Part shown: piece by piece, positions 1 through 61,225 of the stretch
How the letters are laid out: each line of letters starts with the position of its first letter
Position numbering within the stretch: the first letter of the stretch is position 1
Assembly: GCA_944384025.1 (NCBI GenBank)
Contig: CALWRS010000012.1
Coordinates: 1 to 61,225, forward strand
Direction of reading: 5' to 3'
Length of the DNA stretch: 61,225 nucleotides
Source: an uncultured Lachnospiraceae bacterium
GTDB taxonomy: Bacteria; Bacillota; Clostridia; Lachnospirales; Lachnospiraceae
Notes under the pieces: generated by a model
Database searches by the model: none
What the model saw: only the letters and a program-made list of their open reading frames with translations
Told to the model about the DNA's origin: nothing
Program-made: the position numbers and the translations under genes

Positions 1-70
1 GCAGCTTTGACAGTATACAACAGAGTTCGGAAACTGTCAAGCACTTTTTTTCGGTTTTTTTCGGAAGCGA

Positions 71-158
71 CGGAGAAAGAGGGATTTGAACCCTCGCGCC
101 GCGTGAGCGACCTACACCCTTAGCAGGGGCGCCTCTTCAGCCTCTTGAGTATTTCTCC
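71..158 (-). tRNA. tRNA-Ser (GCU)
   Basis: Read on the minus strand, this 88-base sequence folds as a class II tRNA. The acceptor arms GGAGAAA and TTTCTCC pair, the T-arm contains GGTTCAAATCC, there is a long variable arm, and the anticodon loop CTGCTAA gives anticodon GCT (serine, AGC/AGU codons). No 3' CCA is encoded. It lies downstream of gyrA on the same strand but has its own promoter at 261-289, so it is probably transcribed both independently and by read-through. Confidence 0.95.
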
Positions 159-256
159 TAGCTAAAATGCCCTGTCAATTATGCAGTTGTAATCGCACGA
201 AATGACTTTTCACCACGCGAAAGACTCGTGATTTCTCGTCATTTTTGTGGCGCATT

Positions 257-339
257 GGTTAGTATAGCAAAGGAGGATTTCTTTGTCAACCCTATTTTTT
301 CGAGTTTTTTGCCCGATTTTTCCTTTGCTATAGCTAACC
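257..339. repeat. Long inverted repeat spanning the tRNA-Ser promoter
   Basis: An 18-base arm at 257-274 and a 19-base arm at 321-339 are reverse complements except for one extra base. The 46-base spacer is A/T rich. The left arm contains the -10 element of the tRNA-Ser promoter, and the -35 lies in the spacer. RNA reading through from gyrA could form the hairpin, but no U-run follows it, so it is not a standard terminator. Its function is unknown. Confidence 0.8.
261..289 (-). promoter_or_regulatory. Sigma-A promoter for tRNA-Ser
   Basis: On the minus strand TTGACA (289-284) is followed after exactly 17 bases by TATACT (266-261). The predicted start near 254 leaves a leader of about 95 bases before the mature tRNA. 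The leader contains short self-complementary segments. Confidence 0.8.
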
Positions 340-370
340 ACAGGATGTTGTTTTTTTCCTTTTTCCTACA

Positions 371-2914
371 TCAAAATCTAGGTTCTTCTTCCGGATCTTC
401 TACAACCTCGTTGTTCTCCGCATCCATCGTTTTTTCCATTTCCGCGATAATTTCCGCCTCGCCTTTATCTTCCGACTCCATTACTTTTGCAAAGCTAGCA
501 ACCTTAATTTCACTTTGCGTATCTACGTTCATACAGCGCACGCCGGACGTGCTTCTGCCTAATATGCTAATCCCGCTTACCGGAATTCGAATCAAGATTC
601 CCTCGTTTGTGATAATAATGATTTCGTTCTCCGGCGTGACTGTCTTCGCGCCAACCAAAAATCCGGTTTTCTCAACTACTTTATAACAACGGATTCCCTT
701 GCCGCCACGGTGCTGCCTTGGAAACTCGTCAATTCCTGTCTGCTTTCCGTAACCGTTTTCCGACAGAAACAGAAGGTTTCCGGCTTCGCCAGTTATCTGC
801 ATCGAAACAACTTCATCGTCTCCGTCCAGACGGATTCCGAACACGCCCATCGAGCCGCGACCCGTTGCCCGAACGTCCTGTTCGCCGAAACGAATACACT
901 GGCCGTGCTTTGTAATAAGAAGAACGTCTTGTGTATTGTCCGTTGCGCTAACGCCAATTAATTCGTCTTCTTCGCGCAGCGTAATTCCCTGAATGCCGGT
1001 TTTTCTTATGTTTCGGAAATCTTTCATTTTGGTTTTCTTGATCAGACCCTTTTTTGTCGCCATAATCAGGTACCGCTCGTCGCCGATTTCCTTAAGCGCG
1101 ATAATCGCTGTGATTTTTTCTTCCGGCTGAAGCTGCAAGAGATTCACAATCACCGTTCCTCTAGACGCTCTGGAAGCTTCCGGTATTTCGTAAGCTTTCA
1201 TACGGTATACGCGCCCAAGGCTTGTAAAGAATAGAAGCAGATGATGGTTTGTTGTCATAAACATGTTTTCTATAAAATCATCTTCTATTGTCTGCATCGC
1301 CTTGATTCCTTTGCCGCCGCGATTTTGCGTATGGAAATTCTCAGGACTCATCCGCTTAATGTACCCCAGCCGGGTCATTGCGATAATGGTCGGATCGTCC
1401 GGAATCAAATCTTCCGCATTCATATCGTATTCGTCAAAGCCGATTGCCGTGCGCCGATCGTCTCCGTACTTTTCTGCAATTGCGGAGATTTCCTTTTTAA
1501 TGACAAGCAGTAATTTCTTTTCGTCCGCCAAAATCTCGCGGTATTCTTTAATTTTTGCCATCAGCTCGGCGTATTCTTCTTCTAGCTTTTCTCTCTCCAA
1601 GCCCGTCAGCTGGCGCAGACGCATATCGACAATAGCCTGTGCCTGCACGTCGTCAAATCCAAACTTTTCCATCAGGGCAATTTTTGCTTCCGGCGTGTTT
1701 TTGGAGGATCGGATCGTATGAATAATTTCATCGATAACATCAAGCGCACGGAGAAGCGCTTCCATAATATGCGCCCGCTCTTCTGCCTTGTTTAAATCGT
1801 ACTTTGTTCTGCGGGTAACGACTTCTTCTTGATGCCGCAAATAATGCTGCAAAAGGTCCAATAAAGGCAGCACTTTCGGTTCATTGTTTACAAGAGCCAG
1901 CATAATTACACCGAAAGTATCCTGCATTTGCGTATGCTTATACAATAAGTTCAGCATAACGTTTGGATTAACGTCGCGGCGCAGCTCGATGCAAATCCGC
2001 ATTCCCTGCCGATCCGACTCGTCCCGAAGCGCCACGATTCCGTCCAGCTTTTTATCGCGAACAAGCTCGGCTATTTTCTCAACAAGCCGGGCTTTGTTTA
2101 CCATATACGGCAGCTCCGTGACAATAATTCTGTTTTTTCCGCCTTCCATCGGCTCAACTTCCGAGACCGCGCGAACGCGGATTTTCCCTCTGCCGGTCCG
2201 GTAAGCTTCTTCGATTCCCCGCGTGCCAAGAATCATTGCACCGGTTGGGAAATCCGGTCCTTTAATAATTTGTAAAATTTCTTCAATAGAAGTTTCCCGA
2301 TCTTCAAGCCGGTTTTGAATGATCTTTTCTACTGCCGCAATCACTTCTCTTAAATTGTGCGGCGGGATATTTGTCGCCATACCAACGGCAATTCCGGACG
2401 TGCCATTTACCAAAAGGTTCGGAAAACGTGCGGGCAATACGACCGGCTCTCTTTCTGTATCGTCAAAGTTTGGTACAAAATCTACCGTATCCTTTCCGAT
2501 GTCGGCAAGCATCTCAACCGATATTTTGCTCAGCCGCGCCTCTGTATATCGCATGGCAGCAGCGCCGTCCCCGTCAACAGAACCAAAATTTCCATGACCA
2601 TCCACAAGAGTGTACCGCGTGTTCCACTCCTGCGCAAGATTTACAAGCGCTCCGTAAATGGAAGAGTCGCCGTGCGGGTGATATTTACCCATTGTATCGC
2701 CGACAATACGCGCACATTTTCTGTGCGGTTTGTCCGGACCGTTGTTCAGTTCATTCATTGCGTGCAAAATACGTCTTTGCACCGGCTTTAAACCGTCTCT
2801 AACATCCGGAAGGGCACGTGCCGCAATGACAGACATCGCATATTCAATATAAGATTTTTCCATCATTTTTTGAAGATCGACGTCGTCAATTTTATCAAAT
2901 ACATGTTCGTCCAT
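371..2914 (-). CDS. gyrA: DNA gyrase subunit A
   Basis: This 847-residue protein is the breakage-reunion subunit of DNA gyrase, which introduces negative supercoils. The N-terminal winged-helix and tower region has the conserved PDVRDGLKPVQRRIL segment. The quinolone-determining region HPHGDSSIYGAL lies at residues 79-90, and the catalytic tyrosine is in AAAMRYTEARL. The C-terminal beta-pinwheel carries the GyrA box QNRGGKG and ends in an acidic tail. The position matching E. coli Asp87 is Gly88 here. The gene starts 14 bases after gyrB and is the last protein gene of the leftward dnaA operon region. Confidence 0.98.
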   Translation of the reverse strand: MDEHVFDKIDDVDLQKMMEKSYIEYAMSVIAARALPDVRDGLKPVQRRILHAMNELNNGPDKPHRKCARIVGDTMGKYHPHGDSSIYGALVNLAQEWNTRYTLVDGHGNFGSVDGDGAAAMRYTEARLSKISVEMLADIGKDTVDFVPNFDDTEREPVVLPARFPNLLVNGTSGIAVGMATNIPPHNLREVIAAVEKIIQNRLEDRETSIEEILQIIKGPDFPTGAMILGTRGIEEAYRTGRGKIRVRAVSEVEPMEGGKNRIIVTELPYMVNKARLVEKIAELVRDKKLDGIVALRDESDRQGMRICIELRRDVNPNVMLNLLYKHTQMQDTFGVIMLALVNNEPKVLPLLDLLQHYLRHQEEVVTRRTKYDLNKAEERAHIMEALLRALDVIDEIIHTIRSSKNTPEAKIALMEKFGFDDVQAQAIVDMRLRQLTGLEREKLEEEYAELMAKIKEYREILADEKKLLLVIKKEISAIAEKYGDDRRTAIGFDEYDMNAEDLIPDDPTIIAMTRLGYIKRMSPENFHTQNRGGKGIKAMQTIEDDFIENMFMTTNHHLLLFFTSLGRVYRMKAYEIPEASRASRGTVIVNLLQLQPEEKITAIIALKEIGDERYLIMATKKGLIKKTKMKDFRNIRKTGIQGITLREEDELIGVSATDNTQDVLLITKHGQCIRFGEQDVRATGRGSMGVFGIRLDGDDEVVSMQITGEAGNLLFLSENGYGKQTGIDEFPRQHRGGKGIRCYKVVEKTGFLVGAKTVTPENEIIIITNEGILIRIPVSGISILGRSTSGVRCMNVDTQSEIKVASFAKVMESEDKGEAEIIAEMEKTMDAENNEVVEDPEEEPRF

Positions 2915-2928
2915 CGTGCACCTCTTTC

Positions 2929-5933
<3,005 letters not shown>

Positions 5934-5956
5934 TCCTACTATCTCCCGTTTTTCCT

Positions 5957-6169
5957 CTATTTCTTTTCGATTTTGAGGGTTTTCCCGCAATATTCCACCA
6001 CGTCGCCTACATAAAGCTTTCGGCCTCTTCTCGTATCTACTTCACCGTTTACTTTTGCCTTTCCTTCGGTAATTTTCATCTTAGCTTCAACGCCGCTTTC
6101 CACAATTCCTGCAAGTTTAAGCGCCTGACCAAGTTTGATAAATTCGTCTTTTATAAAAATAGTCTCCAT
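5957..6169 (-). CDS. rlbA: S4-domain RNA-binding protein RlbA/YaaA
   Basis: This 70-residue protein is almost entirely an S4-like RNA-binding domain, with the pattern IKLGQALKLAGIVESGVEAK, then VNGEVDTRRGRKLYVGDVVE. It occupies the conserved position between dnaN and recF that is held by yaaA in Bacillus. The family is thought to contact RNA or ribosomal particles, but its cellular role is poorly defined. The gap to dnaN is 12 bases, so the gene is surely in the same operon. Confidence 0.92.
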   Translation of the reverse strand: METIFIKDEFIKLGQALKLAGIVESGVEAKMKITEGKAKVNGEVDTRRGRKLYVGDVVEYCGKTLKIEKK

Positions 6170-6181
6170 AATTTTTCTCTC

Positions 6182-7288
6182 TTATCTGGCATTGATATTT
6201 ACCGGAAGAATCAAATAAATGTACGAGTTATTTACATCGCGAATAAAGCATGGCGCTTTTGCATTTGTCATGTAAATAGCCACTTCTTCCTCGTCAATTG
6301 CGCGAAGCGCGTCCATTAAGAACTTCGGATTAAATCCAATCGTTAAGTCATTTCCCTCTTTAAACACTGTAATTTCCTCGTCCATGTTTCCAAGGGACGT
6401 ATTCATGTTCATGGAAATTCCTTCGTCGTGAATCGAAAGAATTACCGGCCGCTTGTCAGAGTCTCTTACAAGCAAAATCGCGCGGTCGATACAATCCATC
6501 ATCTCTCTTTTATTCACAACGACCTTTGTGTCGTAGTCGGAGATTATCATCTGGTTGACGTTATAATACTTACCTTCAATAAGTCTCGATACAATAACCG
6601 TTCGGTTAAATTCCACCAAAACATGCCGCTCCATAAAGTAAAGGTTCACGTTCTGATCCATATCGCCGGGCAGAATCTTCCCTATCTCCAGAAGCATTTT
6701 CCCGGGAATAATCGCACTTGTAGGCGCATAATTTTCTTTCAATGTAACATTTCTTATACTGATACGATGACCGTCAAGCGACGTCACCTTTAATTCGTTT
6801 TCGTTAATTTCAAAAAACTCACCGGTCATGACTTTATTGTTTTCGTTGTCGGACACGCTGAAAATCGTCTGTCTTATTAATTCTTTTAGCGTAAACTGCG
6901 ATACTTGCACAGCATTTTTCTTTTCAACCGCAGGAGGCATCGGAAAATCATTTCCTTCCTGACCGGCAATTGTAAATTTTGCCTTTCCGCAGGAAATAAG
7001 TACGCTTCGATTCTCTTTTTCCTCAACAACAACCGTATCTTCCGGAAGTTTCCGAACGATCTCCGAGAAGATCTTCGCATTAAGAGCCAACTTCCCCTGC
7101 TCTTTTACCTGTGCGTCGATAACGGTTTCAATCCCCATCTCCATATCGTTAGTCGTTAGCTTTAACTCGCCATCCTGCGCCTCCATAAGGATGCACTCCA
7201 GAATCGGGAGAGAAGTTTTTGAGGGAACAGCTTTTAAGGCAATGCTAAGGGCAGATAAAAGGTCGGATTTCAGACAGCTAAATTTCAT
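6182..7288 (-). CDS. dnaN: DNA polymerase III sliding clamp (beta subunit)
   Basis: This 368-residue protein forms the ring-shaped clamp that tethers DNA polymerase III to DNA. It has the three-domain beta-clamp organisation and ends in the typical MTNAKAPCFIRDVNNSYIYL and LPVNI segments. The start MKFSCLKSDLLSAL is chosen because GGAGG precedes it by five bases. An ATG four codons upstream overlaps that ribosome-binding site. It is the second gene of the leftward operon, after a 248-base intergenic region with DnaA boxes. Confidence 0.97.
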   Translation of the reverse strand: MKFSCLKSDLLSALSIALKAVPSKTSLPILECILMEAQDGELKLTTNDMEMGIETVIDAQVKEQGKLALNAKIFSEIVRKLPEDTVVVEEKENRSVLISCGKAKFTIAGQEGNDFPMPPAVEKKNAVQVSQFTLKELIRQTIFSVSDNENNKVMTGEFFEINENELKVTSLDGHRISIRNVTLKENYAPTSAIIPGKMLLEIGKILPGDMDQNVNLYFMERHVLVEFNRTVIVSRLIEGKYYNVNQMIISDYDTKVVVNKREMMDCIDRAILLVRDSDKRPVILSIHDEGISMNMNTSLGNMDEEITVFKEGNDLTIGFNPKFLMDALRAIDEEEVAIYMTNAKAPCFIRDVNNSYIYLILPVNINAR

Positions 7289-7536
7289 AATATCCTCCAA
7301 ATTTCAGATAGTTTTCGGCGGCGCTTCGCGCCTGTAAGTAAGTTATAAAACTTTATTAGTAATCATAGTAGGGGCTGTGGAAATGTGGATAACCACATCT
7401 GATCCGCATAGAAAAAGGATTTTCCGTGTGGAAAAGGAAGTTGGCAAAAATGGGAAGGTTCGGATTCATTTTCCAGAAAAAAAATCCTCGAAAAATTTAT
7501 CCTCTGACTTATCCACAAAAAATCCACGAAATTCCA
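7289..7536. promoter_or_regulatory. dnaA-dnaN intergenic region with DnaA boxes
   Basis: Perfect DnaA boxes occur at 7384-7392 (TGTGGATAA, minus orientation) and 7509-7517 (TTATCCACA). Near-matches such as TGTGGAAAA lie at 7427-7435. In many Firmicutes the origin is bipartite, with box clusters on both sides of dnaA, so this may be the second origin sub-region. No complete dnaN promoter could be assigned with confidence. Confidence 0.7.
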
Positions 7537-8898
7537 CTAAGGGTTAATTTTATTTTTTAATAAGTCGATAACTCCGCGAATCGATTCGTTTTCCTGATAA
7601 TCTGCTACGACTTTGTTGTATGCGTAGTGAATGGTCGAGTGATCCCTTTTTCCTATGGAGCGCCCGATTTCATCAAAGGAAAGCGAAGTAAGTTCTCTGC
7701 ACAAGTACATGCAAATCTGTCGCGGGTACGCGATGTTTCGGCTTTTATTTACGGAAATTATTTGTGCCGGCGTTATGTTAAAGTGTTCCGCCACAACTTC
7801 CAGAATCAGTTCCAGAGTAACGGTCTTTTTGGAATCCGGCGAAATAATATCTTTTAGCGCTTCCTGCGCAAGAGAAAGTGTAATCTCCTTTTTTTGCAGG
7901 CGGCTAAGGGCAACGACTTTTGTAAGAGCTCCCTCTAACTCACGAATGTTCGACTTAATATTCGTAGCGATATAATTTAAAATGTCGTTCTGAATAATCA
8001 GGTGGTTCATTTCCTGCTTCTTTTGCAAGATGGCCATACGGGTTTCAAAATCCGGGGCCTGTATATCTACCGTCAATCCCCACTCGAAGCGGGAACGGAG
8101 GCGTTCGTCCAAAATTTGCAGTTCCCTAGGTTGTTTATCTGAGGAGATAATAACTTGTCTTCCGGAATCCTTCATTTCGTTGAAGGTGTGGAAAAACTCT
8201 TCCTGCGTTCTTTCTTTATTTATTAGGAACTGAATGTCGTCAATAAGGAAAACGTCGTTGCTGCGGTATTTTTCACGAAATTCTTCAGAAGCGGTGCTGC
8301 CGGACTGAATTGCCTTAATAAGGTCGTTCGTAAAAGTTTCGCTCGTAACGTAGAGCACCTTTTTGGACGCGTCGTTTTCCAAAATGTAGTTGGCAATCGC
8401 ATACATTAAATGCGTTTTTCCAAGACCGGGCCCTCCGTAAATATAAAGGGGATTAAAAACTTCTCCCGGCTGTTCAGCAACGGCAAGAGCAGCGGCATGC
8501 GCCGTGTTGTTGTTTGCGCCGACAACAAAAGTATCAAACGTGTATTGAGGATTTAAAAATCTCGCCTTTGCAGAAGGAGGAGTGCCGTAATTTTTTTTCT
8601 TTTCGTCCTCCATCTTTTTGATTTGCGTGCGAAGAATAAAGTTCAGTTCGTATTCCTCGTTGATAATTTCGGCAATCGCTGTTTTAATATAGGTACTGTA
8701 ACGGTTTCTTATAAAACCGAGGTTGTTGCTGTTAATAATCGTATCGTCTACAATTAAGGTAAGAATGTTGTCCTCTTTATCGTAGATTTTCAGGGGATAA
8801 ATCCATGTACGAAAAGAGACGTCGGAAATATCAAACTGGGTGCGGATAAAATCCAGTATTTCTCCCCATCTTTCTTCAACCATCTGCTTCGTGTACAT
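7537..8898 (-). CDS. dnaA: Chromosomal replication initiator DnaA
   Basis: This 453-residue AAA+ initiator binds DnaA boxes and melts the origin. The N-terminal domain I is followed by a short linker. The ATPase domain has Walker A GGPGLGKTHL and Walker B DVFLIDDIQFL. The C-terminal domain IV has the DnaA signature running through CRELTSLSFDEIGRSIGKRD and HSTIHYAYNKV. GGAGG lies five bases upstream of the ATG. The promoter at 8952-8980 sits beside a cluster of DnaA boxes, consistent with autoregulation. Confidence 0.99.
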   Translation of the reverse strand: MYTKQMVEERWGEILDFIRTQFDISDVSFRTWIYPLKIYDKEDNILTLIVDDTIINSNNLGFIRNRYSTYIKTAIAEIINEEYELNFILRTQIKKMEDEKKKNYGTPPSAKARFLNPQYTFDTFVVGANNNTAHAAALAVAEQPGEVFNPLYIYGGPGLGKTHLMYAIANYILENDASKKVLYVTSETFTNDLIKAIQSGSTASEEFREKYRSNDVFLIDDIQFLINKERTQEEFFHTFNEMKDSGRQVIISSDKQPRELQILDERLRSRFEWGLTVDIQAPDFETRMAILQKKQEMNHLIIQNDILNYIATNIKSNIRELEGALTKVVALSRLQKKEITLSLAQEALKDIISPDSKKTVTLELILEVVAEHFNITPAQIISVNKSRNIAYPRQICMYLCRELTSLSFDEIGRSIGKRDHSTIHYAYNKVVADYQENESIRGVIDLLKNKINP

Positions 8899-9127
8899 AA
8901 TAGCCTCCCGGAAACGTAAAAGGTAATAAAAAACGCTATGACAGCAATCTAAGTATACTCGAAAATCGCAGATTTTTCAATCCTTTTTCACAGGATTGAC
9001 CTTTATATAAATAAGGAAAGAAGTTAAAAAAAATTCCACAGGTTATCCACAATAAAAACCCTATAAAAACAGGAAAAAAGGAAAGTTATCCACAAAAGTG
9101 TGGATAAGAATTTCCACAAAAAAAAAC
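8899..9127. other. Replication origin region (oriC)
   Basis: The region between the diverging dnaA and rpmH genes holds perfect DnaA boxes at 9043-9051, 9086-9094 and 9099-9107. The last two form a palindrome with a four-base centre. Weaker TTTCCACA/ATTCCACA boxes lie at 9111-9118 and 9033-9040. An A/T-rich stretch at about 9001-9035 is a candidate unwinding element. A short inverted repeat (8977-8983 with 8993-8999) lies at the dnaA promoter. Gene orientation diverges here, as expected of a bidirectional origin. Confidence 0.85.
8952..8980 (-). promoter_or_regulatory. Sigma-A promoter for dnaA
   Basis: On the minus strand TTGAAA (8980-8975) is followed after 17 bases by TATACT (8957-8952). 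The transcript would start near 8945, leaving a leader of about 47 bases before dnaA. The -35 overlaps one arm of a seven-base inverted repeat. Confidence 0.75.
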
Positions 9128-9156
9128 TTGACGCGGGGACATCGTGTAATTATAAT
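9128..9156 (+). promoter_or_regulatory. Sigma-A promoter for rpmH-rnpA
   Basis: TTGACG (9128-9133) is followed after exactly 17 bases by TATAAT (9151-9156). It lies immediately next to the oriC DnaA boxes and 47 bases before rpmH. Confidence 0.85.
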
Positions 9157-9202
9157 AGAGAATGCAGTTTTGTCGAATAAAAAAACAGGAGGTGCATGGA
9201 AC

Positions 9203-9337
9203 ATGAAAATGACTTTTCAGCCTAAGAAAAAAAGTCGTGCAAGAGTTCACGGATTTCGTCAGAGAATGCTGACAGCAAGCGGAAGAAAAGTGTTATCTGC
9301 CAGAAGAGCAAAAGGAAGACATAAGATTTCTGCTTAG
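9203..9337 (+). CDS. rpmH: Ribosomal protein bL34
   Basis: This 44-residue basic protein of the large ribosomal subunit matches the family along its whole length, with [20 protein letters not shown] and a C-terminal [11 protein letters not shown]. The start is the ATG preceded by AGGAGGTGC; an upstream in-frame start would lie before the promoter-proximal leader. It opens the conserved rightward rpmH-rnpA-yidD-yidC-jag series. Confidence 0.97.
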
Positions 9338-9368
9338 GTCGCATTTAGTGTGACCTTTTTCCTTTTTT
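9336..9368 (+). terminator. Partial terminator between rpmH and rnpA
   Basis: AGGTC and GACCT arms with a short GC-containing extension enclose TTTAG and are followed by a T-rich run with two cytosines. The stem starts at the rpmH stop codon. It probably trims expression so that the abundant L34 mRNA exceeds rnpA. Confidence 0.65.
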
Positions 9369-9401
9369 AGGAAGAAAAATCGCTCAGAGAGGGGAGCTGC
9401 G

Positions 9402-9788
9402 GTGAAGCATCCATTGCCCACTCTAAAAAACAGTAAAGAATTTGGCAGCGTTTATCAAAATGGACGTTCTTTTGCCAACCGTTACCTTGTTATGTACGTA
9501 CAGGAAAACGGCAGAGATTACAACAGAATAGGAATCAGCGTAAGCAAAAAAGTGGGAAACAGTGTAGTTCGACACAGAGTTACCCGCTTAATTCGTGAAG
9601 GCTTACGCATAAACGGGGATCGTTTCAGCACAGGGCTGGACGTCGTCGTAATTGCGCGCGGAACATCAAAAGGACAAGGACAAGCCAAAATAACAGGTGC
9701 TCTGCTGCATCTGGCAGGTCTGCATGGAATTGTAAAAAAGGAGGAAACGGAAGTTTCCGAAAAAAGAGATGAAACAGGTTCTAATTAA
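9402..9788 (+). CDS. rnpA: Ribonuclease P protein component
   Basis: This 128-residue basic protein is the protein subunit of RNase P, which matures tRNA 5' ends. The signature region [18 protein letters not shown] followed by [10 protein letters not shown] is at about residues 45-70. The start is GTG, preceded by GGGGAGCTGCG. The 3' end overlaps yidD by 20 bases, a common arrangement that couples their translation. Confidence 0.95.
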
Positions 9789-9981
9789 AATCATTGTGTT
9801 TTATCAGAAACATATCTCTCCATATAAAAGGAGATCCTGTTGTATTTATCAACCTACCTGTTCCCAATATGCAATTGAAGCATTGGAAAAATACGGCGCT
9901 CTTAAGGGAAGTTTTCTAGCAATAAAGAGAATTTTAAGGTGTAACCCGTTCGCAAAGGGAGGCATAGACCCTGTGCCGTAA
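9769..9981 (+). CDS. yidD: Membrane protein insertion efficiency factor YidD
   Basis: This 70-residue protein assists YidC-dependent membrane insertion. It has the family hallmarks [33 protein letters not shown] and [14 protein letters not shown]. The N-terminus is amphipathic. It starts inside rnpA and is followed by yidC after 15 bases, which is the standard gene order. Confidence 0.95.
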
Positions 9982-9996
9982 TCAAGGAGGAATTTC

Positions 9997-11331
9997 ATGA
10001 ACTTAATCTTTTTTACGCAGGTCGGAGGGTTTTTGAAGCCTTTCGCCTGGGTAATGGGAGAGATTCTCAATGCAATATATAAATTGTGCTCCTTTGTAGG
10101 AGTAGCAAATATTGCATTGTGTATTGTAATTTTTACCATCGTTGTAAAAATGTTAATGCTTCCGCTTACCATCAAACAGCAGAAATTTTCAAAAGTTTCT
10201 GCAAAGATGAACCCGGAATTGCAGGAACTGCAAAAAAAATATGCGAACGCCGACAGAAAAAATCAGGCGGTTATGGCAAAAATGCAGCAGGAGCAGCAGG
10301 AAATTTACCGTAAGTACGGTTCAAGTCCTTTTGGAGGCTGCCTTCCGCTTTTAGTTACGCTGCCGATTCTCTTTGCTCTTTATCGAGTTATTTATGCGAT
10401 TCCTGCATATGTAAACGACGTAAACGCTATGTACAAAAGCGTATCGGATTCTTTTATAAATGAATACGAGAACGTGCAGGAATTCGACTATATGGACGCG
10501 CTGGAAGAGTTTTGTAAGAAAAACAACATCACAACGCGGACAGACAAAGAAGATGCGAAAAATAATACGGATCGTATGATCGACATCTTTTCCATGTTCG
10601 ACGAAGAAAAGTGGGGAAATTTCCAAAACGGAGAACAGTTTTTGGATAAGGAAAACAATCCGGATGACGACTACAAAAACTGGAACGCTATGGTAGCTAC
10701 TCCCGAGTATAAGCAAATCATTGCCGGACAGTCGGGTAAAATCGAAGAAATTTTAAATGTCAACTCGCTTTTTGGAAGCTTTAACATTCTTAACAGCCCG
10801 GGATTTCACTTCCCGGAAATCCTTCTTCCTATTTTAGCGGCTCTTTTGCAATTCCTTCAAGGACGCATTAGCATGTCGGTAACTAAGAGCGAAGAAAAGA
10901 AAAAGAGCGACGATCCTATGAGCAGCAGCATGAAGACCATGAACACGGTTATGCCAATCATGTCCGGCTTTATCTGCGTGATGCTCCCGATCGGTGTTGG
11001 TATTTACTGGGTTGCTAACAGTGTAGTTACTATTTTGCAGCAGTTGGCAATTAATCATCATCTGAACAAAATCGACATTGACGAGATGATCCGTCAAAAC
11101 GCGGAAAAGAAACGGGAAAAATACGAAAAGATGGGTGTTATTTCTAATCAGAATAACACGTCAAACATCGCAAAGTCTTCTACAAAAACAATTTCCAATA
11201 TGAAGACGTCGGAAATTAAGACAAAAACTCCGGTAGTATCCAAAGAAGCGCGTGAGGAAGTTGCAAATGCAGAAAAAGGCAGCGTCAGTTCAATTGCGAA
11301 TATCTTAAAGGAAAGAAATAAGGAGAAATAA
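9997..11331 (+). CDS. yidC: Membrane protein insertase YidC/OxaI family
   Basis: This 444-residue polytopic membrane protein inserts and folds inner-membrane proteins. It has the hydrophobic segment near residues 20-55 with VKMLMLPLTIKQQKFS, a coiled basic stretch NPELQELQKKYA, and CLPLLVTLPILFALYRVIY. Late membrane segments fall around residues 265-350, followed by a basic C-terminal tail. A large polar insertion (about residues 140-250) between membrane segments is longer than in Bacillus SpoIIIJ. AAGGAGG precedes the start. Confidence 0.95.
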   Translation: MNLIFFTQVGGFLKPFAWVMGEILNAIYKLCSFVGVANIALCIVIFTIVVKMLMLPLTIKQQKFSKVSAKMNPELQELQKKYANADRKNQAVMAKMQQEQQEIYRKYGSSPFGGCLPLLVTLPILFALYRVIYAIPAYVNDVNAMYKSVSDSFINEYENVQEFDYMDALEEFCKKNNITTRTDKEDAKNNTDRMIDIFSMFDEEKWGNFQNGEQFLDKENNPDDDYKNWNAMVATPEYKQIIAGQSGKIEEILNVNSLFGSFNILNSPGFHFPEILLPILAALLQFLQGRISMSVTKSEEKKKSDDPMSSSMKTMNTVMPIMSGFICVMLPIGVGIYWVANSVVTILQQLAINHHLNKIDIDEMIRQNAEKKREKYEKMGVISNQNNTSNIAKSSTKTISNMKTSEIKTKTPVVSKEAREEVANAEKGSVSSIANILKERNKEK

Positions 11332-11334
11332 GAA

Positions 11335-12264
11335 ATGGAATACAAAGAGTTCACAGGGAAAACCGTAGAGGAAGCAAAGGAAATTGCCTGCAAGGAACTG
11401 GGAATTAAGGAAGAAGAGCTTTCTTATGAAGTAATGGAAAGCGAAAAAGGCGGATTTCTTGGTCTGTTTAAGAGCGCTAAAATTCGAGTTGAGCTAAAGA
11501 ACGAAGAGGAAACACAAGCAGCAACAAAAGAGACAGCGCAGGAAGAAGCGGAGGCGCTAATCTTACAATATAATCCGGAAAGTCCTACGGATACCGCAGT
11601 TGAATTTATTTATCAGGTGTTAAAGCAATTAAATCTTCAGGCGGAAATTTCTGCGGAAATTCAGCAGGAGGAAGAGACCATTTACGTAGAAATTGAAGGC
11701 GAAGAAATGGGTACATTGATTGGAAAGCGCGGCCAGACGTTGGATGCGCTTCAATATCTGACAAGCCTTGTTGTAAACCGTGTCTGCGGAAAATACTACA
11801 AAATTAAGCTCGATACGGAAAATTACCGCGAGCGCAGAAAAGAGACACTTGAAAACCTCGCGAAGAATATTGCTATGAAAGTAAAGAAGACGCGCAGAAG
11901 TGTTACGCTAGAGCCGATGAATCCATATGAAAGACGGATTATCCATGCTGCCTTGCAAAACGACCGCTACGTAGAAACGCACAGCGAAGGAGAAGAGCCT
12001 TACCGCAGAGTAGTTGTCAGCATGAAAAAGGGCGTTGTTTACGAGGACAGGCGTTATGGACGCGGGTACGGAAACGGTCGTTACGGAAATAACAACCGTT
12101 ATCATCAGGGACGCTCGGGCGGATACCGCAAGTCTTACGATCACAAACCGAAAACGGATGAAAACGGTGAGAAGATTGTTCCTGACTATATGAAAGATTA
12201 TGCTGCATACAAGGAAGCGAAAGCGGCGGAAAAAGCAGCAGAAGCTGCTAAGACGACGGAATAA
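11335..12264 (+). CDS. jag: RNA-binding protein Jag/KhpB
   Basis: This 309-residue protein has an N-terminal Jag domain (YKEFTGKTVEEAKEIACKEL), a KH domain with GTLIGKRGQTLDALQYL, and an R3H domain with NPYERRIIHAALQND and RRVVVSMKKG. KhpB binds RNA and affects cell elongation in related Firmicutes. The C-terminal tail is rich in Gly, Tyr, Arg and Asn and then in Lys, Ala and Glu, and is probably disordered. It follows yidC by three bases, and a strong terminator ends the unit. Confidence 0.93.
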   Translation: MEYKEFTGKTVEEAKEIACKELGIKEEELSYEVMESEKGGFLGLFKSAKIRVELKNEEETQAATKETAQEEAEALILQYNPESPTDTAVEFIYQVLKQLNLQAEISAEIQQEEETIYVEIEGEEMGTLIGKRGQTLDALQYLTSLVVNRVCGKYYKIKLDTENYRERRKETLENLAKNIAMKVKKTRRSVTLEPMNPYERRIIHAALQNDRYVETHSEGEEPYRRVVVSMKKGVVYEDRRYGRGYGNGRYGNNNRYHQGRSGGYRKSYDHKPKTDENGEKIVPDYMKDYAAYKEAKAAEKAAEAAKTTE

Positions 12265-12266
12265 TG

Positions 12267-12307
12267 AAAAGAGGGAACCGCGAAAAAAACGCAGGTTCCC
12301 TCTTTTT
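12267..12307 (+). terminator. Rho-independent terminator after jag
   Basis: A long stem (GAGGGAACC with GGTTCCCTC, extended inward by GCG/CGC with one bulged base) closes an A-rich loop and is followed by TTTTT. A matching A-run precedes it. It separates the rpmH-jag unit from mnmE. Confidence 0.9.
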
Positions 12308-12321
12308 ACAGGAGGGTATTT

Positions 12322-13728
12322 ATGAACGGTGACGACACCATAGCGGCAGTTGCCTCCGGCATGACGAATTCCGGAATCAGCGTAATAAGAATCAGCGGGC
12401 CGCAGGCAATCGACATTGCAGAAGCGGTTTTCCGGAAGAAAAAAAAGGAAGCGTATTGCAAGGCAAATCTTTCAGAAAAAACTTCGCATACGATTCATTA
12501 CGGGTACGTTTGTTGGCAGGGAGAAGTCGTGGATGAAGTTCTGCTTCTTCTCATGAAAGGCCCAAGAAGCTTTACAGCGGAAGACACTGTAGAAATTCAA
12601 TGTCACGGCGGAGCGCTTGTAACAAGAAAAGTGCTGCAAACAGTTATCCACGCCGGAGCCAGACCGGCAGAGCCAGGAGAATTTTCCAAAAGAGCTTTTT
12701 TAAACGGCCGAATGGATCTTTCGCAGGCGGAAGCCGTCGCCGATATTATTCAGGCAAAATCCAAATTGGCGCTTGCCAACTCTATCCGCCAGCTAAGCGG
12801 TTCAGTGCTTCATAAAATTAAAGAGCTTCGAAGCTGCATCTTAGATGAAGTTTCGTTTATTGAAGCGGCGCTTGACGACCCGGAGCATATGGATATTACC
12901 GGTTTTTCGGAAACGCTGATAAAAGAAAACGAAAAGAACCTTCAGGAAATTGAGAAGCTTCTTGCATCCGCAAACCAAGGCAGGTACTTATCACAGGGCA
13001 TAAAAACCGTTATTTTAGGAAAGCCAAACGCCGGAAAAAGTTCGCTATTAAACGCAATTCTTGGAACAAATCGGGCAATTGTAACCGACATTGCGGGAAC
13101 GACGCGGGATATGCTAACGGAAGAAGTTGTTTTCGGAGACATTGCCCTTCAGGTCGTAGATACGGCCGGGATTCGCGAATCGAATGACAAAGTGGAGCAA
13201 ATCGGAATTTCGCTTGCAAAAAAAGAAGCGGCGGATGCGGATTTGATTCTTTATGTGGCGGATTCCTCGGTTCCTTTTGACGAAAGCGATAGGCAGATTC
13301 TTCCTCTTTTGAGAGGGAAAAAAGTTTTGGCGCTTTTAAATAAATCGGACTTGCCGCCTTGTGTTTCAGAAGATGAGATGCGCGAGTTTTTATGTGAAGA
13401 CTGCAGCGAGGCAGGGATTGTAAGCGTTTCCATGAAAAGTCCGGACGATTGCAAAAAAATCGAGAACGAAATCCGGGAAATGTTCTTTCAGGGAAAGCTT
13501 TCGGAAAACGAGGAGGTTGTTATTACGGCGGAGCGGCATCTTTTATCGCTTGAGAAAGCTGCCGAGAGCTTGCGGGAAGTTTCCGCGTCGATTGCGGCAG
13601 GAATGCCGGAAGACTTTTTCTCTATTGATTTAATGAATGCGTACCGGGAACTGGGCTTTATCATTGGCGAAGAGACGGACGAAGATTTAATAAATAACAT
13701 ATTCAATAAATTTTGCATGGGAAAATAA
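12322..13728 (+). CDS. mnmE: tRNA modification GTPase MnmE
   Basis: With MnmG, this protein makes 5-carboxymethylaminomethyluridine at the tRNA wobble position. The 468-residue protein has the N-terminal folate-binding domain, a helical domain and an inserted G domain. The G domain has [13 protein letters not shown] (P-loop), DTAG and NKSD. The C-terminal CMGK matches the catalytic C-x-G-K motif. AGGAGGG precedes the ATG. The stop is five bases before the mnmG start, so the two partner subunits are co-transcribed. Confidence 0.97.
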
Positions 13729-13733
13729 GAAAA

Positions 13734-15641
13734 ATGATACCTGAATTCATGAACGAAGCTTATGAGGTCGCAGTGATTGGCGCAGGCCACGCCGGATGCG
13801 AAGCTGCGCTTGCATGCGCCCGCCTTGGTAAAAAGACGATTGTTTTTATGGTCAGCACGGACAGTATTGCCCTAATGCCTTGTAATCCGAATATCGGGGG
13901 CACCAGCAAAGGACATTTGGTTCGCGAAGTGGACGCTCTTGGCGGAGAAATGGGCAAAAACATCGATAAAACCTTTATTCAAAGCAAAATGCTGAACCAG
14001 TCCAAAGGCCCGGCCGTTCACTCTTTGCGGGCGCAGGCAGACAAGCAGCAATACAGCAACGCCATGCGCAAAGTAATGGAAAACACGGAAAACCTTACGC
14101 TAAAGCAGGCGGAGGTAGCGGAACTTTTGTGGGAAGCAGATAAGGACGGAAAAAAGCGCGTAACTGGCGTAAAAACCGTGTCCGGCGGCATCTATCCGGC
14201 AAAATGCGTTATTTTATGTTCCGGCGTTTACCTAAATGCGCGCTGTATTTACGGGGAAGTGTGCCAAGAAACCGGTCCAAACGGTCTTCCTCGCGCAACG
14301 CACCTTTCGGATTCGCTTAGAAACGCGGGCTTGCAGCTTTTGCGCTTTAAAACCGGAACGCCGGCCAGAATCGATAAGCGAAGCATCGATTTTTCCAAAA
14401 TGGAAGTACAGCTTGGAGATGAAACACTAGTTCCTTTTTCCTTTACGAATCGGGCAGAGGATATAAAAAAAGAGCAGCAGCCATGCTGGCTTGCGTATAC
14501 GAACGAGCAGACGCACCGCATTATCCGCGAAAATATCCATCGTTCGCCGCTGTTTTCTGGAGTAATTCAGGGGACGGGCCCGCGCTATTGCCCTTCCATC
14601 GAAGATAAAGTTGTGCGCTTTTCCGACAAGGACAGGCACCAGATTTTTATCGAGCCGGAAGGAGATTATACGAACGAGATGTACCTTTCTGGAATGTCCT
14701 CGAGCCTGCCGGAGGAAGTGCAGATTCAAATGTATCGCACGATTCCGGGACTTGAACATGCGAATGTCGTGCGGAATGCTTACGCAATCGAGTACGACTG
14801 CCTGAATCCGACGCAGTTAAAGCATTCGCTTGAAGCAAAGGAAATCGAAGGGTTTTTCAGCGCCGGTCAAGCAAACGGAAGCTCCGGATACGAAGAAGCA
14901 GCGGCGCAGGGAATTATTGCCGGAATTAATGCCGCCAGAAAGCTGCAAGGGAAAGAACCGATTGTTTTAGACCGGTCGCAGGCGTACATTGGCGTTTTGA
15001 TTGACGATCTGGTGATTAAGGAGACGAGGGAGCCGTACCGGATGATGACAAGTCGCGCGGAATATCGTCTGCTTTTGCGCCAGGACAATGCCGATTTGCG
15101 CCTTACCGAGCTGGGATACGAAATCGGCCTCATTTCCGAGGAGCGCTACGAGGGGCTTCTGAAAAAGAAAAAGCAAATTGAGGAAGAGAGAGCGCGGGTC
15201 GCTTCCGTGCTTTTTGGCGCATCGGGCGCTATTCAGCAGTTTTTGCGGGAAAATGGATCTCAGGAGCTAAAAACAGGCACAAGTCTTGAAGAATTGATTC
15301 GCCGGCCGGAGCTTACGTATAAAATGCTGGCGCCGGTGGATAAAAACCGCCCGCTCCTTCCGCCCGACGTTGTGGAACAGGTGGAAATTAATATCAAGTA
15401 CGAAGGGTACATCAAGCGACAGGAGCAGCAGGTTGTTCAGTTTAAAAAGCTGGAAAATAGGCGCATTCCGGACGATATTAATTATTCGGAAATCGCCTCG
15501 CTTCGCCTAGAGGCAAGACAAAAACTCTCCGAGATACGTCCCGCAAGCGTGGGACAGGCTTCTAGAATTTCGGGCGTTTCACCGGCGGATATCAGCGTTT
15601 TGCTCGTTTACCTTTCCAGCGCGGCAAAAAGAAAGGAATAG
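13734..15641 (+). CDS. mnmG: tRNA modification enzyme MnmG (GidA)
   Basis: This FAD-dependent partner of MnmE has 635 residues from the ATG at 13734. Key motifs are [17 protein letters not shown] (FAD dinucleotide-binding), [17 protein letters not shown], and the C-terminal helical region. An upstream in-frame TTG would overlap mnmE; the ATG at 13749 ([11 protein letters not shown]) is also possible because no strong ribosome-binding site marks either. rsmG begins three bases after its stop. Confidence 0.96.
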
Positions 15642-15644
15642 AAA

Positions 15645-16397
15645 ATGGATTTTTTTGACGACCGGCTGTTTCTTCAAGGTCTTAAAGAGCTTGGACTTTG
15701 CATAACGCAGGAGCAGCTGGAAAAGTTTCATTTGTATTATCGCCTGATGGTTGAGAAAAATCAGGTGATGAACCTGACTGCAATTACGGAGTATAACGAC
15801 GTAGTTGTAAAGCATTGGCTTGACAGTTTGTGCATTTGCAAAGCCGCGGACGCGCAAAAAGAAATAAAAGTACTTTTGGAGTCGGAAGCTGTTCGCATGA
15901 TTGACGTAGGAACGGGAGCCGGATTTCCGGGCATTCCTATAAAGATTTTGTTTCCGACGATTCGCCTTACTTTGTTGGATTCTCTGAAAAAAAGAGTTCT
16001 ATTTCTACAAGATGTAGTAGAACAATTGGAATTAGCCCATGTATCTTGTATTCACGGGCGTGCGGAAGAGCTTGGAAGAACGAAGGAACATCGCGAACAG
16101 TACGACGTTTGCGTATCGCGTGCCGTTGCAAAGCTTTCCTCACTTTCGGAATTTTGCCTTCCATTTGTAAAGGAAGGAGGTTTCTTTCTCTCGTACAAAA
16201 CAGAAGAGGCAAAAGAGGAAATTGAACGCGCACAGCGGGCGATAAAGGAATTAGGCGCAGTAACAGAGAATCGCCTGTCCTTTATGGTTCCGTGCTCGGA
16301 TTACCGCAGAATTCTTCCGATTGTAAAAAAAACAAGAAAGACGCCGGACCGATACCCAAGGGGAGGCGGAAAGCCGCTAAAAGCGCCGTTAGAATAA
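15645..16397 (+). CDS. rsmG: 16S rRNA (guanine-N7)-methyltransferase RsmG
   Basis: This 250-residue SAM-dependent methyltransferase modifies 16S rRNA. The SAM-binding motif IDVGTGAGFPGIPIKILFP is near residues 85-105. NLTAI and VKHWLDSL near residues 45-65 and CVSRAVAKLSSLSEFCLPF are typical. It sits directly downstream of mnmG in the conserved gidA-gidB order. A parS palindrome lies just beyond the stop. Confidence 0.96.
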   Translation: MDFFDDRLFLQGLKELGLCITQEQLEKFHLYYRLMVEKNQVMNLTAITEYNDVVVKHWLDSLCICKAADAQKEIKVLLESEAVRMIDVGTGAGFPGIPIKILFPTIRLTLLDSLKKRVLFLQDVVEQLELAHVSCIHGRAEELGRTKEHREQYDVCVSRAVAKLSSLSEFCLPFVKEGGFFLSYKTEEAKEEIERAQRAIKELGAVTENRLSFMVPCSDYRRILPIVKKTRKTPDRYPRGGGKPLKAPLE

Positions 16398-16405
16398 CAG
16401 GGAAA

Positions 16406-16421
16406 TGTTTCACGTGAAACA
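16406..16421. other. parS centromere site 1
   Basis: TGTTTCACGTGAAACA is a perfect match to the ParB-binding consensus. It is the centre of a 28-base perfect palindrome at 16400-16427, located between rsmG and parA. The extended palindrome might also act as a hairpin after rsmG, but the T content downstream is poor. Confidence 0.95.
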
Positions 16422-16556
16422 TTTCCCTTCCATTTTCCAGCTGACAGTTTTAGTGGTGTTTGCCAAGTGCTTTACAATATCTAGTGGTAGCGGTGGAGCA
16501 AAAACTGTGCTATACTGATGAGGTACGTTTGAAAGCATAGATGTGAGGGATGTAGA

Positions 16557-17366
16557 ATGGGAAAGGCAATCGCAATTACGAATCAAAAAGGCGGGGTCGG
16601 GAAGACAACGACGGCAATCAATCTTTCCGCGTGTCTTGCCGAAAATGGAATGAAAGTCCTTGTTTTGGACGTAGATCCGCAGGGAAACTGCTCGAGCGGG
16701 CTTGGGGTTGACAAGGATTCCGTAGAAAACACGATTTACCAGCTCTTAATTGGTGAATGCGAGGTTCGAGACGCTATTTTACATACCGTTGTGGAAGGGC
16801 TGGACATCATTTCTTCCGACGTCAACCTTGCGGGAGCGGAAATTGAGCTTCTGGACGTGGAGGACAAGGAGTACCTTCTGATGAAGAAAATCGCCGAGGT
16901 AAAGGACGAGTACGATTATATTTTAATCGACTGCCCGCCATCGCTGAATACGCTGACACTGAATGCGATGACGACGGCGGATTCCATCATTGTCCCAATT
17001 CAGTGTGAGTATTACGCCCTGGAGGGGCTCTCGCAGCTGATTCGCACAATAGAGCTTGTTCGAAACCGATTGAACGAGAACCTAAGCATTGACGGCGTTG
17101 TCTTTACGATGTTTGACGGACGTACAAACCTGTCGCTTCAAGTGGTGGAAAACGTTCGGGCAAATCTCTCACAGAACATTTACGCCAGCGTAATCCCAAG
17201 AAATGTTCGTCTGGCAGAGGCTCCCAGCCATGGATTGCCGATTACAATGTACGATACGCGCTCGGTGGGGGCAGAAGCCTACCGCGAGTTTGCACTGGAA
17301 GTCATGCAAAACGATAAGAAAAAGCCGGTCGTTAAAAAGAAAAAAGGACTTTTTCGGAGATCGTAA
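16557..17366 (+). CDS. parA: Chromosome partitioning ATPase ParA/Soj
   Basis: This 269-residue ParA-type ATPase drives origin segregation and in Bacillus also regulates DnaA. It has the deviant Walker A NQKGGVGKTTTAINLSA at residues 8-24, VLDVDPQGNCSSGL, and the Walker B-like DYILIDCPPSLNTLT. A lysine-rich tail ends the protein. A TATACT element at 16511-16516 is a possible -10, without a clear -35. parB follows after 36 bases. Confidence 0.96.
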   Translation: MGKAIAITNQKGGVGKTTTAINLSACLAENGMKVLVLDVDPQGNCSSGLGVDKDSVENTIYQLLIGECEVRDAILHTVVEGLDIISSDVNLAGAEIELLDVEDKEYLLMKKIAEVKDEYDYILIDCPPSLNTLTLNAMTTADSIIVPIQCEYYALEGLSQLIRTIELVRNRLNENLSIDGVVFTMFDGRTNLSLQVVENVRANLSQNIYASVIPRNVRLAEAPSHGLPITMYDTRSVGAEAYREFALEVMQNDKKKPVVKKKKGLFRRS

Positions 17367-17402
17367 GCATCTGTGGGACAGGAATTAGCAAGGAGCAGGA
17401 TA

Positions 17403-18293
17403 ATGGCAGTAAAAAAAGGGTTGGGAAAGGGACTGGATTCCCTGATTTCGAATAAAATTGATCACGATTTAAAGAAAAAAGTGGAAGAAAAAACGCAGGA
17501 TGTTTCACGTGAAACATTTCTGCCGCTTTCGAGAATTGAGCCAAATCGAGAGCAGCCGCGCCGAAATTTTGACGAAACTGCTCTGAAGGAATTGGCGGAT
17601 TCGATTAAAGTTCATGGAATTATTCAACCGCTTGTCGTAAGAGAGCGCGGTTCGCAGTTTGAAATTATTGCCGGAGAGAGGCGCTTTCGCGCAGCACATC
17701 TGGCAGGTTTAAAGGAAGTTCCCGTATTAATCAGAAGCTACAGCGAGGAAGAACTGTACGAAATTGCCCTGATTGAGAACATTCAGCGCGAGGACTTGAA
17801 TGCGATCGAAGAAGCGGTTGCATACAAGAAGTTGATGGAAGAGTACCATCTGACACAAGAACTTGTGGCGGAGCGAGTAGCAAAGAGCCGTGTGGCGATT
17901 ACGAATTCTTTGCGCCTTTTGAAGCTTGACGAGCGCGTTCAGGAGATGATTATACAAAAACAGCTGTCCGCCGGACATGCAAGAGCGCTGCTTGCGCTTG
18001 AGGACGGAGAAGAACAGTTCGCGCTTGCACAGGAAATCGTTAAGCAGAAGCTCAGCGTTCGCGAAGTAGAAAAGCGGGTGCATACGCGCCTTAACACAAA
18101 AGAAGAAAAGGAAAAAAAAGAAAATTCCGCTGAGACTGCAATTTACGCAGCTTATGAGGAAAAACTAAAGAGCGCATTGGGGACGAAAGTGAATATTCAC
18201 AGAAAAAACAGAAGCGCAGGAAAAATAGAAATTGAATATTATTCTGTGGATGAATTCGAGCGTCTGATGCAGCTCCTTCACGTGGAAGGATAG
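17403..18293 (+). CDS. parB: Chromosome partitioning protein ParB/Spo0J
   Basis: This 296-residue CTP-dependent DNA clamp loads at parS. The N-terminus is MAVKKGLGKGLDSL, with AGGAG seven bases before the ATG. The nucleotide-binding segments IQPLVVRE and GERRFRAAHLAGL, the ENIQREDLN motif and the helix-turn-helix VAKSRVAITNSLRLLKL are present. A parS site is embedded in the gene. The upstream in-frame start at 17373 lacks this spacing and the family N-terminus. Confidence 0.96.
   Translation: MAVKKGLGKGLDSLISNKIDHDLKKKVEEKTQDVSRETFLPLSRIEPNREQPRRNFDETALKELADSIKVHGIIQPLVVRERGSQFEIIAGERRFRAAHLAGLKEVPVLIRSYSEEELYEIALIENIQREDLNAIEEAVAYKKLMEEYHLTQELVAERVAKSRVAITNSLRLLKLDERVQEMIIQKQLSAGHARALLALEDGEEQFALAQEIVKQKLSVREVEKRVHTRLNTKEEKEKKENSAETAIYAAYEEKLKSALGTKVNIHRKNRSAGKIEIEYYSVDEFERLMQLLHVEG
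17501..17516. other. parS centromere site 2 inside parB
   Basis: A second perfect TGTTTCACGTGAAACA lies in the coding sequence of parB, where it encodes the widely conserved VSRET peptide of ParB proteins. It is about 1.1 kb from parS site 1. Confidence 0.95.
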
Positions 18294-18325
18294 GAAAATA
18301 CGAAAAAGGAAAATAGGATAAAGTT

Positions 18326-18835
18326 ATGCTGGACAGTTTAGGAATCAATCAGGAATTTCTGATTCTTGCGATCTTAATTATTTTGATGGTCCTGCTGGTT
18401 TTCTGCATGGTTATGGTAATTAAATTCAACCAGCTAAACGAAAAATACAGAGAGTTTATGCGCGGAAACAGCGGGAAGAGCTTGGAAGAGCGTATTTTAC
18501 AGCGCTTTCAGGAGTTGGATAAATTAAAGAACGAATTGTCAGACAGCAAGGAGCGAATTAAGGCGTTAGAAGACGCACGAGACACCTCTTTTAAGAAAAT
18601 GGCGATTCAAAGGTACGACGCATTTAACGAAATGGGTGGAAAGCTAAGCTACAGCTTATGCATACTAAACGATGACAACGACGGATACATTATGACAAGT
18701 ATGCACAATCGGGACGGCTGCTACACTTATGTGAAGGAAATTATAAAAGGAAACACGTTCACGCTTTTGTCGGACGAGGAAAAGGCCGTCTTAGAGGAAG
18801 CGATGCGAACGGAAGACGTCATCCAGCTTCTTTAA
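18326..18835 (+). CDS. DUF4446 family membrane-anchored protein
   Basis: This 169-residue protein has one N-terminal membrane segment (about residues 12-34), then a charged helical stretch (EERILQRFQELDKLKNELSD) likely to form a coiled coil. A conserved C-terminal domain follows (RYDAFNEMGGKLSYSLCILN through TLLSDEEKAVL). The pattern fits DUF4446, which is commonly found beside parAB in Clostridia. Its function is unknown. It lies 32 bases after parB and may belong to that operon; AGGAT precedes the ATG. Confidence 0.85.
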   Translation: MLDSLGINQEFLILAILIILMVLLVFCMVMVIKFNQLNEKYREFMRGNSGKSLEERILQRFQELDKLKNELSDSKERIKALEDARDTSFKKMAIQRYDAFNEMGGKLSYSLCILNDDNDGYIMTSMHNRDGCYTYVKEIIKGNTFTLLSDEEKAVLEEAMRTEDVIQLL

Positions 18836-18893
18836 GCGTGCGCACAGGAAAGTCCCCGGAAACGGGATGAAAAACTTATACAGGAGCCAGTTT

Positions 18894-19778
18894 ATGCACA
18901 GTTTCTTAAAAAGTATTGGGTTTACGGGGTGTAATACAAATCAAGTTGAGAGCGAGCTGCTAAATGAGGTCGTTCGTTTGGCGACAAGAAGGAGTATGAT
19001 TTCCCTTTATTCGGACAATGACATTCAATTTGCAGAATTTTCGCTGGATTTTAGCAAGGACATTGGAATCACGGTAAGAGGACAGATGGACGAGGCGGAC
19101 AATTTCCACATCGACCATTATTTCCCGTACCTTCGTCCCAGAAACGTCACCTCGAATGAGGAGATTTTCATTAGCAAACGCAGCGACTCGGATTCTTATG
19201 CGGTTTTGTGCGACGATATGCGCGTAGGCGTTTCCCTTATCTATTATCTGCAGAACGCAGTTGACTACTTGAAAAATGCAAATCGTGACGCGGGCAGTTT
19301 TCTTCTGCCGTCAAAGCTGTCCGGTCTGGCGGCGGAGGGCGTGATTCTTTTGCCGACGCTTCGCTCCAAAAAGGACATTGACAGCAGTTCCGTTGAGATT
19401 TGCAAGCGCGTGAAGATGCTCTCGGATGCGAAAAACGGAAATCAGGAAGCTATCGACAAGCTGACGATTCAGGAAATTGACGCGTACGCAGAGGTCGGCA
19501 AGCGTGTTAAAACAGAAGATATCTTCTCGATTGTGGACACCTCTTTTGCGCCTTACGGCGTAGAAAGCGAAGTTTACAAGGTTTTGGGAGTGATTCTTTC
19601 CGTTGAAGAGCGGGTCAACCGCGTGACGCAGGAACGTCTTTATGTAATGGAACTGTACTGCAATCACTTAGTGTTCGATATATGTATAAACGAGCGAGAT
19701 TTAATGGGGGAACCTACGGTAGGAAGAAGATTTCGCGGGGTTATTTGGATGCAGGGCGCGGTAGCCTTCGAAAAATAG
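18894..19778 (+). CDS. DUF3881-like conserved protein
   Basis: This soluble protein of about 294 residues has no signal peptide or membrane segment. Its length and the opening MHSFLKSIGFTGCNTNQVES resemble the DUF3881 family seen in Lachnospiraceae, recalled rather than searched. The start at 18894 is preferred because AGGAG lies seven bases upstream; an ATG at 18867 would add nine residues. Function is unknown. It follows the DUF4446 gene after 58 bases. Confidence 0.65.
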   Translation: MHSFLKSIGFTGCNTNQVESELLNEVVRLATRRSMISLYSDNDIQFAEFSLDFSKDIGITVRGQMDEADNFHIDHYFPYLRPRNVTSNEEIFISKRSDSDSYAVLCDDMRVGVSLIYYLQNAVDYLKNANRDAGSFLLPSKLSGLAAEGVILLPTLRSKKDIDSSSVEICKRVKMLSDAKNGNQEAIDKLTIQEIDAYAEVGKRVKTEDIFSIVDTSFAPYGVESEVYKVLGVILSVEERVNRVTQERLYVMELYCNHLVFDICINERDLMGEPTVGRRFRGVIWMQGAVAFEK

Positions 19779-19798
19779 CGCGAATCGCGATTTTGCGC

Positions 19799-19827
19799 TT
19801 GCACAATCCTATTTTGTGATTTATAAT
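19799..19827 (+). promoter_or_regulatory. Sigma-A promoter for tRNA-Arg
   Basis: TTGCAC (19799-19804) is followed after 17 bases by TATAAT (19822-19827). The only gene downstream before the terminator at 19991 is the tRNA, giving a 5' leader of about 70 bases. Confidence 0.75.
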
Positions 19828-19905
19828 ACATAGCCGGAGACGCCGCGTCGAAAGCGGAAACGGTGAAAAAAAGCAAACAACAAAAATCGTATAAATCTCA
19901 CAAAT

Positions 19906-19982
19906 GTCGCTATAGCTCAGTCGGATAGAGCGACCGCCTCCTAAGCGGTAGGCCGGAGGTTCGAATCCTCTTAGCGACGCCA
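19906..19982 (+). tRNA. tRNA-Arg (CCU)
   Basis: The acceptor arms GTCGCTA and TAGCGAC pair. The D-arm contains AGCTCAGTCGGATAGAGC, the anticodon stem-loop is ACCGC-CTCCTAA-GCGGT (anticodon CCT) and the T-arm is GGAGG-TTCGAAT-CCTCT. CCA is encoded at 19980-19982. It reads the AGG arginine codon. Confidence 0.96.
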
Positions 19983-19990
19983 GAAACACA

Positions 19991-20029
19991 GCCGAAAGCC
20001 TTGCACTTAGAGGGTTTTCGGCTTTTTTT
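19991..20029 (+). terminator. Terminator after tRNA-Arg
   Basis: GCCGAAAGCC pairs with GGTTTTCGGC with a single mismatch around a 12-base loop. It is followed by seven T residues. Confidence 0.9.
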
Positions 20030-20055
20030 AAGAGCGGAGGAAGGGGATAATACAC

Positions 20056-21420
20056 ATGGCAAAAACAAAAGAAGCAATTTTATTTGAAGAGGCGCCGGTT
20101 GGCCGTGCGGTACTCTCTTTAGTTATCCCAACGATTCTCAGCCAGCTTATTACGGTTGCCTACAACATGGCGGATACGTTTTTTATCGGGCAAATTGGCG
20201 ACGCGAATCAGGTGGCGGCCGTTTCTCTTTGTATGCCGTTATTTATATTTCTTACGGGGCTTGCTAACTTGCTTGGCATTGGCGGCTCAAGCCTTATGTC
20301 TCGGTGCTTGGGTGCGAATAATCGAAAAAAGGCGAAGAAAGCGGCGGCTTTTAGTATTTGGACGGCGATACTGGTCTCGCTCGTTTATGGCGCTGCCATT
20401 TTTATGGCGCGCACGAAGCTGCTGCCTGTTATCGGCGCAAATGCGGGAACGCTTGATTACTGCTCGGATTATATTTTCTGGACAATCGCAATAGGGGCGG
20501 TTCCCACGGTACTTAGTCAGGGGCTTGCCCACCTGGTTCGGGCGGAGGGGCATTCGGCGCAGGCAAGTTTTGGCGTTGCACTGGGCGGTGTGCTGAATAT
20601 GCTGCTCGACCCGATTTTTATTTTTCCTTTGGGAATGGAGGTTGCCGGTGCGGCCGTTGCGACGATGCTTTCCAATGTGGCGGCTACGCTTTACTTTGTC
20701 GTTCTTCTTGTCCGCAGACGAGACACAACGAACATTTCCTTCCATCCGAAATATTATACATGGGGAGAAAAAATCCCGAAAGAAGTGCTTTTGGTCGGAC
20801 TTCCAAGCTGTCTGATGAACCTGATGGGCGTTTTGTCGAACGTTACTTTAAACAGGCTGATGGCTGGTTATTCGAACGCCGCTATAGCGGGTATCGGCGT
20901 GGCGAAAAAAATTGATATGCTGCTGTTTGCGATTGCAACCGGAATGTCGCAGGGCGTATTGCCGCTTGTAGGGTACAACTATTCCGCCCGCAATTACAAG
21001 CGGATGCGGGCAGCGCTTAAAGTGGATTTTTTGCTCAGCCTTGTTGTATCGCTGCTGGGTATGCTGTTTTTGCTTACGTGCGCCGGGCCGATTGTACGGG
21101 TGTTTATTAACGACGAGCAGACGGTTCACTACGGGCAAATGTTTCAGCGCATCATTTGTCTTACCGGCCCGTGTATTAGCATAACGATGCTTACGATTAC
21201 CGTATTTCAGTCCGTTGGGAAAAAAGTCCAGCCTGCAATTTTGTCACTGATGCGAAAGGGAGGACTGGACATTCCGCTTATGCTCCTTTTTAACTCGTTT
21301 GCAGGGGTGAAGGGAATTGTGTGGGCAGTGCCAATCGCTGACTTTTGCGCAATGCTTGTAGCGGTTATTTTATTTGTCCCGTTTTGGCGGCAGCTGCAGA
21401 AAAAAGAAACCAGATGTTGA
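20056..21420 (+). CDS. MATE family efflux transporter
   Basis: This 454-residue membrane protein has about 12 hydrophobic segments. The two homologous halves typical of MATE transporters are visible, for example LVIPTILSQLITVAYNMADT near the start and LVGLPSCLMNLMGVLSNVTL at mid-protein. It probably exports drugs or metabolites by antiport. The start has GGAAGGGG upstream. The stop lies 17 bases before the histidine-kinase start, so export may be controlled together with that two-component system. The substrate cannot be read from the sequence. Confidence 0.9.
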   Translation: MAKTKEAILFEEAPVGRAVLSLVIPTILSQLITVAYNMADTFFIGQIGDANQVAAVSLCMPLFIFLTGLANLLGIGGSSLMSRCLGANNRKKAKKAAAFSIWTAILVSLVYGAAIFMARTKLLPVIGANAGTLDYCSDYIFWTIAIGAVPTVLSQGLAHLVRAEGHSAQASFGVALGGVLNMLLDPIFIFPLGMEVAGAAVATMLSNVAATLYFVVLLVRRRDTTNISFHPKYYTWGEKIPKEVLLVGLPSCLMNLMGVLSNVTLNRLMAGYSNAAIAGIGVAKKIDMLLFAIATGMSQGVLPLVGYNYSARNYKRMRAALKVDFLLSLVVSLLGMLFLLTCAGPIVRVFINDEQTVHYGQMFQRIICLTGPCISITMLTITVFQSVGKKVQPAILSLMRKGGLDIPLMLLFNSFAGVKGIVWAVPIADFCAMLVAVILFVPFWRQLQKKETRC

Positions 21421-21437
21421 TTAAAGGAGGCATGGCT

Positions 21438-22730
21438 TTGAAGCGATTCCTAAAAGGTGCGTATGGAGAGAATGTTGAGCGGCCGATTGATTTTCGTGTC
21501 CGGCTGTTCCACATTTTGGCTTTCGGCGGAATTACAATCAGTTTTTTCACGGTATTAATCAGCCTTGTGACGCATATGTGGATGACGGCGGCGCTTGCCG
21601 CAAGCTTAATCGCGTTTTCCGCGGGGCTTGTCATTTTTACGTGGAAAACCGGAAAGTACCAAGTGGCGTACTTTTTTACGGTTGTGGTTATTTTTATGAT
21701 TGTCCTGCCGATGATGTTTTTTAGCTCCGGCGGGCATCGCAGCGGAATGCCTTCGATTTTCCTCCTTGCCGTGTTGTTTACGGTGCTTATGATTAAGGGA
21801 AAAAGGGCGCTTTTGCTTTCCGTTTTTGAGATTGTTGAGTATTCTTTTGTGTGCGTATATGCGTTTCATCATCCGGAGCTTGTGTCGCATTACGAAACGG
21901 AAGCGCAGATTTTGACGGATATTATTTTCGCATTTACGTGCGTAAGTATTGTTTGCGGCATTGTGACTTTCTTTTACTTGCGGGAGTATGATTATCAGCG
22001 CGAACTTCTGCGGGAGCAAAACGAAAAACTAAAGCGGTACGATGCGTCGCGTTCCGCTTTTTTGACGACCGTCTCCCACGAGGTAAACAATCCGCTCAAC
22101 GCGATTAACCTTCACGCGCACGACACGCTGGAGCTTATGGAGGAAGATCCGCCGGATGCGGAACTGATTCAAAACAACCAGCGCGTGATTGAGCAGATGG
22201 TTGCGCGGATTGACCGGATTTTGACCGATTTAAAAGACACGGTTGCCATCGAACAGGGGCGGTTGGCGCTAAATCTTGCGCCCATGCGGCTTAGCAAGCT
22301 TTTAAGAGACGTTGCGGGAACGTATTTTCGGCGGGAGGATTCCGCCGGAAACGAGCTGATTCTGGAAGTGGACGATACTTTGCCGCCGATTGACGCAGAT
22401 TATGCGCGAATTGTACAGGTAGTCGCCAATCTTTTATCCAACGCCATGCAGCATACAAAGGAAGGGAAGATTAAAATTTCTTTGTATATGCGCACGGGAG
22501 AGCAGATTGTCGTTATTTCTGACAACGGCGAGGGAATGAAGAAAGAAATCAGAGAACAGGTGTTTAAGGGCTACATTTCTTCCGATAAAGAGTATTGGCG
22601 TCATGGCATCGGTCTTTATGTGTCGCATCAGATTGTGGAGGCGCACGGAGGAAGAATTTGGATTGACAGCAAGCTAGGAGAAGGCACGACCGTAACGTTT
22701 ACGCTGCCTGACAGGAGGACAACGCTATGA
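21438..22730 (+). CDS. Membrane sensor histidine kinase
   Basis: This protein of about 430 residues has roughly six membrane segments in the first 200 residues and a short coiled linker. A HisKA domain follows with phosphoacceptor His in TTVSHEVNNPLNAIN, then an HATPase domain with QVVANLLSNAMQHT (N box), ISDNGEGM (G1) and RHGIGLYVSH (G2). AAAGGAGG lies seven bases before a TTG at 21438, which is chosen. An ATG at 21432 is only one base from it. The gene overlaps its response regulator by four bases. Confidence 0.9.
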   Translation: MKRFLKGAYGENVERPIDFRVRLFHILAFGGITISFFTVLISLVTHMWMTAALAASLIAFSAGLVIFTWKTGKYQVAYFFTVVVIFMIVLPMMFFSSGGHRSGMPSIFLLAVLFTVLMIKGKRALLLSVFEIVEYSFVCVYAFHHPELVSHYETEAQILTDIIFAFTCVSIVCGIVTFFYLREYDYQRELLREQNEKLKRYDASRSAFLTTVSHEVNNPLNAINLHAHDTLELMEEDPPDAELIQNNQRVIEQMVARIDRILTDLKDTVAIEQGRLALNLAPMRLSKLLRDVAGTYFRREDSAGNELILEVDDTLPPIDADYARIVQVVANLLSNAMQHTKEGKIKISLYMRTGEQIVVISDNGEGMKKEIREQVFKGYISSDKEYWRHGIGLYVSHQIVEAHGGRIWIDSKLGEGTTVTFTLPDRRTTL

Positions 22731-23419
22731 AAGAGCAAAAACCTATCGTACTGGTTGTGGAGGACGAGGCGGATGTGCTTCGCATTAACGCCAGAATGCT
22801 TACGCGCCACGGCTATACCGTATATACGGCGGAAAACTGCAGGCAGGCGTACGAGCGCTTAGAAAATTCGGCGCCCGATCTTTTGATTTTGGACATTATG
22901 CTGCCGGATGGAAGCGGCTACGATGTATGCAGGAAATTCCGGAGCACAAGCGACAACCCGGTTATCTTTCTAAGCGGGAAGAGGGATACGAGCGACCGAA
23001 TCGAGGGATTTACAAACGGCGGCGACTACTATTTGACAAAGCCGTACGACCCCGGCGAGCTGCTGGCTGTAGCCGACAGACTGATACATCGCCATTTTAA
23101 GGAAAGAGAACGCCTTACGACGATTGAAAAAGGGACGCTTGTTTTGGACATTTCCAAATCCAGAGCAATTGTAAGAGGGGCAGACGCCGGGCTTACCGGA
23201 AAGGAGTTTGCACTGTTGCTTTTGTTGGTGCAAAACGAAGGCAAGGAAATATCTCCGCACGAGCTGTACGAAAAGGTTTGGGGAGTTCCGTCTGTGGAGG
23301 ATATCCGTACGGTGCGATTTCATATTAAAAATCTCCGCAGGAAGATCCATGCGGAAAATGCGGACGACTACGATATTGTCTCCGTATATGGGAAAGGCTA
23401 CCTTTTTACAACGCTCTAA
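22727..23419 (+). CDS. OmpR-family response regulator
   Basis: This 230-residue regulator has an intact receiver. VVEDEAD forms the acidic pocket, the phosphoacceptor Asp is in LLILDIMLPDGSG, a Ser is in VIFLSGK, and the Lys is in YLTKPYD. The C-terminal winged helix has LTGKEFALLLLLVQNEG and TVRFHIKNLRRKIH. It forms a complete two-component system with the overlapping kinase. The likely targets are nearby genes such as the MATE exporter or the envelope cluster, but no binding site was identified. Confidence 0.93.
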   Translation: MKEQKPIVLVVEDEADVLRINARMLTRHGYTVYTAENCRQAYERLENSAPDLLILDIMLPDGSGYDVCRKFRSTSDNPVIFLSGKRDTSDRIEGFTNGGDYYLTKPYDPGELLAVADRLIHRHFKERERLTTIEKGTLVLDISKSRAIVRGADAGLTGKEFALLLLLVQNEGKEISPHELYEKVWGVPSVEDIRTVRFHIKNLRRKIHAENADDYDIVSVYGKGYLFTTL

Positions 23420-23516
23420 AACGGGGCGATTCGATTAAATTGTGAGTTTTTCCTTACATTTCAGAATTTCGCTTTTTTTCTGCTATGCTTACGTACACGG
23501 CAGAAGAGATGCATAA

Positions 23517-23554
23517 GGGTTCGAGCGCTTTTGCTGCGCTAGAGCCCTTTTTTT
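23517..23554 (+). terminator. Terminator-like hairpin just upstream of the stand-alone receiver gene
   Basis: GGGTTCGAGCGC pairs with GCGCTAGAGCCC over 12 positions, with one mismatch and one G-T wobble. The loop has seven bases and seven T residues follow. The T-run runs directly into the GGAGGAGG ribosome-binding site of the next gene. It may simply end the response-regulator mRNA, or act as an attenuator in a leader. A TATGCT element at 23484-23489 could start such a leader. Confidence 0.75.
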
Positions 23555-23569
23555 GGAGGAGGTGGGTCT

Positions 23570-23926
23570 TTGTCAAGAGTATTGTTTGTCGGCACAGACC
23601 GCACAATGACCGAAATGGTAGGCAGGTTACTGAAACGAAACGGGTTTGACGTCCGTTGTGTAATTGGCAGGGAAGAGGCTTTTTCGGCAATTGGTGCGCA
23701 AAGCATCGCCGTTGTTATCGCAGATCTGGAAGGCAGCGTCACGGAAGGAATTCGTTTTTGTCAAGAAGCAAAGCAGCGGTCAACAGCGACCAAGCTTTTG
23801 TTAATTTCAGGAAACGAAAAAGACGAGGAATCGCTTCTGCTTGGGGGCGCGGACGATTGGCTGAAAAAACCGTACAGTATGCGGATTTTGTACGCGCGGG
23901 TGCAGGCTTTGCTGCGGCAGGCGTAG
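23570..23926 (+). CDS. Stand-alone response-regulator receiver protein
   Basis: This 118-residue single-domain receiver has no output domain. The phosphoacceptor is probably the Asp in VVIADLEGS, with Ser in LLISGNE and Lys in DDWLKKPYS. The N-terminal acidic pocket reads LFVGTDRT instead of the usual two adjacent acidic residues, so metal binding may be altered. The start is TTG after GGAGGAGG. It may accept phosphate from the neighbouring kinase or act as a phosphate sink. Confidence 0.8.
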   Translation: MSRVLFVGTDRTMTEMVGRLLKRNGFDVRCVIGREEAFSAIGAQSIAVVIADLEGSVTEGIRFCQEAKQRSTATKLLLISGNEKDEESLLLGGADDWLKKPYSMRILYARVQALLRQA

Positions 23927-24001
23927 AGCTGCAGTGCAAACGAGTTGGCGAATACCGGCCTAAGCCGGATCGCATAGATTCATTATCTTAAGGAGGACTT
24001 T

Positions 24002-24580
24002 ATGAAAAAGAAAGTATGGAGGCTCTTCTCTTTGCTTATGGCAGTGCTGCTTATGACAGCTATGGTTACTGCCTGCGGTGACGACGAGGACGAAAAGGAC
24101 GACGACGGCAAAGACGGCGGCAACCCTTTTGTAGGAGCGTGGGACAACGACGCAGATGAAATCAGCTTTATCTTCAACGAAGACGGAACCGGAGAGCAGG
24201 CTAGTTACAGCGGCTCGATTCCTTTCACCTACACGGTTGACGGAAACATTGCACAAATCAGCAACGAAGAGTACGGAATTACCTTCGAGGCAGAAGTTGA
24301 CGGCAGCGTAATGGGCATCGACGGCAGCAACTTCAACAAAGTTGATTCTCCGAAGTACACGCCAGAAAACAAGGTAACCGGCGGAAGCGAAGACGAATTA
24401 AACGGAAGTTTCACAAACAGAGACGGCGTTGCGGGTAATGGCGGGTACACTTACGACGGAGAAACGCTGACGGTTACGTATTACGACGGAGGCGAGATCT
24501 CCTGTGACGGTTACGTAAGCGAGGACGGCAGCGTTGTGCTTCCTTTGTGGGACTACGAGGAAGCTTACTATCCGGAATAA
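24002..24580 (+). CDS. Putative lipoprotein of unknown function
   Basis: This 192-residue protein has a lipoprotein signal peptide: basic MKKKVWR, a hydrophobic core, and the lipobox VTAC with Cys near residue 25. An Asp/Glu/Gly-rich linker follows, then a beta-rich domain with repeating patterns such as NGSFTNRDG and GYTYDGETLTVTYYDG. It is likely anchored on the outer face of the membrane. AAGGAGG precedes the start. It opens the cluster that ends with LemA and DUF2207. Confidence 0.75.
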   Translation: MKKKVWRLFSLLMAVLLMTAMVTACGDDEDEKDDDGKDGGNPFVGAWDNDADEISFIFNEDGTGEQASYSGSIPFTYTVDGNIAQISNEEYGITFEAEVDGSVMGIDGSNFNKVDSPKYTPENKVTGGSEDELNGSFTNRDGVAGNGGYTYDGETLTVTYYDGGEISCDGYVSEDGSVVLPLWDYEEAYYPE

Positions 24581-24621
24581 GAGGCGTTTAGCCGGAAACA
24601 TAGAAATGAGGCGAAAAAAGT

Positions 24622-25539
24622 ATGGGTGACAACATTCAGAACATACAGCCGGATGACCGGAGGCTTGAAACCCTGCAAAAACGCATGAAGGCAGCCAGGA
24701 TTATAACCATTGCCGGCATTGTCAGCTTAGGCATCTCCGTAGTTTTGTTCTTTATAGGAAATAAACTGGGGATTCCGGGCGTGGTTACCGTTGGTCTGTT
24801 CGTGCTCGGTTTTGTGCTTGCTTTTTTCGGCGTGATGTTTGGACATCAAACCGGAGAAGCGCAGAAGATCGTTGCCAATCGCTACGCAGTAGCTGTATTG
24901 GAGAAAGTGATGGATCGTGTGGATGTGTTTGACACGCACAAAAGCGTGGGGCAGTACTACATGAAGCACGACTTCGGATTTCCAAAGCACGACCGAATCG
25001 GTTATTGCGGCGATTATGTCAGATGCGTGTTTGACGGCATCCCTGTAGAATTCAGCGAATTCGAGCTGCAGGAAGAGCATGTAAGAGAAAACAGCGACGG
25101 AGATACGAAATCGTCGTATGAAACGAACTTTTACGGGATTATGGCTGTCTGCCAGCACGGATTGACGCTTACCGACGCAGTTGTGGCAACGCAGTACGGC
25201 GAATGCAAAGACCCGTGCGACATTGGCGACACCGTCTTTCAAAACGCGTTCTCGGTTGGAGGCACCAGCAAACAAGACGCTTTGCTCGCTCTTAGCAAAG
25301 AGTACCGGCAAAGCCTGTTGGAGCTGACTGCGAAAAAAGGTAGAAATTTTGCTATTCGGTTTCTTCCGGACGGCAAGCTGTTAGCGGTGCTTAGAGACCA
25401 AAACCTCTTTGAAGTGGGCAAGGCGGCAACGACGCAGCAGCTCATGGAAAAGATGGAATCGGAGCTGACTGAGTTTACGCAGATGCTCAGAGTGCTTATG
25501 CTTCCGGCAAAGCAAACGAGTGGTGAGCAAAGCATTTAG
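24622..25539 (+). CDS. DUF3137-like membrane protein
   Basis: This 305-residue protein has two hydrophobic segments between residues 28 and 75, separated by a short turn. A large soluble domain follows with DRIGYCGDYVRCVFDGIPVE, FSEFELQEEH and a late NFAIRFLPDGKLLAVL. The architecture resembles the DUF3137 family, which is often encoded near LemA-type genes; this is recalled rather than searched. No enzymatic motif is recognised. Confidence 0.5.
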   Translation: MGDNIQNIQPDDRRLETLQKRMKAARIITIAGIVSLGISVVLFFIGNKLGIPGVVTVGLFVLGFVLAFFGVMFGHQTGEAQKIVANRYAVAVLEKVMDRVDVFDTHKSVGQYYMKHDFGFPKHDRIGYCGDYVRCVFDGIPVEFSEFELQEEHVRENSDGDTKSSYETNFYGIMAVCQHGLTLTDAVVATQYGECKDPCDIGDTVFQNAFSVGGTSKQDALLALSKEYRQSLLELTAKKGRNFAIRFLPDGKLLAVLRDQNLFEVGKAATTQQLMEKMESELTEFTQMLRVLMLPAKQTSGEQSI

Positions 25540-25558
25540 TTAACAGGGGGAATTAGTG

Positions 25559-26047
25559 ATGAAAAAACAAATGAGAATTCTTCTTATTGCGCTCTTTGTA
25601 TTGGCTCTTACGGCATGTGGTGGTCAGAAGCAGCCGAGTGATTCAGCTGCAGAGCCAAGCAAGGCAGCCGATGCGACAAAGGCGCCGACATCGACACCGA
25701 CGGCAGAACCGACGCCGACAGAGGATCCGGAAGACGACCCGTCGTACACGGAGGGCGACCTTGAAAATTACGCGCCTACGGAAGGCACGTGGCGTATGGA
25801 CGGAGACGAAGCAGCAGCCAGCATCAGCATGGACGGCGAAGGAAGCTACATTGCTTTTTATGCCAGCGGAAACGTGGAGTCTACCGGTTATTTGCTGTAC
25901 GTTGAAGATGAAGAAGGCGGCAGATACGACATGTACGACGGCGAGCATGGCTACATCAACAGCTTCGTATTCGAGTCGGATACGGAAATTCGCGTAGGTG
26001 GGGAAGACGGCTTTGTTTATGTCTGGGAGAACCCGGATTTCGAGTAA
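25559..26047 (+). CDS. Small putative lipoprotein
   Basis: This 162-residue protein has a signal peptide ending in the lipobox LTAC (Cys near residue 20). A long linker rich in Ala, Thr, Pro and Glu runs to about residue 70, followed by a small beta-rich domain with GTWRMDGDEAAASISMDGEG. The ATG at 25559 is eight bases after GGGGG and preferred over the GTG at 25556. The linker suggests a surface-exposed domain held away from the membrane. Confidence 0.75.
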   Translation: MKKQMRILLIALFVLALTACGGQKQPSDSAAEPSKAADATKAPTSTPTAEPTPTEDPEDDPSYTEGDLENYAPTEGTWRMDGDEAAASISMDGEGSYIAFYASGNVESTGYLLYVEDEEGGRYDMYDGEHGYINSFVFESDTEIRVGGEDGFVYVWENPDFE

Positions 26048-26077
26048 GGAAGGCATTGTCTAGAAACGGAGATTAGT

Positions 26078-26641
26078 ATGGTCGGACTTCTTATTGCAGG
26101 GATTATTGCTCTTATTTTGCTTGTGGGCAGTATTTATCTTGGCGCGACGTACAACGCGCTTGTAAAGTTGAGAAATTCCGTAGAGGAAGCCTTTTCTACG
26201 ATGGACGTCTATCTGAAAAAGAGATGGGATTTGATTCCGAATATCGTAGAGAGCGTAAAAGGGTACGCAAAGCGTGAGGCGCAGACGCTTCAGGCAGTTG
26301 TTAACGCCCGCAGCATGCGCTATAAAGACATGACGGATGAACAAAAAATGCAGGCAAACGCAGAGCTCTCCAGAGGGCTTGCCGCGATTCACGCGGTTGC
26401 GGAGCAATATCCGGATTTGAAGGCGAACCAGAGTTTCCTTGATCTTAATAATCAGCTGGAAAAAACCGAAGAAGATATTGCAAACGCCAGAAAGTACTAT
26501 AACGCGGTTGTTCGGAATTACAACAACAAAACAGAGATGTTCCCGTCCTCGCTTGTGGCAAGCTTGTTCCACTTTACAAGGCGGCAAATGTTTGTCATTG
26601 AAGACGAGGGGGAAAAGGAAGCGGTAAAGGTGCAGTTTTGA
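26078..26641 (+). CDS. lemA: LemA family protein
   Basis: This 187-residue protein has a single N-terminal membrane segment (residues 2-24) and the LemA helical domain. Characteristic segments are YNALVKLRNSVEEAFSTMDV, LKKRWDLIPNIVESVKGYA, NQLEKTEEDIANARKYYNAV and RNYN. LemA proteins are extracytoplasmic helical proteins of uncertain role. The stop overlaps the start of the DUF2207 gene by one base, the usual LemA-DUF2207 pairing. Confidence 0.92.
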   Translation: MVGLLIAGIIALILLVGSIYLGATYNALVKLRNSVEEAFSTMDVYLKKRWDLIPNIVESVKGYAKREAQTLQAVVNARSMRYKDMTDEQKMQANAELSRGLAAIHAVAEQYPDLKANQSFLDLNNQLEKTEEDIANARKYYNAVVRNYNNKTEMFPSSLVASLFHFTRRQMFVIEDEGEKEAVKVQF

Positions 26642-28356
26642 TGAAAAAAAGCAAAGTATTTTTTTCGCTCCTTTTGATGATGGGTTTGGCGCTGTCGCAG
26701 GGAATACTCCCGGCGGCAGCGTCAGAGCACTCAGAGGAGCCATATTACGTCACCGCTTATCACGTGGATATCGACGTGTCTGAGGACAATGTCTTTAGCA
26801 TCACGGAAGAGATCGACGTTTTTTTTTACGAAGAGCAGCACGGAATTTATCGGGAAATACCAACGCGGAACAAAATTAAGCGCGCCGACGGCTCGGAAGC
26901 GGTGACGCGCGCGAAAGTGCGGGACATTTCCTGCAGCGAGGAGTACGATAAAGAAAAGTACAACGGATCGGTTTGCTTGTACATCGGCGACCCGGATGTG
27001 ACCGTTCTCGGCGAGATGCATTATACGCTCTCTTATGAATACGTGCTTGGAAGGGACGTAGCGGACGGTTACGACGAACTGTACTTTAACATTATTGGCG
27101 ATGGTTGGACGTCTTACATTGATAACGTGAGCTTTACAATCACTATGCCAAAGGAATTTGGCGAAAGCCTGCTTGGATTTTCTACAGGCGGCTACGGAGC
27201 TGCCGGAACGGATATTGTCGAATATTCGGTTGACGGCGTGGAAATTGCAGGCGCCCTTACACAGGAGCTTGCGCCGCATGAAGCGCTGACGGTAAGACTC
27301 GAGCTGGAAGAGGGCTATTTTTATTTCAATGAACTGCTTCACCTAGCGAAGATAGGAACGATGGTGTTTTTCCCTTTGCTGAGCCTGCTTTTTGCATGGT
27401 TTGCGTGGTGGAAATTCGGAAGAGATCAAAAAATTATCGAGACCGTAGAGTTTTATCCGCCTGAAGGGATGAACAGCGTAGATGTTTCGTATTGGTACAA
27501 AGGAACGATTCCGAAAAAAGACGTTGTCGCTATACTTATTGAACTGGCAAACGAAGGCTACATTGCCATTCACGAGGAAGAAGTGGAAGGCGTTAAGGGC
27601 GTAACCAGATACGTTATAGAGCGGGTAAAAACGTACCCGTATGGGCAGGACGAAGTGAAAAGGCTGTTTTTTGAAGGCCTTTTTGAAAGCGGGAAGGAAC
27701 GCGTTATAGGGAACGATTTGAAAAATAAGTTCTATCTGACGATTAACCAGATTCTCGCGGAGTACCATCGTGCGGGCGCAAAAAAAGGGGAGATTTACAC
27801 GCTTTTGTCTTTGCGTTTGCAGCTTTTGTGCTGGGCGCTCGTTTTGGCCTGCTTTATTGCCAATCTTGCGATTGTTGTCAGCGTTTTGGCGGGAGGCGAG
27901 AAATTTATTCCCTTTGTGCTTGGCATATTGGTGCTTTTCGCTGTCATTAAAGTTGCACGCCACATACCAAAGCGCACCGAAGAAAGCCATAAAAATCTCG
28001 AAAAGATAACCGGCTTTAAAAAGTTTTTGGAGACGGCGGAAAAGGACAGGCTGGAAGTTTTGGTGAACGAAAATCCAAAATACTTTTACGGAATCCTGCC
28101 GTATGCGTACGTCCTTGGCGTCTCCGAACAATGGGTCAATAAATTCGAAGGCATTGCCATTGCGCCTCCGGAGTGGTACAGCGGGTACGGAGCTTTTACG
28201 ACCGCTACGATGTGGCACTCGATGAGCCAGACGATGAGCAGCGCGGCAAGCGCGATGACGTCCTCGCCAAGTCATAGCTCGTCCGGAGGCAGCAGCAGCG
28301 GTGGCGGCGGCGTTTCCGGCGGCGGAAGCGGCGGTGGCGGCGGCGGAAGCTGGTAA
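26641..28356 (+). CDS. DUF2207 domain-containing membrane protein
   Basis: This 571-residue protein has a signal peptide and an extracytoplasmic DUF2207 domain with YYVTAYHVDIDVSEDNVFSI and EQHGIYREIPTRNK. A membrane segment lies near residue 235, a cytoplasmic winged-helix-like region follows, then two more membrane segments around residues 395-445. The tail is rich in Gly and Ser and ends in SGGGGGGSW. This is the classic partner of LemA. A strong terminator follows 11 bases after the stop. Confidence 0.88.
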   Translation: MKKSKVFFSLLLMMGLALSQGILPAAASEHSEEPYYVTAYHVDIDVSEDNVFSITEEIDVFFYEEQHGIYREIPTRNKIKRADGSEAVTRAKVRDISCSEEYDKEKYNGSVCLYIGDPDVTVLGEMHYTLSYEYVLGRDVADGYDELYFNIIGDGWTSYIDNVSFTITMPKEFGESLLGFSTGGYGAAGTDIVEYSVDGVEIAGALTQELAPHEALTVRLELEEGYFYFNELLHLAKIGTMVFFPLLSLLFAWFAWWKFGRDQKIIETVEFYPPEGMNSVDVSYWYKGTIPKKDVVAILIELANEGYIAIHEEEVEGVKGVTRYVIERVKTYPYGQDEVKRLFFEGLFESGKERVIGNDLKNKFYLTINQILAEYHRAGAKKGEIYTLLSLRLQLLCWALVLACFIANLAIVVSVLAGGEKFIPFVLGILVLFAVIKVARHIPKRTEESHKNLEKITGFKKFLETAEKDRLEVLVNENPKYFYGILPYAYVLGVSEQWVNKFEGIAIAPPEWYSGYGAFTTATMWHSMSQTMSSAASAMTSSPSHSSSGGSSSGGGGVSGGGSGGGGGGSW

Positions 28357-28366
28357 CGGAAATTAA

Positions 28367-28393
28367 GTCCGGGGAAATTCCCCGGGCTTTTTC
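28367..28393 (+). terminator. Terminator ending the LemA-DUF2207 cluster
   Basis: GTCCGGGG pairs with CCCCGGGC (one G-T wobble) around AAATT and is followed by a T-rich run. Confidence 0.88.
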
Positions 28394-28426
28394 TTTTGCT
28401 TGTTGCCTTTTACTGACACCTTAAGT

Positions 28427-28474
28427 GCAAAGCCCTTTGCGCGAGTTGATATTTCCGACCGAAAAGCGTATAAT
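28427..28474 (+). promoter_or_regulatory. Promoter and candidate operator for the Y-family polymerase
   Basis: TTGATA (28446-28451) is followed after 17 bases by TATAAT (28469-28474). Immediately upstream, GCAAAGCCCTTTGC (28427-28440) is an inverted repeat with six-base arms. A second short repeat, GTCTG/CAGAC, lies at 28491-28507 in the leader. No canonical Gram-positive LexA box (GAAC-N4-GTTC) was found, so SOS control is not shown. Confidence 0.75.
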
Positions 28475-28541
28475 AAATTTCTACAAGCACGTCTGGGATT
28501 TACAGACAGACGGGAAGTTTTTCTGCCGGGAGTTGATGAAA

Positions 28542-30068
28542 ATGAAGCAAAACAGAACCTATCTTGCAATCGATTTAAAATCTTTTTTTGCTTCTGTGGA
28601 GTGCAGAGAAAGGAACCTTAACCCGCTTACTACAAACCTTGTCGTTGCGGACAAAAGCCGAACCGAGAAGACAATTTGCCTTGCCGTTACGCCGTCGTTA
28701 AAGAGCTACGGCATCCCGGGAAGAGCACGGCTGTTTGAAGTCGTGCAGAAAGTGCGGGAGGCAAACGCTATCCGGAAGTGGAAGGCGCCGGGGCGCGAAT
28801 TTTCGGGCTCGTCGTGGAATTCGGAGGAATTAAGCGCAAATCCGGCGCTTGCAATCGATTACATCGTAGCGCCGCCCCGCATGTCGCACTATATGGAGTA
28901 CAGCACAAGGATATATAACGTATACCTGAAATACGTTGCGCCCGAGGACATTCACACGTACTCGATTGACGAAGTCTTTATGGATGTTACCGACTATTTA
29001 AACACATACCGGATGACGGCAAGGCAGCTTGCCATGACGATGATTCAGGACGTTTTAAAGACTACGGGCATTACGGCGACGGCGGGGATTGGCACGAATT
29101 TGTATCTTTGCAAAATTGCGATGGATATTGTGGCGAAGCATATCGAAGCGGATGCGGACGGCGTGCGGATTGCCGAGCTTGACGAAATGTCTTACCGCAG
29201 ACAGCTTTGGAACCATCGGCCCATTACGGATTTTTGGAGAGTAGGCAAAGGCTACGCGGCAAAGCTTGCGGAAAACGGCATGTATACGATGGGCGACGTT
29301 GCAAGGTGCTCGGTCGGAAAGCCAAATGCGCGGCGAAACGAAGAGCTTTTGTACCGGCTCTTTGGCGTAAACGCCGAGCTGCTTATCGACCACGCTTGGG
29401 GGTATGAACCGTGTACGATGGACTTAATCAAAGCGTATCGGCCGGAAACGAACAGCATTTGCTCGGGGCAGGTGCTGCAAACGCCATACGAATTTGACGC
29501 GGCGCGGCTTGTAGTAAAGGAAATGACCGATTTGATTGTCCTTGACTTAGTGGAGCGAAAAAAGGTAACGGATCAGATGGTGCTGACGATTGGCTACGAT
29601 GTGGAAAATCTGAGCAATCCCGGCAGACGGGGAGAGTACCAGGGGGAAGTGACGATTGACCGCTATGGAAGGAAGATTCCAAAACATGCGCACGGAACTG
29701 CAAATTTAGAAAAAAAGACGTCTTCGACCCGCCTCATTATGAACGCAGTTTTGGAACTGTACGATAAAATCGTGGATAAAAATCTGTTAATCCGCAGGAT
29801 TACGATTTCCGCGAACAAGCTGGTGGACGAAGCGGCGGCGCAGAAAAAAACAGAGTACGAGCAGCTGGAACTTTTTACTGATTACGAGGCGCAAAGCAGG
29901 CAGCAGGAGCAGGAAGAGGAGACGCTTCGGCGTGAGAGAAAGATGCAGGATGCGATGCTCCACATCAAAAAGAAATACGGGAAAAATGCCGTTTTAAAAG
30001 GGATGAATTTGCAAGAAGGCGCAACCGCCAAAAGCCGCAACGAACAGATTGGCGGGCACAAAGCGTAA
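28542..30068 (+). CDS. Y-family DNA polymerase (UmuC/DinB-like)
   Basis: This 508-residue protein resembles translesion polymerases of the ImpB/MucB/SamB family. YLAIDLKSFFASVEC carries the first catalytic Asp, YSIDEVFMDVT the later Asp/Glu pair, and TATAGIGTNLYLCKIAMDI the palm-thumb region. The C-terminal half has the little-finger region and an acidic, coiled tail. The promoter lies at 28446-28474, so starts before that are excluded; ATG 28542 has GGGAG nine bases upstream. It pairs with the YolD-like gene after 20 bases. Confidence 0.9.
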   Translation: MKQNRTYLAIDLKSFFASVECRERNLNPLTTNLVVADKSRTEKTICLAVTPSLKSYGIPGRARLFEVVQKVREANAIRKWKAPGREFSGSSWNSEELSANPALAIDYIVAPPRMSHYMEYSTRIYNVYLKYVAPEDIHTYSIDEVFMDVTDYLNTYRMTARQLAMTMIQDVLKTTGITATAGIGTNLYLCKIAMDIVAKHIEADADGVRIAELDEMSYRRQLWNHRPITDFWRVGKGYAAKLAENGMYTMGDVARCSVGKPNARRNEELLYRLFGVNAELLIDHAWGYEPCTMDLIKAYRPETNSICSGQVLQTPYEFDAARLVVKEMTDLIVLDLVERKKVTDQMVLTIGYDVENLSNPGRRGEYQGEVTIDRYGRKIPKHAHGTANLEKKTSSTRLIMNAVLELYDKIVDKNLLIRRITISANKLVDEAAAQKKTEYEQLELFTDYEAQSRQQEQEEETLRRERKMQDAMLHIKKKYGKNAVLKGMNLQEGATAKSRNEQIGGHKA

Positions 30069-30088
30069 AGGAAGGAGAGCGAGACGTT

Positions 30089-30541
30089 ATGAAAAGCGAA
30101 GATTTGCACCGCTACGACGACATCATTGACATGCCGCGCCCGGTATCCAAAAAACATCCGCCGATGTCCCTTTATGACCGCGCGGCGCAATTTGCTCCCT
30201 TTGCCGCGCTTACCGGACACGAGGCGGCCATAAAAGAAACGGCGCGTCTGACCGAGCAGATGACGGAAATGAGCGAGGATATGCTCTGCGACCTTGACGA
30301 AAAGCTTCAGGAAATAGCGGCGTCGCCCGATCTTTTGGTGACGGTTACGTACTTTGTTCCGGACGAAAAAAAGGACGGCGGAGCTTTTGCGGTCTGCACC
30401 GGTACCGTGAAGAAAATCGACGGATACAGGCGGGCGCTTTTTATGGCGGATAAAACCGAGATTCCTATCGACCGGATTCGCGCGATCGAATGCGAAAGTC
30501 CGCTTTGCATAAACGTAAAGAACGACCCAAAATCGCTCTAG
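30089..30541 (+). CDS. YolD-like protein
   Basis: This 150-residue protein has the N-terminal motif YDDIIDMPRPVSKKHPPMSL followed by DRAAQFAPFAALTGHEAAI, which is typical of YolD-like proteins encoded beside Y-family polymerases in Clostridia. The C-terminal half may form a small beta domain. It probably modulates or accompanies the polymerase, but the molecular role is unclear. Its stop codon shares the bases CTAG with the stop of the convergent araC-family gene. Confidence 0.8.
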   Translation: MKSEDLHRYDDIIDMPRPVSKKHPPMSLYDRAAQFAPFAALTGHEAAIKETARLTEQMTEMSEDMLCDLDEKLQEIAASPDLLVTVTYFVPDEKKDGGAFAVCTGTVKKIDGYRRALFMADKTEIPIDRIRAIECESPLCINVKNDPKSL

Positions 30542-31395
30542 CGGCGCTTTTGCCTGCGGTATTCGGTTGGGAGAATGTGAAAATACGCCTTAAATGCTTC
30601 GGAAAAGCGGCTCTGGCTGTCGTAGCCAACTTGCTGCGCAATTTCGGAAATACTCAGCTCTGAATTTACAAGCAAGCTTGCGGCGCAGTTCATCCGATGC
30701 TCCTTGATGTGCGAAGCAAGCGAGACGCCGTAAACCGATTTGAACGTATTTTTCAGCGTCGTCGGATTCATGAGGTATTTTTTTGACAAGTCTTTGATTG
30801 TGACTCGCTGCTGCATGTTCGCTAACAGGTAATCGTGCATCTCCTGAATCCGAAGCACCTGCTCGCAGCGGTACTCGGCAAGGCGGTTCTCGGAGTAAGA
30901 CTTTGTCTTTGCGAGATACAAAAGCAGTTCCAGCAGCTTGATTTTCTGGTAAGAGCGGCGCACATCGTCCGGCTGGTGATAAAAGCCAGAAAAAATCGAC
31001 TGCGTTTCCGCGTTCCCGGCAAGGGACGTGAACGTCTCCTTTTTGCAAAAGCCATCGCACAGCAGCGCTTGCAAAAGGGCGGCGTCAAAAGGCTCCGGCG
31101 GGCGGCGAAGAGCCTCTTCTGGGTCAATGCATAGAACAAGCCCTTCGCAGCGGCCGGTCGGAAAGACCGGGTGAAAAGCGGCGCAGGCTCTTCCCGTATG
31201 GACAGAAAAATCCCCGGGACCAAGAAAGACTTCCCTTCCGTCCTCCGTCTGCCAGCCCATGCGCCCCAAGCGGCAATAGTGAATCCGGACAATTTGTTCC
31301 GGATGGTTTTCGTGCACGGCGGGAGCGCCGCTTGCAAAGTCCAGATAATGCAGCTCCATGCCCGGATAAAGGGAAACGGTTTCTAACAGTTTCAT
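30538..31395 (-). CDS. AraC family transcriptional regulator
   Basis: This 285-residue regulator has an N-terminal cupin-like sensing region and a C-terminal pair of helix-turn-helix motifs. The motifs read DLSKKYLMNPTTLKNTFKSV and ISEIAQQVGYDSQSRFSEAF, then the family ending YFHILPTEYRR. GGAGG precedes the ATG. It lies 12 bases downstream of the arsR-type gene on the same strand, so it is probably co-transcribed and metal-responsive. Its target genes are not evident. Confidence 0.88.
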   Translation of the reverse strand: MKLLETVSLYPGMELHYLDFASGAPAVHENHPEQIVRIHYCRLGRMGWQTEDGREVFLGPGDFSVHTGRACAAFHPVFPTGRCEGLVLCIDPEEALRRPPEPFDAALLQALLCDGFCKKETFTSLAGNAETQSIFSGFYHQPDDVRRSYQKIKLLELLLYLAKTKSYSENRLAEYRCEQVLRIQEMHDYLLANMQQRVTIKDLSKKYLMNPTTLKNTFKSVYGVSLASHIKEHRMNCAASLLVNSELSISEIAQQVGYDSQSRFSEAFKAYFHILPTEYRRQKRR

Positions 31396-31407
31396 AAAGC
31401 CTCCTTA

Positions 31408-31773
31408 TTACTTTGGGCATTTGATTTCCATCATCTGCTCAATTATTTTATGCAGCAGGCGGCACTCCTGTGTATCTGCGGCACGATAATATACTTCCTT
31501 TCCCACGCGCCTGCACACAAGCAGGCCGCTGTTTTTTAGCGGGCGCAAATGGTGGGAAACTGCGGGGCTTGACATGCCAAGCATGGCGGAGAGGTTTATT
31601 ACGCATTCTTCGCAGTGGCACAAAAGCCAGAAGATGCGCGTCCTCGTTGGGTCGCCAAGCTGCCGGAAGACGTCCGATACAATTTGAAAATGCTCGATTC
31701 TCTCCAGATTTTCCCGAATAAAATCCAGATGCTGGTTCTCCTCATGATGATGCGGAAGTTCGGCAGGGACCAT
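31408..31773 (-). CDS. ArsR/SmtB family metal-sensing repressor
   Basis: This 121-residue repressor has the winged helix VFRQLGDPTRTRIFWLLCHC, then LSAMLGMSSPAVSHHLRPLK as recognition helix. Cys-Glu-Glu-Cys (residues near 55) and the N-terminal His cluster (LPHHHEENQH) are potential ligands. The C-terminal LLHKIIEQMMEIKC helix resembles the alpha5 metal site. It diverges from a metal ATPase operon and very likely represses both promoters. ATG 31773 has GGAGG upstream; a longer start is less likely. Confidence 0.9.
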   Translation of the reverse strand: MVPAELPHHHEENQHLDFIRENLERIEHFQIVSDVFRQLGDPTRTRIFWLLCHCEECVINLSAMLGMSSPAVSHHLRPLKNSGLLVCRRVGKEVYYRAADTQECRLLHKIIEQMMEIKCPK

Positions 31774-31839
31774 AGACAGCCTCCTTTCTCCTGTTTGGAA
31801 ACAGATTTTGCTCTTTTGGCAGAGCATTCGCCGGAGGGA

Positions 31840-31902
31840 TTGACAATGCCTCCGCCTGTTATTATACTGCGGGCATAAGAATTAAGCAAGTGCTTAATTC
31901 TT
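31840..31902. promoter_or_regulatory. Overlapping divergent promoters and 12-2-12 ArsR-type operator
   Basis: Rightward: TTGACA (31840-31845), 17 bases, TATACT (31863-31868). Leftward: TTGCTT (31889-31884), 17 bases, TATAAT (31866-31861). The two -10 elements overlap. A perfect inverted repeat with 12-base arms and a two-base centre (AAGAATTAAGCA, AG, TGCTTAATTCTT; 31877-31902) covers the rightward start point and the leftward -35. This is the classic SmtB/ArsR operator geometry. Confidence 0.9.
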
Positions 31903-31931
31903 AAATTCAGGAGCGGGCAGGAGGAAATCCC

Positions 31932-32150
31932 ATGAAAAAGACATACAAAATTGAAGTAGATTGCGCAAACTGCGCGAATTTAATGGAAAATGCAGCACGT
32001 AAAACGGAAGGCGTGCAAAACGCAACGGTCAACTTTATGACCCAGAAGATGATCGTAGAATTTGCGGAAGGCTTTGAAGCCGGTGCGGTGATGGACGCGG
32101 TTTGCAAAGCCTGTAAAAAAGTGGAGCCGGATTGTGAAATCTTTCTTTAA
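31932..32150 (+). CDS. Small heavy-metal-associated (HMA) domain protein
   Basis: This 72-residue protein is a free-standing HMA fold with KTYKIEVDCANCANLMENAA, in which the CxxC motif is Cys-Ala-Asn-Cys. It also has the typical VQNATVNF strand and additional cysteines near the C-terminus. It probably passes metal to the adjacent P-type ATPase, which lacks its own N-terminal HMA domain. AGGAGG precedes the start. Confidence 0.88.
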   Translation: MKKTYKIEVDCANCANLMENAARKTEGVQNATVNFMTQKMIVEFAEGFEAGAVMDAVCKACKKVEPDCEIFL

Positions 32151-32168
32151 AAGGCAGGGAGCAGGGAT

Positions 32169-34088
32169 ATGACAAAGAAGCAGAAAAAAATGCTGCTGCG
32201 GATTTTACTTGCGGCCGGAATTTTGATTGTTTTGCAGCTTCTTCCAGCAGAGCGATTTGACCGCCTTGATAAGTATCTGTTTTCCTCGGCGGGAAGGTGG
32301 ATTCGTCTCGCGTGCTATTTGGCGGACTACCTGATTATCGGGCACGACATCTTGAAAAAAGCGTTTAAGGGAATTTGCAACGGTCAGGTGTTTGACGAGA
32401 ATTTCCTTATGGCGGTGGCGACGGTAGGGGCGATGGCGCTTGCCATTCGCGAAAACGGCGACTATCTGGAGGCGATTGCCGTTATGCTGTTTTACCAGAT
32501 TGGCGAGTGGTTCCAGAGCTACGCGGTAGGCAAAAGCCGCAAAAACATCAGCGATTTAATGGATATTCGGCCTGATTACGCAAATGTGGAGCAAGGCGAA
32601 AAGCTTATCCGGGTTGACCCGGACGAGGTGGAGGTCGGCAGTATTATTGTCGTGCAGCCGGGCGAGAAGGCGCCGATTGACGGCGTGATTGTACAAGGCT
32701 CGTCTTCGCTAAATACAAGCGCTCTAACGGGCGAGAGCCTGCCAAGAGAAGTAACGGTTGGCGATGAAGTCCTTAGCGGATGCATCAGCATGACTGGCGT
32801 GCTGAAATTACGCACGACGAAAGAGTTTGGCGAATCTACGGCATCGAAAATTCTGGACTTGGTTGAAAACGCCAGCTCGCGCAAATCAAAGTCTGAAGAT
32901 TTTATTTCCCGATTTGCCAGAGTTTACACGCCGTTTGTCTGCTTTAGCGCGCTGCTTTTGGCAATCCTTCCGCCCATTTTGCGCCTTGTCGTATGGCAGC
33001 TGCCGGCGGCTTGGAGCGTATGGATTTACCGCGCGCTTACGTTTTTGGTAATTAGCTGCCCATGTGCGCTTGTTATCAGCATTCCGCTTAGCTTTTTTGC
33101 GGGAATTGGCGGAGCAAGCCGCGAAGGCGTATTGGTGAAGGGCTCCAATTACCTGGAGAGCCTCTCAAGGACCAAATACGTTGTGTTTGATAAAACCGGA
33201 ACGCTTACGAAGGGCGTTTTTGAAGTAAACGGCATTCATCACGCGGCGATTGACAACGAAGAATTGCTTCGATATGCGGCGTACGCGGAGAGCGCGTCCT
33301 CGCACCCGATTAGCAAGAGCCTGAAAAAAGCCTACGGCAAGGAAATTGATCGAACGCGCGTGTCGCAAATACAGGAAATTGGCGGCAATGGCGTGACCGC
33401 GGTCGTAGACGGCGTACAGGTTGCCGCTGGCAACGATAAGCTGATGCAGCGGCTGGGAATTTCGTATCACGAATGCCATCAGGCCGGAACGATTGTCCAC
33501 GTTGCCGTGGACGGCGCGTACGTAGGACACATTGTAATTTCGGACGTCGTTAAGCCATATGCAGAAAAGGTCGTGCCTTCCCTGAAAAAGGCCGGTGTAG
33601 AAAAAACGGTGATGCTAACCGGAGACTCGCACAAGGTGGCGCAGCAAGTTGCGGCGGCACTTGGCATTGATGAAGTTTACAGCGAGCTGCTGCCGGCAAA
33701 TAAGGTGGAAAAAGTAGAAGAGCTGCTTACAAGGACTTCAAAAACCGCAAAGCTTGCGTTTGTGGGCGACGGAATTAACGACGCGCCGGTTTTGTCCAGA
33801 GCGGACATTGGCATCGCTATGGGCGCTATGGGCTCCGACGCCGCTATTGAGGCCGCGGATATTGTGCTGATGGACGACGACCCGATGAAAATCGCCAAGG
33901 CCATCCAAATATCCAGAAAGTGCCTCCGGGTTGTTTTCCAGAACATCGTTCTGGCGCTTTCGGTAAAGGCGATTTGCCTAACGTTTGGCGCGCTTGGAAT
34001 CGGCGGTATGTACTTAGCGATTTTCGCCGATGTAGGTGTGATGATTTTAGCGGTATTAAACGCAATCCGCTGCCTGTTTGTTCGGTGA
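32169..34088 (+). CDS. P1B-type heavy-metal ATPase (Zn/Cd/Pb class)
   Basis: This 639-residue exporter has the actuator motif TGESLPREV and the CPC metal-binding motif in SCPCALVISIPLS. It has phosphorylation loop DKTGTLTKG, the HP locus SSHPISKSLKK and hinge VGDGINDAPVLSRADIGIA. A Lys in the segment LALSVKAICL and DVGVMILAVLNAIRC near the C-terminus fit the Zn2+/Cd2+/Pb2+ subgroup. No HMA domain is fused; the separate 72-residue gene upstream supplies one. Confidence 0.94.
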   Translation: MTKKQKKMLLRILLAAGILIVLQLLPAERFDRLDKYLFSSAGRWIRLACYLADYLIIGHDILKKAFKGICNGQVFDENFLMAVATVGAMALAIRENGDYLEAIAVMLFYQIGEWFQSYAVGKSRKNISDLMDIRPDYANVEQGEKLIRVDPDEVEVGSIIVVQPGEKAPIDGVIVQGSSSLNTSALTGESLPREVTVGDEVLSGCISMTGVLKLRTTKEFGESTASKILDLVENASSRKSKSEDFISRFARVYTPFVCFSALLLAILPPILRLVVWQLPAAWSVWIYRALTFLVISCPCALVISIPLSFFAGIGGASREGVLVKGSNYLESLSRTKYVVFDKTGTLTKGVFEVNGIHHAAIDNEELLRYAAYAESASSHPISKSLKKAYGKEIDRTRVSQIQEIGGNGVTAVVDGVQVAAGNDKLMQRLGISYHECHQAGTIVHVAVDGAYVGHIVISDVVKPYAEKVVPSLKKAGVEKTVMLTGDSHKVAQQVAAALGIDEVYSELLPANKVEKVEELLTRTSKTAKLAFVGDGINDAPVLSRADIGIAMGAMGSDAAIEAADIVLMDDDPMKIAKAIQISRKCLRVVFQNIVLALSVKAICLTFGALGIGGMYLAIFADVGVMILAVLNAIRCLFVR

Positions 34089-34091
34089 GAG

Positions 34092-34128
34092 AAAAAAGGG
34101 TGCGAGGAGATTCCTCGCACCCTTTTTT
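34092..34128. terminator. Bidirectional terminator between metal ATPase and uracil permease
   Basis: GGGTGCGAGGA pairs with TCCTCGCACCC around a three-base loop, flanked by A6 upstream and T6 downstream. It therefore works on both strands between the convergent genes. Confidence 0.93.
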
Positions 34129-34264
34129 GCACCGTGCTTAAAGCGCACAGAAGAGAACTACAGGAGCGTCTAGAAAAATAAAAGCAAAAGAGCCCTTGCG
34201 AAAAAGAAAAATGTAGCGTATACTACCTGAGGCAGTACTTTTGTTTTCCCTTTGCAGAGCATTT

Positions 34265-35662
34265 TTATGCTTCTTCTTCCGGTGCTTTCTTTTCACCGAT
34301 GCTCAGAAGGAGGTTTAATAAGATGCCAAAAATGGCTGCGCCTGCAATGCAGGGAACTTGAACGCCAAAGACCGGAATGTTTCCGCCAAAGGCATAGTTT
34401 CCGCCAATTCCGATAATCATAATCGAAGCGATTACCGCAATGTTCTTAGAAGAGAACATGTCCACTTTCTTTTCAATCATAATGGCGATTCCCTGTGCCG
34501 CAATTGCACCAAAGAGATAAATTTCCAAACCGCCGATAACGGCAAGAGGGATGCCGTAGATTACTTGAATTAACGGTGTGAAAAAGCTGATAACCATGGC
34601 GATAATCGCAGCCGCTGCCAAAACAGGAACGGAAAACACTTTGGTAATAGCCATCGTGCTGATGTTTTCGCCGTAGTTCGTACCGGCAGGTCCGCCGACA
34701 ACGCCGGAAATCATATCGCAGATTCCGTCGCCGATGAGGTTGCGGTCGAGAAGGTCAATCAGGTTGTGCTTTGGCTTTTTGCCTTTCTTGCGCGCAACGT
34801 CGTTTACGTAAATGTCAAGCTGGTACATGTGCGCAGTGGACTCGGGAATTGTTGCAATGGCGATTGGCATAATTGCAGCAACTGCCGCCCAAGACACTTT
34901 CGGGAGAGAAAAAGCGGGAACGGCAAAGATGGAGCCGTCTCCAAGCTTCCAGATGGACGCTTCTAAGGCGGCGGCAGGCACTTCACGGAAGAGATTTGCC
35001 AAATCCGCAGCGTAAGCAATACCGGCGACGAGGCAGCCGGTCAAAACGCCAAGCAGCAGCGGGAGCTGTCCAAGAAATCCCTTTAAGTACTTTGAATATA
35101 AGATCGTCGAGAGAAGCGTAATCAGAGCGACGATTGTCCAAACAACCGTTTCCTTAGAAGCTTCGGCAACGTTCGGGATAGCGTCTCCAAGCGCGTTTCC
35201 GGCAAGAGTAAGTCCGATAATCATAGCAACCGGGCCGGTGATGGACGCAGGCAAAATTGTTTCTACGGCTTTTTTTCCGAAGAAGCGCACCAGTAAACCT
35301 GCGGCAATCGATACAAGTCCCGAGAAAATAATTCCGAACTGCGCGTACTGGATGGCTTCCGTTGGAAGAATTCCATCTACTTTTTCAAAGCCTTCCGCAG
35401 CGCACATGCTGGCAATGGCGGTAAGGTAAGCGAAGCTGGAACCGTAATACAAGGGGATTTTTCTGCCGGTTATTAGGATAAAGCAAAGAGTAGCGAGACC
35501 GCTGGCAAAAATGGTGGTGGAGACTTGAAAACCTGTGACGAGAGCGACAGTAACCGTAGCGGGGAACATGACAATAACCTGCTGAATGGCATATAACAGC
35601 AACTTAAGCGTTCCCGGTCTTTCTTCGGGCAGATACCCGACTGTGCGTTGATGTTCTTTCAT
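34265..35662 (-). CDS. uraA: Uracil permease (NCS2 family)
   Basis: This 465-residue membrane protein has about 14 hydrophobic segments. It includes PLYYGSSFAYLTAIASM in an early segment and MPIAIATIPESTAHMYQLDI, followed later by the NCS2 core GVVGGPAGTNYGENISTMAI. The glutamate in PESTAH fits the UraA substrate site, so uracil import by proton symport is the likely role. Its promoter is at 35695-35723. The salvage enzyme gene upp is about 20 kb away. Confidence 0.88.
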   Translation of the reverse strand: MKEHQRTVGYLPEERPGTLKLLLYAIQQVIVMFPATVTVALVTGFQVSTTIFASGLATLCFILITGRKIPLYYGSSFAYLTAIASMCAAEGFEKVDGILPTEAIQYAQFGIIFSGLVSIAAGLLVRFFGKKAVETILPASITGPVAMIIGLTLAGNALGDAIPNVAEASKETVVWTIVALITLLSTILYSKYLKGFLGQLPLLLGVLTGCLVAGIAYAADLANLFREVPAAALEASIWKLGDGSIFAVPAFSLPKVSWAAVAAIMPIAIATIPESTAHMYQLDIYVNDVARKKGKKPKHNLIDLLDRNLIGDGICDMISGVVGGPAGTNYGENISTMAITKVFSVPVLAAAAIIAMVISFFTPLIQVIYGIPLAVIGGLEIYLFGAIAAQGIAIMIEKKVDMFSSKNIAVIASIMIIGIGGNYAFGGNIPVFGVQVPCIAGAAIFGILLNLLLSIGEKKAPEEEA

Positions 35663-35694
35663 GGGTAGAGCGTCCTTTCCTGTTTATTTTCTCA

Positions 35695-35723
35695 AGTATA
35701 GTTTATCCCGTGCGGATTTGCAA
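35695..35723 (-). promoter_or_regulatory. Sigma-A promoter for the uracil permease
   Basis: On the minus strand TTGCAA (35723-35718) is followed after 17 bases by TATACT (35700-35695). The leader is only about 25 bases, so no PyrR-type attenuator precedes the gene. Confidence 0.7.
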
Positions 35724-35793
35724 CAGGGAAATGTGCCGTTTAGGACCCGCTTGCGGGTCTTGGCGCTGGATTCAAATTTCCTTTTGGATATAG

Positions 35794-35822
35794 TGGAAAT
35801 GTTTGGAACGCTGTGCTATAAT
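35794..35822 (+). promoter_or_regulatory. Promoter for pyruvate kinase
   Basis: TGGAAA (35794-35799) is followed after 17 bases by TATAAT (35817-35822). The -10 is perfect and the -35 is moderate. The leader is about 38 bases long. Confidence 0.6.
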
Positions 35823-35866
35823 TATCGACGGTCAAAAAGAAAACGCTTTGTTTTTGGAGGAAGCTT

Positions 35867-37285
35867 ATGAGAAAAACAAAAATCATCGGAACTCTTGGGC
35901 CTGCCTGTTCGGAAGAATCCATTTTGCGGGAAATGATTCTTGCGGGAATGAACGTCGCGAGAATGAACTTTTCGCACAATACGCATAAGGAGCATCGGCA
36001 AAGGATGGAACTTGTGCGCAAGCTTCGCCGGGAAATGGGCGTGCCGCTTGCCGTTATGCTTGATACGAAAGGGCCGGAATATCGAATCGGCGATTTTGTG
36101 AACGGGAAAATCCATCTGGAGGAAGGAGACTGCTTCACGTTTACAACGCAGAAAGTAGAAGGAGATTCGTCGCGGGTTTCCGTTTCGTATCCGCACCTTG
36201 CCGAGGAGATTTCCGTAGGTGATCAAATCCTTCTAAACAACGGACTTTTGGAGTTTTTGGTTGATGAAGTGACGGAAACGGACATCCGCTGCCACGTAAC
36301 GGCAGGCGGCGAGCTGTCGAATCATAAGAGCATGAGCTTTCCGGGCAAAGTGCTGCACCAGGATTATTTAAGCGAACAGGACAAGGCGGACATTCTTTTT
36401 GGAATTCAGGAGGATGTTGATTTTATTGCCTGCTCGTTTGTTTCCTGCAAGCAGGACTTGCTGGATGTAAAAAATTATATAGAGGAACAGGGCGGCGGCG
36501 ACATCGAGCTGATTGCGAAGATTGAAAACCGCGCCGGAATTAAAAATATAGAAGAAATTTGCGAGGTCTGCAGCGGCATTATGATTGCCAGAGGCGACCT
36601 GGGCGTAGAAATTCCTTACGAAGAGCTGCCGGCCATCCAAAAACAGCTGATTACGAAGTGCCGCATGCTTGGCAAGCGCGTCATTACGGCTACGGAGATG
36701 CTAGAGTCTATGGTGTACAACCCGCGGCCGACCCGCGCGGAAGCTTCGGACGTAGCGAACGCAGTTTACGACGGGACAAGCGCGGTTATGCTTTCGGGAG
36801 AAACCGCTGCAGGACATTATCCGGTACAGGCCATTCGCGCGATGGCGCGCATTACCGAGGCGGCGGAGCAGGGCATTGCCTACCAGAAAAACTTCCACGA
36901 TATGAATTTCCGGATTCACAACAAGGTCGATGCGCTCTCGCATGCGATTTGCGGCTTGTCGTTTGACTTAAACGCAAAGGCCATTGCGGTTTGCACGCTG
37001 ACCGGTTCGACGGCGCGGATGGTTTCGCGGTTCCGTTCTCCGGTAAACCTGATGGCAATGACGACGAACGAAAAAACGTATCGGCGGCTGGCGCTTTCCT
37101 GGGGCGTAGTTCCTGTCATGAACGAGGTGTTCACCTCGCTTGAGGTGCTTTTGTACGAAGCAAAGAAAAAGGCGACGGAAATCTTTGATTTAAAGCCCGG
37201 CGACTCGATTATTGTTACCGGGGGAATGACCAACGGTGAGTCAGGAAATACGAATCTGATAAAGGTGGAGACGGTAACGCGCTGA
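35867..37285 (+). CDS. pyk: Pyruvate kinase
   Basis: This glycolytic enzyme converts phosphoenolpyruvate and ADP to pyruvate and ATP. The 472-residue protein has MNVARMNFSHNTHKEH, LDTKGPEYRIGDF, the active-site region IELIAKIENRAGIKNIEEI with the catalytic Lys, and MIARGDLGVEIP. It also has TATEMLESM and SGETAAGHYPVQA. It lacks the extra C-terminal PEP-utiliser-like domain of Bacillus pyruvate kinase. GGAGG precedes the ATG. Confidence 0.97.
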   Translation: MRKTKIIGTLGPACSEESILREMILAGMNVARMNFSHNTHKEHRQRMELVRKLRREMGVPLAVMLDTKGPEYRIGDFVNGKIHLEEGDCFTFTTQKVEGDSSRVSVSYPHLAEEISVGDQILLNNGLLEFLVDEVTETDIRCHVTAGGELSNHKSMSFPGKVLHQDYLSEQDKADILFGIQEDVDFIACSFVSCKQDLLDVKNYIEEQGGGDIELIAKIENRAGIKNIEEICEVCSGIMIARGDLGVEIPYEELPAIQKQLITKCRMLGKRVITATEMLESMVYNPRPTRAEASDVANAVYDGTSAVMLSGETAAGHYPVQAIRAMARITEAAEQGIAYQKNFHDMNFRIHNKVDALSHAICGLSFDLNAKAIAVCTLTGSTARMVSRFRSPVNLMAMTTNEKTYRRLALSWGVVPVMNEVFTSLEVLLYEAKKKATEIFDLKPGDSIIVTGGMTNGESGNTNLIKVETVTR

Positions 37286-37315
37286 GTACTTTGATCTCCG
37301 CCGGGCGAGGCAACA

Positions 37316-38233
37316 TTGAAGAAGGTGAAAAGAAATAATTGCCCCCGGATCCTTTTGTGGCGCGATGCAGGCATTGCCGTGCTGATTATGGCATTTTGCA
37401 CGGGAATCTGCGCGGGTCTGGGGAAGATATGGTGGGAAAACCCCCTTATTTTGCTGCTTTACGGAGTTGCTGTATTTCTTACGGCGTACTGTACGGAAGG
37501 CTTTCGGTTTGGAACTGCCGCAGCGCTACTTAGCATGGCGCTTTTAAGAGTTCCCTTTATGGATACGCTTTGGCCGACGCTTAGCGGGCTGGCGGTAGAT
37601 TTGTTGATAGGGCTTTGCCTATTTCTTCTTTCTTTTTTGACCGGCTGTTTGAAGGAAAACAGAAAACAGTGGGCGCAGCAGAGGGAACAGGCAAAGCTGT
37701 TTCATGTACTGTATGAGGAATTTTATGCGGCGACTAAGCGCGGGCTTTATGGCAGCGCTGCGCTGATAAAAGAGGAAAACGAATGGATGCTGCGCCTTTT
37801 GGATGAGGCGCAGCCGCTTATTGTAGAAAGGCTGCATACGCAAATTGCGATGCAGGCGGAAGCGGTTGAGGAGGTTGTCTCGGAAGCAGTCCGCCGGGTG
37901 CGCAGGCACTACCCGGGCATTGCGCTTAGGGCAATGGTTCCCCAAAAGCTGCTCTTCGTATCCATGAACGCTGTTTTGCTGGAACAGGCGCTGCAGCTTC
38001 TTTTGGAGAGTACGGCATTGTCGGGGGATTTTGCCGCACAGCTCTGTCTTCGTGTAACGGCAAAAGAGCGGATGGTGGAATTTTATATTACCGGAAATCG
38101 CAGGGAAATTTCGCAGGAACGATTTGCGTTTTGTAACCGAATTATACAGGCGCACGGGGGGACGCTGCAAACAACGCGCGAACCGGAAGGCAGTGTTACG
38201 TATTTCTTTTTGCTGCCTGCTGCCGGTAGCTAA
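37316..38233 (+). CDS. Degenerate KdpD-like membrane sensor (pseudokinase)
   Basis: This 305-residue protein has about four closely spaced membrane segments (residues 14-110) resembling the DUF4118 module of KdpD. A helical region follows, then a C-terminal GHKL-like fold ending in RIIQAHGGTLQTTREPEGSV. The usual HisKA histidine is missing. The N box reads LLLESTAL, the G1 Asp-x-Gly motif is replaced by ITGNRRE, and no G2 glycine loop is visible. It is therefore unlikely to bind ATP or phosphorylate. The start is TTG after GAGG. It lies 30 bases after pyk and 48 bases before a regulator that also lacks its phosphoacceptor. Confidence 0.75.
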   Translation: MKKVKRNNCPRILLWRDAGIAVLIMAFCTGICAGLGKIWWENPLILLLYGVAVFLTAYCTEGFRFGTAAALLSMALLRVPFMDTLWPTLSGLAVDLLIGLCLFLLSFLTGCLKENRKQWAQQREQAKLFHVLYEEFYAATKRGLYGSAALIKEENEWMLRLLDEAQPLIVERLHTQIAMQAEAVEEVVSEAVRRVRRHYPGIALRAMVPQKLLFVSMNAVLLEQALQLLLESTALSGDFAAQLCLRVTAKERMVEFYITGNRREISQERFAFCNRIIQAHGGTLQTTREPEGSVTYFFLLPAAGS

Positions 38234-38281
38234 CGAAGCGGGAAATCGGAAGATCTTCGTTTACCGGGAGTGGAACAGATA

Positions 38282-38995
38282 ATGAAGTTGCGAATTCTTG
38301 TGATTGAAGACGATCTTTCTCTCGCGACTCTCCTTCAGACGGTTTTAGAGGCAAATGGTTATCAGGCAGTTACGTCGCAAAGCGGGCGGCTGGGCTATGC
38401 GCTTGTCGCATCGTATTCCCCGGACGCGATTATATTAAATCTGGGACTGCCGGATGTGGATGGAATGCAGATAATTTACGAACTGAGAAAATGGTCGGAA
38501 ATACCGATTGTTGTAACAGCGGGTAGGAGGTCGGAGCAAGAGGTTGTTGAAGCGCTTGATGCAGGCGCAGACGATTATCTCGCAAAACCTTTTGGAATGG
38601 CAGAATTGATGGCAAGGCTTCGGGCGGCAATTCGCCACGCGTCTTATAGGATGCGGTCGCAAAGTACGCCGCAGAGCGGAAATATAAATATCCGCGGGCT
38701 GTCGATTGACACGGAGCGTCATATTGTTATGGTTGACGGAAACGACGTGCATTTGACGCAGAACGAATTTCGAATTGTTATGCTGCTTGCAAGGCATGCG
38801 GGGCACGTATTGACGCACGAGTTTATGAAGCAGGAGCTTTGGGGGCCAATGGCAGCGGACAGCAACCAAATCCTGCGCGTACATATGGCAAATATCCGAA
38901 GAAAGTTAGAGAAAAATCCTGCGGAGCCGGAGTATATTCTAACGGAAGTCGGCATTGGGTATTACATGGCAGATGGCAGAGAAAGACCGTGCTAG
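38282..38995 (+). CDS. KdpE-like response regulator lacking the phosphoacceptor Asp
   Basis: This 237-residue OmpR-class regulator most resembles KdpE (LRKWSEIPIVVTAGRRSEQE and DDYLAKPFGMAELMARL). The acidic pocket IEDD, Thr79 and Lys102 are kept. The phosphorylation site reads IILNLGLPDVDG: Asn53 (codon AAT at 38438-38440) replaces Asp. The winged helix is intact, with LTQNEFRIVMLLARHAG and ILRVHMANIRRKLEKNP. It probably binds DNA without phosphorylation. The stop overlaps the convergent dacA stop. The start is ATG 38282; a GTG at 38270 is possible. Confidence 0.9.
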   Translation: MKLRILVIEDDLSLATLLQTVLEANGYQAVTSQSGRLGYALVASYSPDAIILNLGLPDVDGMQIIYELRKWSEIPIVVTAGRRSEQEVVEALDAGADDYLAKPFGMAELMARLRAAIRHASYRMRSQSTPQSGNINIRGLSIDTERHIVMVDGNDVHLTQNEFRIVMLLARHAGHVLTHEFMKQELWGPMAADSNQILRVHMANIRRKLEKNPAEPEYILTEVGIGYYMADGRERPC

Positions 38996-40455
38996 TGCCT
39001 TGCACGGCGGCGATACTTCTTTTTTCGCTGCATAGGCACAACGATATAAATAACGGTAAGCGACGTCAGGTACAAAACGGCAAACAGACCAAAAGAGAGG
39101 ATCATCGCCTTGCGGTTTGTCTTTTGCGCCGCAGTGTCGGCAGGGTCTTCTTGTTTTTCCGGAGCAGCGTCTGGCTCGGACGGCGTCGTTTGCATTCCTT
39201 CTCCGCCCTGCGTGGCAAGCGAGGACGGAGGAATCAAAAAGAGTGGCCACACAGCGTTAAAGTCTTCCTGCGACATAGGGTATTCCGGGTTGTTAAAAAT
39301 AATCGAAGTTTTTCCGACCGGCTGCCCGTTGTATCGATAAACGACGGAGCCGATAATGTTTTCCCCATGAACATACTCTTTTACATCGTAATACTCAATC
39401 GATTTCGTCACCTGCGAGATATCCGCCCCGTTTGGGAGCACCAAAGACGCGCTGTCGCTTGTGTAAACAAGCTCATGCGACCCGGCGCTAAACATAGGAC
39501 AGCTTCCGAACAGCGCCGTGTAGGTGCTGCTCATTTGACTTTCCGCGTCCAGCAGGTCAAAGAGCCGGTAGTTTTCAAAAGCATAATTCAAAATGGAAAT
39601 GGTATCGTCGTAAGCAGCGTCGTTTGTAGGGCTTCCAAGGAGAATCGCCACAAGCTGCATCCCGTTGTTTTCGGCGTAAGTACAAAGCGAATAGGTGTTG
39701 TTTACGCTGCCGCCGGTTTTTCCGGCAATGGCATATTCGTAAGTTTTCGTCTGCCGCAAAAAGGCGTGCGTCTGTGCAAGGATGCGCGCCTCGTTTTTGT
39801 TTGTGGCGGGAATTTCGTACCACTTAGAGCCTGCCATCTCGTAAAAGGCCGGGAACTTGCCAAGCGCCGAGGCGATTAGCGCAAGGTCGTAGGCGCAGGA
39901 ATAGTGATCATCTGCGGCGGCGCCGTAAGCGTTTGAAAAATGTGAGTTGACGCAGCCAAGCGACTGCGCGCGCTCCTGCATCATGGACAAAAATGTATCC
40001 ATCTTTCCGCCGACGTGCTCACCAACAGCGTAGCTTGCTTCGTCCGCGGACGCGACCAAAATAGCGTAGAGCATATCCTTTAAGCTCAGGCGCTCTTCGG
40101 ACACAAGGCCTACGCGCGTAACGCCAGAGCCAATGCCGTGAATGGACGTATACGAGCACGTGACGGTGTCGGTGAGGCTTGCGTTTTCAAAGGCAAGCAG
40201 CGAGGTCAGCAGTTTTGTAAGGCTTGCGGGAGGCATTGCCGCCGTGCTGTTTTTGGCGTACAAAACAGCGCCGGAGTTAATTTCCATAACAACAGCGGCT
40301 TCCGCCTGAATTTCCGGCCCGTCTGCGCGAAGCGCAAGCGTATCGTCAGCAAAAACCGGCGAAGGCGCAAAAAGTCCCATTGCAATCGTGGCAGCAAGCA
40401 TAACTGCGGCAATTGCAGCGCGAAGAGAAAATCGATTTTCCCCGGTTTTTTTCAT
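38992..40455 (-). CDS. dacA: D-alanyl-D-alanine carboxypeptidase (PBP5 family)
   Basis: This 487-residue penicillin-binding protein trims peptidoglycan stem peptides. A signal peptide ends near FADD. The catalytic SxxK is in PPASLTKLL, the second motif region is VASADEASYAVGEHVGG and the KTG motif is in AIAGKTGGSVNNTYS. A C-terminal PBP5-like domain is followed by a Pro/Gln-rich linker and a membrane segment with a basic tail. GAGG lies five bases before ATG 40455. Its stop shares CTAG with the convergent regulator. Confidence 0.93.
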   Translation of the reverse strand: MKKTGENRFSLRAAIAAVMLAATIAMGLFAPSPVFADDTLALRADGPEIQAEAAVVMEINSGAVLYAKNSTAAMPPASLTKLLTSLLAFENASLTDTVTCSYTSIHGIGSGVTRVGLVSEERLSLKDMLYAILVASADEASYAVGEHVGGKMDTFLSMMQERAQSLGCVNSHFSNAYGAAADDHYSCAYDLALIASALGKFPAFYEMAGSKWYEIPATNKNEARILAQTHAFLRQTKTYEYAIAGKTGGSVNNTYSLCTYAENNGMQLVAILLGSPTNDAAYDDTISILNYAFENYRLFDLLDAESQMSSTYTALFGSCPMFSAGSHELVYTSDSASLVLPNGADISQVTKSIEYYDVKEYVHGENIIGSVVYRYNGQPVGKTSIIFNNPEYPMSQEDFNAVWPLFLIPPSSLATQGGEGMQTTPSEPDAAPEKQEDPADTAAQKTNRKAMILSFGLFAVLYLTSLTVIYIVVPMQRKKKYRRRARH

Positions 40456-40502
40456 GGATACCTCACGTTTTTTTCTAGAATGTCCAAAATTTCGGCGAAC
40501 AT

Positions 40503-41201
40503 TCAATTCTGGCCGTAGTAAGCGTTTTTCCCGTGCTTTCTAAGATAATGCTTGTCAAGAAGCTCCTTTTGCATCTGCGGCATCGTCCCGTCGTGCAAAA
40601 GCGTACTGTGCATCGTCATAAAGGCGACTTCCTCAAGAACGACCGCGTTGTGAACGGCGTTTGCCGGGTCTGTGCCCCAAGTAAAAGGCCCGTGGGACAT
40701 AACGAGTGCGGCGGGAACGTCCATCGGCGCAATATTTCGCTGACGGTACGTATCAAGGATGACCGTTCCGGTGTTTTTTTCGTACTCGCCTTGAATTTCT
40801 TCGGGCGTCATGTAACGGGTGCAGGGAATGGGGCCGTAGAAATAATCCGCCTGCGTTGTGCCTCCGGGTACGATGTCGCAGCCGGCCTGTGCAAACGCAG
40901 TCGCGTAGCGGCTGTGCGTATGTACAACGCCGCCAAGCTCCGGCCACGCTTTGTAAAGCTCCAGATGTGTGGGCGTATCGGAAGATGGTTTATAGCGTCC
41001 TTCCACTACGTTTCCGTTTAAGTCTACCAAAACCATGTCTTCCGGCTGCATTCCCTCGTACGAAACGCCGGACGGCTTAATGGCAACCAGGCCGCTTTCG
41101 CGGTCAATTCCGGAAACATTTCCCCAAGTAAACGTAACAAGACCGTATTTCGGGAGCAGCAGATTTGCCTCCCACACTTTTTTCTTTAATTCTTCGAGCA
41201 T
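40503..41201 (-). CDS. araD: L-ribulose-5-phosphate 4-epimerase
   Basis: This 232-residue class II aldolase-family enzyme converts L-ribulose 5-phosphate to D-xylulose 5-phosphate in L-arabinose catabolism. It has [20 protein letters not shown], the metal-binding [30 protein letters not shown] and the late [28 protein letters not shown] precedes the ATG. No araA or araB is nearby. It lies 21 bases after an ABC ATPase gene on the same strand. Confidence 0.93.
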
Positions 41202-41222
41202 TTTTCTTTCCCCCCTTAAAAT

Positions 41223-41963
41223 TTAATCGTTTTCCCCGGAAGGGAAAAACAGCTTGGCTTCCTCGCTGACCATGTACTGCGCGGGCGTTCCAAAAAAGTA
41301 ACCGTTTGTTCCAAGGTGCAGGATGCGGGAAGACTGCACAATCGTATTTTGAATGTCGTGCGAGACAACTACAATTGTTAAGCCGTCCTTGCGGTTTAAT
41401 TCCGCAAGTTCCCCGTATAATTCTGCTGTTGCGACCGCGTCAAGCCCCGTCACCGGTTCGTCCAACATCAGGATTTCGTGCGCTGCGCACAGCGCTCTTG
41501 CAAGCAGTACGCGCTGTTTTTGACCGCCCGAGAGCGTCTGAAAAGAAGCGTTTTTCAAATCCGCAATATGCAGTCGTTCCAGATTCGACGCCGCAAGGCT
41601 TTTTTCTTTTTTGGAGAAAAAAGGCTTCCACGTGTTTCGGTTCAGCAGGCCGCTTAAAACAACCTCCCAGACGGTTGCCGGAAAATCTCGGGCGACCTGC
41701 GTTTGCTGCGGCAGGTAGCCGATGCAGTTTCTGCCTTTGGGGCAGCCCACGGTAATTTTTCCGGAAATCGGAGGCATAAGGCCAAGCAGCGTTTTCATAA
41801 GCGTCGATTTGCCAGCTCCATTTTCCCCGATAATGCTCAGGTAGTCGCCCGGAAAAATCTGAAAATTCAGATTCGTCATGACCGGGTGATTGTCGTAACC
41901 AAGCGAGAGCTGCTCGCAGGTTAGGATGGGCCGGTGTTTGTCGCAGCAAGGAATCTGTCTCAT
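41223..41963 (-). CDS. Metal-type ABC transporter ATP-binding protein (ZnuC-like)
   Basis: This 246-residue ATPase has Walker A GENGAGKSTLMKTLLG, Q-loop GYLPQQTQ, signature LSGGQKQRVLLARAL, Walker B ILMLDEPVTGLD and an H-loop VSHD. The pattern GCPKGRNCIGYLPQQ and its size resemble ZnuC/MntB-type zinc or manganese importers. No permease or binding-protein gene is adjacent, so partners must be elsewhere. ATG 41963 has GGAGG at five bases; longer upstream frames lie before the promoter. Confidence 0.85.
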   Translation of the reverse strand: MRQIPCCDKHRPILTCEQLSLGYDNHPVMTNLNFQIFPGDYLSIIGENGAGKSTLMKTLLGLMPPISGKITVGCPKGRNCIGYLPQQTQVARDFPATVWEVVLSGLLNRNTWKPFFSKKEKSLAASNLERLHIADLKNASFQTLSGGQKQRVLLARALCAAHEILMLDEPVTGLDAVATAELYGELAELNRKDGLTIVVVSHDIQNTIVQSSRILHLGTNGYFFGTPAQYMVSEEAKLFFPSGEND

Positions 41964-41997
41964 AAACGCCTCCGCAGTTCCTGAAATATGTGGTTTT

Positions 41998-42026
41998 ATT
42001 TTAGTCATTCTTTCAGAACGTGTCAA
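41998..42026 (-). promoter_or_regulatory. Sigma-A promoter for the ABC ATPase-araD-dacA unit
   Basis: On the minus strand TTGACA (42026-42021) is followed after 17 bases by TAAAAT (42003-41998). Confidence 0.8.
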
Positions 42027-42072
42027 TAGGATGCTCCTCTTTTTGTGCGAAAAAGAGAATTTGGTTTTTGTC

Positions 42073-42101
42073 TTGCAATTTGAGAAAAAATAAGGTATTA
42101 T
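42073..42101 (+). promoter_or_regulatory. Sigma-A promoter for the zinc-ribbon membrane protein
   Basis: TTGCAA (42073-42078) is followed after 17 bases by TATTAT (42096-42101). The leader is about 115 bases and contains a hairpin, GCACCC/GGGTGC, with an A9 loop at 42151-42171 and no T-run. Confidence 0.7.
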
Positions 42102-42222
42102 GCCCTTAGGTGGGGAAATCTGTCGTGTTCTGCGAGGAAGAACCATCAAAGCACCCAAAAAAAAAGGGTGCCGGTTGGACAATCGGCATATATTACCTGT
42201 GTAAAAGAAAGGTGGAAGAGAG

Positions 42223-42963
42223 ATGTTTTGTAAAAAGTGCGGACAGCAGATTCCGGACGACTCCAAGTTCTGTGAATTCTGCGGTGCAAGTTTTGAAGAG
42301 TCCGCCGGAGATCAGGGTTCCGCAGCGAACGCCAGCCCGGTAGACGCCATCAAGAACAACGTAAACGATTTTGTAAACGGAAAGAAAAACGACAAGCAGC
42401 TTCTGATTATTGGAGCGGTCGCTGTTGTTGCTCTGCTTTTGATTTTCGTTGTGATTAATGCAGTTTTTGGAAGCTCGCCGAAGAAGACGCTTAAGAAATA
42501 CGTCAAAGGCGCTGCTGAAATGGATTTCAAGGATGTTTGGAACAGCACGCTTTCGGCAAAGAACGCGCAGAAGAAGCTGGATGTATACGACGAGGACGAC
42601 TACGAAGACGCATACGACGAAGCTAAAGACGCTTTCGACGAAGCAAAAGAAGAAATGGAAGACGAAGACGTTGAGGTCAAGGTAAAAGTTGACATCAAAG
42701 ACGTTGAGAAGATCGGAAAGAGCGACAGAGAGTTCGAATGGGCTTGCGAGTGGCTGGAAGATCAGGATTATGACTCGGACAAAGTAAAGAAGTTTGCAAT
42801 CGTAAAAGCGCGTGTAAAATTAACGTACTACGAGGACGGCGACAGGGAAGGTAGGGAAAGCGAAACGACCGAGTATCTGCTTGTAAAGCTTGGCGGTAGC
42901 TGGTATGTAACCGATCTTACTAGCGACGACATTGAGGAATATCTGAAGGATAGATACAAGTAA
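42223..42963 (+). CDS. Zinc-ribbon domain membrane protein
   Basis: This 246-residue protein begins with a zinc ribbon, MFCKKCGQQIPDDSKFCEFC, with four paired cysteines. A linker and a single membrane segment (about residues 63-85) follow, then an extracytoplasmic region. That region has a very acidic stretch around residues 110-150 (DDYEDAYDEAKDAFDEAKEE) and a small beta domain with RVKLTYYEDGDREG. The start has AAAGG upstream. Function is unknown; the layout is common in Clostridia membrane proteins. Confidence 0.75.
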   Translation: MFCKKCGQQIPDDSKFCEFCGASFEESAGDQGSAANASPVDAIKNNVNDFVNGKKNDKQLLIIGAVAVVALLLIFVVINAVFGSSPKKTLKKYVKGAAEMDFKDVWNSTLSAKNAQKKLDVYDEDDYEDAYDEAKDAFDEAKEEMEDEDVEVKVKVDIKDVEKIGKSDREFEWACEWLEDQDYDSDKVKKFAIVKARVKLTYYEDGDREGRESETTEYLLVKLGGSWYVTDLTSDDIEEYLKDRYK

Positions 42964-42981
42964 AACAGGTAAGCCTGAAAT

Positions 42982-43018
42982 AAAAGAGGCTGTGCAGAAA
43001 ATGCACAGCCTCTTTTTT
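42982..43018 (+). terminator. Terminator after the zinc-ribbon protein
   Basis: GAGGCTGTGCA pairs with TGCACAGCCTC around a five-base loop, followed by six T residues. The A4 before it allows some bidirectional use. Confidence 0.93.
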
Positions 43019-43056
43019 GCGAGTGCGCCTCTAAAGCGCATTCCTCCTCAATAAGC

Positions 43057-43500
43057 TCATGTTCGCGGATGTTTGCTGGCCCGCTTCCTTACGCCAAGGT
43101 AGATTGCGCTAAAGAGCAATGTAAGCAGCGTATAAAGGAAGGAAATGATGAGCGCCGGAACAACCATTTTGTACTGCGGTTCGCCAACGCCAAAATAAAT
43201 CAGCTGGAAATAAACGCACTCGGCAATCAGGCAGACAAAAAAGAAAAGGAGGCTGTTGTGCAGCACGTACTTTCCTTTTTTGCGGTAGTCATCGTATTGC
43301 AGGCAAAAGAGGCTGTCTGCAATCCACACTAGTCCCGGAACGGTAAAGAGCATGTTCATAAACAGCGCGTCATCGTCCGGGTGCGCCGGATAGGGCTCCT
43401 TGTACAGAAGGCCAAGGAGCACCAGCCCAATGCCAAGCAGGGCGGAGATCGCCATAAATACAATTGCGGAAACAGGAAGCTTTTTCCATTTTTCTTTCAT
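43057..43500 (-). CDS. Small four-helix membrane protein
   Basis: This 147-residue protein has four predicted membrane segments: near residues 9-30, 43-60, 73-92 and 108-130. It ends in a basic tail (GVRKRASKHPRT). ATG 43500 is chosen because GAGGTG lies six bases upstream. It is the last gene of a leftward unit with the LTA-synthase-like gene (17-base gap). No known family was recognised. Confidence 0.7.
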   Translation of the reverse strand: MKEKWKKLPVSAIVFMAISALLGIGLVLLGLLYKEPYPAHPDDDALFMNMLFTVPGLVWIADSLFCLQYDDYRKKGKYVLHNSLLFFFVCLIAECVYFQLIYFGVGEPQYKMVVPALIISFLYTLLTLLFSAIYLGVRKRASKHPRT

Positions 43501-43517
43501 GATTATCACCTCGTGCT

Positions 43518-45602
43518 CTAAGGATTTTTAACGTCGGACGCTGTAAAGACGTACGGCAGAGATTCCCGCAGCGTCCCCTCGTCGCCCATTGGCATGGCGG
43601 CGACAATCTGATCGCCCTCCGTAAGTGTTACGTTTGCAAGGAAAACCTCGTTTTCATTTAGGTAAATCGTGCCTTTGTACCGCTCGCCGTTAATATAAAT
43701 GTCCGTGTACGGGGAGAAATTTTCTCCCTTTACAGTCAGGTAAAAGGTCTCTTCGTTCTTGTCATAAATTACGTCGATGGAGCTTAGCGTGACGTCGTGG
43801 AAGCCAAAGACGATATCCGTAGGCGCATAAGGATTTACGCCGTCAAAGCAGTACATTTCTCCGTACAGCATGTCGTAGGAGAGAAGCGTCAGCTCGTCTA
43901 AATACGACGCAGTTCCATTCGAGTCTAGGTGCGCCTGATGCAGCTTGCACACAAGGCCCTCGTGATAGTTCAGGCGATTCATAACGTATGCGCTTAGCTG
44001 GTAGGCGTGCAGGTCCTTGTGCTCGACTTCCATATCGAAATTGCTCCACATTACGTATTCGGTCTGCAGAAGATTTCCCGAATTCAGGTCGTCCTCCGTG
44101 AAGTTAAATCCCGGCAGATGGTCGCCGTAGAGCACCAAAACGGTCGGCTCGTTGCGCTCCTGCAAGTATTCAATTAGCTGCGCAAGGAACATATCCATTT
44201 CGTAGAGCTGGGTGATGTAGTATTTCAGCCCGTAGATGGTCTCGTCGCCGTAAGCGTCGTTGATGTCCGCCAGCTCAATCTTATTCGACAAAATGTCTTC
44301 GTCCGGATATTTGCCGTGTCCTTGAACGGAAATCGTAAAGACCAAATCGGCGCCCGGCGTTTGGTCAAGCGCGGCAATAATTTCGCCGTAGAGCACTTCG
44401 TCCTTCGCCCAGTTTAGCTCATTTCGCACAACGTTGTTCATCAGTTCAATCGAATCGAACGTATCAAAGCCTAAGTTGCTGAAAACGACGTTTCGCCCGT
44501 AAAACGTGGCGGTGTTGTTGTGAATGGCGTGCGCTGTGTAGCCAAGCGCCTTTAAGTTGTAGGCAATGCTTTCGCAGGTGTGCGTTTTTAAAATCGTCTT
44601 GTACGGATACTCGCCTGTGCCAAAATCGGCCATATTCATTCCGGTTAAAATCTCAAACTCTGTATTAGCCGTACCGGCGCTAATGCTTGGAACTGTTAAA
44701 AAGCCGGACGTGTAGTTTTGCATCAGCCAAGTAAACGTAGGGATTGGGTCTTCGGAAAATTCGATGCCGTCAATCCGCTTCGGATCAAAAAACGATTCCA
44801 GCTGGATAAAGATGACGTTTGGCTCCGTCGCCTCGCCGGTTTGTGGCGGCGTAACAGAAGGAGAGGACGCCAGAGGCGAAATAACGCCTTCTACTTTTTC
44901 CGGAGAATAGTCGTAAGGCTTGTCGATGCCCTGATCCAAAAGGCTTGAGACAAAACAATACGGCAGGCCGTAGTCGTGGTAAGCGTCCGCAATGTTCGGA
45001 AACGTCTGCGCCATTACGCCGGTTGCAATGCCAAGCTGCGTAACGCCGAAGCCGCCAAACATCAGCAAAAGCGTAAGCGGCACCATTTTTTTGTAGGCAA
45101 CCGGCTCTTTGCGACGCGGCAGGAGGAAAAATGCAGCAACAACTAAGGCGATAACGGCAACAATCAAAAGAGCGAGCAAAATCAGCTGAAAAACTGTATA
45201 GTAATGAAACGCTACGTCAAAGGCGTCCTGAATCAGGCGCAGGTCGTTTCCGTTAAACGGCGTGACGCGGTTTTGCAGCAGAAAAAAGTCAATAACGCCA
45301 ACGGCCACCCAAAGCGTTGCGCTTAGCAGGAAAAAGAACGGGCGGCGCTTTGAAAGAAGCGACGGCGCAATTAACACGGAAACGATAAACGCGTTAATCA
45401 AAAAAATGTGCGGGCGCGTAAATAAAAAGATAAGCGCCTTAAAAAGGGAAGCGCGCGAAAATGTCTCAACCAAAAGGTTGACAAGCAGCGAAATAACGTA
45501 AACCTGCACGATAGCGTAGCGAAAAATACGAGCACGTACCAGTTTGCCGCAGGCGCTTTTGGTCTTTTGCAGCCAAGGCGCGGACAACGGTTTCCTTTTC
45601 AT
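43518..45602 (-). CDS. LTA synthase family protein (sulfatase fold)
   Basis: This 694-residue protein has five membrane segments in about the first 195 residues and an extracytoplasmic sulfatase-type domain. The metal/active-site regions are NVIFIQLESFFD, SAGTANTEFEILTGM (probable catalytic Thr), SVQGHGKYPDE and LVLYGDHLPGF. It likely transfers glycerol phosphate to a teichoic-acid-like polymer. The C-terminal 130 residues resemble an IPT/TIG-like beta domain. ATG 45602 is three bases from the MATE gene. Confidence 0.85.
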   Translation of the reverse strand: MKRKPLSAPWLQKTKSACGKLVRARIFRYAIVQVYVISLLVNLLVETFSRASLFKALIFLFTRPHIFLINAFIVSVLIAPSLLSKRRPFFFLLSATLWVAVGVIDFFLLQNRVTPFNGNDLRLIQDAFDVAFHYYTVFQLILLALLIVAVIALVVAAFFLLPRRKEPVAYKKMVPLTLLLMFGGFGVTQLGIATGVMAQTFPNIADAYHDYGLPYCFVSSLLDQGIDKPYDYSPEKVEGVISPLASSPSVTPPQTGEATEPNVIFIQLESFFDPKRIDGIEFSEDPIPTFTWLMQNYTSGFLTVPSISAGTANTEFEILTGMNMADFGTGEYPYKTILKTHTCESIAYNLKALGYTAHAIHNNTATFYGRNVVFSNLGFDTFDSIELMNNVVRNELNWAKDEVLYGEIIAALDQTPGADLVFTISVQGHGKYPDEDILSNKIELADINDAYGDETIYGLKYYITQLYEMDMFLAQLIEYLQERNEPTVLVLYGDHLPGFNFTEDDLNSGNLLQTEYVMWSNFDMEVEHKDLHAYQLSAYVMNRLNYHEGLVCKLHQAHLDSNGTASYLDELTLLSYDMLYGEMYCFDGVNPYAPTDIVFGFHDVTLSSIDVIYDKNEETFYLTVKGENFSPYTDIYINGERYKGTIYLNENEVFLANVTLTEGDQIVAAMPMGDEGTLRESLPYVFTASDVKNP

Positions 45603-45604
45603 TC

Positions 45605-46975
45605 CTAAGAGACTCTCCTTTCTAAAGATCGCTGCTGATTTTTCCGGATTTTGCAGAAAATCAGACAGAAGAAAAGCAAATGCGCGCTCGTTGTTAAAAT
45701 CCAGCTGATTGGATAAGACAGATACAGTGTCTTTAACGAGCGGAACTGTGCGAACACAGTGAAAATCCATACGACACGGAAGCCGCATGCGCCAATTAAA
45801 GAGACAATGGTTGGCAAAATGGAGGCGCCAAGTCCGCGCAGCGAGCCGACAACGACGTCCATTGTGCCGCAGGTAAAGTATACGGTGCAGATGTAGAGCA
45901 CCCGAAGGCAGCCGTATTTAATAGCTTCCGGGCTTGACGTATAAAAGCCAAGCAGCGGCTTTGCAAACAAAACGACCGAACCGCCTAAAATTCCGCCGGT
46001 CAGCGTAACAAACAAAAGCCCCCAGCCGAGAATTTTCGGGATTCTGCGGTACTGTCTCGCGCCGTAATTTTGGCTTGTGAAGCTAAGCGTCGTGTGATGA
46101 AAGGCGTTCATGGCAACGTAAACAAAGCCTTCGATATTTGCGGCAGCGGAGTTGCCTGCCATGGCAATGTCGCCAAAAGAGTTTACCGACGCCTGAATCA
46201 GCACGTTTGAAAGGGAGAAAATACAGCCTTGCAAACCGGCAGGCAGACCAATCTGCGCCATAGTTTTTAGCTTCGCAGGGTACACTCGCAGGCACTTTAG
46301 CTGCAGCCTGCAGGCAGTTTGCGTATGCATTAGGTTTCGAACAATTAAAGCGGCGGCAAGCACTTGGCTGATTACGGTTGCGTAAGCTACGCCGTCTACG
46401 CCGCGATGCAATACGTGCACAAAAAACAGGTTCAGTCCGGCATTTACAACGCCTGCAAAAAACAGGTAGTAAAGCGGGCGGCGGGTATCGCCCTGCGCGC
46501 GCAGGATGGCGCTTCCGAAGTTGTAAAGAAGCATTACCGGCATTCCGCAAAAGTAAATGCGCAAATAAAGGGCGGACTGCTTGAGTACGTTTTCGGGCGT
46601 TGCCATAAGCGATAGCAGCGGCTCGGCAAATTTAACGCCGATAAGCGCCAGCAGGATGCCGCTTAGGACGCTTACCAAAAGAGCGGTATGCACGGTTTCG
46701 TGCACGTCTTTGTCCTGCTTTGCGCCAATGTATCTGGCAACTAAAACGTTCGCGCCGACAGAAAGCCCGATAAACAGGTTGGTCAGTAAGTTAATGAGCG
46801 AGCCGGTGGAGCCAACGGCGGCCAGAGCCGTGTGGCCAACGTAGCGTCCGACGACAACCAGGTCAACGGCATTGAACAGAAGCTGCAAAATACTGGAAAA
46901 AATAAGCGGAACTGCAAACAGCAGCATTTTTTTGGGCAGAGATCCGCTGCACATATCGATTGTATAATTCTTCAT
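45605..46975 (-). CDS. MATE family efflux transporter
   Basis: This 456-residue membrane protein has about 12 segments. It has the MATE signature LLFAVPLIFSSILQLLFNAV, then DLVVVGRYVGHTALAAVGST, and IGLPAGLQGCIFSLSNVLIQ at mid-protein. The first gene of a leftward unit, it ends three bases before the LTA-synthase-like start, which suggests translational coupling and a possible role in envelope precursor transport. A TATAAT at 47038-47033 may be its -10; no clear -35 or ribosome-binding site was found. Confidence 0.88.
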   Translation of the reverse strand: MKNYTIDMCSGSLPKKMLLFAVPLIFSSILQLLFNAVDLVVVGRYVGHTALAAVGSTGSLINLLTNLFIGLSVGANVLVARYIGAKQDKDVHETVHTALLVSVLSGILLALIGVKFAEPLLSLMATPENVLKQSALYLRIYFCGMPVMLLYNFGSAILRAQGDTRRPLYYLFFAGVVNAGLNLFFVHVLHRGVDGVAYATVISQVLAAALIVRNLMHTQTACRLQLKCLRVYPAKLKTMAQIGLPAGLQGCIFSLSNVLIQASVNSFGDIAMAGNSAAANIEGFVYVAMNAFHHTTLSFTSQNYGARQYRRIPKILGWGLLFVTLTGGILGGSVVLFAKPLLGFYTSSPEAIKYGCLRVLYICTVYFTCGTMDVVVGSLRGLGASILPTIVSLIGACGFRVVWIFTVFAQFRSLKTLYLSYPISWILTTSAHLLFFCLIFCKIRKNQQRSLERRVS

Positions 46976-47140
46976 GGTACGTAAAAATTTTGCGAAGCAC
47001 GGCCTCGCGTTCCCCTTTCTAATCAGAGAGTCATTATAAGACTTTTTTTCTGAAAAGGCTAGCTAAAAAAAACAGAAATTTCTTCGAAAAAGAAAAAAAT
47101 TATGGTATAATTCCTTAAAGGAGGTGAGCGATCGTTACAG

Positions 47141-47689
47141 ATGCAAAAAAAACAGCAGAAAACGAAACTGAGCGTTACATCAAAGTGCATTATTGGATTG
47201 GCGTGTGTCGCCGTCGTTTTTATTTTATTTCTTCTGGGGCTTCATACTTATCAGGACAAATGGGTAAATTTTCGGTCGGAGCGATATTCTTACGCGCTTT
47301 TGTATAACAGCACGAAAGTGAAGTATGAGGAAATTGCCGTAGACAGCCAGACTTACATGGAACGGTTTGTTGTAAGTACGGCGAAAGAAGAATATTATTT
47401 AAGCGTAATTTCTATCGACCCGGAGGTGGATCTTTCGGAGGCGCTTGAGGCGTTTCAAAGCGATGGAGATTACACGTTTGACGTCGAGAAAAAAGCAGCC
47501 TGCGGAGCGGGCGCTTACGAGGCGATCAAAATCAGCTATACGGACGAGAGCGGAACGACTCCGGCGCAGGTTAGCTACTATTATATGGAAGAGCAGGGAC
47601 TGCTCATTACGACTTGTACCGATGAGTCGCATCGCGCGGAAATCGAAAAGATGCTAAACTCGTTTACGATTGAAAAAAATAGCCGATAA
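47141..47689 (+). CDS. Membrane-anchored protein of unknown function
   Basis: This 182-residue protein has an N-terminal basic stretch and one membrane segment (about residues 16-36). An extracytoplasmic domain follows with KWVNFRSERYSYALLYNSTK and a late EEQGLLITTCTDESH. The order resembles PsbP/DUF1795-like domains, but this is weak. A promoter -10 (TATAAT, 47106-47111) and an AAAGGAGGTGA sequence 13 bases before the ATG are present. It lies 26 bases before the cytidylate-kinase-like gene. Confidence 0.6.
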   Translation: MQKKQQKTKLSVTSKCIIGLACVAVVFILFLLGLHTYQDKWVNFRSERYSYALLYNSTKVKYEEIAVDSQTYMERFVVSTAKEEYYLSVISIDPEVDLSEALEAFQSDGDYTFDVEKKAACGAGAYEAIKISYTDESGTTPAQVSYYYMEEQGLLITTCTDESHRAEIEKMLNSFTIEKNSR

Positions 47690-47715
47690 ACGCAAAATGT
47701 AAAGGAGGCGGTCAA

Positions 47716-48321
47716 ATGAAGCGAATTATTACAATCAGCCGCGAATGTGGCAGCGGCGGAAGGACAATCGGAAGAAAACTGGCGCAAAAGCTTGGCTATG
47801 CGTTTTATGACCGGGAATTGATTGACCGGGTGTCAAAGGAGAGCGGCTTAGCGAAGGAATTTATCGAAGAGCAGGGAGAGCATATTACGGGGAGCTTGCT
47901 GTTTAACATCGCTACAAACATGAGCTATGCAACGCACGTATTTGGCGGCAACTTGCTTCCTATCCAAGACCAGCTCTACGTAGTGCAGTCGGACATCATC
48001 AAAGACATCGCGCAGAAGGAGCTATGCGTTATTGTAGGGCGCTGCGCCGACTACATTTTGGCGGATCGGGACGACTGTCTGCACGTGTTTATCCGCGCGG
48101 AGATGGCGGATAAGAGCCGAAGAGCAGTAGAGGATTACCACTTTGAGCCGGAAAATGTGGAAAAAGCGCTTCGAAAGCGCGACAAGGCGAGGGCGAACCA
48201 CTACAAATACTACACGGATCAGGAGTGGGGCGATATTAAAAATTACGACATTGTGCTAAACAGCACCGCCTTTGGCATTGACGGCTGCGTGGAATTGCTG
48301 GCTGCGCTTGCAAAGAAGTAA
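47716..48321 (+). CDS. Cytidylate kinase-like protein
   Basis: This 201-residue P-loop protein has RIITISRECGSGGRTIGRKL at the N-terminus, followed by YAFYDRELIDRVSKESGL and CVIVGRCADYILADRDDCLH. The lid region is ALRKRDKARANHYKYYTDQEW. This defines the cytidylate-kinase-like family widespread in Clostridia; it is distinct from Cmk itself, and its substrate is unknown. AAAGGAGG precedes the ATG. Confidence 0.88.
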   Translation: MKRIITISRECGSGGRTIGRKLAQKLGYAFYDRELIDRVSKESGLAKEFIEEQGEHITGSLLFNIATNMSYATHVFGGNLLPIQDQLYVVQSDIIKDIAQKELCVIVGRCADYILADRDDCLHVFIRAEMADKSRRAVEDYHFEPENVEKALRKRDKARANHYKYYTDQEWGDIKNYDIVLNSTAFGIDGCVELLAALAKK

Positions 48322-48361
48322 AAGTGGAGCGTTTGTAGCTAGAAAAAGCGCGGATTCGCCA

Positions 48362-48391
48362 TTTACAGGAAAAAAAACTACATGCTAAAAT
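48362..48391 (+). promoter_or_regulatory. Candidate promoter for the glycosidase pair
   Basis: TTTACA (48362-48367) is followed after 18 bases by TAAAAT (48386-48391). A short hairpin, GGCA-AACA-TGCC, lies between it and the gene. No perfect cre site was recognised. Confidence 0.5.
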
Positions 48392-48441
48392 GAGCCATCT
48401 TTTAAGAGCAGGCAAACATGCCTTGCAAAAGGAGGGTAATT

Positions 48442-49692
48442 ATGAAGTTTGCGAACACGCCGCCCATGGGGTGGAACAGCTGGGACTGCTACGGAACGGC
48501 AGTTACGGAAGAAATTGTTCGCGCAAACGCACGCTTTATGGCGGAGCACCTAAAGGAGTATGGCTGGGAGTATGTTGTTGTGGATATTCAGTGGTATGAG
48601 CCGGGCGCGGTAAATCACGAGTACCGCTCGTTTGTACCGCTTGCAATGGACGAATACGGCAGAGTTTTGCCCGCAGAAAACCGCTTCCCGTCGGCAGCGG
48701 GCGGAAAAGGCTTTGCACCGCTTGCCGAGTACGTGCACTCGCTTGGATTAAAATTCGGAATCCACATTATGCGCGGCATCCCGCGTCAGGCAGCGGCAGC
48801 GCATACGCCGATTCTTGGCAGCAACAAAACGGCGGATCAGATTGCGAATCCGTACGATATTTGCACGTGGAACCCGGATATGTACGGTGTTCGGGCGGAC
48901 GCAGAGGGCGCTCGCGAATACTACGAAAGCCTGATTTCCCTTTATGCGGACTGGGGCGTAGACTTTATTAAGGTGGACGACATTTGCCGGGAATTCCGGA
49001 TTGGCGAAATCCGCCTGCTGCACGAAGCGATTATGGCTTCCGGCAGAGATATTGTTTTGAGTCTTTCTCCCGGACCCGCGCCAGTAGATAAGGCGGAAGA
49101 ATTTAAGCAGGTTGCCAATATGTGGCGTATTACCGACGACTTCTGGGACAAGTGGGAGCTGCTCTACGACATGTTCCACCGCGCCGAGAAGTGGTGCATT
49201 CACAGCGGAGACGGCTGCTGGCCGGATGCGGACATGCTTCCCATTGGACCGATTTTGCAGGATTACGACAAGGCAAACCGCACAAAATTTACCAAAGCAG
49301 AGCAGATTACGATGCTGTCGCTTTGGGCTATGATGCGCTCGCCGCTTATTATCGGTGGTGAGATGACCGGCTTTGACGAGTTTACGATGAGTTTGTTAAC
49401 GAACCGGGAGCTGCTTGAGATTACGAACCATACGCACTCTGCGCACCCGCTGTTTCGTCAGGGCGAACCCGGAAAGGAAAGCATCGCTTGGTTTACAACG
49501 CACGAGAAGCAGGGCTATTATGTAGCGCTCTTTAACTGCGACGATACCGCGAAGGAGATTTCCGTAAAGCTTCCTGTACCGGGAACCTATACGGCAACCG
49601 ACGTTTGGAGCAAAAAGTCGCTTGGAGCAGTGACAGGAAGCATTTGCGCAGAAGTGGAACCGCACGGCGCAAGAGTATTCCGGCTGGTATAA
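48442..49692 (+). CDS. Alpha-galactosidase (GH27)
   Basis: This 416-residue glycosidase has the GH27 opening FANTPPMGWNSWDCYG, the nucleophile region DFIKVDDICRE and the acid/base region RITDDFWDKW. A small C-terminal beta domain follows (GYYVALFNCDDTAKEISVKL). No signal peptide is present, so it acts inside the cell on imported galactosides. ATG 48442 has GGAGG upstream. The GH31 gene follows 35 bases later, and together they fit degradation of galactose- and xylose-decorated plant glycans. Confidence 0.93.
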   Translation: MKFANTPPMGWNSWDCYGTAVTEEIVRANARFMAEHLKEYGWEYVVVDIQWYEPGAVNHEYRSFVPLAMDEYGRVLPAENRFPSAAGGKGFAPLAEYVHSLGLKFGIHIMRGIPRQAAAAHTPILGSNKTADQIANPYDICTWNPDMYGVRADAEGAREYYESLISLYADWGVDFIKVDDICREFRIGEIRLLHEAIMASGRDIVLSLSPGPAPVDKAEEFKQVANMWRITDDFWDKWELLYDMFHRAEKWCIHSGDGCWPDADMLPIGPILQDYDKANRTKFTKAEQITMLSLWAMMRSPLIIGGEMTGFDEFTMSLLTNRELLEITNHTHSAHPLFRQGEPGKESIAWFTTHEKQGYYVALFNCDDTAKEISVKLPVPGTYTATDVWSKKSLGAVTGSICAEVEPHGARVFRLV

Positions 49693-49727
49693 AAATGTAA
49701 AACATGCAAGCGCAGAAACGAGGCAGT

Positions 49728-51818
49728 ATGATTTTTGAAAAAGAAGCGAATCGATTGGTGATTTTGTTTGGACCTCAAACCATGTGGATTGAACCATGGG
49801 GTGAAAACTCCCTGCGCGTACGCATGTTTTGCGGAGCAGAATGCGACAAAAATGACTGGGCGCTGACGGAAACGCTGTCGCCCTGCCAAGCGCAAATTCA
49901 GATAACAAGGCGCGAATACTGCGATTCTTGGTATTACACGAAGGAAGAGCGCGAGGCGCACACGCAAATTCTGGAGGAAGCGCAAGTTACAAACGGAAAG
50001 CTGACGGCGCGGGTAAATTACGAAGGCTGGCTTTCTTTTTACAACGAAAAAGGCGAGCTCCTTTTGGAAGAGTGCTGGCGAAACCGCGAGCGGCTGGAGC
50101 GCTACTGTGTTCCTACGCGTGTGCCGGGGCGAGAGCTAAAGCCGATTCCGGGAACCGGCGACTATCGTTTGACGGTTAACTTTGAAGCGCAGGACGGCGA
50201 AAAGATTTTCGGCATGGGGCAGTATCAGGAAAAAGAGCTCGACCACAAGGGAGCGGTTTTGGAACTTGCGCAGAGAAACTCCCAGATGACGGTGCCGTTT
50301 TACATCTCCAGCAGAAACTACGGCTTTTTGTGGAACAATCCCGCTATCGGAACGGCGACCTTTGGAACAAACAAAACGGTCTGGATTGCCGAGAGCACAA
50401 AGAAAATGGACTACTTTGTAACGGCGGCGGACTCTCCGGCGGAAATTCTTACGCAATACACGAAGGCAACGGGAAGACCGCCGATGATGCCGGAATACGG
50501 GATGGGCTTTTGGCAGTGCAAGCTTCGCTACCGCACGCAGGACGAGCTGCTTAAGGTTGCCAGAGAGCACAAGCGCAGAGGGCTTCCACTAGACGTTATT
50601 GTAGTGGACTTTTTCCATTGGACAAGACAGGGCGATTTCCGCTTTGACCCGAAAGACTGGCCGGATCCGGAAGGAATGATCCGCGAGCTTTCGCAAATGG
50701 GAATTGCGCTTATGGTCTCCGTTTGGCCTACGGTAGATTCCTCGTCGGAAAATTTCAAGGAAATGAACGATCGGGGCTATTTGGTGACTTGCGACCGCGG
50801 TGTTCCTATTCACATGAACTGGATGGGAGAGACGGTGTTTTTTGACGCTACGCATCCGGGCTCACGCGAATATGTCTGGAATGTTTGCAAGAAAAATTAC
50901 TACGATAAGGGCATTCGGATTTTCTGGCTGGACGAGGCAGAGCCGGAGTTTGGCCCTTACGACTTTGACAACTACCGCTACTACGCCGGTTCTGCGCTGC
51001 AATGCAGCAACATTTATCCGGCCATGTACGCCAAAGCGTTTTATGACGGCATGACACGGGCGGGGCAAGAAAATGTTTTGAATTTGCTGCGCTGCTGCTG
51101 GGCAGGGTCGCAAAAATACGGAACGCTTGCGTGGTCCGGCGATGTGCATTCGTCGTTTCGCGCACTTCGGGTGCAGGTTCAAATCGGCATCAATATGGGG
51201 CTTTCGGGTATTCCGTGGTGGACTTCGGACATCGGCGGCTTTATCGGCGGAGATCCAAAGAGCAAAGAGTTTCAGGAGCTTTTGCTGCGCTGGTTTGCCT
51301 GGGGCGCATGGTGCCCGGTCTTCCGGCTGCACGGAGAACGCCAGCCGTTTCTTCCGCTGGAAGAAGAATTCCGAAGCGGCGTAAGGCAATTCTCTTCCGG
51401 ACAGGACAACGAGCTGTGGAGCTACGGCGAAGAAAACTACGAGATTATGAAAGAGTACCTTTTCCTGCGAGAGCGGATTCGTCCGTATATTCGGCGGCTG
51501 ATGGAAAAGACGCATCAAACCGGCGAGCCGGTAATGCGCGCGATGTTTTACGACTTCCCGGAGGATACGGTTTGCTGGGAGCTTGCGGCAACGCAGTATA
51601 TGTTTGGCCCGGACGTTTTAGTCGCTCCGGTTTTGGAAGCGGGAGCCAGCGAAAAGGAAGTTTATTTGCCCAAGGGCGCACGCTTTGTAGACCCAAGAGA
51701 CGATATGGTTTACGAAGGCGGGCAATGGCTTGTAACGCAGGCGCCGATTGACCAGATTCCCGTATTTGTGCGGGAGGGAAGCGACGTGCTTGCCATGATC
51801 AAAGGAAGTGCAAAGTAG
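49728..51818 (+). CDS. GH31 family alpha-xylosidase/alpha-glucosidase
   Basis: This 696-residue protein has the GH31 N-terminal beta domain and a (beta/alpha)8 barrel. The nucleophile is the Asp in IFWLDEAEPEFGPYD, a form often seen in YicI-like alpha-xylosidases. The acid/base Asp is in LAWSGDVHSSF, followed by IPWWTSDIGGFIGG and VFRLHGERQPF. No signal peptide is visible. The ATG at 49728 has GAGG four bases upstream. Alpha-xylosidase is the best guess from the DEAEPE form. Confidence 0.9.
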   Translation: MIFEKEANRLVILFGPQTMWIEPWGENSLRVRMFCGAECDKNDWALTETLSPCQAQIQITRREYCDSWYYTKEEREAHTQILEEAQVTNGKLTARVNYEGWLSFYNEKGELLLEECWRNRERLERYCVPTRVPGRELKPIPGTGDYRLTVNFEAQDGEKIFGMGQYQEKELDHKGAVLELAQRNSQMTVPFYISSRNYGFLWNNPAIGTATFGTNKTVWIAESTKKMDYFVTAADSPAEILTQYTKATGRPPMMPEYGMGFWQCKLRYRTQDELLKVAREHKRRGLPLDVIVVDFFHWTRQGDFRFDPKDWPDPEGMIRELSQMGIALMVSVWPTVDSSSENFKEMNDRGYLVTCDRGVPIHMNWMGETVFFDATHPGSREYVWNVCKKNYYDKGIRIFWLDEAEPEFGPYDFDNYRYYAGSALQCSNIYPAMYAKAFYDGMTRAGQENVLNLLRCCWAGSQKYGTLAWSGDVHSSFRALRVQVQIGINMGLSGIPWWTSDIGGFIGGDPKSKEFQELLLRWFAWGAWCPVFRLHGERQPFLPLEEEFRSGVRQFSSGQDNELWSYGEENYEIMKEYLFLRERIRPYIRRLMEKTHQTGEPVMRAMFYDFPEDTVCWELAATQYMFGPDVLVAPVLEAGASEKEVYLPKGARFVDPRDDMVYEGGQWLVTQAPIDQIPVFVREGSDVLAMIKGSAK

Positions 51819-51819
51819 G

Positions 51820-52287
51820 ATGGTCGAGAACATGGAATTTCGCTTCGCACAAAGCACAGACGCAGATTTTCTGCGGTGCAGCGAGGCGCTGGAAGCATAT
51901 TTAAACGAAGCTGTGGGCGGAGCGCAAAAGCGCGCCGCCTTTGCGCCGTTTAACGTACTGGAGGGAATTTTGGATATCTTGCTCGCGTACGACGCAGATA
52001 AAATTGCCGCGTGCGCCTGCTTAAAGCCGTACGATGCAAAGAGCCTTTTGGTAAAGCGCGTCTGGGTATTTCCGGAATACCGGGGAAGGCACATTGGAAG
52101 GGAGCTTTTAATCCGGCTGGAAGAAAGAGCGCTTGAAAGAGGTTACACCGTCTTGCTGCTGCAGACGCGCCGCGAGTGCCGCAACGCAATTTTGCTTTAC
52201 GAAAGTCTCGGCTATGTGCCAACGGAAAATTTCCCGCCGTACGAGGGAATGCTAGAAGCGCTTTGTTATCGGAAGTGCATTGGATAA
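51820..52287 (+). CDS. GNAT family N-acetyltransferase
   Basis: This protein of about 155 residues has the acetyl-CoA-binding motif VFPEYRGRHIGRELL (R-x-x-G-x-G/H-like) and a final NAILLYESLGYVP. It follows the GH31 stop almost directly, and the start could be ATG 51820, ATG 51832 or GTG 51808. The substrate is unknown. Confidence 0.85.
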   Translation: MVENMEFRFAQSTDADFLRCSEALEAYLNEAVGGAQKRAAFAPFNVLEGILDILLAYDADKIAACACLKPYDAKSLLVKRVWVFPEYRGRHIGRELLIRLEERALERGYTVLLLQTRRECRNAILLYESLGYVPTENFPPYEGMLEALCYRKCIG

Positions 52288-52310
52288 TTACAAGCGAATC
52301 ATCAATGGAC

Positions 52311-52348
52311 AAAAAAAGAAAACCTCCGATCGCTCGGAGGTTTTCTTC
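52311..52348. terminator. Bidirectional terminator between GNAT and Ca-ATPase genes
   Basis: AACCTCCGA pairs with TCGGAGGTT around TCGC, with A-rich and T-rich flanks extending the pairing to AAGAAAA/TTTTCTT. It serves both convergent genes. Confidence 0.93.
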
Positions 52349-52363
52349 GTGTTTTACGTTTTC

Positions 52364-54991
52364 TTACGATTTCTTTTCGTGCGGATGCTTAATCCAGCCA
52401 ACGGCTTTCGAGAGTTCCATTACAACGAACGGCACTAAGATTAGTCCAAGCGCAATCAGGTACAGGCGAAGCGGCAGCTTAACAAGCGAGAATGCAACGC
52501 CTACCGGAGTAAACAGCAGCAGGGCGACAAGCGAAATCGAAACGAGCGCGGCCCAGTTTAACTTGTGGTTGCTAAAAATACCGATCTTAAACAGCGAGTG
52601 CTCGGAGCGCATGTTATACGCTTGAACAATTTGCGAGAGCGCAAGGACGACAAACGCCATGGTCTGACCGCCCGCAAGCGAGTCGGTCATTGTCTCGCCA
52701 AGCATAAAGCCGGTAAGCGTGAGGACAGCGAACATCGCGCCCTGAATAACAAGCCGGAAGGCAAGACCGTGGGCAAAAAGGCCTTCGTTTTTGGGCTTCG
52801 GGTTTCGCTCCATTACGTCCTTCTCTACTGCTTCCATACCAAGCGCAATCGCGGGAAGCGAGTCGGTTACTAAGTTAATCCAAAGCAGCTGCATGGAAAG
52901 CAGCGGCGTTTTGTGCCACAAAAGCATAGCGAAAAATACGGTGAACACTTCGCCGATATTCGTGCCAAGCAGGAAGCCAACCACTTTTTTGATATTGGCG
53001 TAAATGCCGCGCCCTTCCTGAACGGCATCGACAATCGTTGCAAAGTTGTCGTCGGTCAGCGTCATATCCGCCGCGCCCTTGGCAACGTCGGTACCGGTAA
53101 TGCCCATAGCACAGCCAATGTCTGCGGCCTTTAGCGCAGGCGCATCGTTTACGCCGTCGCCGGTCATGGCTACGACCTGCCCTTTTCTTTGCCAAGCTTT
53201 TACGATGCGGATTTTATTCTCCGGAGAAACGCGGGCGTATACGGAGATGCCCTCTACCTGCTCATCCAGCTCGCTGTCGGTCATCGCGTCCAATTCGGCA
53301 CCCGTAATTGCGCGGTCGCCTTCGCGCAAAATGCCAAGCTCTCTGGCAATCGCAGATGCGGTAACTACATGGTCGCCGGTAATCATAACCGGACGAATTC
53401 CGGCCTTGCGGCAAACGGCAACCGCTGCCTTAGCTTCGGGACGGGGCGGGTCGATCATGCCGACAAGTCCCAAAAACGTCAGGTTGTTTTCCAGCTCGTC
53501 CGATGTCGGATTTTGGGGAACTTCGTCGATTTCCCTGCACGCAATCGCAAGCACGCGCAGCGCGTCTTCGCTCATGGCTTCCGTTACCTGTTTTGCCGTT
53601 TCCAAATCACCGGCAATGCAGCGCGAAGCCATAACGTCAAAAGCTCCTTTGACGATTACGATGTTTTTGCCGTCAATGCGGTTAACCGTCGTCATAAGCT
53701 TTCGGTCAGAGTCAAAGGGGATTTCCGCAAGGCGGGGATATTTTTTATTCAGCTCCTCTTTTGGAAGGCCGTTTTTGTGCGCGGCAAGTACAATAGCAGT
53801 TTCGGTAGGATCGCCAATGTGCTGTTCTTTCGTGCCGTGGAAAACAACCGAGCCGTCGCTGCAAAGCGTGCCGTACGTAAGAATCTTGCGGATTTGCTCG
53901 GTGTTGCTGTTGCTGATTGCTTCCGGCTCCGAAAAGCCGTCTGCGTACGCTTTTGTAAGCGTCATGCGGTTTTGCGTTAGGGTTCCGGTCTTATCCGAGC
54001 AGATAACCGAAGCGCCGCCAAGCGTTTCTACGGCGGGCAGCTTGCGGATTAGCGCATTCTTTTTTACCATGCGCTGAACGCCGATGGAAAGCACGATTGT
54101 AACAATGGCGGGAAGTCCTTCCGGGATTGCAGATACGGCAAGGGATACGGAAGTCATAAAGATTTCAAGCACTGGAATGCCGTTTGCAATTCCTACGACA
54201 AAGATAATGGCGCAGGCGGTAAGCGCCATAATGCCAAGGTATTTGCCAAGCTGGGAAAGTTTCTGTTGCAGGGGAGTTTGTCCCTCTTCCTCGCTGTCAA
54301 GGAGATTGGCGATTTTACCCATCTCCGTGTCCATTCCCGTAGCGGTAACGACTGCCGTGGCAGTTCCGTAGGTAATGGAGCAGCCGGAGTAAACCATATT
54401 GGTACGGTCGCCAAGAGGAGCGCCCTCTTTTACGTCGGCAAGATAATCTTTCTCCGACGGCACGGATTCGCCCGTGAGCGCCGATTCCTCGGATTTTAGC
54501 CCTGCGCTTTGCAAAAGCTTTGCGTCGGCAGGAACAAAATCACCGGCCTCCAAGCGAATAATATCTCCGGGAACAAGGGCAGCGGCGTCAATGATTTTCT
54601 CCTCTCCGTCCCGGATTACCCGCGCGTGGGGTGCGGACATATTTTTTAGCGCGTCCAGCGCTTTTTCCGCCTTACCCTCCTGATAAACGCCCATAATCGC
54701 GTTTAAAATTACGATAAGTACAATCAAAGCCGGTTCAAAAAGTTCTCCCCAGTTTTTTTCCACGCAAACAACGGTAAAGGAAACTCCGGCGGCGGCGATA
54801 AGAATCAGGATCATAGCGTCCTTAAACTGGTCAAGGAAACGCTGCATCGTCGTTTTCTTTTTCTTTTCCCGCAGCTTATTTAGGCCATACTTGTCTTGTC
54901 GGCGAAGCGCCTCCTCCGAGGTAAGACCGGTTTGCTGGTTTGTTTCGAGGGCCTTAAGAACCTCCTCTTTTTTTTGACTGTAGGGTGTCAA
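52364..54991 (-). CDS. P-type Ca2+-transporting ATPase (P2 class)
   Basis: This 875-residue cation ATPase starts with the cation-ATPase N domain ([17 protein letters not shown]). It has [10 protein letters not shown], the Ca-binding [38 protein letters not shown] and [21 protein letters not shown]. The later segment [15 protein letters not shown] holds further cation ligands. It likely exports Ca2+. The start is TTG with GGAGG eight bases upstream. It lies 18 bases after upp on the same strand. Confidence 0.93.
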
Positions 54992-55009
54992 CAGATTTTC
55001 CTCCTTTAT

Positions 55010-55639
55010 TTACTTCGTGCCAAAAATACGATCGCCGGCGTCACCAAGTCCGGGCAGGATGTATCCCCGCTCGTTCAGCTTTTCGTCCAGCGCACCTACA
55101 TAAATGTCAACGTCCGGAAAAGCCTCGTGCAGCTTATTCAGACCTTCCGGTGCAGCAATCAGGCAAAGAAAACGAATTCTCTTTATCCCGCGTTTGCGCA
55201 AAAGCTCGATAGCGGCAATCGCAGAGCCTCCCGTAGCGAGCATAGGATCTACAACGAAAATGTCGCGCTGCGCCGCGTCCGAGGGCATTTTACAAAAATA
55301 TTCTACCGGCTCGAGCGTCTCTTCGTCCCGGTAGAGGCCGATGTGTCCTACTTTTGCGCTTGGATTAATCCGCAAAATACCGTCGCACAGTCCAATGCCG
55401 GCGCGCAAAATAGGCACAATGCAAAGTTTTTTTCCGGCGATTTCCTTGACAGTCGTTTTGCAAAGCGGCGTCTCGATTTCGCGGTCCGTTAACGGAAGGT
55501 CGCGGCTTGCTTCGTAGTAGATAAGCATAGCAACCTCGCCTACCAGCTCGCGGAAGTCTTTCGTAGGCGTTTCCTTTCTGCGCAGAAGACCGATTTTGTG
55601 CTGCAGCAAAGGATGATCCATAATTACAATTTTGCCCAT
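55010..55639 (-). CDS. upp: Uracil phosphoribosyltransferase
   Basis: This 209-residue enzyme makes UMP from uracil and PRPP. It has [20 protein letters not shown], the PRPP-binding [21 protein letters not shown], and the C-terminal [24 protein letters not shown] lies before the ATG. It complements the uracil permease in pyrimidine salvage. A promoter at 55665-55693 serves the upp-Ca-ATPase unit. Confidence 0.97.
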
Positions 55640-55664
55640 GGTAGTTTCCTCCTTCTTTTGGGCA

Positions 55665-55693
55665 ATTATACGCTATGTCCGGAGAAATGTCAA
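55665..55693 (-). promoter_or_regulatory. Sigma-A promoter for upp
   Basis: On the minus strand TTGACA (55693-55688) is followed after 17 bases by TATAAT (55670-55665). The first bases of the -35 overlap the T-run of an upstream terminator. Confidence 0.88.
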
Positions 55694-55756
55694 AAAAAAA
55701 CCGGACAGCGTCCGGGCAGAGGAAAAGCCCGAACGAGAGGGGGCGTCGGGCTAAAT
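55692..55756 (-). ncRNA. Candidate small RNA upstream of upp
   Basis: On the minus strand a TATAAT (55767-55762) would start an RNA of about 64 bases near 55756. It has hairpin AGCCCGA/TCGGGCT (55752-55746 with 55732-55726) with a C-rich loop containing CCCCCTCT. A pyrimidine linker TTTTCCTCTG follows, then terminator stem CCGGAC/GTCCGG (55715-55701) and nine T residues. No coding sequence fits. Both unpaired C/U-rich segments could pair with Shine-Dalgarno sequences. The -35 is poor, so this is tentative. Confidence 0.4.
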
Positions 55757-56007
55757 TTAATATTATATAAACGAAGTAGTAAGCGTCGTTGTCGTCGTTA
55801 AGTTGTTTACAGTTAGGAGTTTACCGTAAATTTATTAGGATAGTATGGCGAGTTTATGAACAAATTGTAAATGTTATGGCAGGAATCGGGAGATAAGTCG
55901 TACAAAAAAAGCGTAGAAAGCTATTTTTCCACAGAAACCAAAATCTTCCAAGGTACACAACGCGCCAACCTGAGTATACTAAAAATATCTGCTGATCGGA
56001 GGTGAGA
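55757..56007. other. A/T-rich intergenic region
   Basis: No coding sequence or RNA is supported here beyond the -10 element of the candidate small RNA at 55762-55767. A TATACT at 55975-55980 could be a -10 for the following gene. A short direct repetition of GTCGTT/GTCGTC lies near 55784-55799. Confidence 0.5.
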
Positions 56008-56460
56008 ATGAAAAATCTGTTCCGCAAGCTTTTGGAAAGAGAGTTTGGAGAATTGCAATACTACCGGATGGCAAGGCGGATGCTTCAGGAGCCGGAGAAC
56101 AATTTTCTAAACATGACGTTAACGCGGGAACTAGCCGAGCGGCTGCGAAGGAAGCGCCAGCCGGAGCTTTGGAATATGCGAAAGCGCCTAGAAGAGACGC
56201 TGCTTTGCTCCTACCGAATCAGCCGGGGGTATTGGCCTTACGCAGCGTTTTGCTTTTTCGCTGTTTTGGTGCTGTTTCTTCTGGTAACCCCTATCAGCGC
56301 AGGATTTCTTTCTTTGGCAGGGATTGTGCTTTGTTATGGGATTCGAACGAGAGAGTATATTACAAATAAGTACTGTTATATCGATGCCAAACTGATTTTG
56401 TGCTACCGAATCGCTTTGGAAGAATCGATTCGGGAAGGAAAAGGAGAAAGCGGTGATTAA
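56008..56460 (+). CDS. Small membrane protein of unknown function
   Basis: This 150-residue protein begins with a basic, amphipathic region of about 70 residues rich in Arg, Leu and Glu. Two hydrophobic segments follow (about residues 75-95 and 98-112), then a C-terminal region with ITNKYCYIDAKLILCYRIAL. GGAGGTGA precedes ATG 56008 directly. No family was recognised. Confidence 0.65.
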   Translation: MKNLFRKLLEREFGELQYYRMARRMLQEPENNFLNMTLTRELAERLRRKRQPELWNMRKRLEETLLCSYRISRGYWPYAAFCFFAVLVLFLLVTPISAGFLSLAGIVLCYGIRTREYITNKYCYIDAKLILCYRIALEESIREGKGESGD

Positions 56461-56472
56461 GTGCGCAAAGCG

Positions 56473-56509
56473 AAAAAAATGGCGCCTCTCTTTTGCAGAG
56501 GCGCCGGAT
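56473..56509. terminator. Terminator between convergent small membrane protein genes
   Basis: GGCGCCTCT pairs with AGAGGCGCC around a seven-base loop. On the minus strand seven T residues follow, so it mainly ends the gene at 56521-56793. On the plus strand the T-run is weaker. Confidence 0.88.
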
Positions 56510-56520
56510 TTTAAAAGCAA

Positions 56521-56793
56521 TTACAGCTCAATTACTTTGCAGAAATACAAAATAGCGATTACAATTCCTGCCAAGCAGTAAATTCCAACGAGGGAACCGA
56601 TAATTCCCAGTAAAATTCCTGCAATCGTGCCAAGAATAGGAATAAGGCCGAGGACTTTTCCGACAATTCCAAGGACAAGTCCGACAATTGCAGAGGCAAT
56701 TACATAAAAAAGAATGCTGATGACCAACCCTTCTACGGTGGTTGCTTTTTTGGTTAAAGGCATAAACTTGCTGATCGCCTCTTTATAATCCAT
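56521..56793 (-). CDS. Small Gly/Ile-rich membrane protein
   Basis: This 90-residue protein has three hydrophobic segments between residues 20 and 88, rich in Gly, Ile and Val. An early MDYKEAISKFMPLTKKATTV precedes them. ATG 56793 has GGAGGG upstream and promoter 56826-56854. The glycine pattern resembles small helical-hairpin membrane proteins, but no family could be named. Confidence 0.7.
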   Translation of the reverse strand: MDYKEAISKFMPLTKKATTVEGLVISILFYVIASAIVGLVLGIVGKVLGLIPILGTIAGILLGIIGSLVGIYCLAGIVIAILYFCKVIEL

Positions 56794-56825
56794 TTTCGTT
56801 TCCCTCCTGCGGAACTTTTTTCTAA

Positions 56826-56854
56826 AGTATAGCATCAGTAAAATTTAATGTAAA
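56826..56854 (-). promoter_or_regulatory. Promoter for the 90-residue membrane protein
   Basis: On the minus strand TTTACA (56854-56849) is followed after 17 bases by TATACT (56831-56826). Confidence 0.7.
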
Positions 56855-56939
56855 GAGGTTTTTTTGGCTTTTGGCGGGCGGGGCAGAATCCGGTACTTGT
56901 TATCCGCATATACATTAAAAAAATCCAATGGGACGCTTT

Positions 56940-57764
56940 ATGAGTGAAGAAGAAAAAGAAAACCTTCGTCTGTTTTTAAAAACGGGGCTCGCCATTTTGA
57001 CTTGCATCCTTTTGTTAATTTCCGCAATTGTCTACCTGCCCAAAGTTATGCCAACCGGAGCTGGAAGCGCGGCTGTTTGGGCGAAGAAACTCCCGATTTA
57101 TTGCGTGGATACGCAGGAAAAGAAAATTGCCATCAGCTTTGACGCCGCGTGGGGAAATGAGGACACGGCACAGATTCTTGAAATTTTAAAGCAAAACGAC
57201 GTGCGCGCCACCTTTTTTATGACGGGCGGCTGGATGGAAAAGTATCCCGAGGACGTAAAGGCTATTTACGAGGCGGGGCACGATTTGGGCAACCACAGCG
57301 AAAACCACAAGCAAATGTCGAAGCTTTCCGCCGCGCAGTGCAAAGAGGAACTGCAAAAGGCGCACGAGAAAATAAGGGCGCTGCTTGGCGTTGAGATGAC
57401 GCTTTTTCGCCCGCCTTACGGCGATTATAACGATACGGTAATCACGGCGGCAAACGAGCTTGGGTATCACGTCATCCAGTGGGACGTAGACAGCCTTGAC
57501 TGGAAAGATTACGGCGCAGAGTCGATTATTCGAACCGTGTGCGGGCACAAGCATTTGGGGAACGGCTCCATTATTCTTATGCACAACGGCGCGAAATACA
57601 CAGCACAGGCGCTCGATACCCTTATTAAAAACCTGAAGGAGCAAGGGTATGTATTTGTACCGATTTCTGAGCTGATTTATACGGAGGATTACGAAATGGA
57701 TCACGAAGGACGCCAGCACAAAAAAACGCAAGATTTACAATCTGGGGAATCCGTGCTAAGATAG
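56940..57764 (+). CDS. Polysaccharide deacetylase (PdaB-like CE4)
   Basis: This 274-residue protein has an N-terminal membrane anchor (about residues 15-35) and a CE4 domain. The first motif is ISFDAAWGNEDT, as in sporulation PdaB-type enzymes, rather than TFDDGP. HDLGNHSENHK provides the metal histidines, and RPPYGDYN and ILMHNG are also present. It probably deacetylates or modifies cell-wall glycans outside the membrane. GGGA precedes ATG 56940 by six bases. The family link to sporulation is from general knowledge. Confidence 0.88.
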   Translation: MSEEEKENLRLFLKTGLAILTCILLLISAIVYLPKVMPTGAGSAAVWAKKLPIYCVDTQEKKIAISFDAAWGNEDTAQILEILKQNDVRATFFMTGGWMEKYPEDVKAIYEAGHDLGNHSENHKQMSKLSAAQCKEELQKAHEKIRALLGVEMTLFRPPYGDYNDTVITAANELGYHVIQWDVDSLDWKDYGAESIIRTVCGHKHLGNGSIILMHNGAKYTAQALDTLIKNLKEQGYVFVPISELIYTEDYEMDHEGRQHKKTQDLQSGESVLR

Positions 57765-57794
57765 ACATGGTTTTTCTAGGGAGGGGATCTATTT

Positions 57795-58298
57795 ATGCAC
57801 GACAGATTAACAAAAAGCGACATCGAGAAAATGCAAAAGGAAATTGAGCACCGAAAACTCGTCGTTCGAAAAGAGTCCATTGAAGCCGTAAAGGAAGCGC
57901 GGGCGCAGGGAGATTTGAGCGAGAACTTCGAGTATTACGCGGCGAAGCGCGACAAAAACAAAAACGAGAGCCGGATTCGCTATTTGGAAAATATGATCAA
58001 AACGGCGCACGTTATCGACGACGACTCCCGACCGGATCAGGTAGGGATGAACAACACCGTCGTTGTGTTTTCGGAGCGGACGCAAAAGGAAATGACGTAC
58101 CGTATCGTTACTACGGTGCGTGCAAAGCCGCTAAAGGGCTTAATCAGCATTGAGTCGCCGATTGGAAAGGCGATTTACATGCGCCGCGTGGGCGAGCGCG
58201 TTTTTGTGGATACCGGAAACGGAGACGGGTACAACGTTGTAATCCGCTCCATCGAAAAAACGGAGGATGATTCTGCCGACACAATCAGCAGCTACTAA
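57795..58298 (+). CDS. greA: GreA/GreB-type transcription elongation factor
   Basis: This 167-residue protein has the coiled-coil N-terminal domain with the acidic tip in ARAQGDLSENFEYYAAKRDK, followed by the C-terminal FKBP-like domain with ISIESPIGKAIYMRRVGERV. It rescues backtracked RNA polymerase by stimulating transcript cleavage. The C-terminal domain differs from typical GreA, and another GreA may exist elsewhere. GGAGGGGATC precedes the ATG. Confidence 0.85.
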   Translation: MHDRLTKSDIEKMQKEIEHRKLVVRKESIEAVKEARAQGDLSENFEYYAAKRDKNKNESRIRYLENMIKTAHVIDDDSRPDQVGMNNTVVVFSERTQKEMTYRIVTTVRAKPLKGLISIESPIGKAIYMRRVGERVFVDTGNGDGYNVVIRSIEKTEDDSADTISSY

Positions 58299-58302
58299 AG
58301 CT

Positions 58303-59244
58303 ATGAGTGATTTGATTTTCAGCCTGCAAGTAACGATTCCGATTTTCCTTGTGATTCTTCTTGGAAGTTTTCTCCGGAAAATCGGTTTCTTCACGGAGGA
58401 GTTTATTGCGGTGGCGGACCGGTTTAACTTTCGCGTTCCGCTGCCGGTTCTTTTGTTTACTGACATTGCCACAGCGGATATTGCCAGCAGCTTTAACGGC
58501 AAGTTCGTCGTTTTTTGCATGGGGACGACGACGCTTTCTTTTTTTCTGATTTGGGCGGCGGCAGGAGCGTTTCTTCGGAAAAAGGAAATGGTTGGCGCGT
58601 TTACGATGTGCTCTTTTCGCGGAAGCGCGGCGGTGCTTGGAATCGCTTTTGTCACGAACTTATACGGGCGGGCGGGGCTGGCCCCGCTTATGATTGTTTC
58701 GGTCGTGCCGCTTTATAATATCTTTTCCGTTATTGTACTGTCTTTTGGCGCAAGAGACGGCGCTGCAAAAGTTTCCGCTATCGGAGTTCTCAAAGGCATT
58801 TTAACGAATCCGCTTATTTTGGCGATTTTCTTAGCGTTTCCGTTTGCGGCGTTTTCCATCTCTCTTCCGCCGCTTGTAAAAGAGTCGCTGCAAAGCCTTG
58901 GGAGCATTGCGACGCCTTTAGCGCTTCTTTTGCTTGGCGCGAGCTTTCGCTTTGCGCAGGTGACGCAGAAGCTGCTGCCTGCGCTTTTTGCAACTGTAAT
59001 TAAGCTGGTGCTTCTTCCAGGAGCGGTCGTACTGGCAGCGGTGCTTGCCGGATTTCGCGGCGAAGCGTTAGTGGCGATTGCGGTTATGATGGCCTCTCCG
59101 ACGACGGTTGCTTGCTATACGATGGCGCGCAACATGAAAAACGACGCGACGCTTACGTCGGAAATTGTTATGCTTACAACGCTTTTTTCCGCAGTGACGC
59201 TTACGCTTCTTATATTTGTCTTAAAATCGAACAGCTTCATATAA
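58303..59244 (+). CDS. AEC (auxin efflux carrier) family transporter
   Basis: This 313-residue membrane protein has about ten segments and the AEC features: an early IPIFLVILLGSFLRKIGFF, PLPVLLFTDI and the late MMASPTTVACYTMARNMKND. Such carriers move organic acids or related anions; the substrate cannot be told. ATG 58303 lies four bases after the GreA-like stop and has no strong ribosome-binding site, so translation may depend on coupling. Confidence 0.87.
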   Translation: MSDLIFSLQVTIPIFLVILLGSFLRKIGFFTEEFIAVADRFNFRVPLPVLLFTDIATADIASSFNGKFVVFCMGTTTLSFFLIWAAAGAFLRKKEMVGAFTMCSFRGSAAVLGIAFVTNLYGRAGLAPLMIVSVVPLYNIFSVIVLSFGARDGAAKVSAIGVLKGILTNPLILAIFLAFPFAAFSISLPPLVKESLQSLGSIATPLALLLLGASFRFAQVTQKLLPALFATVIKLVLLPGAVVLAAVLAGFRGEALVAIAVMMASPTTVACYTMARNMKNDATLTSEIVMLTTLFSAVTLTLLIFVLKSNSFI

Positions 59245-59280
59245 AAAGAGAAAAAAGCGGAAGTTTCCGCCTGTTGGCAC

Positions 59281-59309
59281 TTGCATTCCCTCTGAGAACA
59301 TACTATACT
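59281..59309 (+). promoter_or_regulatory. Sigma-A promoter for the PH-domain protein
   Basis: TTGCAT (59281-59286) is followed after 17 bases by TATACT (59304-59309). Confidence 0.75.
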
Positions 59310-59339
59310 CATAAAAACGAAAGAAATAAGGAGGCTGCT

Positions 59340-59768
59340 ATGACTTTACCGGAAGAAGACGTTCTGTGGAAAGACAGAAAACATTGGTTATGGTTCCCGT
59401 TTTCCTTTACGAAATATCAGATCACGAAAGACAGACTCTACATTCAAAAGGGGCTGTTTCGAACCGTGTACGACGAGACGCTTTTGTACCGCATTGTGGA
59501 CACGCGGCTGATTCGCTCCTTGGGACAAAAAATCTGCGGAACGGGGACGGTGGAAGTGTTCTCGCGCGTAGATACGCAAAAGAAGATTGAACTGAAAAAC
59601 ATCCGCCATTGTCAGGAGGTAAAACGGCTGATTTCCGATTTGGTGGAGCAGGTGCGCGACAACAAAAAAGTGATTGGCAAGGAGTTCTACGGAATTATGG
59701 GACATCCGCATCACGACGCGGACGAAATGGACGAATTTGTCGATTTTCACGAGGATGCAGACGAATGA
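59340..59768 (+). CDS. Bacterial PH domain protein (YdbT-like)
   Basis: This 142-residue soluble protein has WKDRKHWLWFPFSFTKYQIT and DETLLYRIVDTRLIRSLGQK, which follow the bPH2/DUF304 pattern of a small beta barrel. The C-terminal helix is rich in Glu and Lys, and the end is acidic with His/Asp clusters (GHPHHDADEMDEF). AAGGAGG lies five bases before the ATG. It has its own promoter. No membrane segment is present, unlike many relatives. Confidence 0.8.
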   Translation: MTLPEEDVLWKDRKHWLWFPFSFTKYQITKDRLYIQKGLFRTVYDETLLYRIVDTRLIRSLGQKICGTGTVEVFSRVDTQKKIELKNIRHCQEVKRLISDLVEQVRDNKKVIGKEFYGIMGHPHHDADEMDEFVDFHEDADE

Positions 59769-59802
59769 TTTTGCGATCTTGCGGGGAATTGCAGAAAGCA
59801 TC

Positions 59803-59831
59803 TTGACAAACACAGAAGTATAGCATAAGAT
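59803..59831 (+). promoter_or_regulatory. Promoter for acpP
   Basis: TTGACA (59803-59808) is followed after 17 bases by TAAGAT (59826-59831). No FapR-type operator was recognised. Confidence 0.6.
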
Positions 59832-59900
59832 GCATTCGGATCATAACAGTAACCGGGGAACCGGAAACCGAAGGAATAGGAAATAGAAGGAGAATTTCGA

Positions 59901-60131
59901 ATGTTTGAGAAGATCTTGGAAATCATGCAGGAACAGCTGGGCGTAGACGTAACCGGCGTAACCGAAGAAACCACATTTAAGGAAGATCTGCGGATTGACT
60001 CGCTGGATCTGTACGAGCTTGTAACCGCTTTGGAAGACGAGTACAGCATTGAAATCCAGCCGGAGGATTTGGACGGATTAAAGAGCATTGGAGACGTTGT
60101 AAACTACTTGGCAGATAAAGGAATCGAGTAG
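59901..60131 (+). CDS. acpP: Acyl carrier protein
   Basis: This 76-residue acidic protein carries fatty-acid intermediates on a phosphopantetheine arm attached to the Ser in the DSLDLYELV motif (near residue 36). The overall helical pattern is typical. GGAGAATTTCGA precedes the ATG. It is monocistronic, between its own promoter and terminator. No other fatty-acid synthesis gene is nearby. Confidence 0.96.
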   Translation: MFEKILEIMQEQLGVDVTGVTEETTFKEDLRIDSLDLYELVTALEDEYSIEIQPEDLDGLKSIGDVVNYLADKGIE

Positions 60132-60153
60132 GAAGTGCAAAACCGAATAGGAT

Positions 60154-60193
60154 AAAAAAGGCAGTATGGGCAAGAGTCTGTACTGTCTTTTGT
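60154..60193 (+). terminator. Terminator after acpP
   Basis: AAAAGGCAGTA pairs with TACTGTCTTTT (one G-T wobble) around a 14-base loop and ends in a T-rich stretch. Confidence 0.8.
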
Positions 60194-60331
60194 TTATCCG
60201 ATGTGGGAAGACTCCCGCCTGATAAACGCTCCGCGGGGATGGTGCGGCTAGACCATCTTAGTTTGCAATTTTTTTCATATTTCCCTTGTTAAGCGGTCAC
60301 GAAAATCGTAAAATAGAGGCATCAAAAATAA
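60194..60331. other. Non-coding junction before the truncated relaxase
   Basis: Two small hairpins (GGGA/TCCC near 60206-60217 and GATGGT/ACCATC at 60238-60257) are followed by a T-rich stretch (60268-60276). No gene is supported. The joint between host sequence and the mobile element remnant probably lies at about 60280-60350. Confidence 0.45.
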
Positions 60332-61084
60332 TACAACTATTCCAAATCAGAGCAGAGAAAACTCCGTGAGGTATCCGACCGGATCTGCCGGGAACACGGC
60401 TTATCGGTTATTGAAAATCCCCATAGAGCGCCGTCAAGACAGGTGTGGCTGGACGAGAAAAGCGGCAAACCGACAAGATACAATGTCTACCGGGAAGATG
60501 TAAAAGAAGCCATCAATTTCAGCCGCCGTCCCTATTATATGGAGGAATACCTGCGGCGGAAAGGATATATTACCGACTTTACCGGCAGGCATTGGAAGAT
60601 ACGATTGCCGCAGTATGAGCATTTCACAAGGCTGGATACCCTTGACGAAAGATGGACGCCTGAACATATCCAAAGGACAATGGGCGCTTACGCTTCCTTC
60701 GGAAACCGAAGGGCGTTGGTCACCTATCCGCCCCAAATGCCGCAGAGCCTGCGGGACTGGTTCAAGCCGTTTCAAAAGACGAGCCATATCTATCGGTTGT
60801 ATCTGCACTACTGCTATCTGTTAGGCGTCCTGCCGAAGAAAACCACTTATCGCCCCACAAGCCCCTATCTCAAGGAAGATTTGAAAAAGCTGGAGAAACT
60901 GTCCGAACAGGTGCGGTATATGAGCAAATACGGCATAGAGACTTTTGACGACCTGTATGCGGACAGGGAGAGATTGCAGGGCAAAATGGATAAGCTGATC
61001 GCTTACCGCACCAAGCTGCAAAACAAAATCCGCCGAGCCTCACCAGCCGAAAAAGAAACCTTACGGGAAGAAGAGTCCGTATAA
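60332..61084 (+). pseudogene. 5'-truncated relaxase/mobilization protein
   Basis: The open frame runs from 60332 (a stop precedes it at 60329-60331) to the TAA at 61084. It encodes KLREVSDRICREHGLSVIEN, VYREDVKEAINF and HWKIRLPQYEHFTRLDTLDE, typical of the C-terminal half of MobA/VirD2-type relaxases on Clostridial conjugative elements. The catalytic N-terminal Tyr/His region is missing, so it cannot nick DNA. A GTG at 60443 is the first possible start inside it. Codon use and content suggest transferred DNA. Confidence 0.85.
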
Positions 61085-61119
61085 CCACTGGAAATCAACA
61101 CAAAAAGGAGCTGATTTAT

Positions 61120-61225
61120 ATGAAATCAATATTTGAGCAGATGGGTGACACTTACCGTCAGGAGGGCGATTATCTCATTCCAAACCTCTCCCTGCCAGAT
61201 GAATCAGAATATCAGATTGGCAAAT
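61120..61225 (+). CDS. tnpV: TnpV family transposon-encoded protein (partial)
   Basis: The frame starts at ATG 61120 after AAAGGAG and runs off the window end. It encodes MKSIFEQMGDTYRQEGDYLI and PNLSLPDESEYQIGK, the characteristic N-terminus of TnpV proteins carried by Tn4451-like and other Clostridial mobile elements. The function of TnpV is not well established. It confirms that the window ends in mobile DNA. Confidence 0.85.
   Translation, partial: MKSIFEQMGDTYRQEGDYLIPNLSLPDESEYQIGK

Follow-up and report, generated by a model that had tools for sequence, protein, structure and literature searches.

The stretch of DNA analysed here (the window, 61,225 nucleotides) carries on its forward strand a run of three genes, consisting of a pyruvate kinase gene (35867–37285; Pfam PK 398 bits, PK_C 110 bits), a sensor-like gene of the short KdpD type (37316–38233, 305 aa, TTG start) and a gene for a KdpE-like regulator of the OmpR family (38282–38995, 237 aa, ATG start). 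The mechanical open reading frame of the regulator begins at GTG 38270, and its residues are numbered here from ATG 38282. The genes are separated by 30 bases (pyruvate kinase to sensor) and 48 bases (sensor to regulator) and, judging only by this spacing, the sensor and regulator are probably co-transcribed with pyruvate kinase. A promoter-like site upstream of the pyruvate kinase gene (35794–35822, forward strand, TGGAAA-17-TATAAT with a TG before the second hexamer) is no more than suggestive as a candidate promoter for the whole run, as sites of this kind are about as frequent in the region as expected by chance (5 versus 3.5 ± 1.9 in shuffles). Downstream of the regulator lie convergent genes for a D-Ala-D-Ala carboxypeptidase (Peptidase_S11) and a class II aldolase domain protein. 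The window holds another sensor-regulator pair (21345–22730 and 22727–23419), followed by a lone receiver-only ORF (23570–23926, 118 aa, Response_reg 41.9 bits) which has T-D as its first acidic pair and no Pro/Gly loop of the usual kind behind its Asp.

The genome assembly to which the window belongs (a 1.92-Mb draft in 19 contigs, 96.7% complete; other members of the genus examined measure 1.7–2.9 Mb) gave no match to kdpA (PF03814) over its whole length in a search that matched 5 of 14 controls. The absence of kdpFABC near the pair, noticed in the preliminary description, is thereby borne out and extends to the entire assembly, and because kdpA is absent from the genome we ruled out regulation of KdpFABC by the pair. 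A TrkH-type protein is encoded on another contig of the same genome.

Lesions in the sensor and the regulator

Within the sensor the DUF4118 membrane domain (Pfam, E = 3e-10) is the sole domain over cut-off; the HATPase_c tail scores 13.2 bits, below its cut-off of 26.4, and HisKA has no Pfam match at E ≤ 1. The KdpD model PRK10490 yields 30.8 bits against a cut-off of 1123, and from the parts that define KdpD (USP/KdpD N-terminal domain, DUF4118, HisKA and HATPase_c) the window sensor has DUF4118 alone. Aligned with intact relatives it reads YEEFYAAT where they have SHDIRTPL, so that the phospho-acceptor His is gone, LLLEST where they have NLLENS, with loss of the N-box Asn, and TGNRREI where they have EDNGGGI, with loss of the G1 Asp, while the G2 columns are gaps and the F box and ATP lid are missing. 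None of the four features of a functional HisKA histidine kinase (acceptor His, N-box Asn, G1 Asp and G2 Gly loop) is present. The Thr of the HDxRT motif, which has a phosphatase role, is replaced by Ala, a lesion beyond those described earlier, and therefore phosphatase action by the sensor is not expected either; the DHp region carries further deletions. As a histidine kinase homologue that lacks the catalytic and acceptor residues and keeps its frame, a homology that rests on DUF4118 and the alignment to intact relatives, the protein belongs with the pseudo-histidine kinases. By its sequence it is a membrane pseudokinase, with a DUF4118 membrane domain and eroded DHp and CA domains, and a part in signalling is possible for this predicted pseudokinase.

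The regulator carries Response_reg (85 bits) and Trans_reg_C (73.8 bits, cut-off 26.2), both over their Pfam cut-offs, and its closest solved chain by sequence is the E. coli-type KdpE 4kny (E = 1.5e-54). We call it KdpE-like because KdpE (PRK10529) is its best NCBIfam model, yet the score of 199.5 bits is under the curated cut-off of 325; it falls outside KdpE proper both on this score and on the kdpFABC target. At the phosphoacceptor position the codon AAT (38438–38440, forward strand) encodes Asn53, within the motif IILNLGLPDVDG. Four of the 27 receiver columns that are invariant across 41 intact regulators are broken (D53N, S80A, A81G and K88V), and none of the 16 invariant DNA-binding columns is; at a 95% conservation cut the window regulator deviates in 5 of 42 columns of the receiver and in 2 of 28 of the DNA-binding domain, and that of its nearest relative, G017, in 2 and 1. 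This column count and the tree discussed below leave out 7 of 50 regulator rows (L054, L061, L062 and L080 as duplicates, L018 and L019 as partial, and L037 as re-entered from pieces). The replacement of the switch Ser80 by Ala and of the conserved alpha-4 Lys88 by Val adds to the lesions known before, while E9 and D10, which make up the first acidic pair, are retained along with Lys102. Thr79 (VTAG) lies one position ahead of the lost switch Ser and might substitute for it via a register shift. A PF00072 domain without the acceptor Asp places the regulator among the PsR/ALR proteins, and the retention of 16 of 16 invariant Trans_reg_C columns places it among the OmpR/PhoB winged-helix proteins. 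Its linker contains no Cys at residues 120–139 of the translation, and a RitR-type redox switch is ruled out because the linker Cys is absent. Ten receiver loci are listed elsewhere in the window's genome, of which eight (L026–L033) keep the Asp; of the other two, L034 does not show the motif and L035 displays that of its neighbour.

The preliminary description had proposed an Asn53 (AAT) instead of Asp, a KdpE-like receiver with an intact winged helix, and a KdpD-like sensor without the HisKA His, N-box Asn, G1 and G2. All of these are confirmed, the first when numbered from ATG 38282, the second by the two Pfam domains and the unbroken DNA-binding columns, and the third by the DUF4118 match and the alignment.

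Related pairs within and outside the genus

Regulator matches at E ≤ 1e-45 occur in 3 of 22 genus genomes (the window's own, G017 and G015) and sensor matches at E ≤ 0.001 in 2 of 22 (the window's own and G017), with 99 genomes searched overall. G017 (Lachnospiraceae MAG S26M_St_51, L045) has the same order of pyruvate kinase, sensor and regulator as the window, with amino-acid identities of 85%, 67% (regulator) and about 42–44% (sensor). Its sensor (333 aa) has SEELYAPL and ELLKSA in place of the H-box and N-box and scores under the cut-offs for HisKA (18.7 bits) and HATPase_c (18.3 bits). From G1 to AHxG the window and G017 sensors each span 27 residues versus 37–64 in the 47 others aligned (52 in L003, which puts the shortening in the dead sensors at ∼25 residues). 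The G017 regulator keeps the acceptor Asp, with one broken invariant column in the receiver (A81G) and none in the DNA-binding domain. In G015 the acceptor codon is GAG, encoding Glu, and one receiver column (D53E) and one DNA-binding column (E222K) are broken; the gene record contains unknown bases and a frame change inside the gene. No sensor adjoins the G015 regulator, an unrelated ORF upstream ending 217 bases before it, and no sensor match was found in this genome, which is 80% complete. In a tree whose bootstrap is not fully settled, the three regulators of the genus group together as a clade (support 99/97), and the branch lengths are 0.9 for the window regulator and 0 for G017. In G017 (L038:5662–7521) the interval between the regulator and the convergent genes encodes an ammonium transporter with a fused P-II domain, which is absent there in the window.

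The genus is thus a natural series, with a dead sensor and Asp in G017, a dead sensor and Asn in the window, and Glu without an adjacent sensor in G015. Because G017 pairs a dead kinase with an Asp regulator, the phosphotransfer losses were staged, the kinase first and the receiver later. The idea of a matched, joint loss in both partners, as first put forward, is not supported by this comparison, given the dead kinase and Asp regulator of G017 and the Glu without adjacent sensor of G015. Conservation across species, proposed at the outset as a check, holds for the missing kinase boxes, which are common to G017, and fails for the Asn (Asp in G017, Glu in G015). Relatives with an Asp and a complete kinase, which had been named as the finding that would tell against it, do exist in other genera (49 of 49 loci), and G017 goes half way, with Asp and a dead kinase.

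All 49 sensor-regulator loci read from other genera (45 distinct; L003–L019, L021, L022, L046 and L052–L080, the last from a search matching 158 of 397 family genomes) keep the His, the N-box Asn, the G1 Asp, the G2 loop and the regulator Asp. L021 and L022, intact with Asp, stand outside the main alignment, and L023 belongs to L017 and L024 to L013, each as an additional fragment. Gene contexts differ among five intact loci, as judged by eye and from provisional gene identities, and no conserved partner genes emerge. An Asn-type acceptor motif was found in 1 of 397 family genomes, namely the window's own, and a Glu-type motif in no regulator of the 397, the sole match being a membrane protein; these searches cover two genomes of the genus (G000 and G002, without G015 and G017) and detect only acceptor changes within an otherwise conserved motif. 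A profile built from the two dead sensors gave 573 bits for the window's own gene and 155.6 bits for the next match in the 397 family genomes. All four kinase boxes are present in eight of its best loci (L085–L087, L089–L092 and L095), and among the listed profile matches no second pair with the same lesions was found in the 12 loci read besides the window's own. A profile scan of contigs with the regulator alignment returned 7 loci, the only close ones being L045 (that of G017) and L046.

A group of the profile matches (L096–L099) is short or stop-bearing, and in L099 the boxes are present. L097:366–1813 (G290), a second KdpD/KdpE-like copy, has a sensor missing the His-bearing DHp segment but with the ATPase boxes retained, beside a regulator with its Asp present and its DNA-binding domain truncated, and is an independent pair that seems to be decaying. 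In L096:352–1368 (G122, at a contig end) the sensor frame continues beyond the G1 box as the C-terminal portion of a KdpE-like regulator, the product either of a fusion by deletion or of faulty assembly, and in L098:867–1862 (G381) a stop after the N-box splits the sensor gene.

Selection, decay and the course of events

Between the window and G017 pN/pS is 0.13 for pyruvate kinase, 0.29 for the regulator and 0.55 for the sensor and, within the regulator, 0.24 for the receiver, 0.23 for the DNA-binding domain and 0.72 for the linker; these values come from one comparison of two dead-sensor species, at a dS of at least 1.6, which is saturated. Sensor differences by codon position number 142/100/173, and the DHp region is the least conserved of the sensor's three parts (37% identity, with deletions). 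In neutral simulations at 0.8 changes per site, using a simple model that ignores indels, 0 of 2000 sensor frames remained stop-free, whichever sequence was taken as the start, as did 1 or 0 of 2000 regulator frames; about 11 stops were predicted in the sensor, and the actual sensor has none. At 0.05 changes per site 539 of 2000 (G017 start) and 421 of 2000 (window start) sensor frames were stop-free. Selection therefore acted on the dead sensor over much of the period since the two lineages parted, and the stop-free frames together with the pN/pS of both genes argue against long neutral decay. Among intact pairs with a regulator identity of 60–75% (n = 175) the mean sensor identity is 52%, and nine are as low as the 42% between the window and G017; the evolution of the sensor is faster than usual but within the range of intact loci. 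A recent release of constraint on the window branch could also have occurred.

On balance we find it probable that the pair lost phosphotransfer stepwise within one Lachnospiraceae genus, and that the regulator is now of a phosphorylation-independent, pseudo-receiver type beside an ancestral pseudokinase. In a first step, before the split from G017 and shown by the changes common to both sensors, the sensor was turned into a membrane pseudokinase: gone were the His, the N-box Asn, the G1 Asp and the HDxRT Thr, along with ∼25 residues across the F box and ATP lid. The regulator was then no longer tied to its own kinase. In a second step, shown by the receiver losses on the window branch, Asn replaced the acceptor Asp, Ala the switch Ser and Val the alpha-4 Lys, with the invariant DNA-binding columns all kept. 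Since the receiver residues are lost and the DNA-binding columns retained, the regulator should act as a pseudo-receiver regulator, presumably as a phosphorylation-independent OmpR-type transcription factor. Its activity would be set mainly by its amount, through its probable transcription together with pyruvate kinase, with possible modulation through binding of the membrane pseudokinase. Such binding is the most interesting option for the role of the pseudokinase, with G015 as an example of the regulator kept where no sensor adjoins it.

Decay in progress, that is, a pair of little or no function whose receiver changes reflect relaxed drift and whose frames are not yet broken, is possible, if rather unlikely. 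The small genome (1.92 Mb), the long window branch, the presence of the regulator in only 3 of 22 genus genomes with the G015 copy interrupted, and the broken versions in other family genomes (the truncated regulator of L097 and the split sensor of L098) are consistent with it, but the loss of 0 of 16 invariant DNA-binding columns, the low pN/pS of the receiver and the roughly 11 sensor stops that neutral drift since the G017 split predicts speak against it.

We regard as unlikely a direct contact in which the pseudokinase still responds to turgor, ions or the state of the membrane by binding or releasing the regulator, with no phosphate step. Regulators normally dock on the DHp region of a sensor, which is the least conserved part of this one, and the G015 regulator has neither an adjacent sensor nor a sensor match elsewhere in its 80%-complete genome. 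On the other side, two species keep both genes adjacent and in frame after kinase loss, the sensor combines its pN/pS of 0.55 with zero stops, and signalling-active pseudokinases are known, as reported in the cited part of PMC9491836 for a ChrS variant and DivL. The staged pattern fits equally well a need for phosphorylation that slackened once the kinase was lost and a purpose-built direct-contact system. A contact-only membrane-to-DNA system, with a selected pseudokinase and a selected pseudo-receiver side by side and G017 as an intermediate step, is likewise unlikely.

It is very unlikely that the pseudokinase has another kinase as its target, through a heterodimer for instance, with the Asn regulator as a separate constitutive neighbour: histidine kinase heterodimers usually form between close paralogues, and the genome has no paralogous sensor, the sensor's own gene being the sole match at E ≤ 0.001. 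A kinase His motif does occur in a frame neighbouring 5 regulator loci of the window's genome, and ChrS/HrrS and DivL offer a precedent, although in the cited part of that source the truncated ChrS itself is without a significant heterodimer signal (PMC9491836). An error of sequencing or assembly at the AAT codon is highly improbable. GAT to AAT is a single-base change and the assembly a draft in 19 contigs, but S80A and K88V changed independently in the same domain (K88V requires two or more base substitutions), and a dead sensor occurs in two species. The part of the earlier interpretation that is supported is that neither a sequencing slip nor a very recent break of the sensor lies behind the locus: the dead kinase is common to G017 at 44% sensor identity, both frames are open, and the invariant-column changes of the regulator are confined to the receiver, with the DNA-binding domain untouched.

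Comparison with known systems

Because the genus offers a natural series of intermediate states, and intact pairs exist elsewhere, the order of events in the proposed stepwise loss is testable with orthologues, as is the question of what keeps a dead kinase under selection. Short KdpD (DUF4118)/KdpE-like pairs of Lachnospiraceae, such as that of Candidatus Dorea gallistercoris (L046), share the sensor-regulator order and the DUF4118 domain with the window, and their regulators, about 50% identical to the window's, fall in the same regulator tree; the 49 loci have the kinase boxes and the Asp, whereas the window has no boxes and an Asn.

The regulator resembles RitR, as presented in the cited parts of PMC4395418 and PMC5965902, in its receiver and DNA-binding domain, its acceptor Asn (Asn53), its retained pocket Lys and its replaced switch Ser/Thr. 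RitR is, however, described as a redox sensor via the linker Cys128 (PMC4395418, PMC5965902), while the window regulator is without Cys in residues 120–139, and RitR has Lys10, where the window regulator keeps the second acidic residue and adjoins a sensor gene. ChxR, HP1043, BldM/WhiI and CmrT (PsR/ALR) likewise have a receiver without phosphotransfer residues and a retained output; in the cited part of PMC12632262 none is described with a dead adjacent sensor, CmrT lying in an otherwise normal-looking system, whereas the window sensor is also dead. The ChrS CA-frameshift variant and DivL are, like the window sensor, catalytically dead, and are able to influence signalling, but HrrS phosphorylates the regulator ChrA in the former case (PMC9491836, in part) and the window's regulator has no Asp to accept phosphate.

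Each half, pseudokinase and pseudo-receiver, is of a known kind, and for their adjacent combination we found no report in the titles and abstract openings searched, a scope outside which most subscription journals lie. Receivers without Asp make up 2.0% of PF00072 and HisKA domains without His 0.9% in the data set of PMC12632262, part of which terms the control mechanisms of bacterial pseudo-receivers a mystery. Finally, in the part of the ALR survey cited here, Glu accounts for 26% of acceptor replacements and Asn, the second commonest, for 16% (PMC4395418), and both of these are present in the window's genus.
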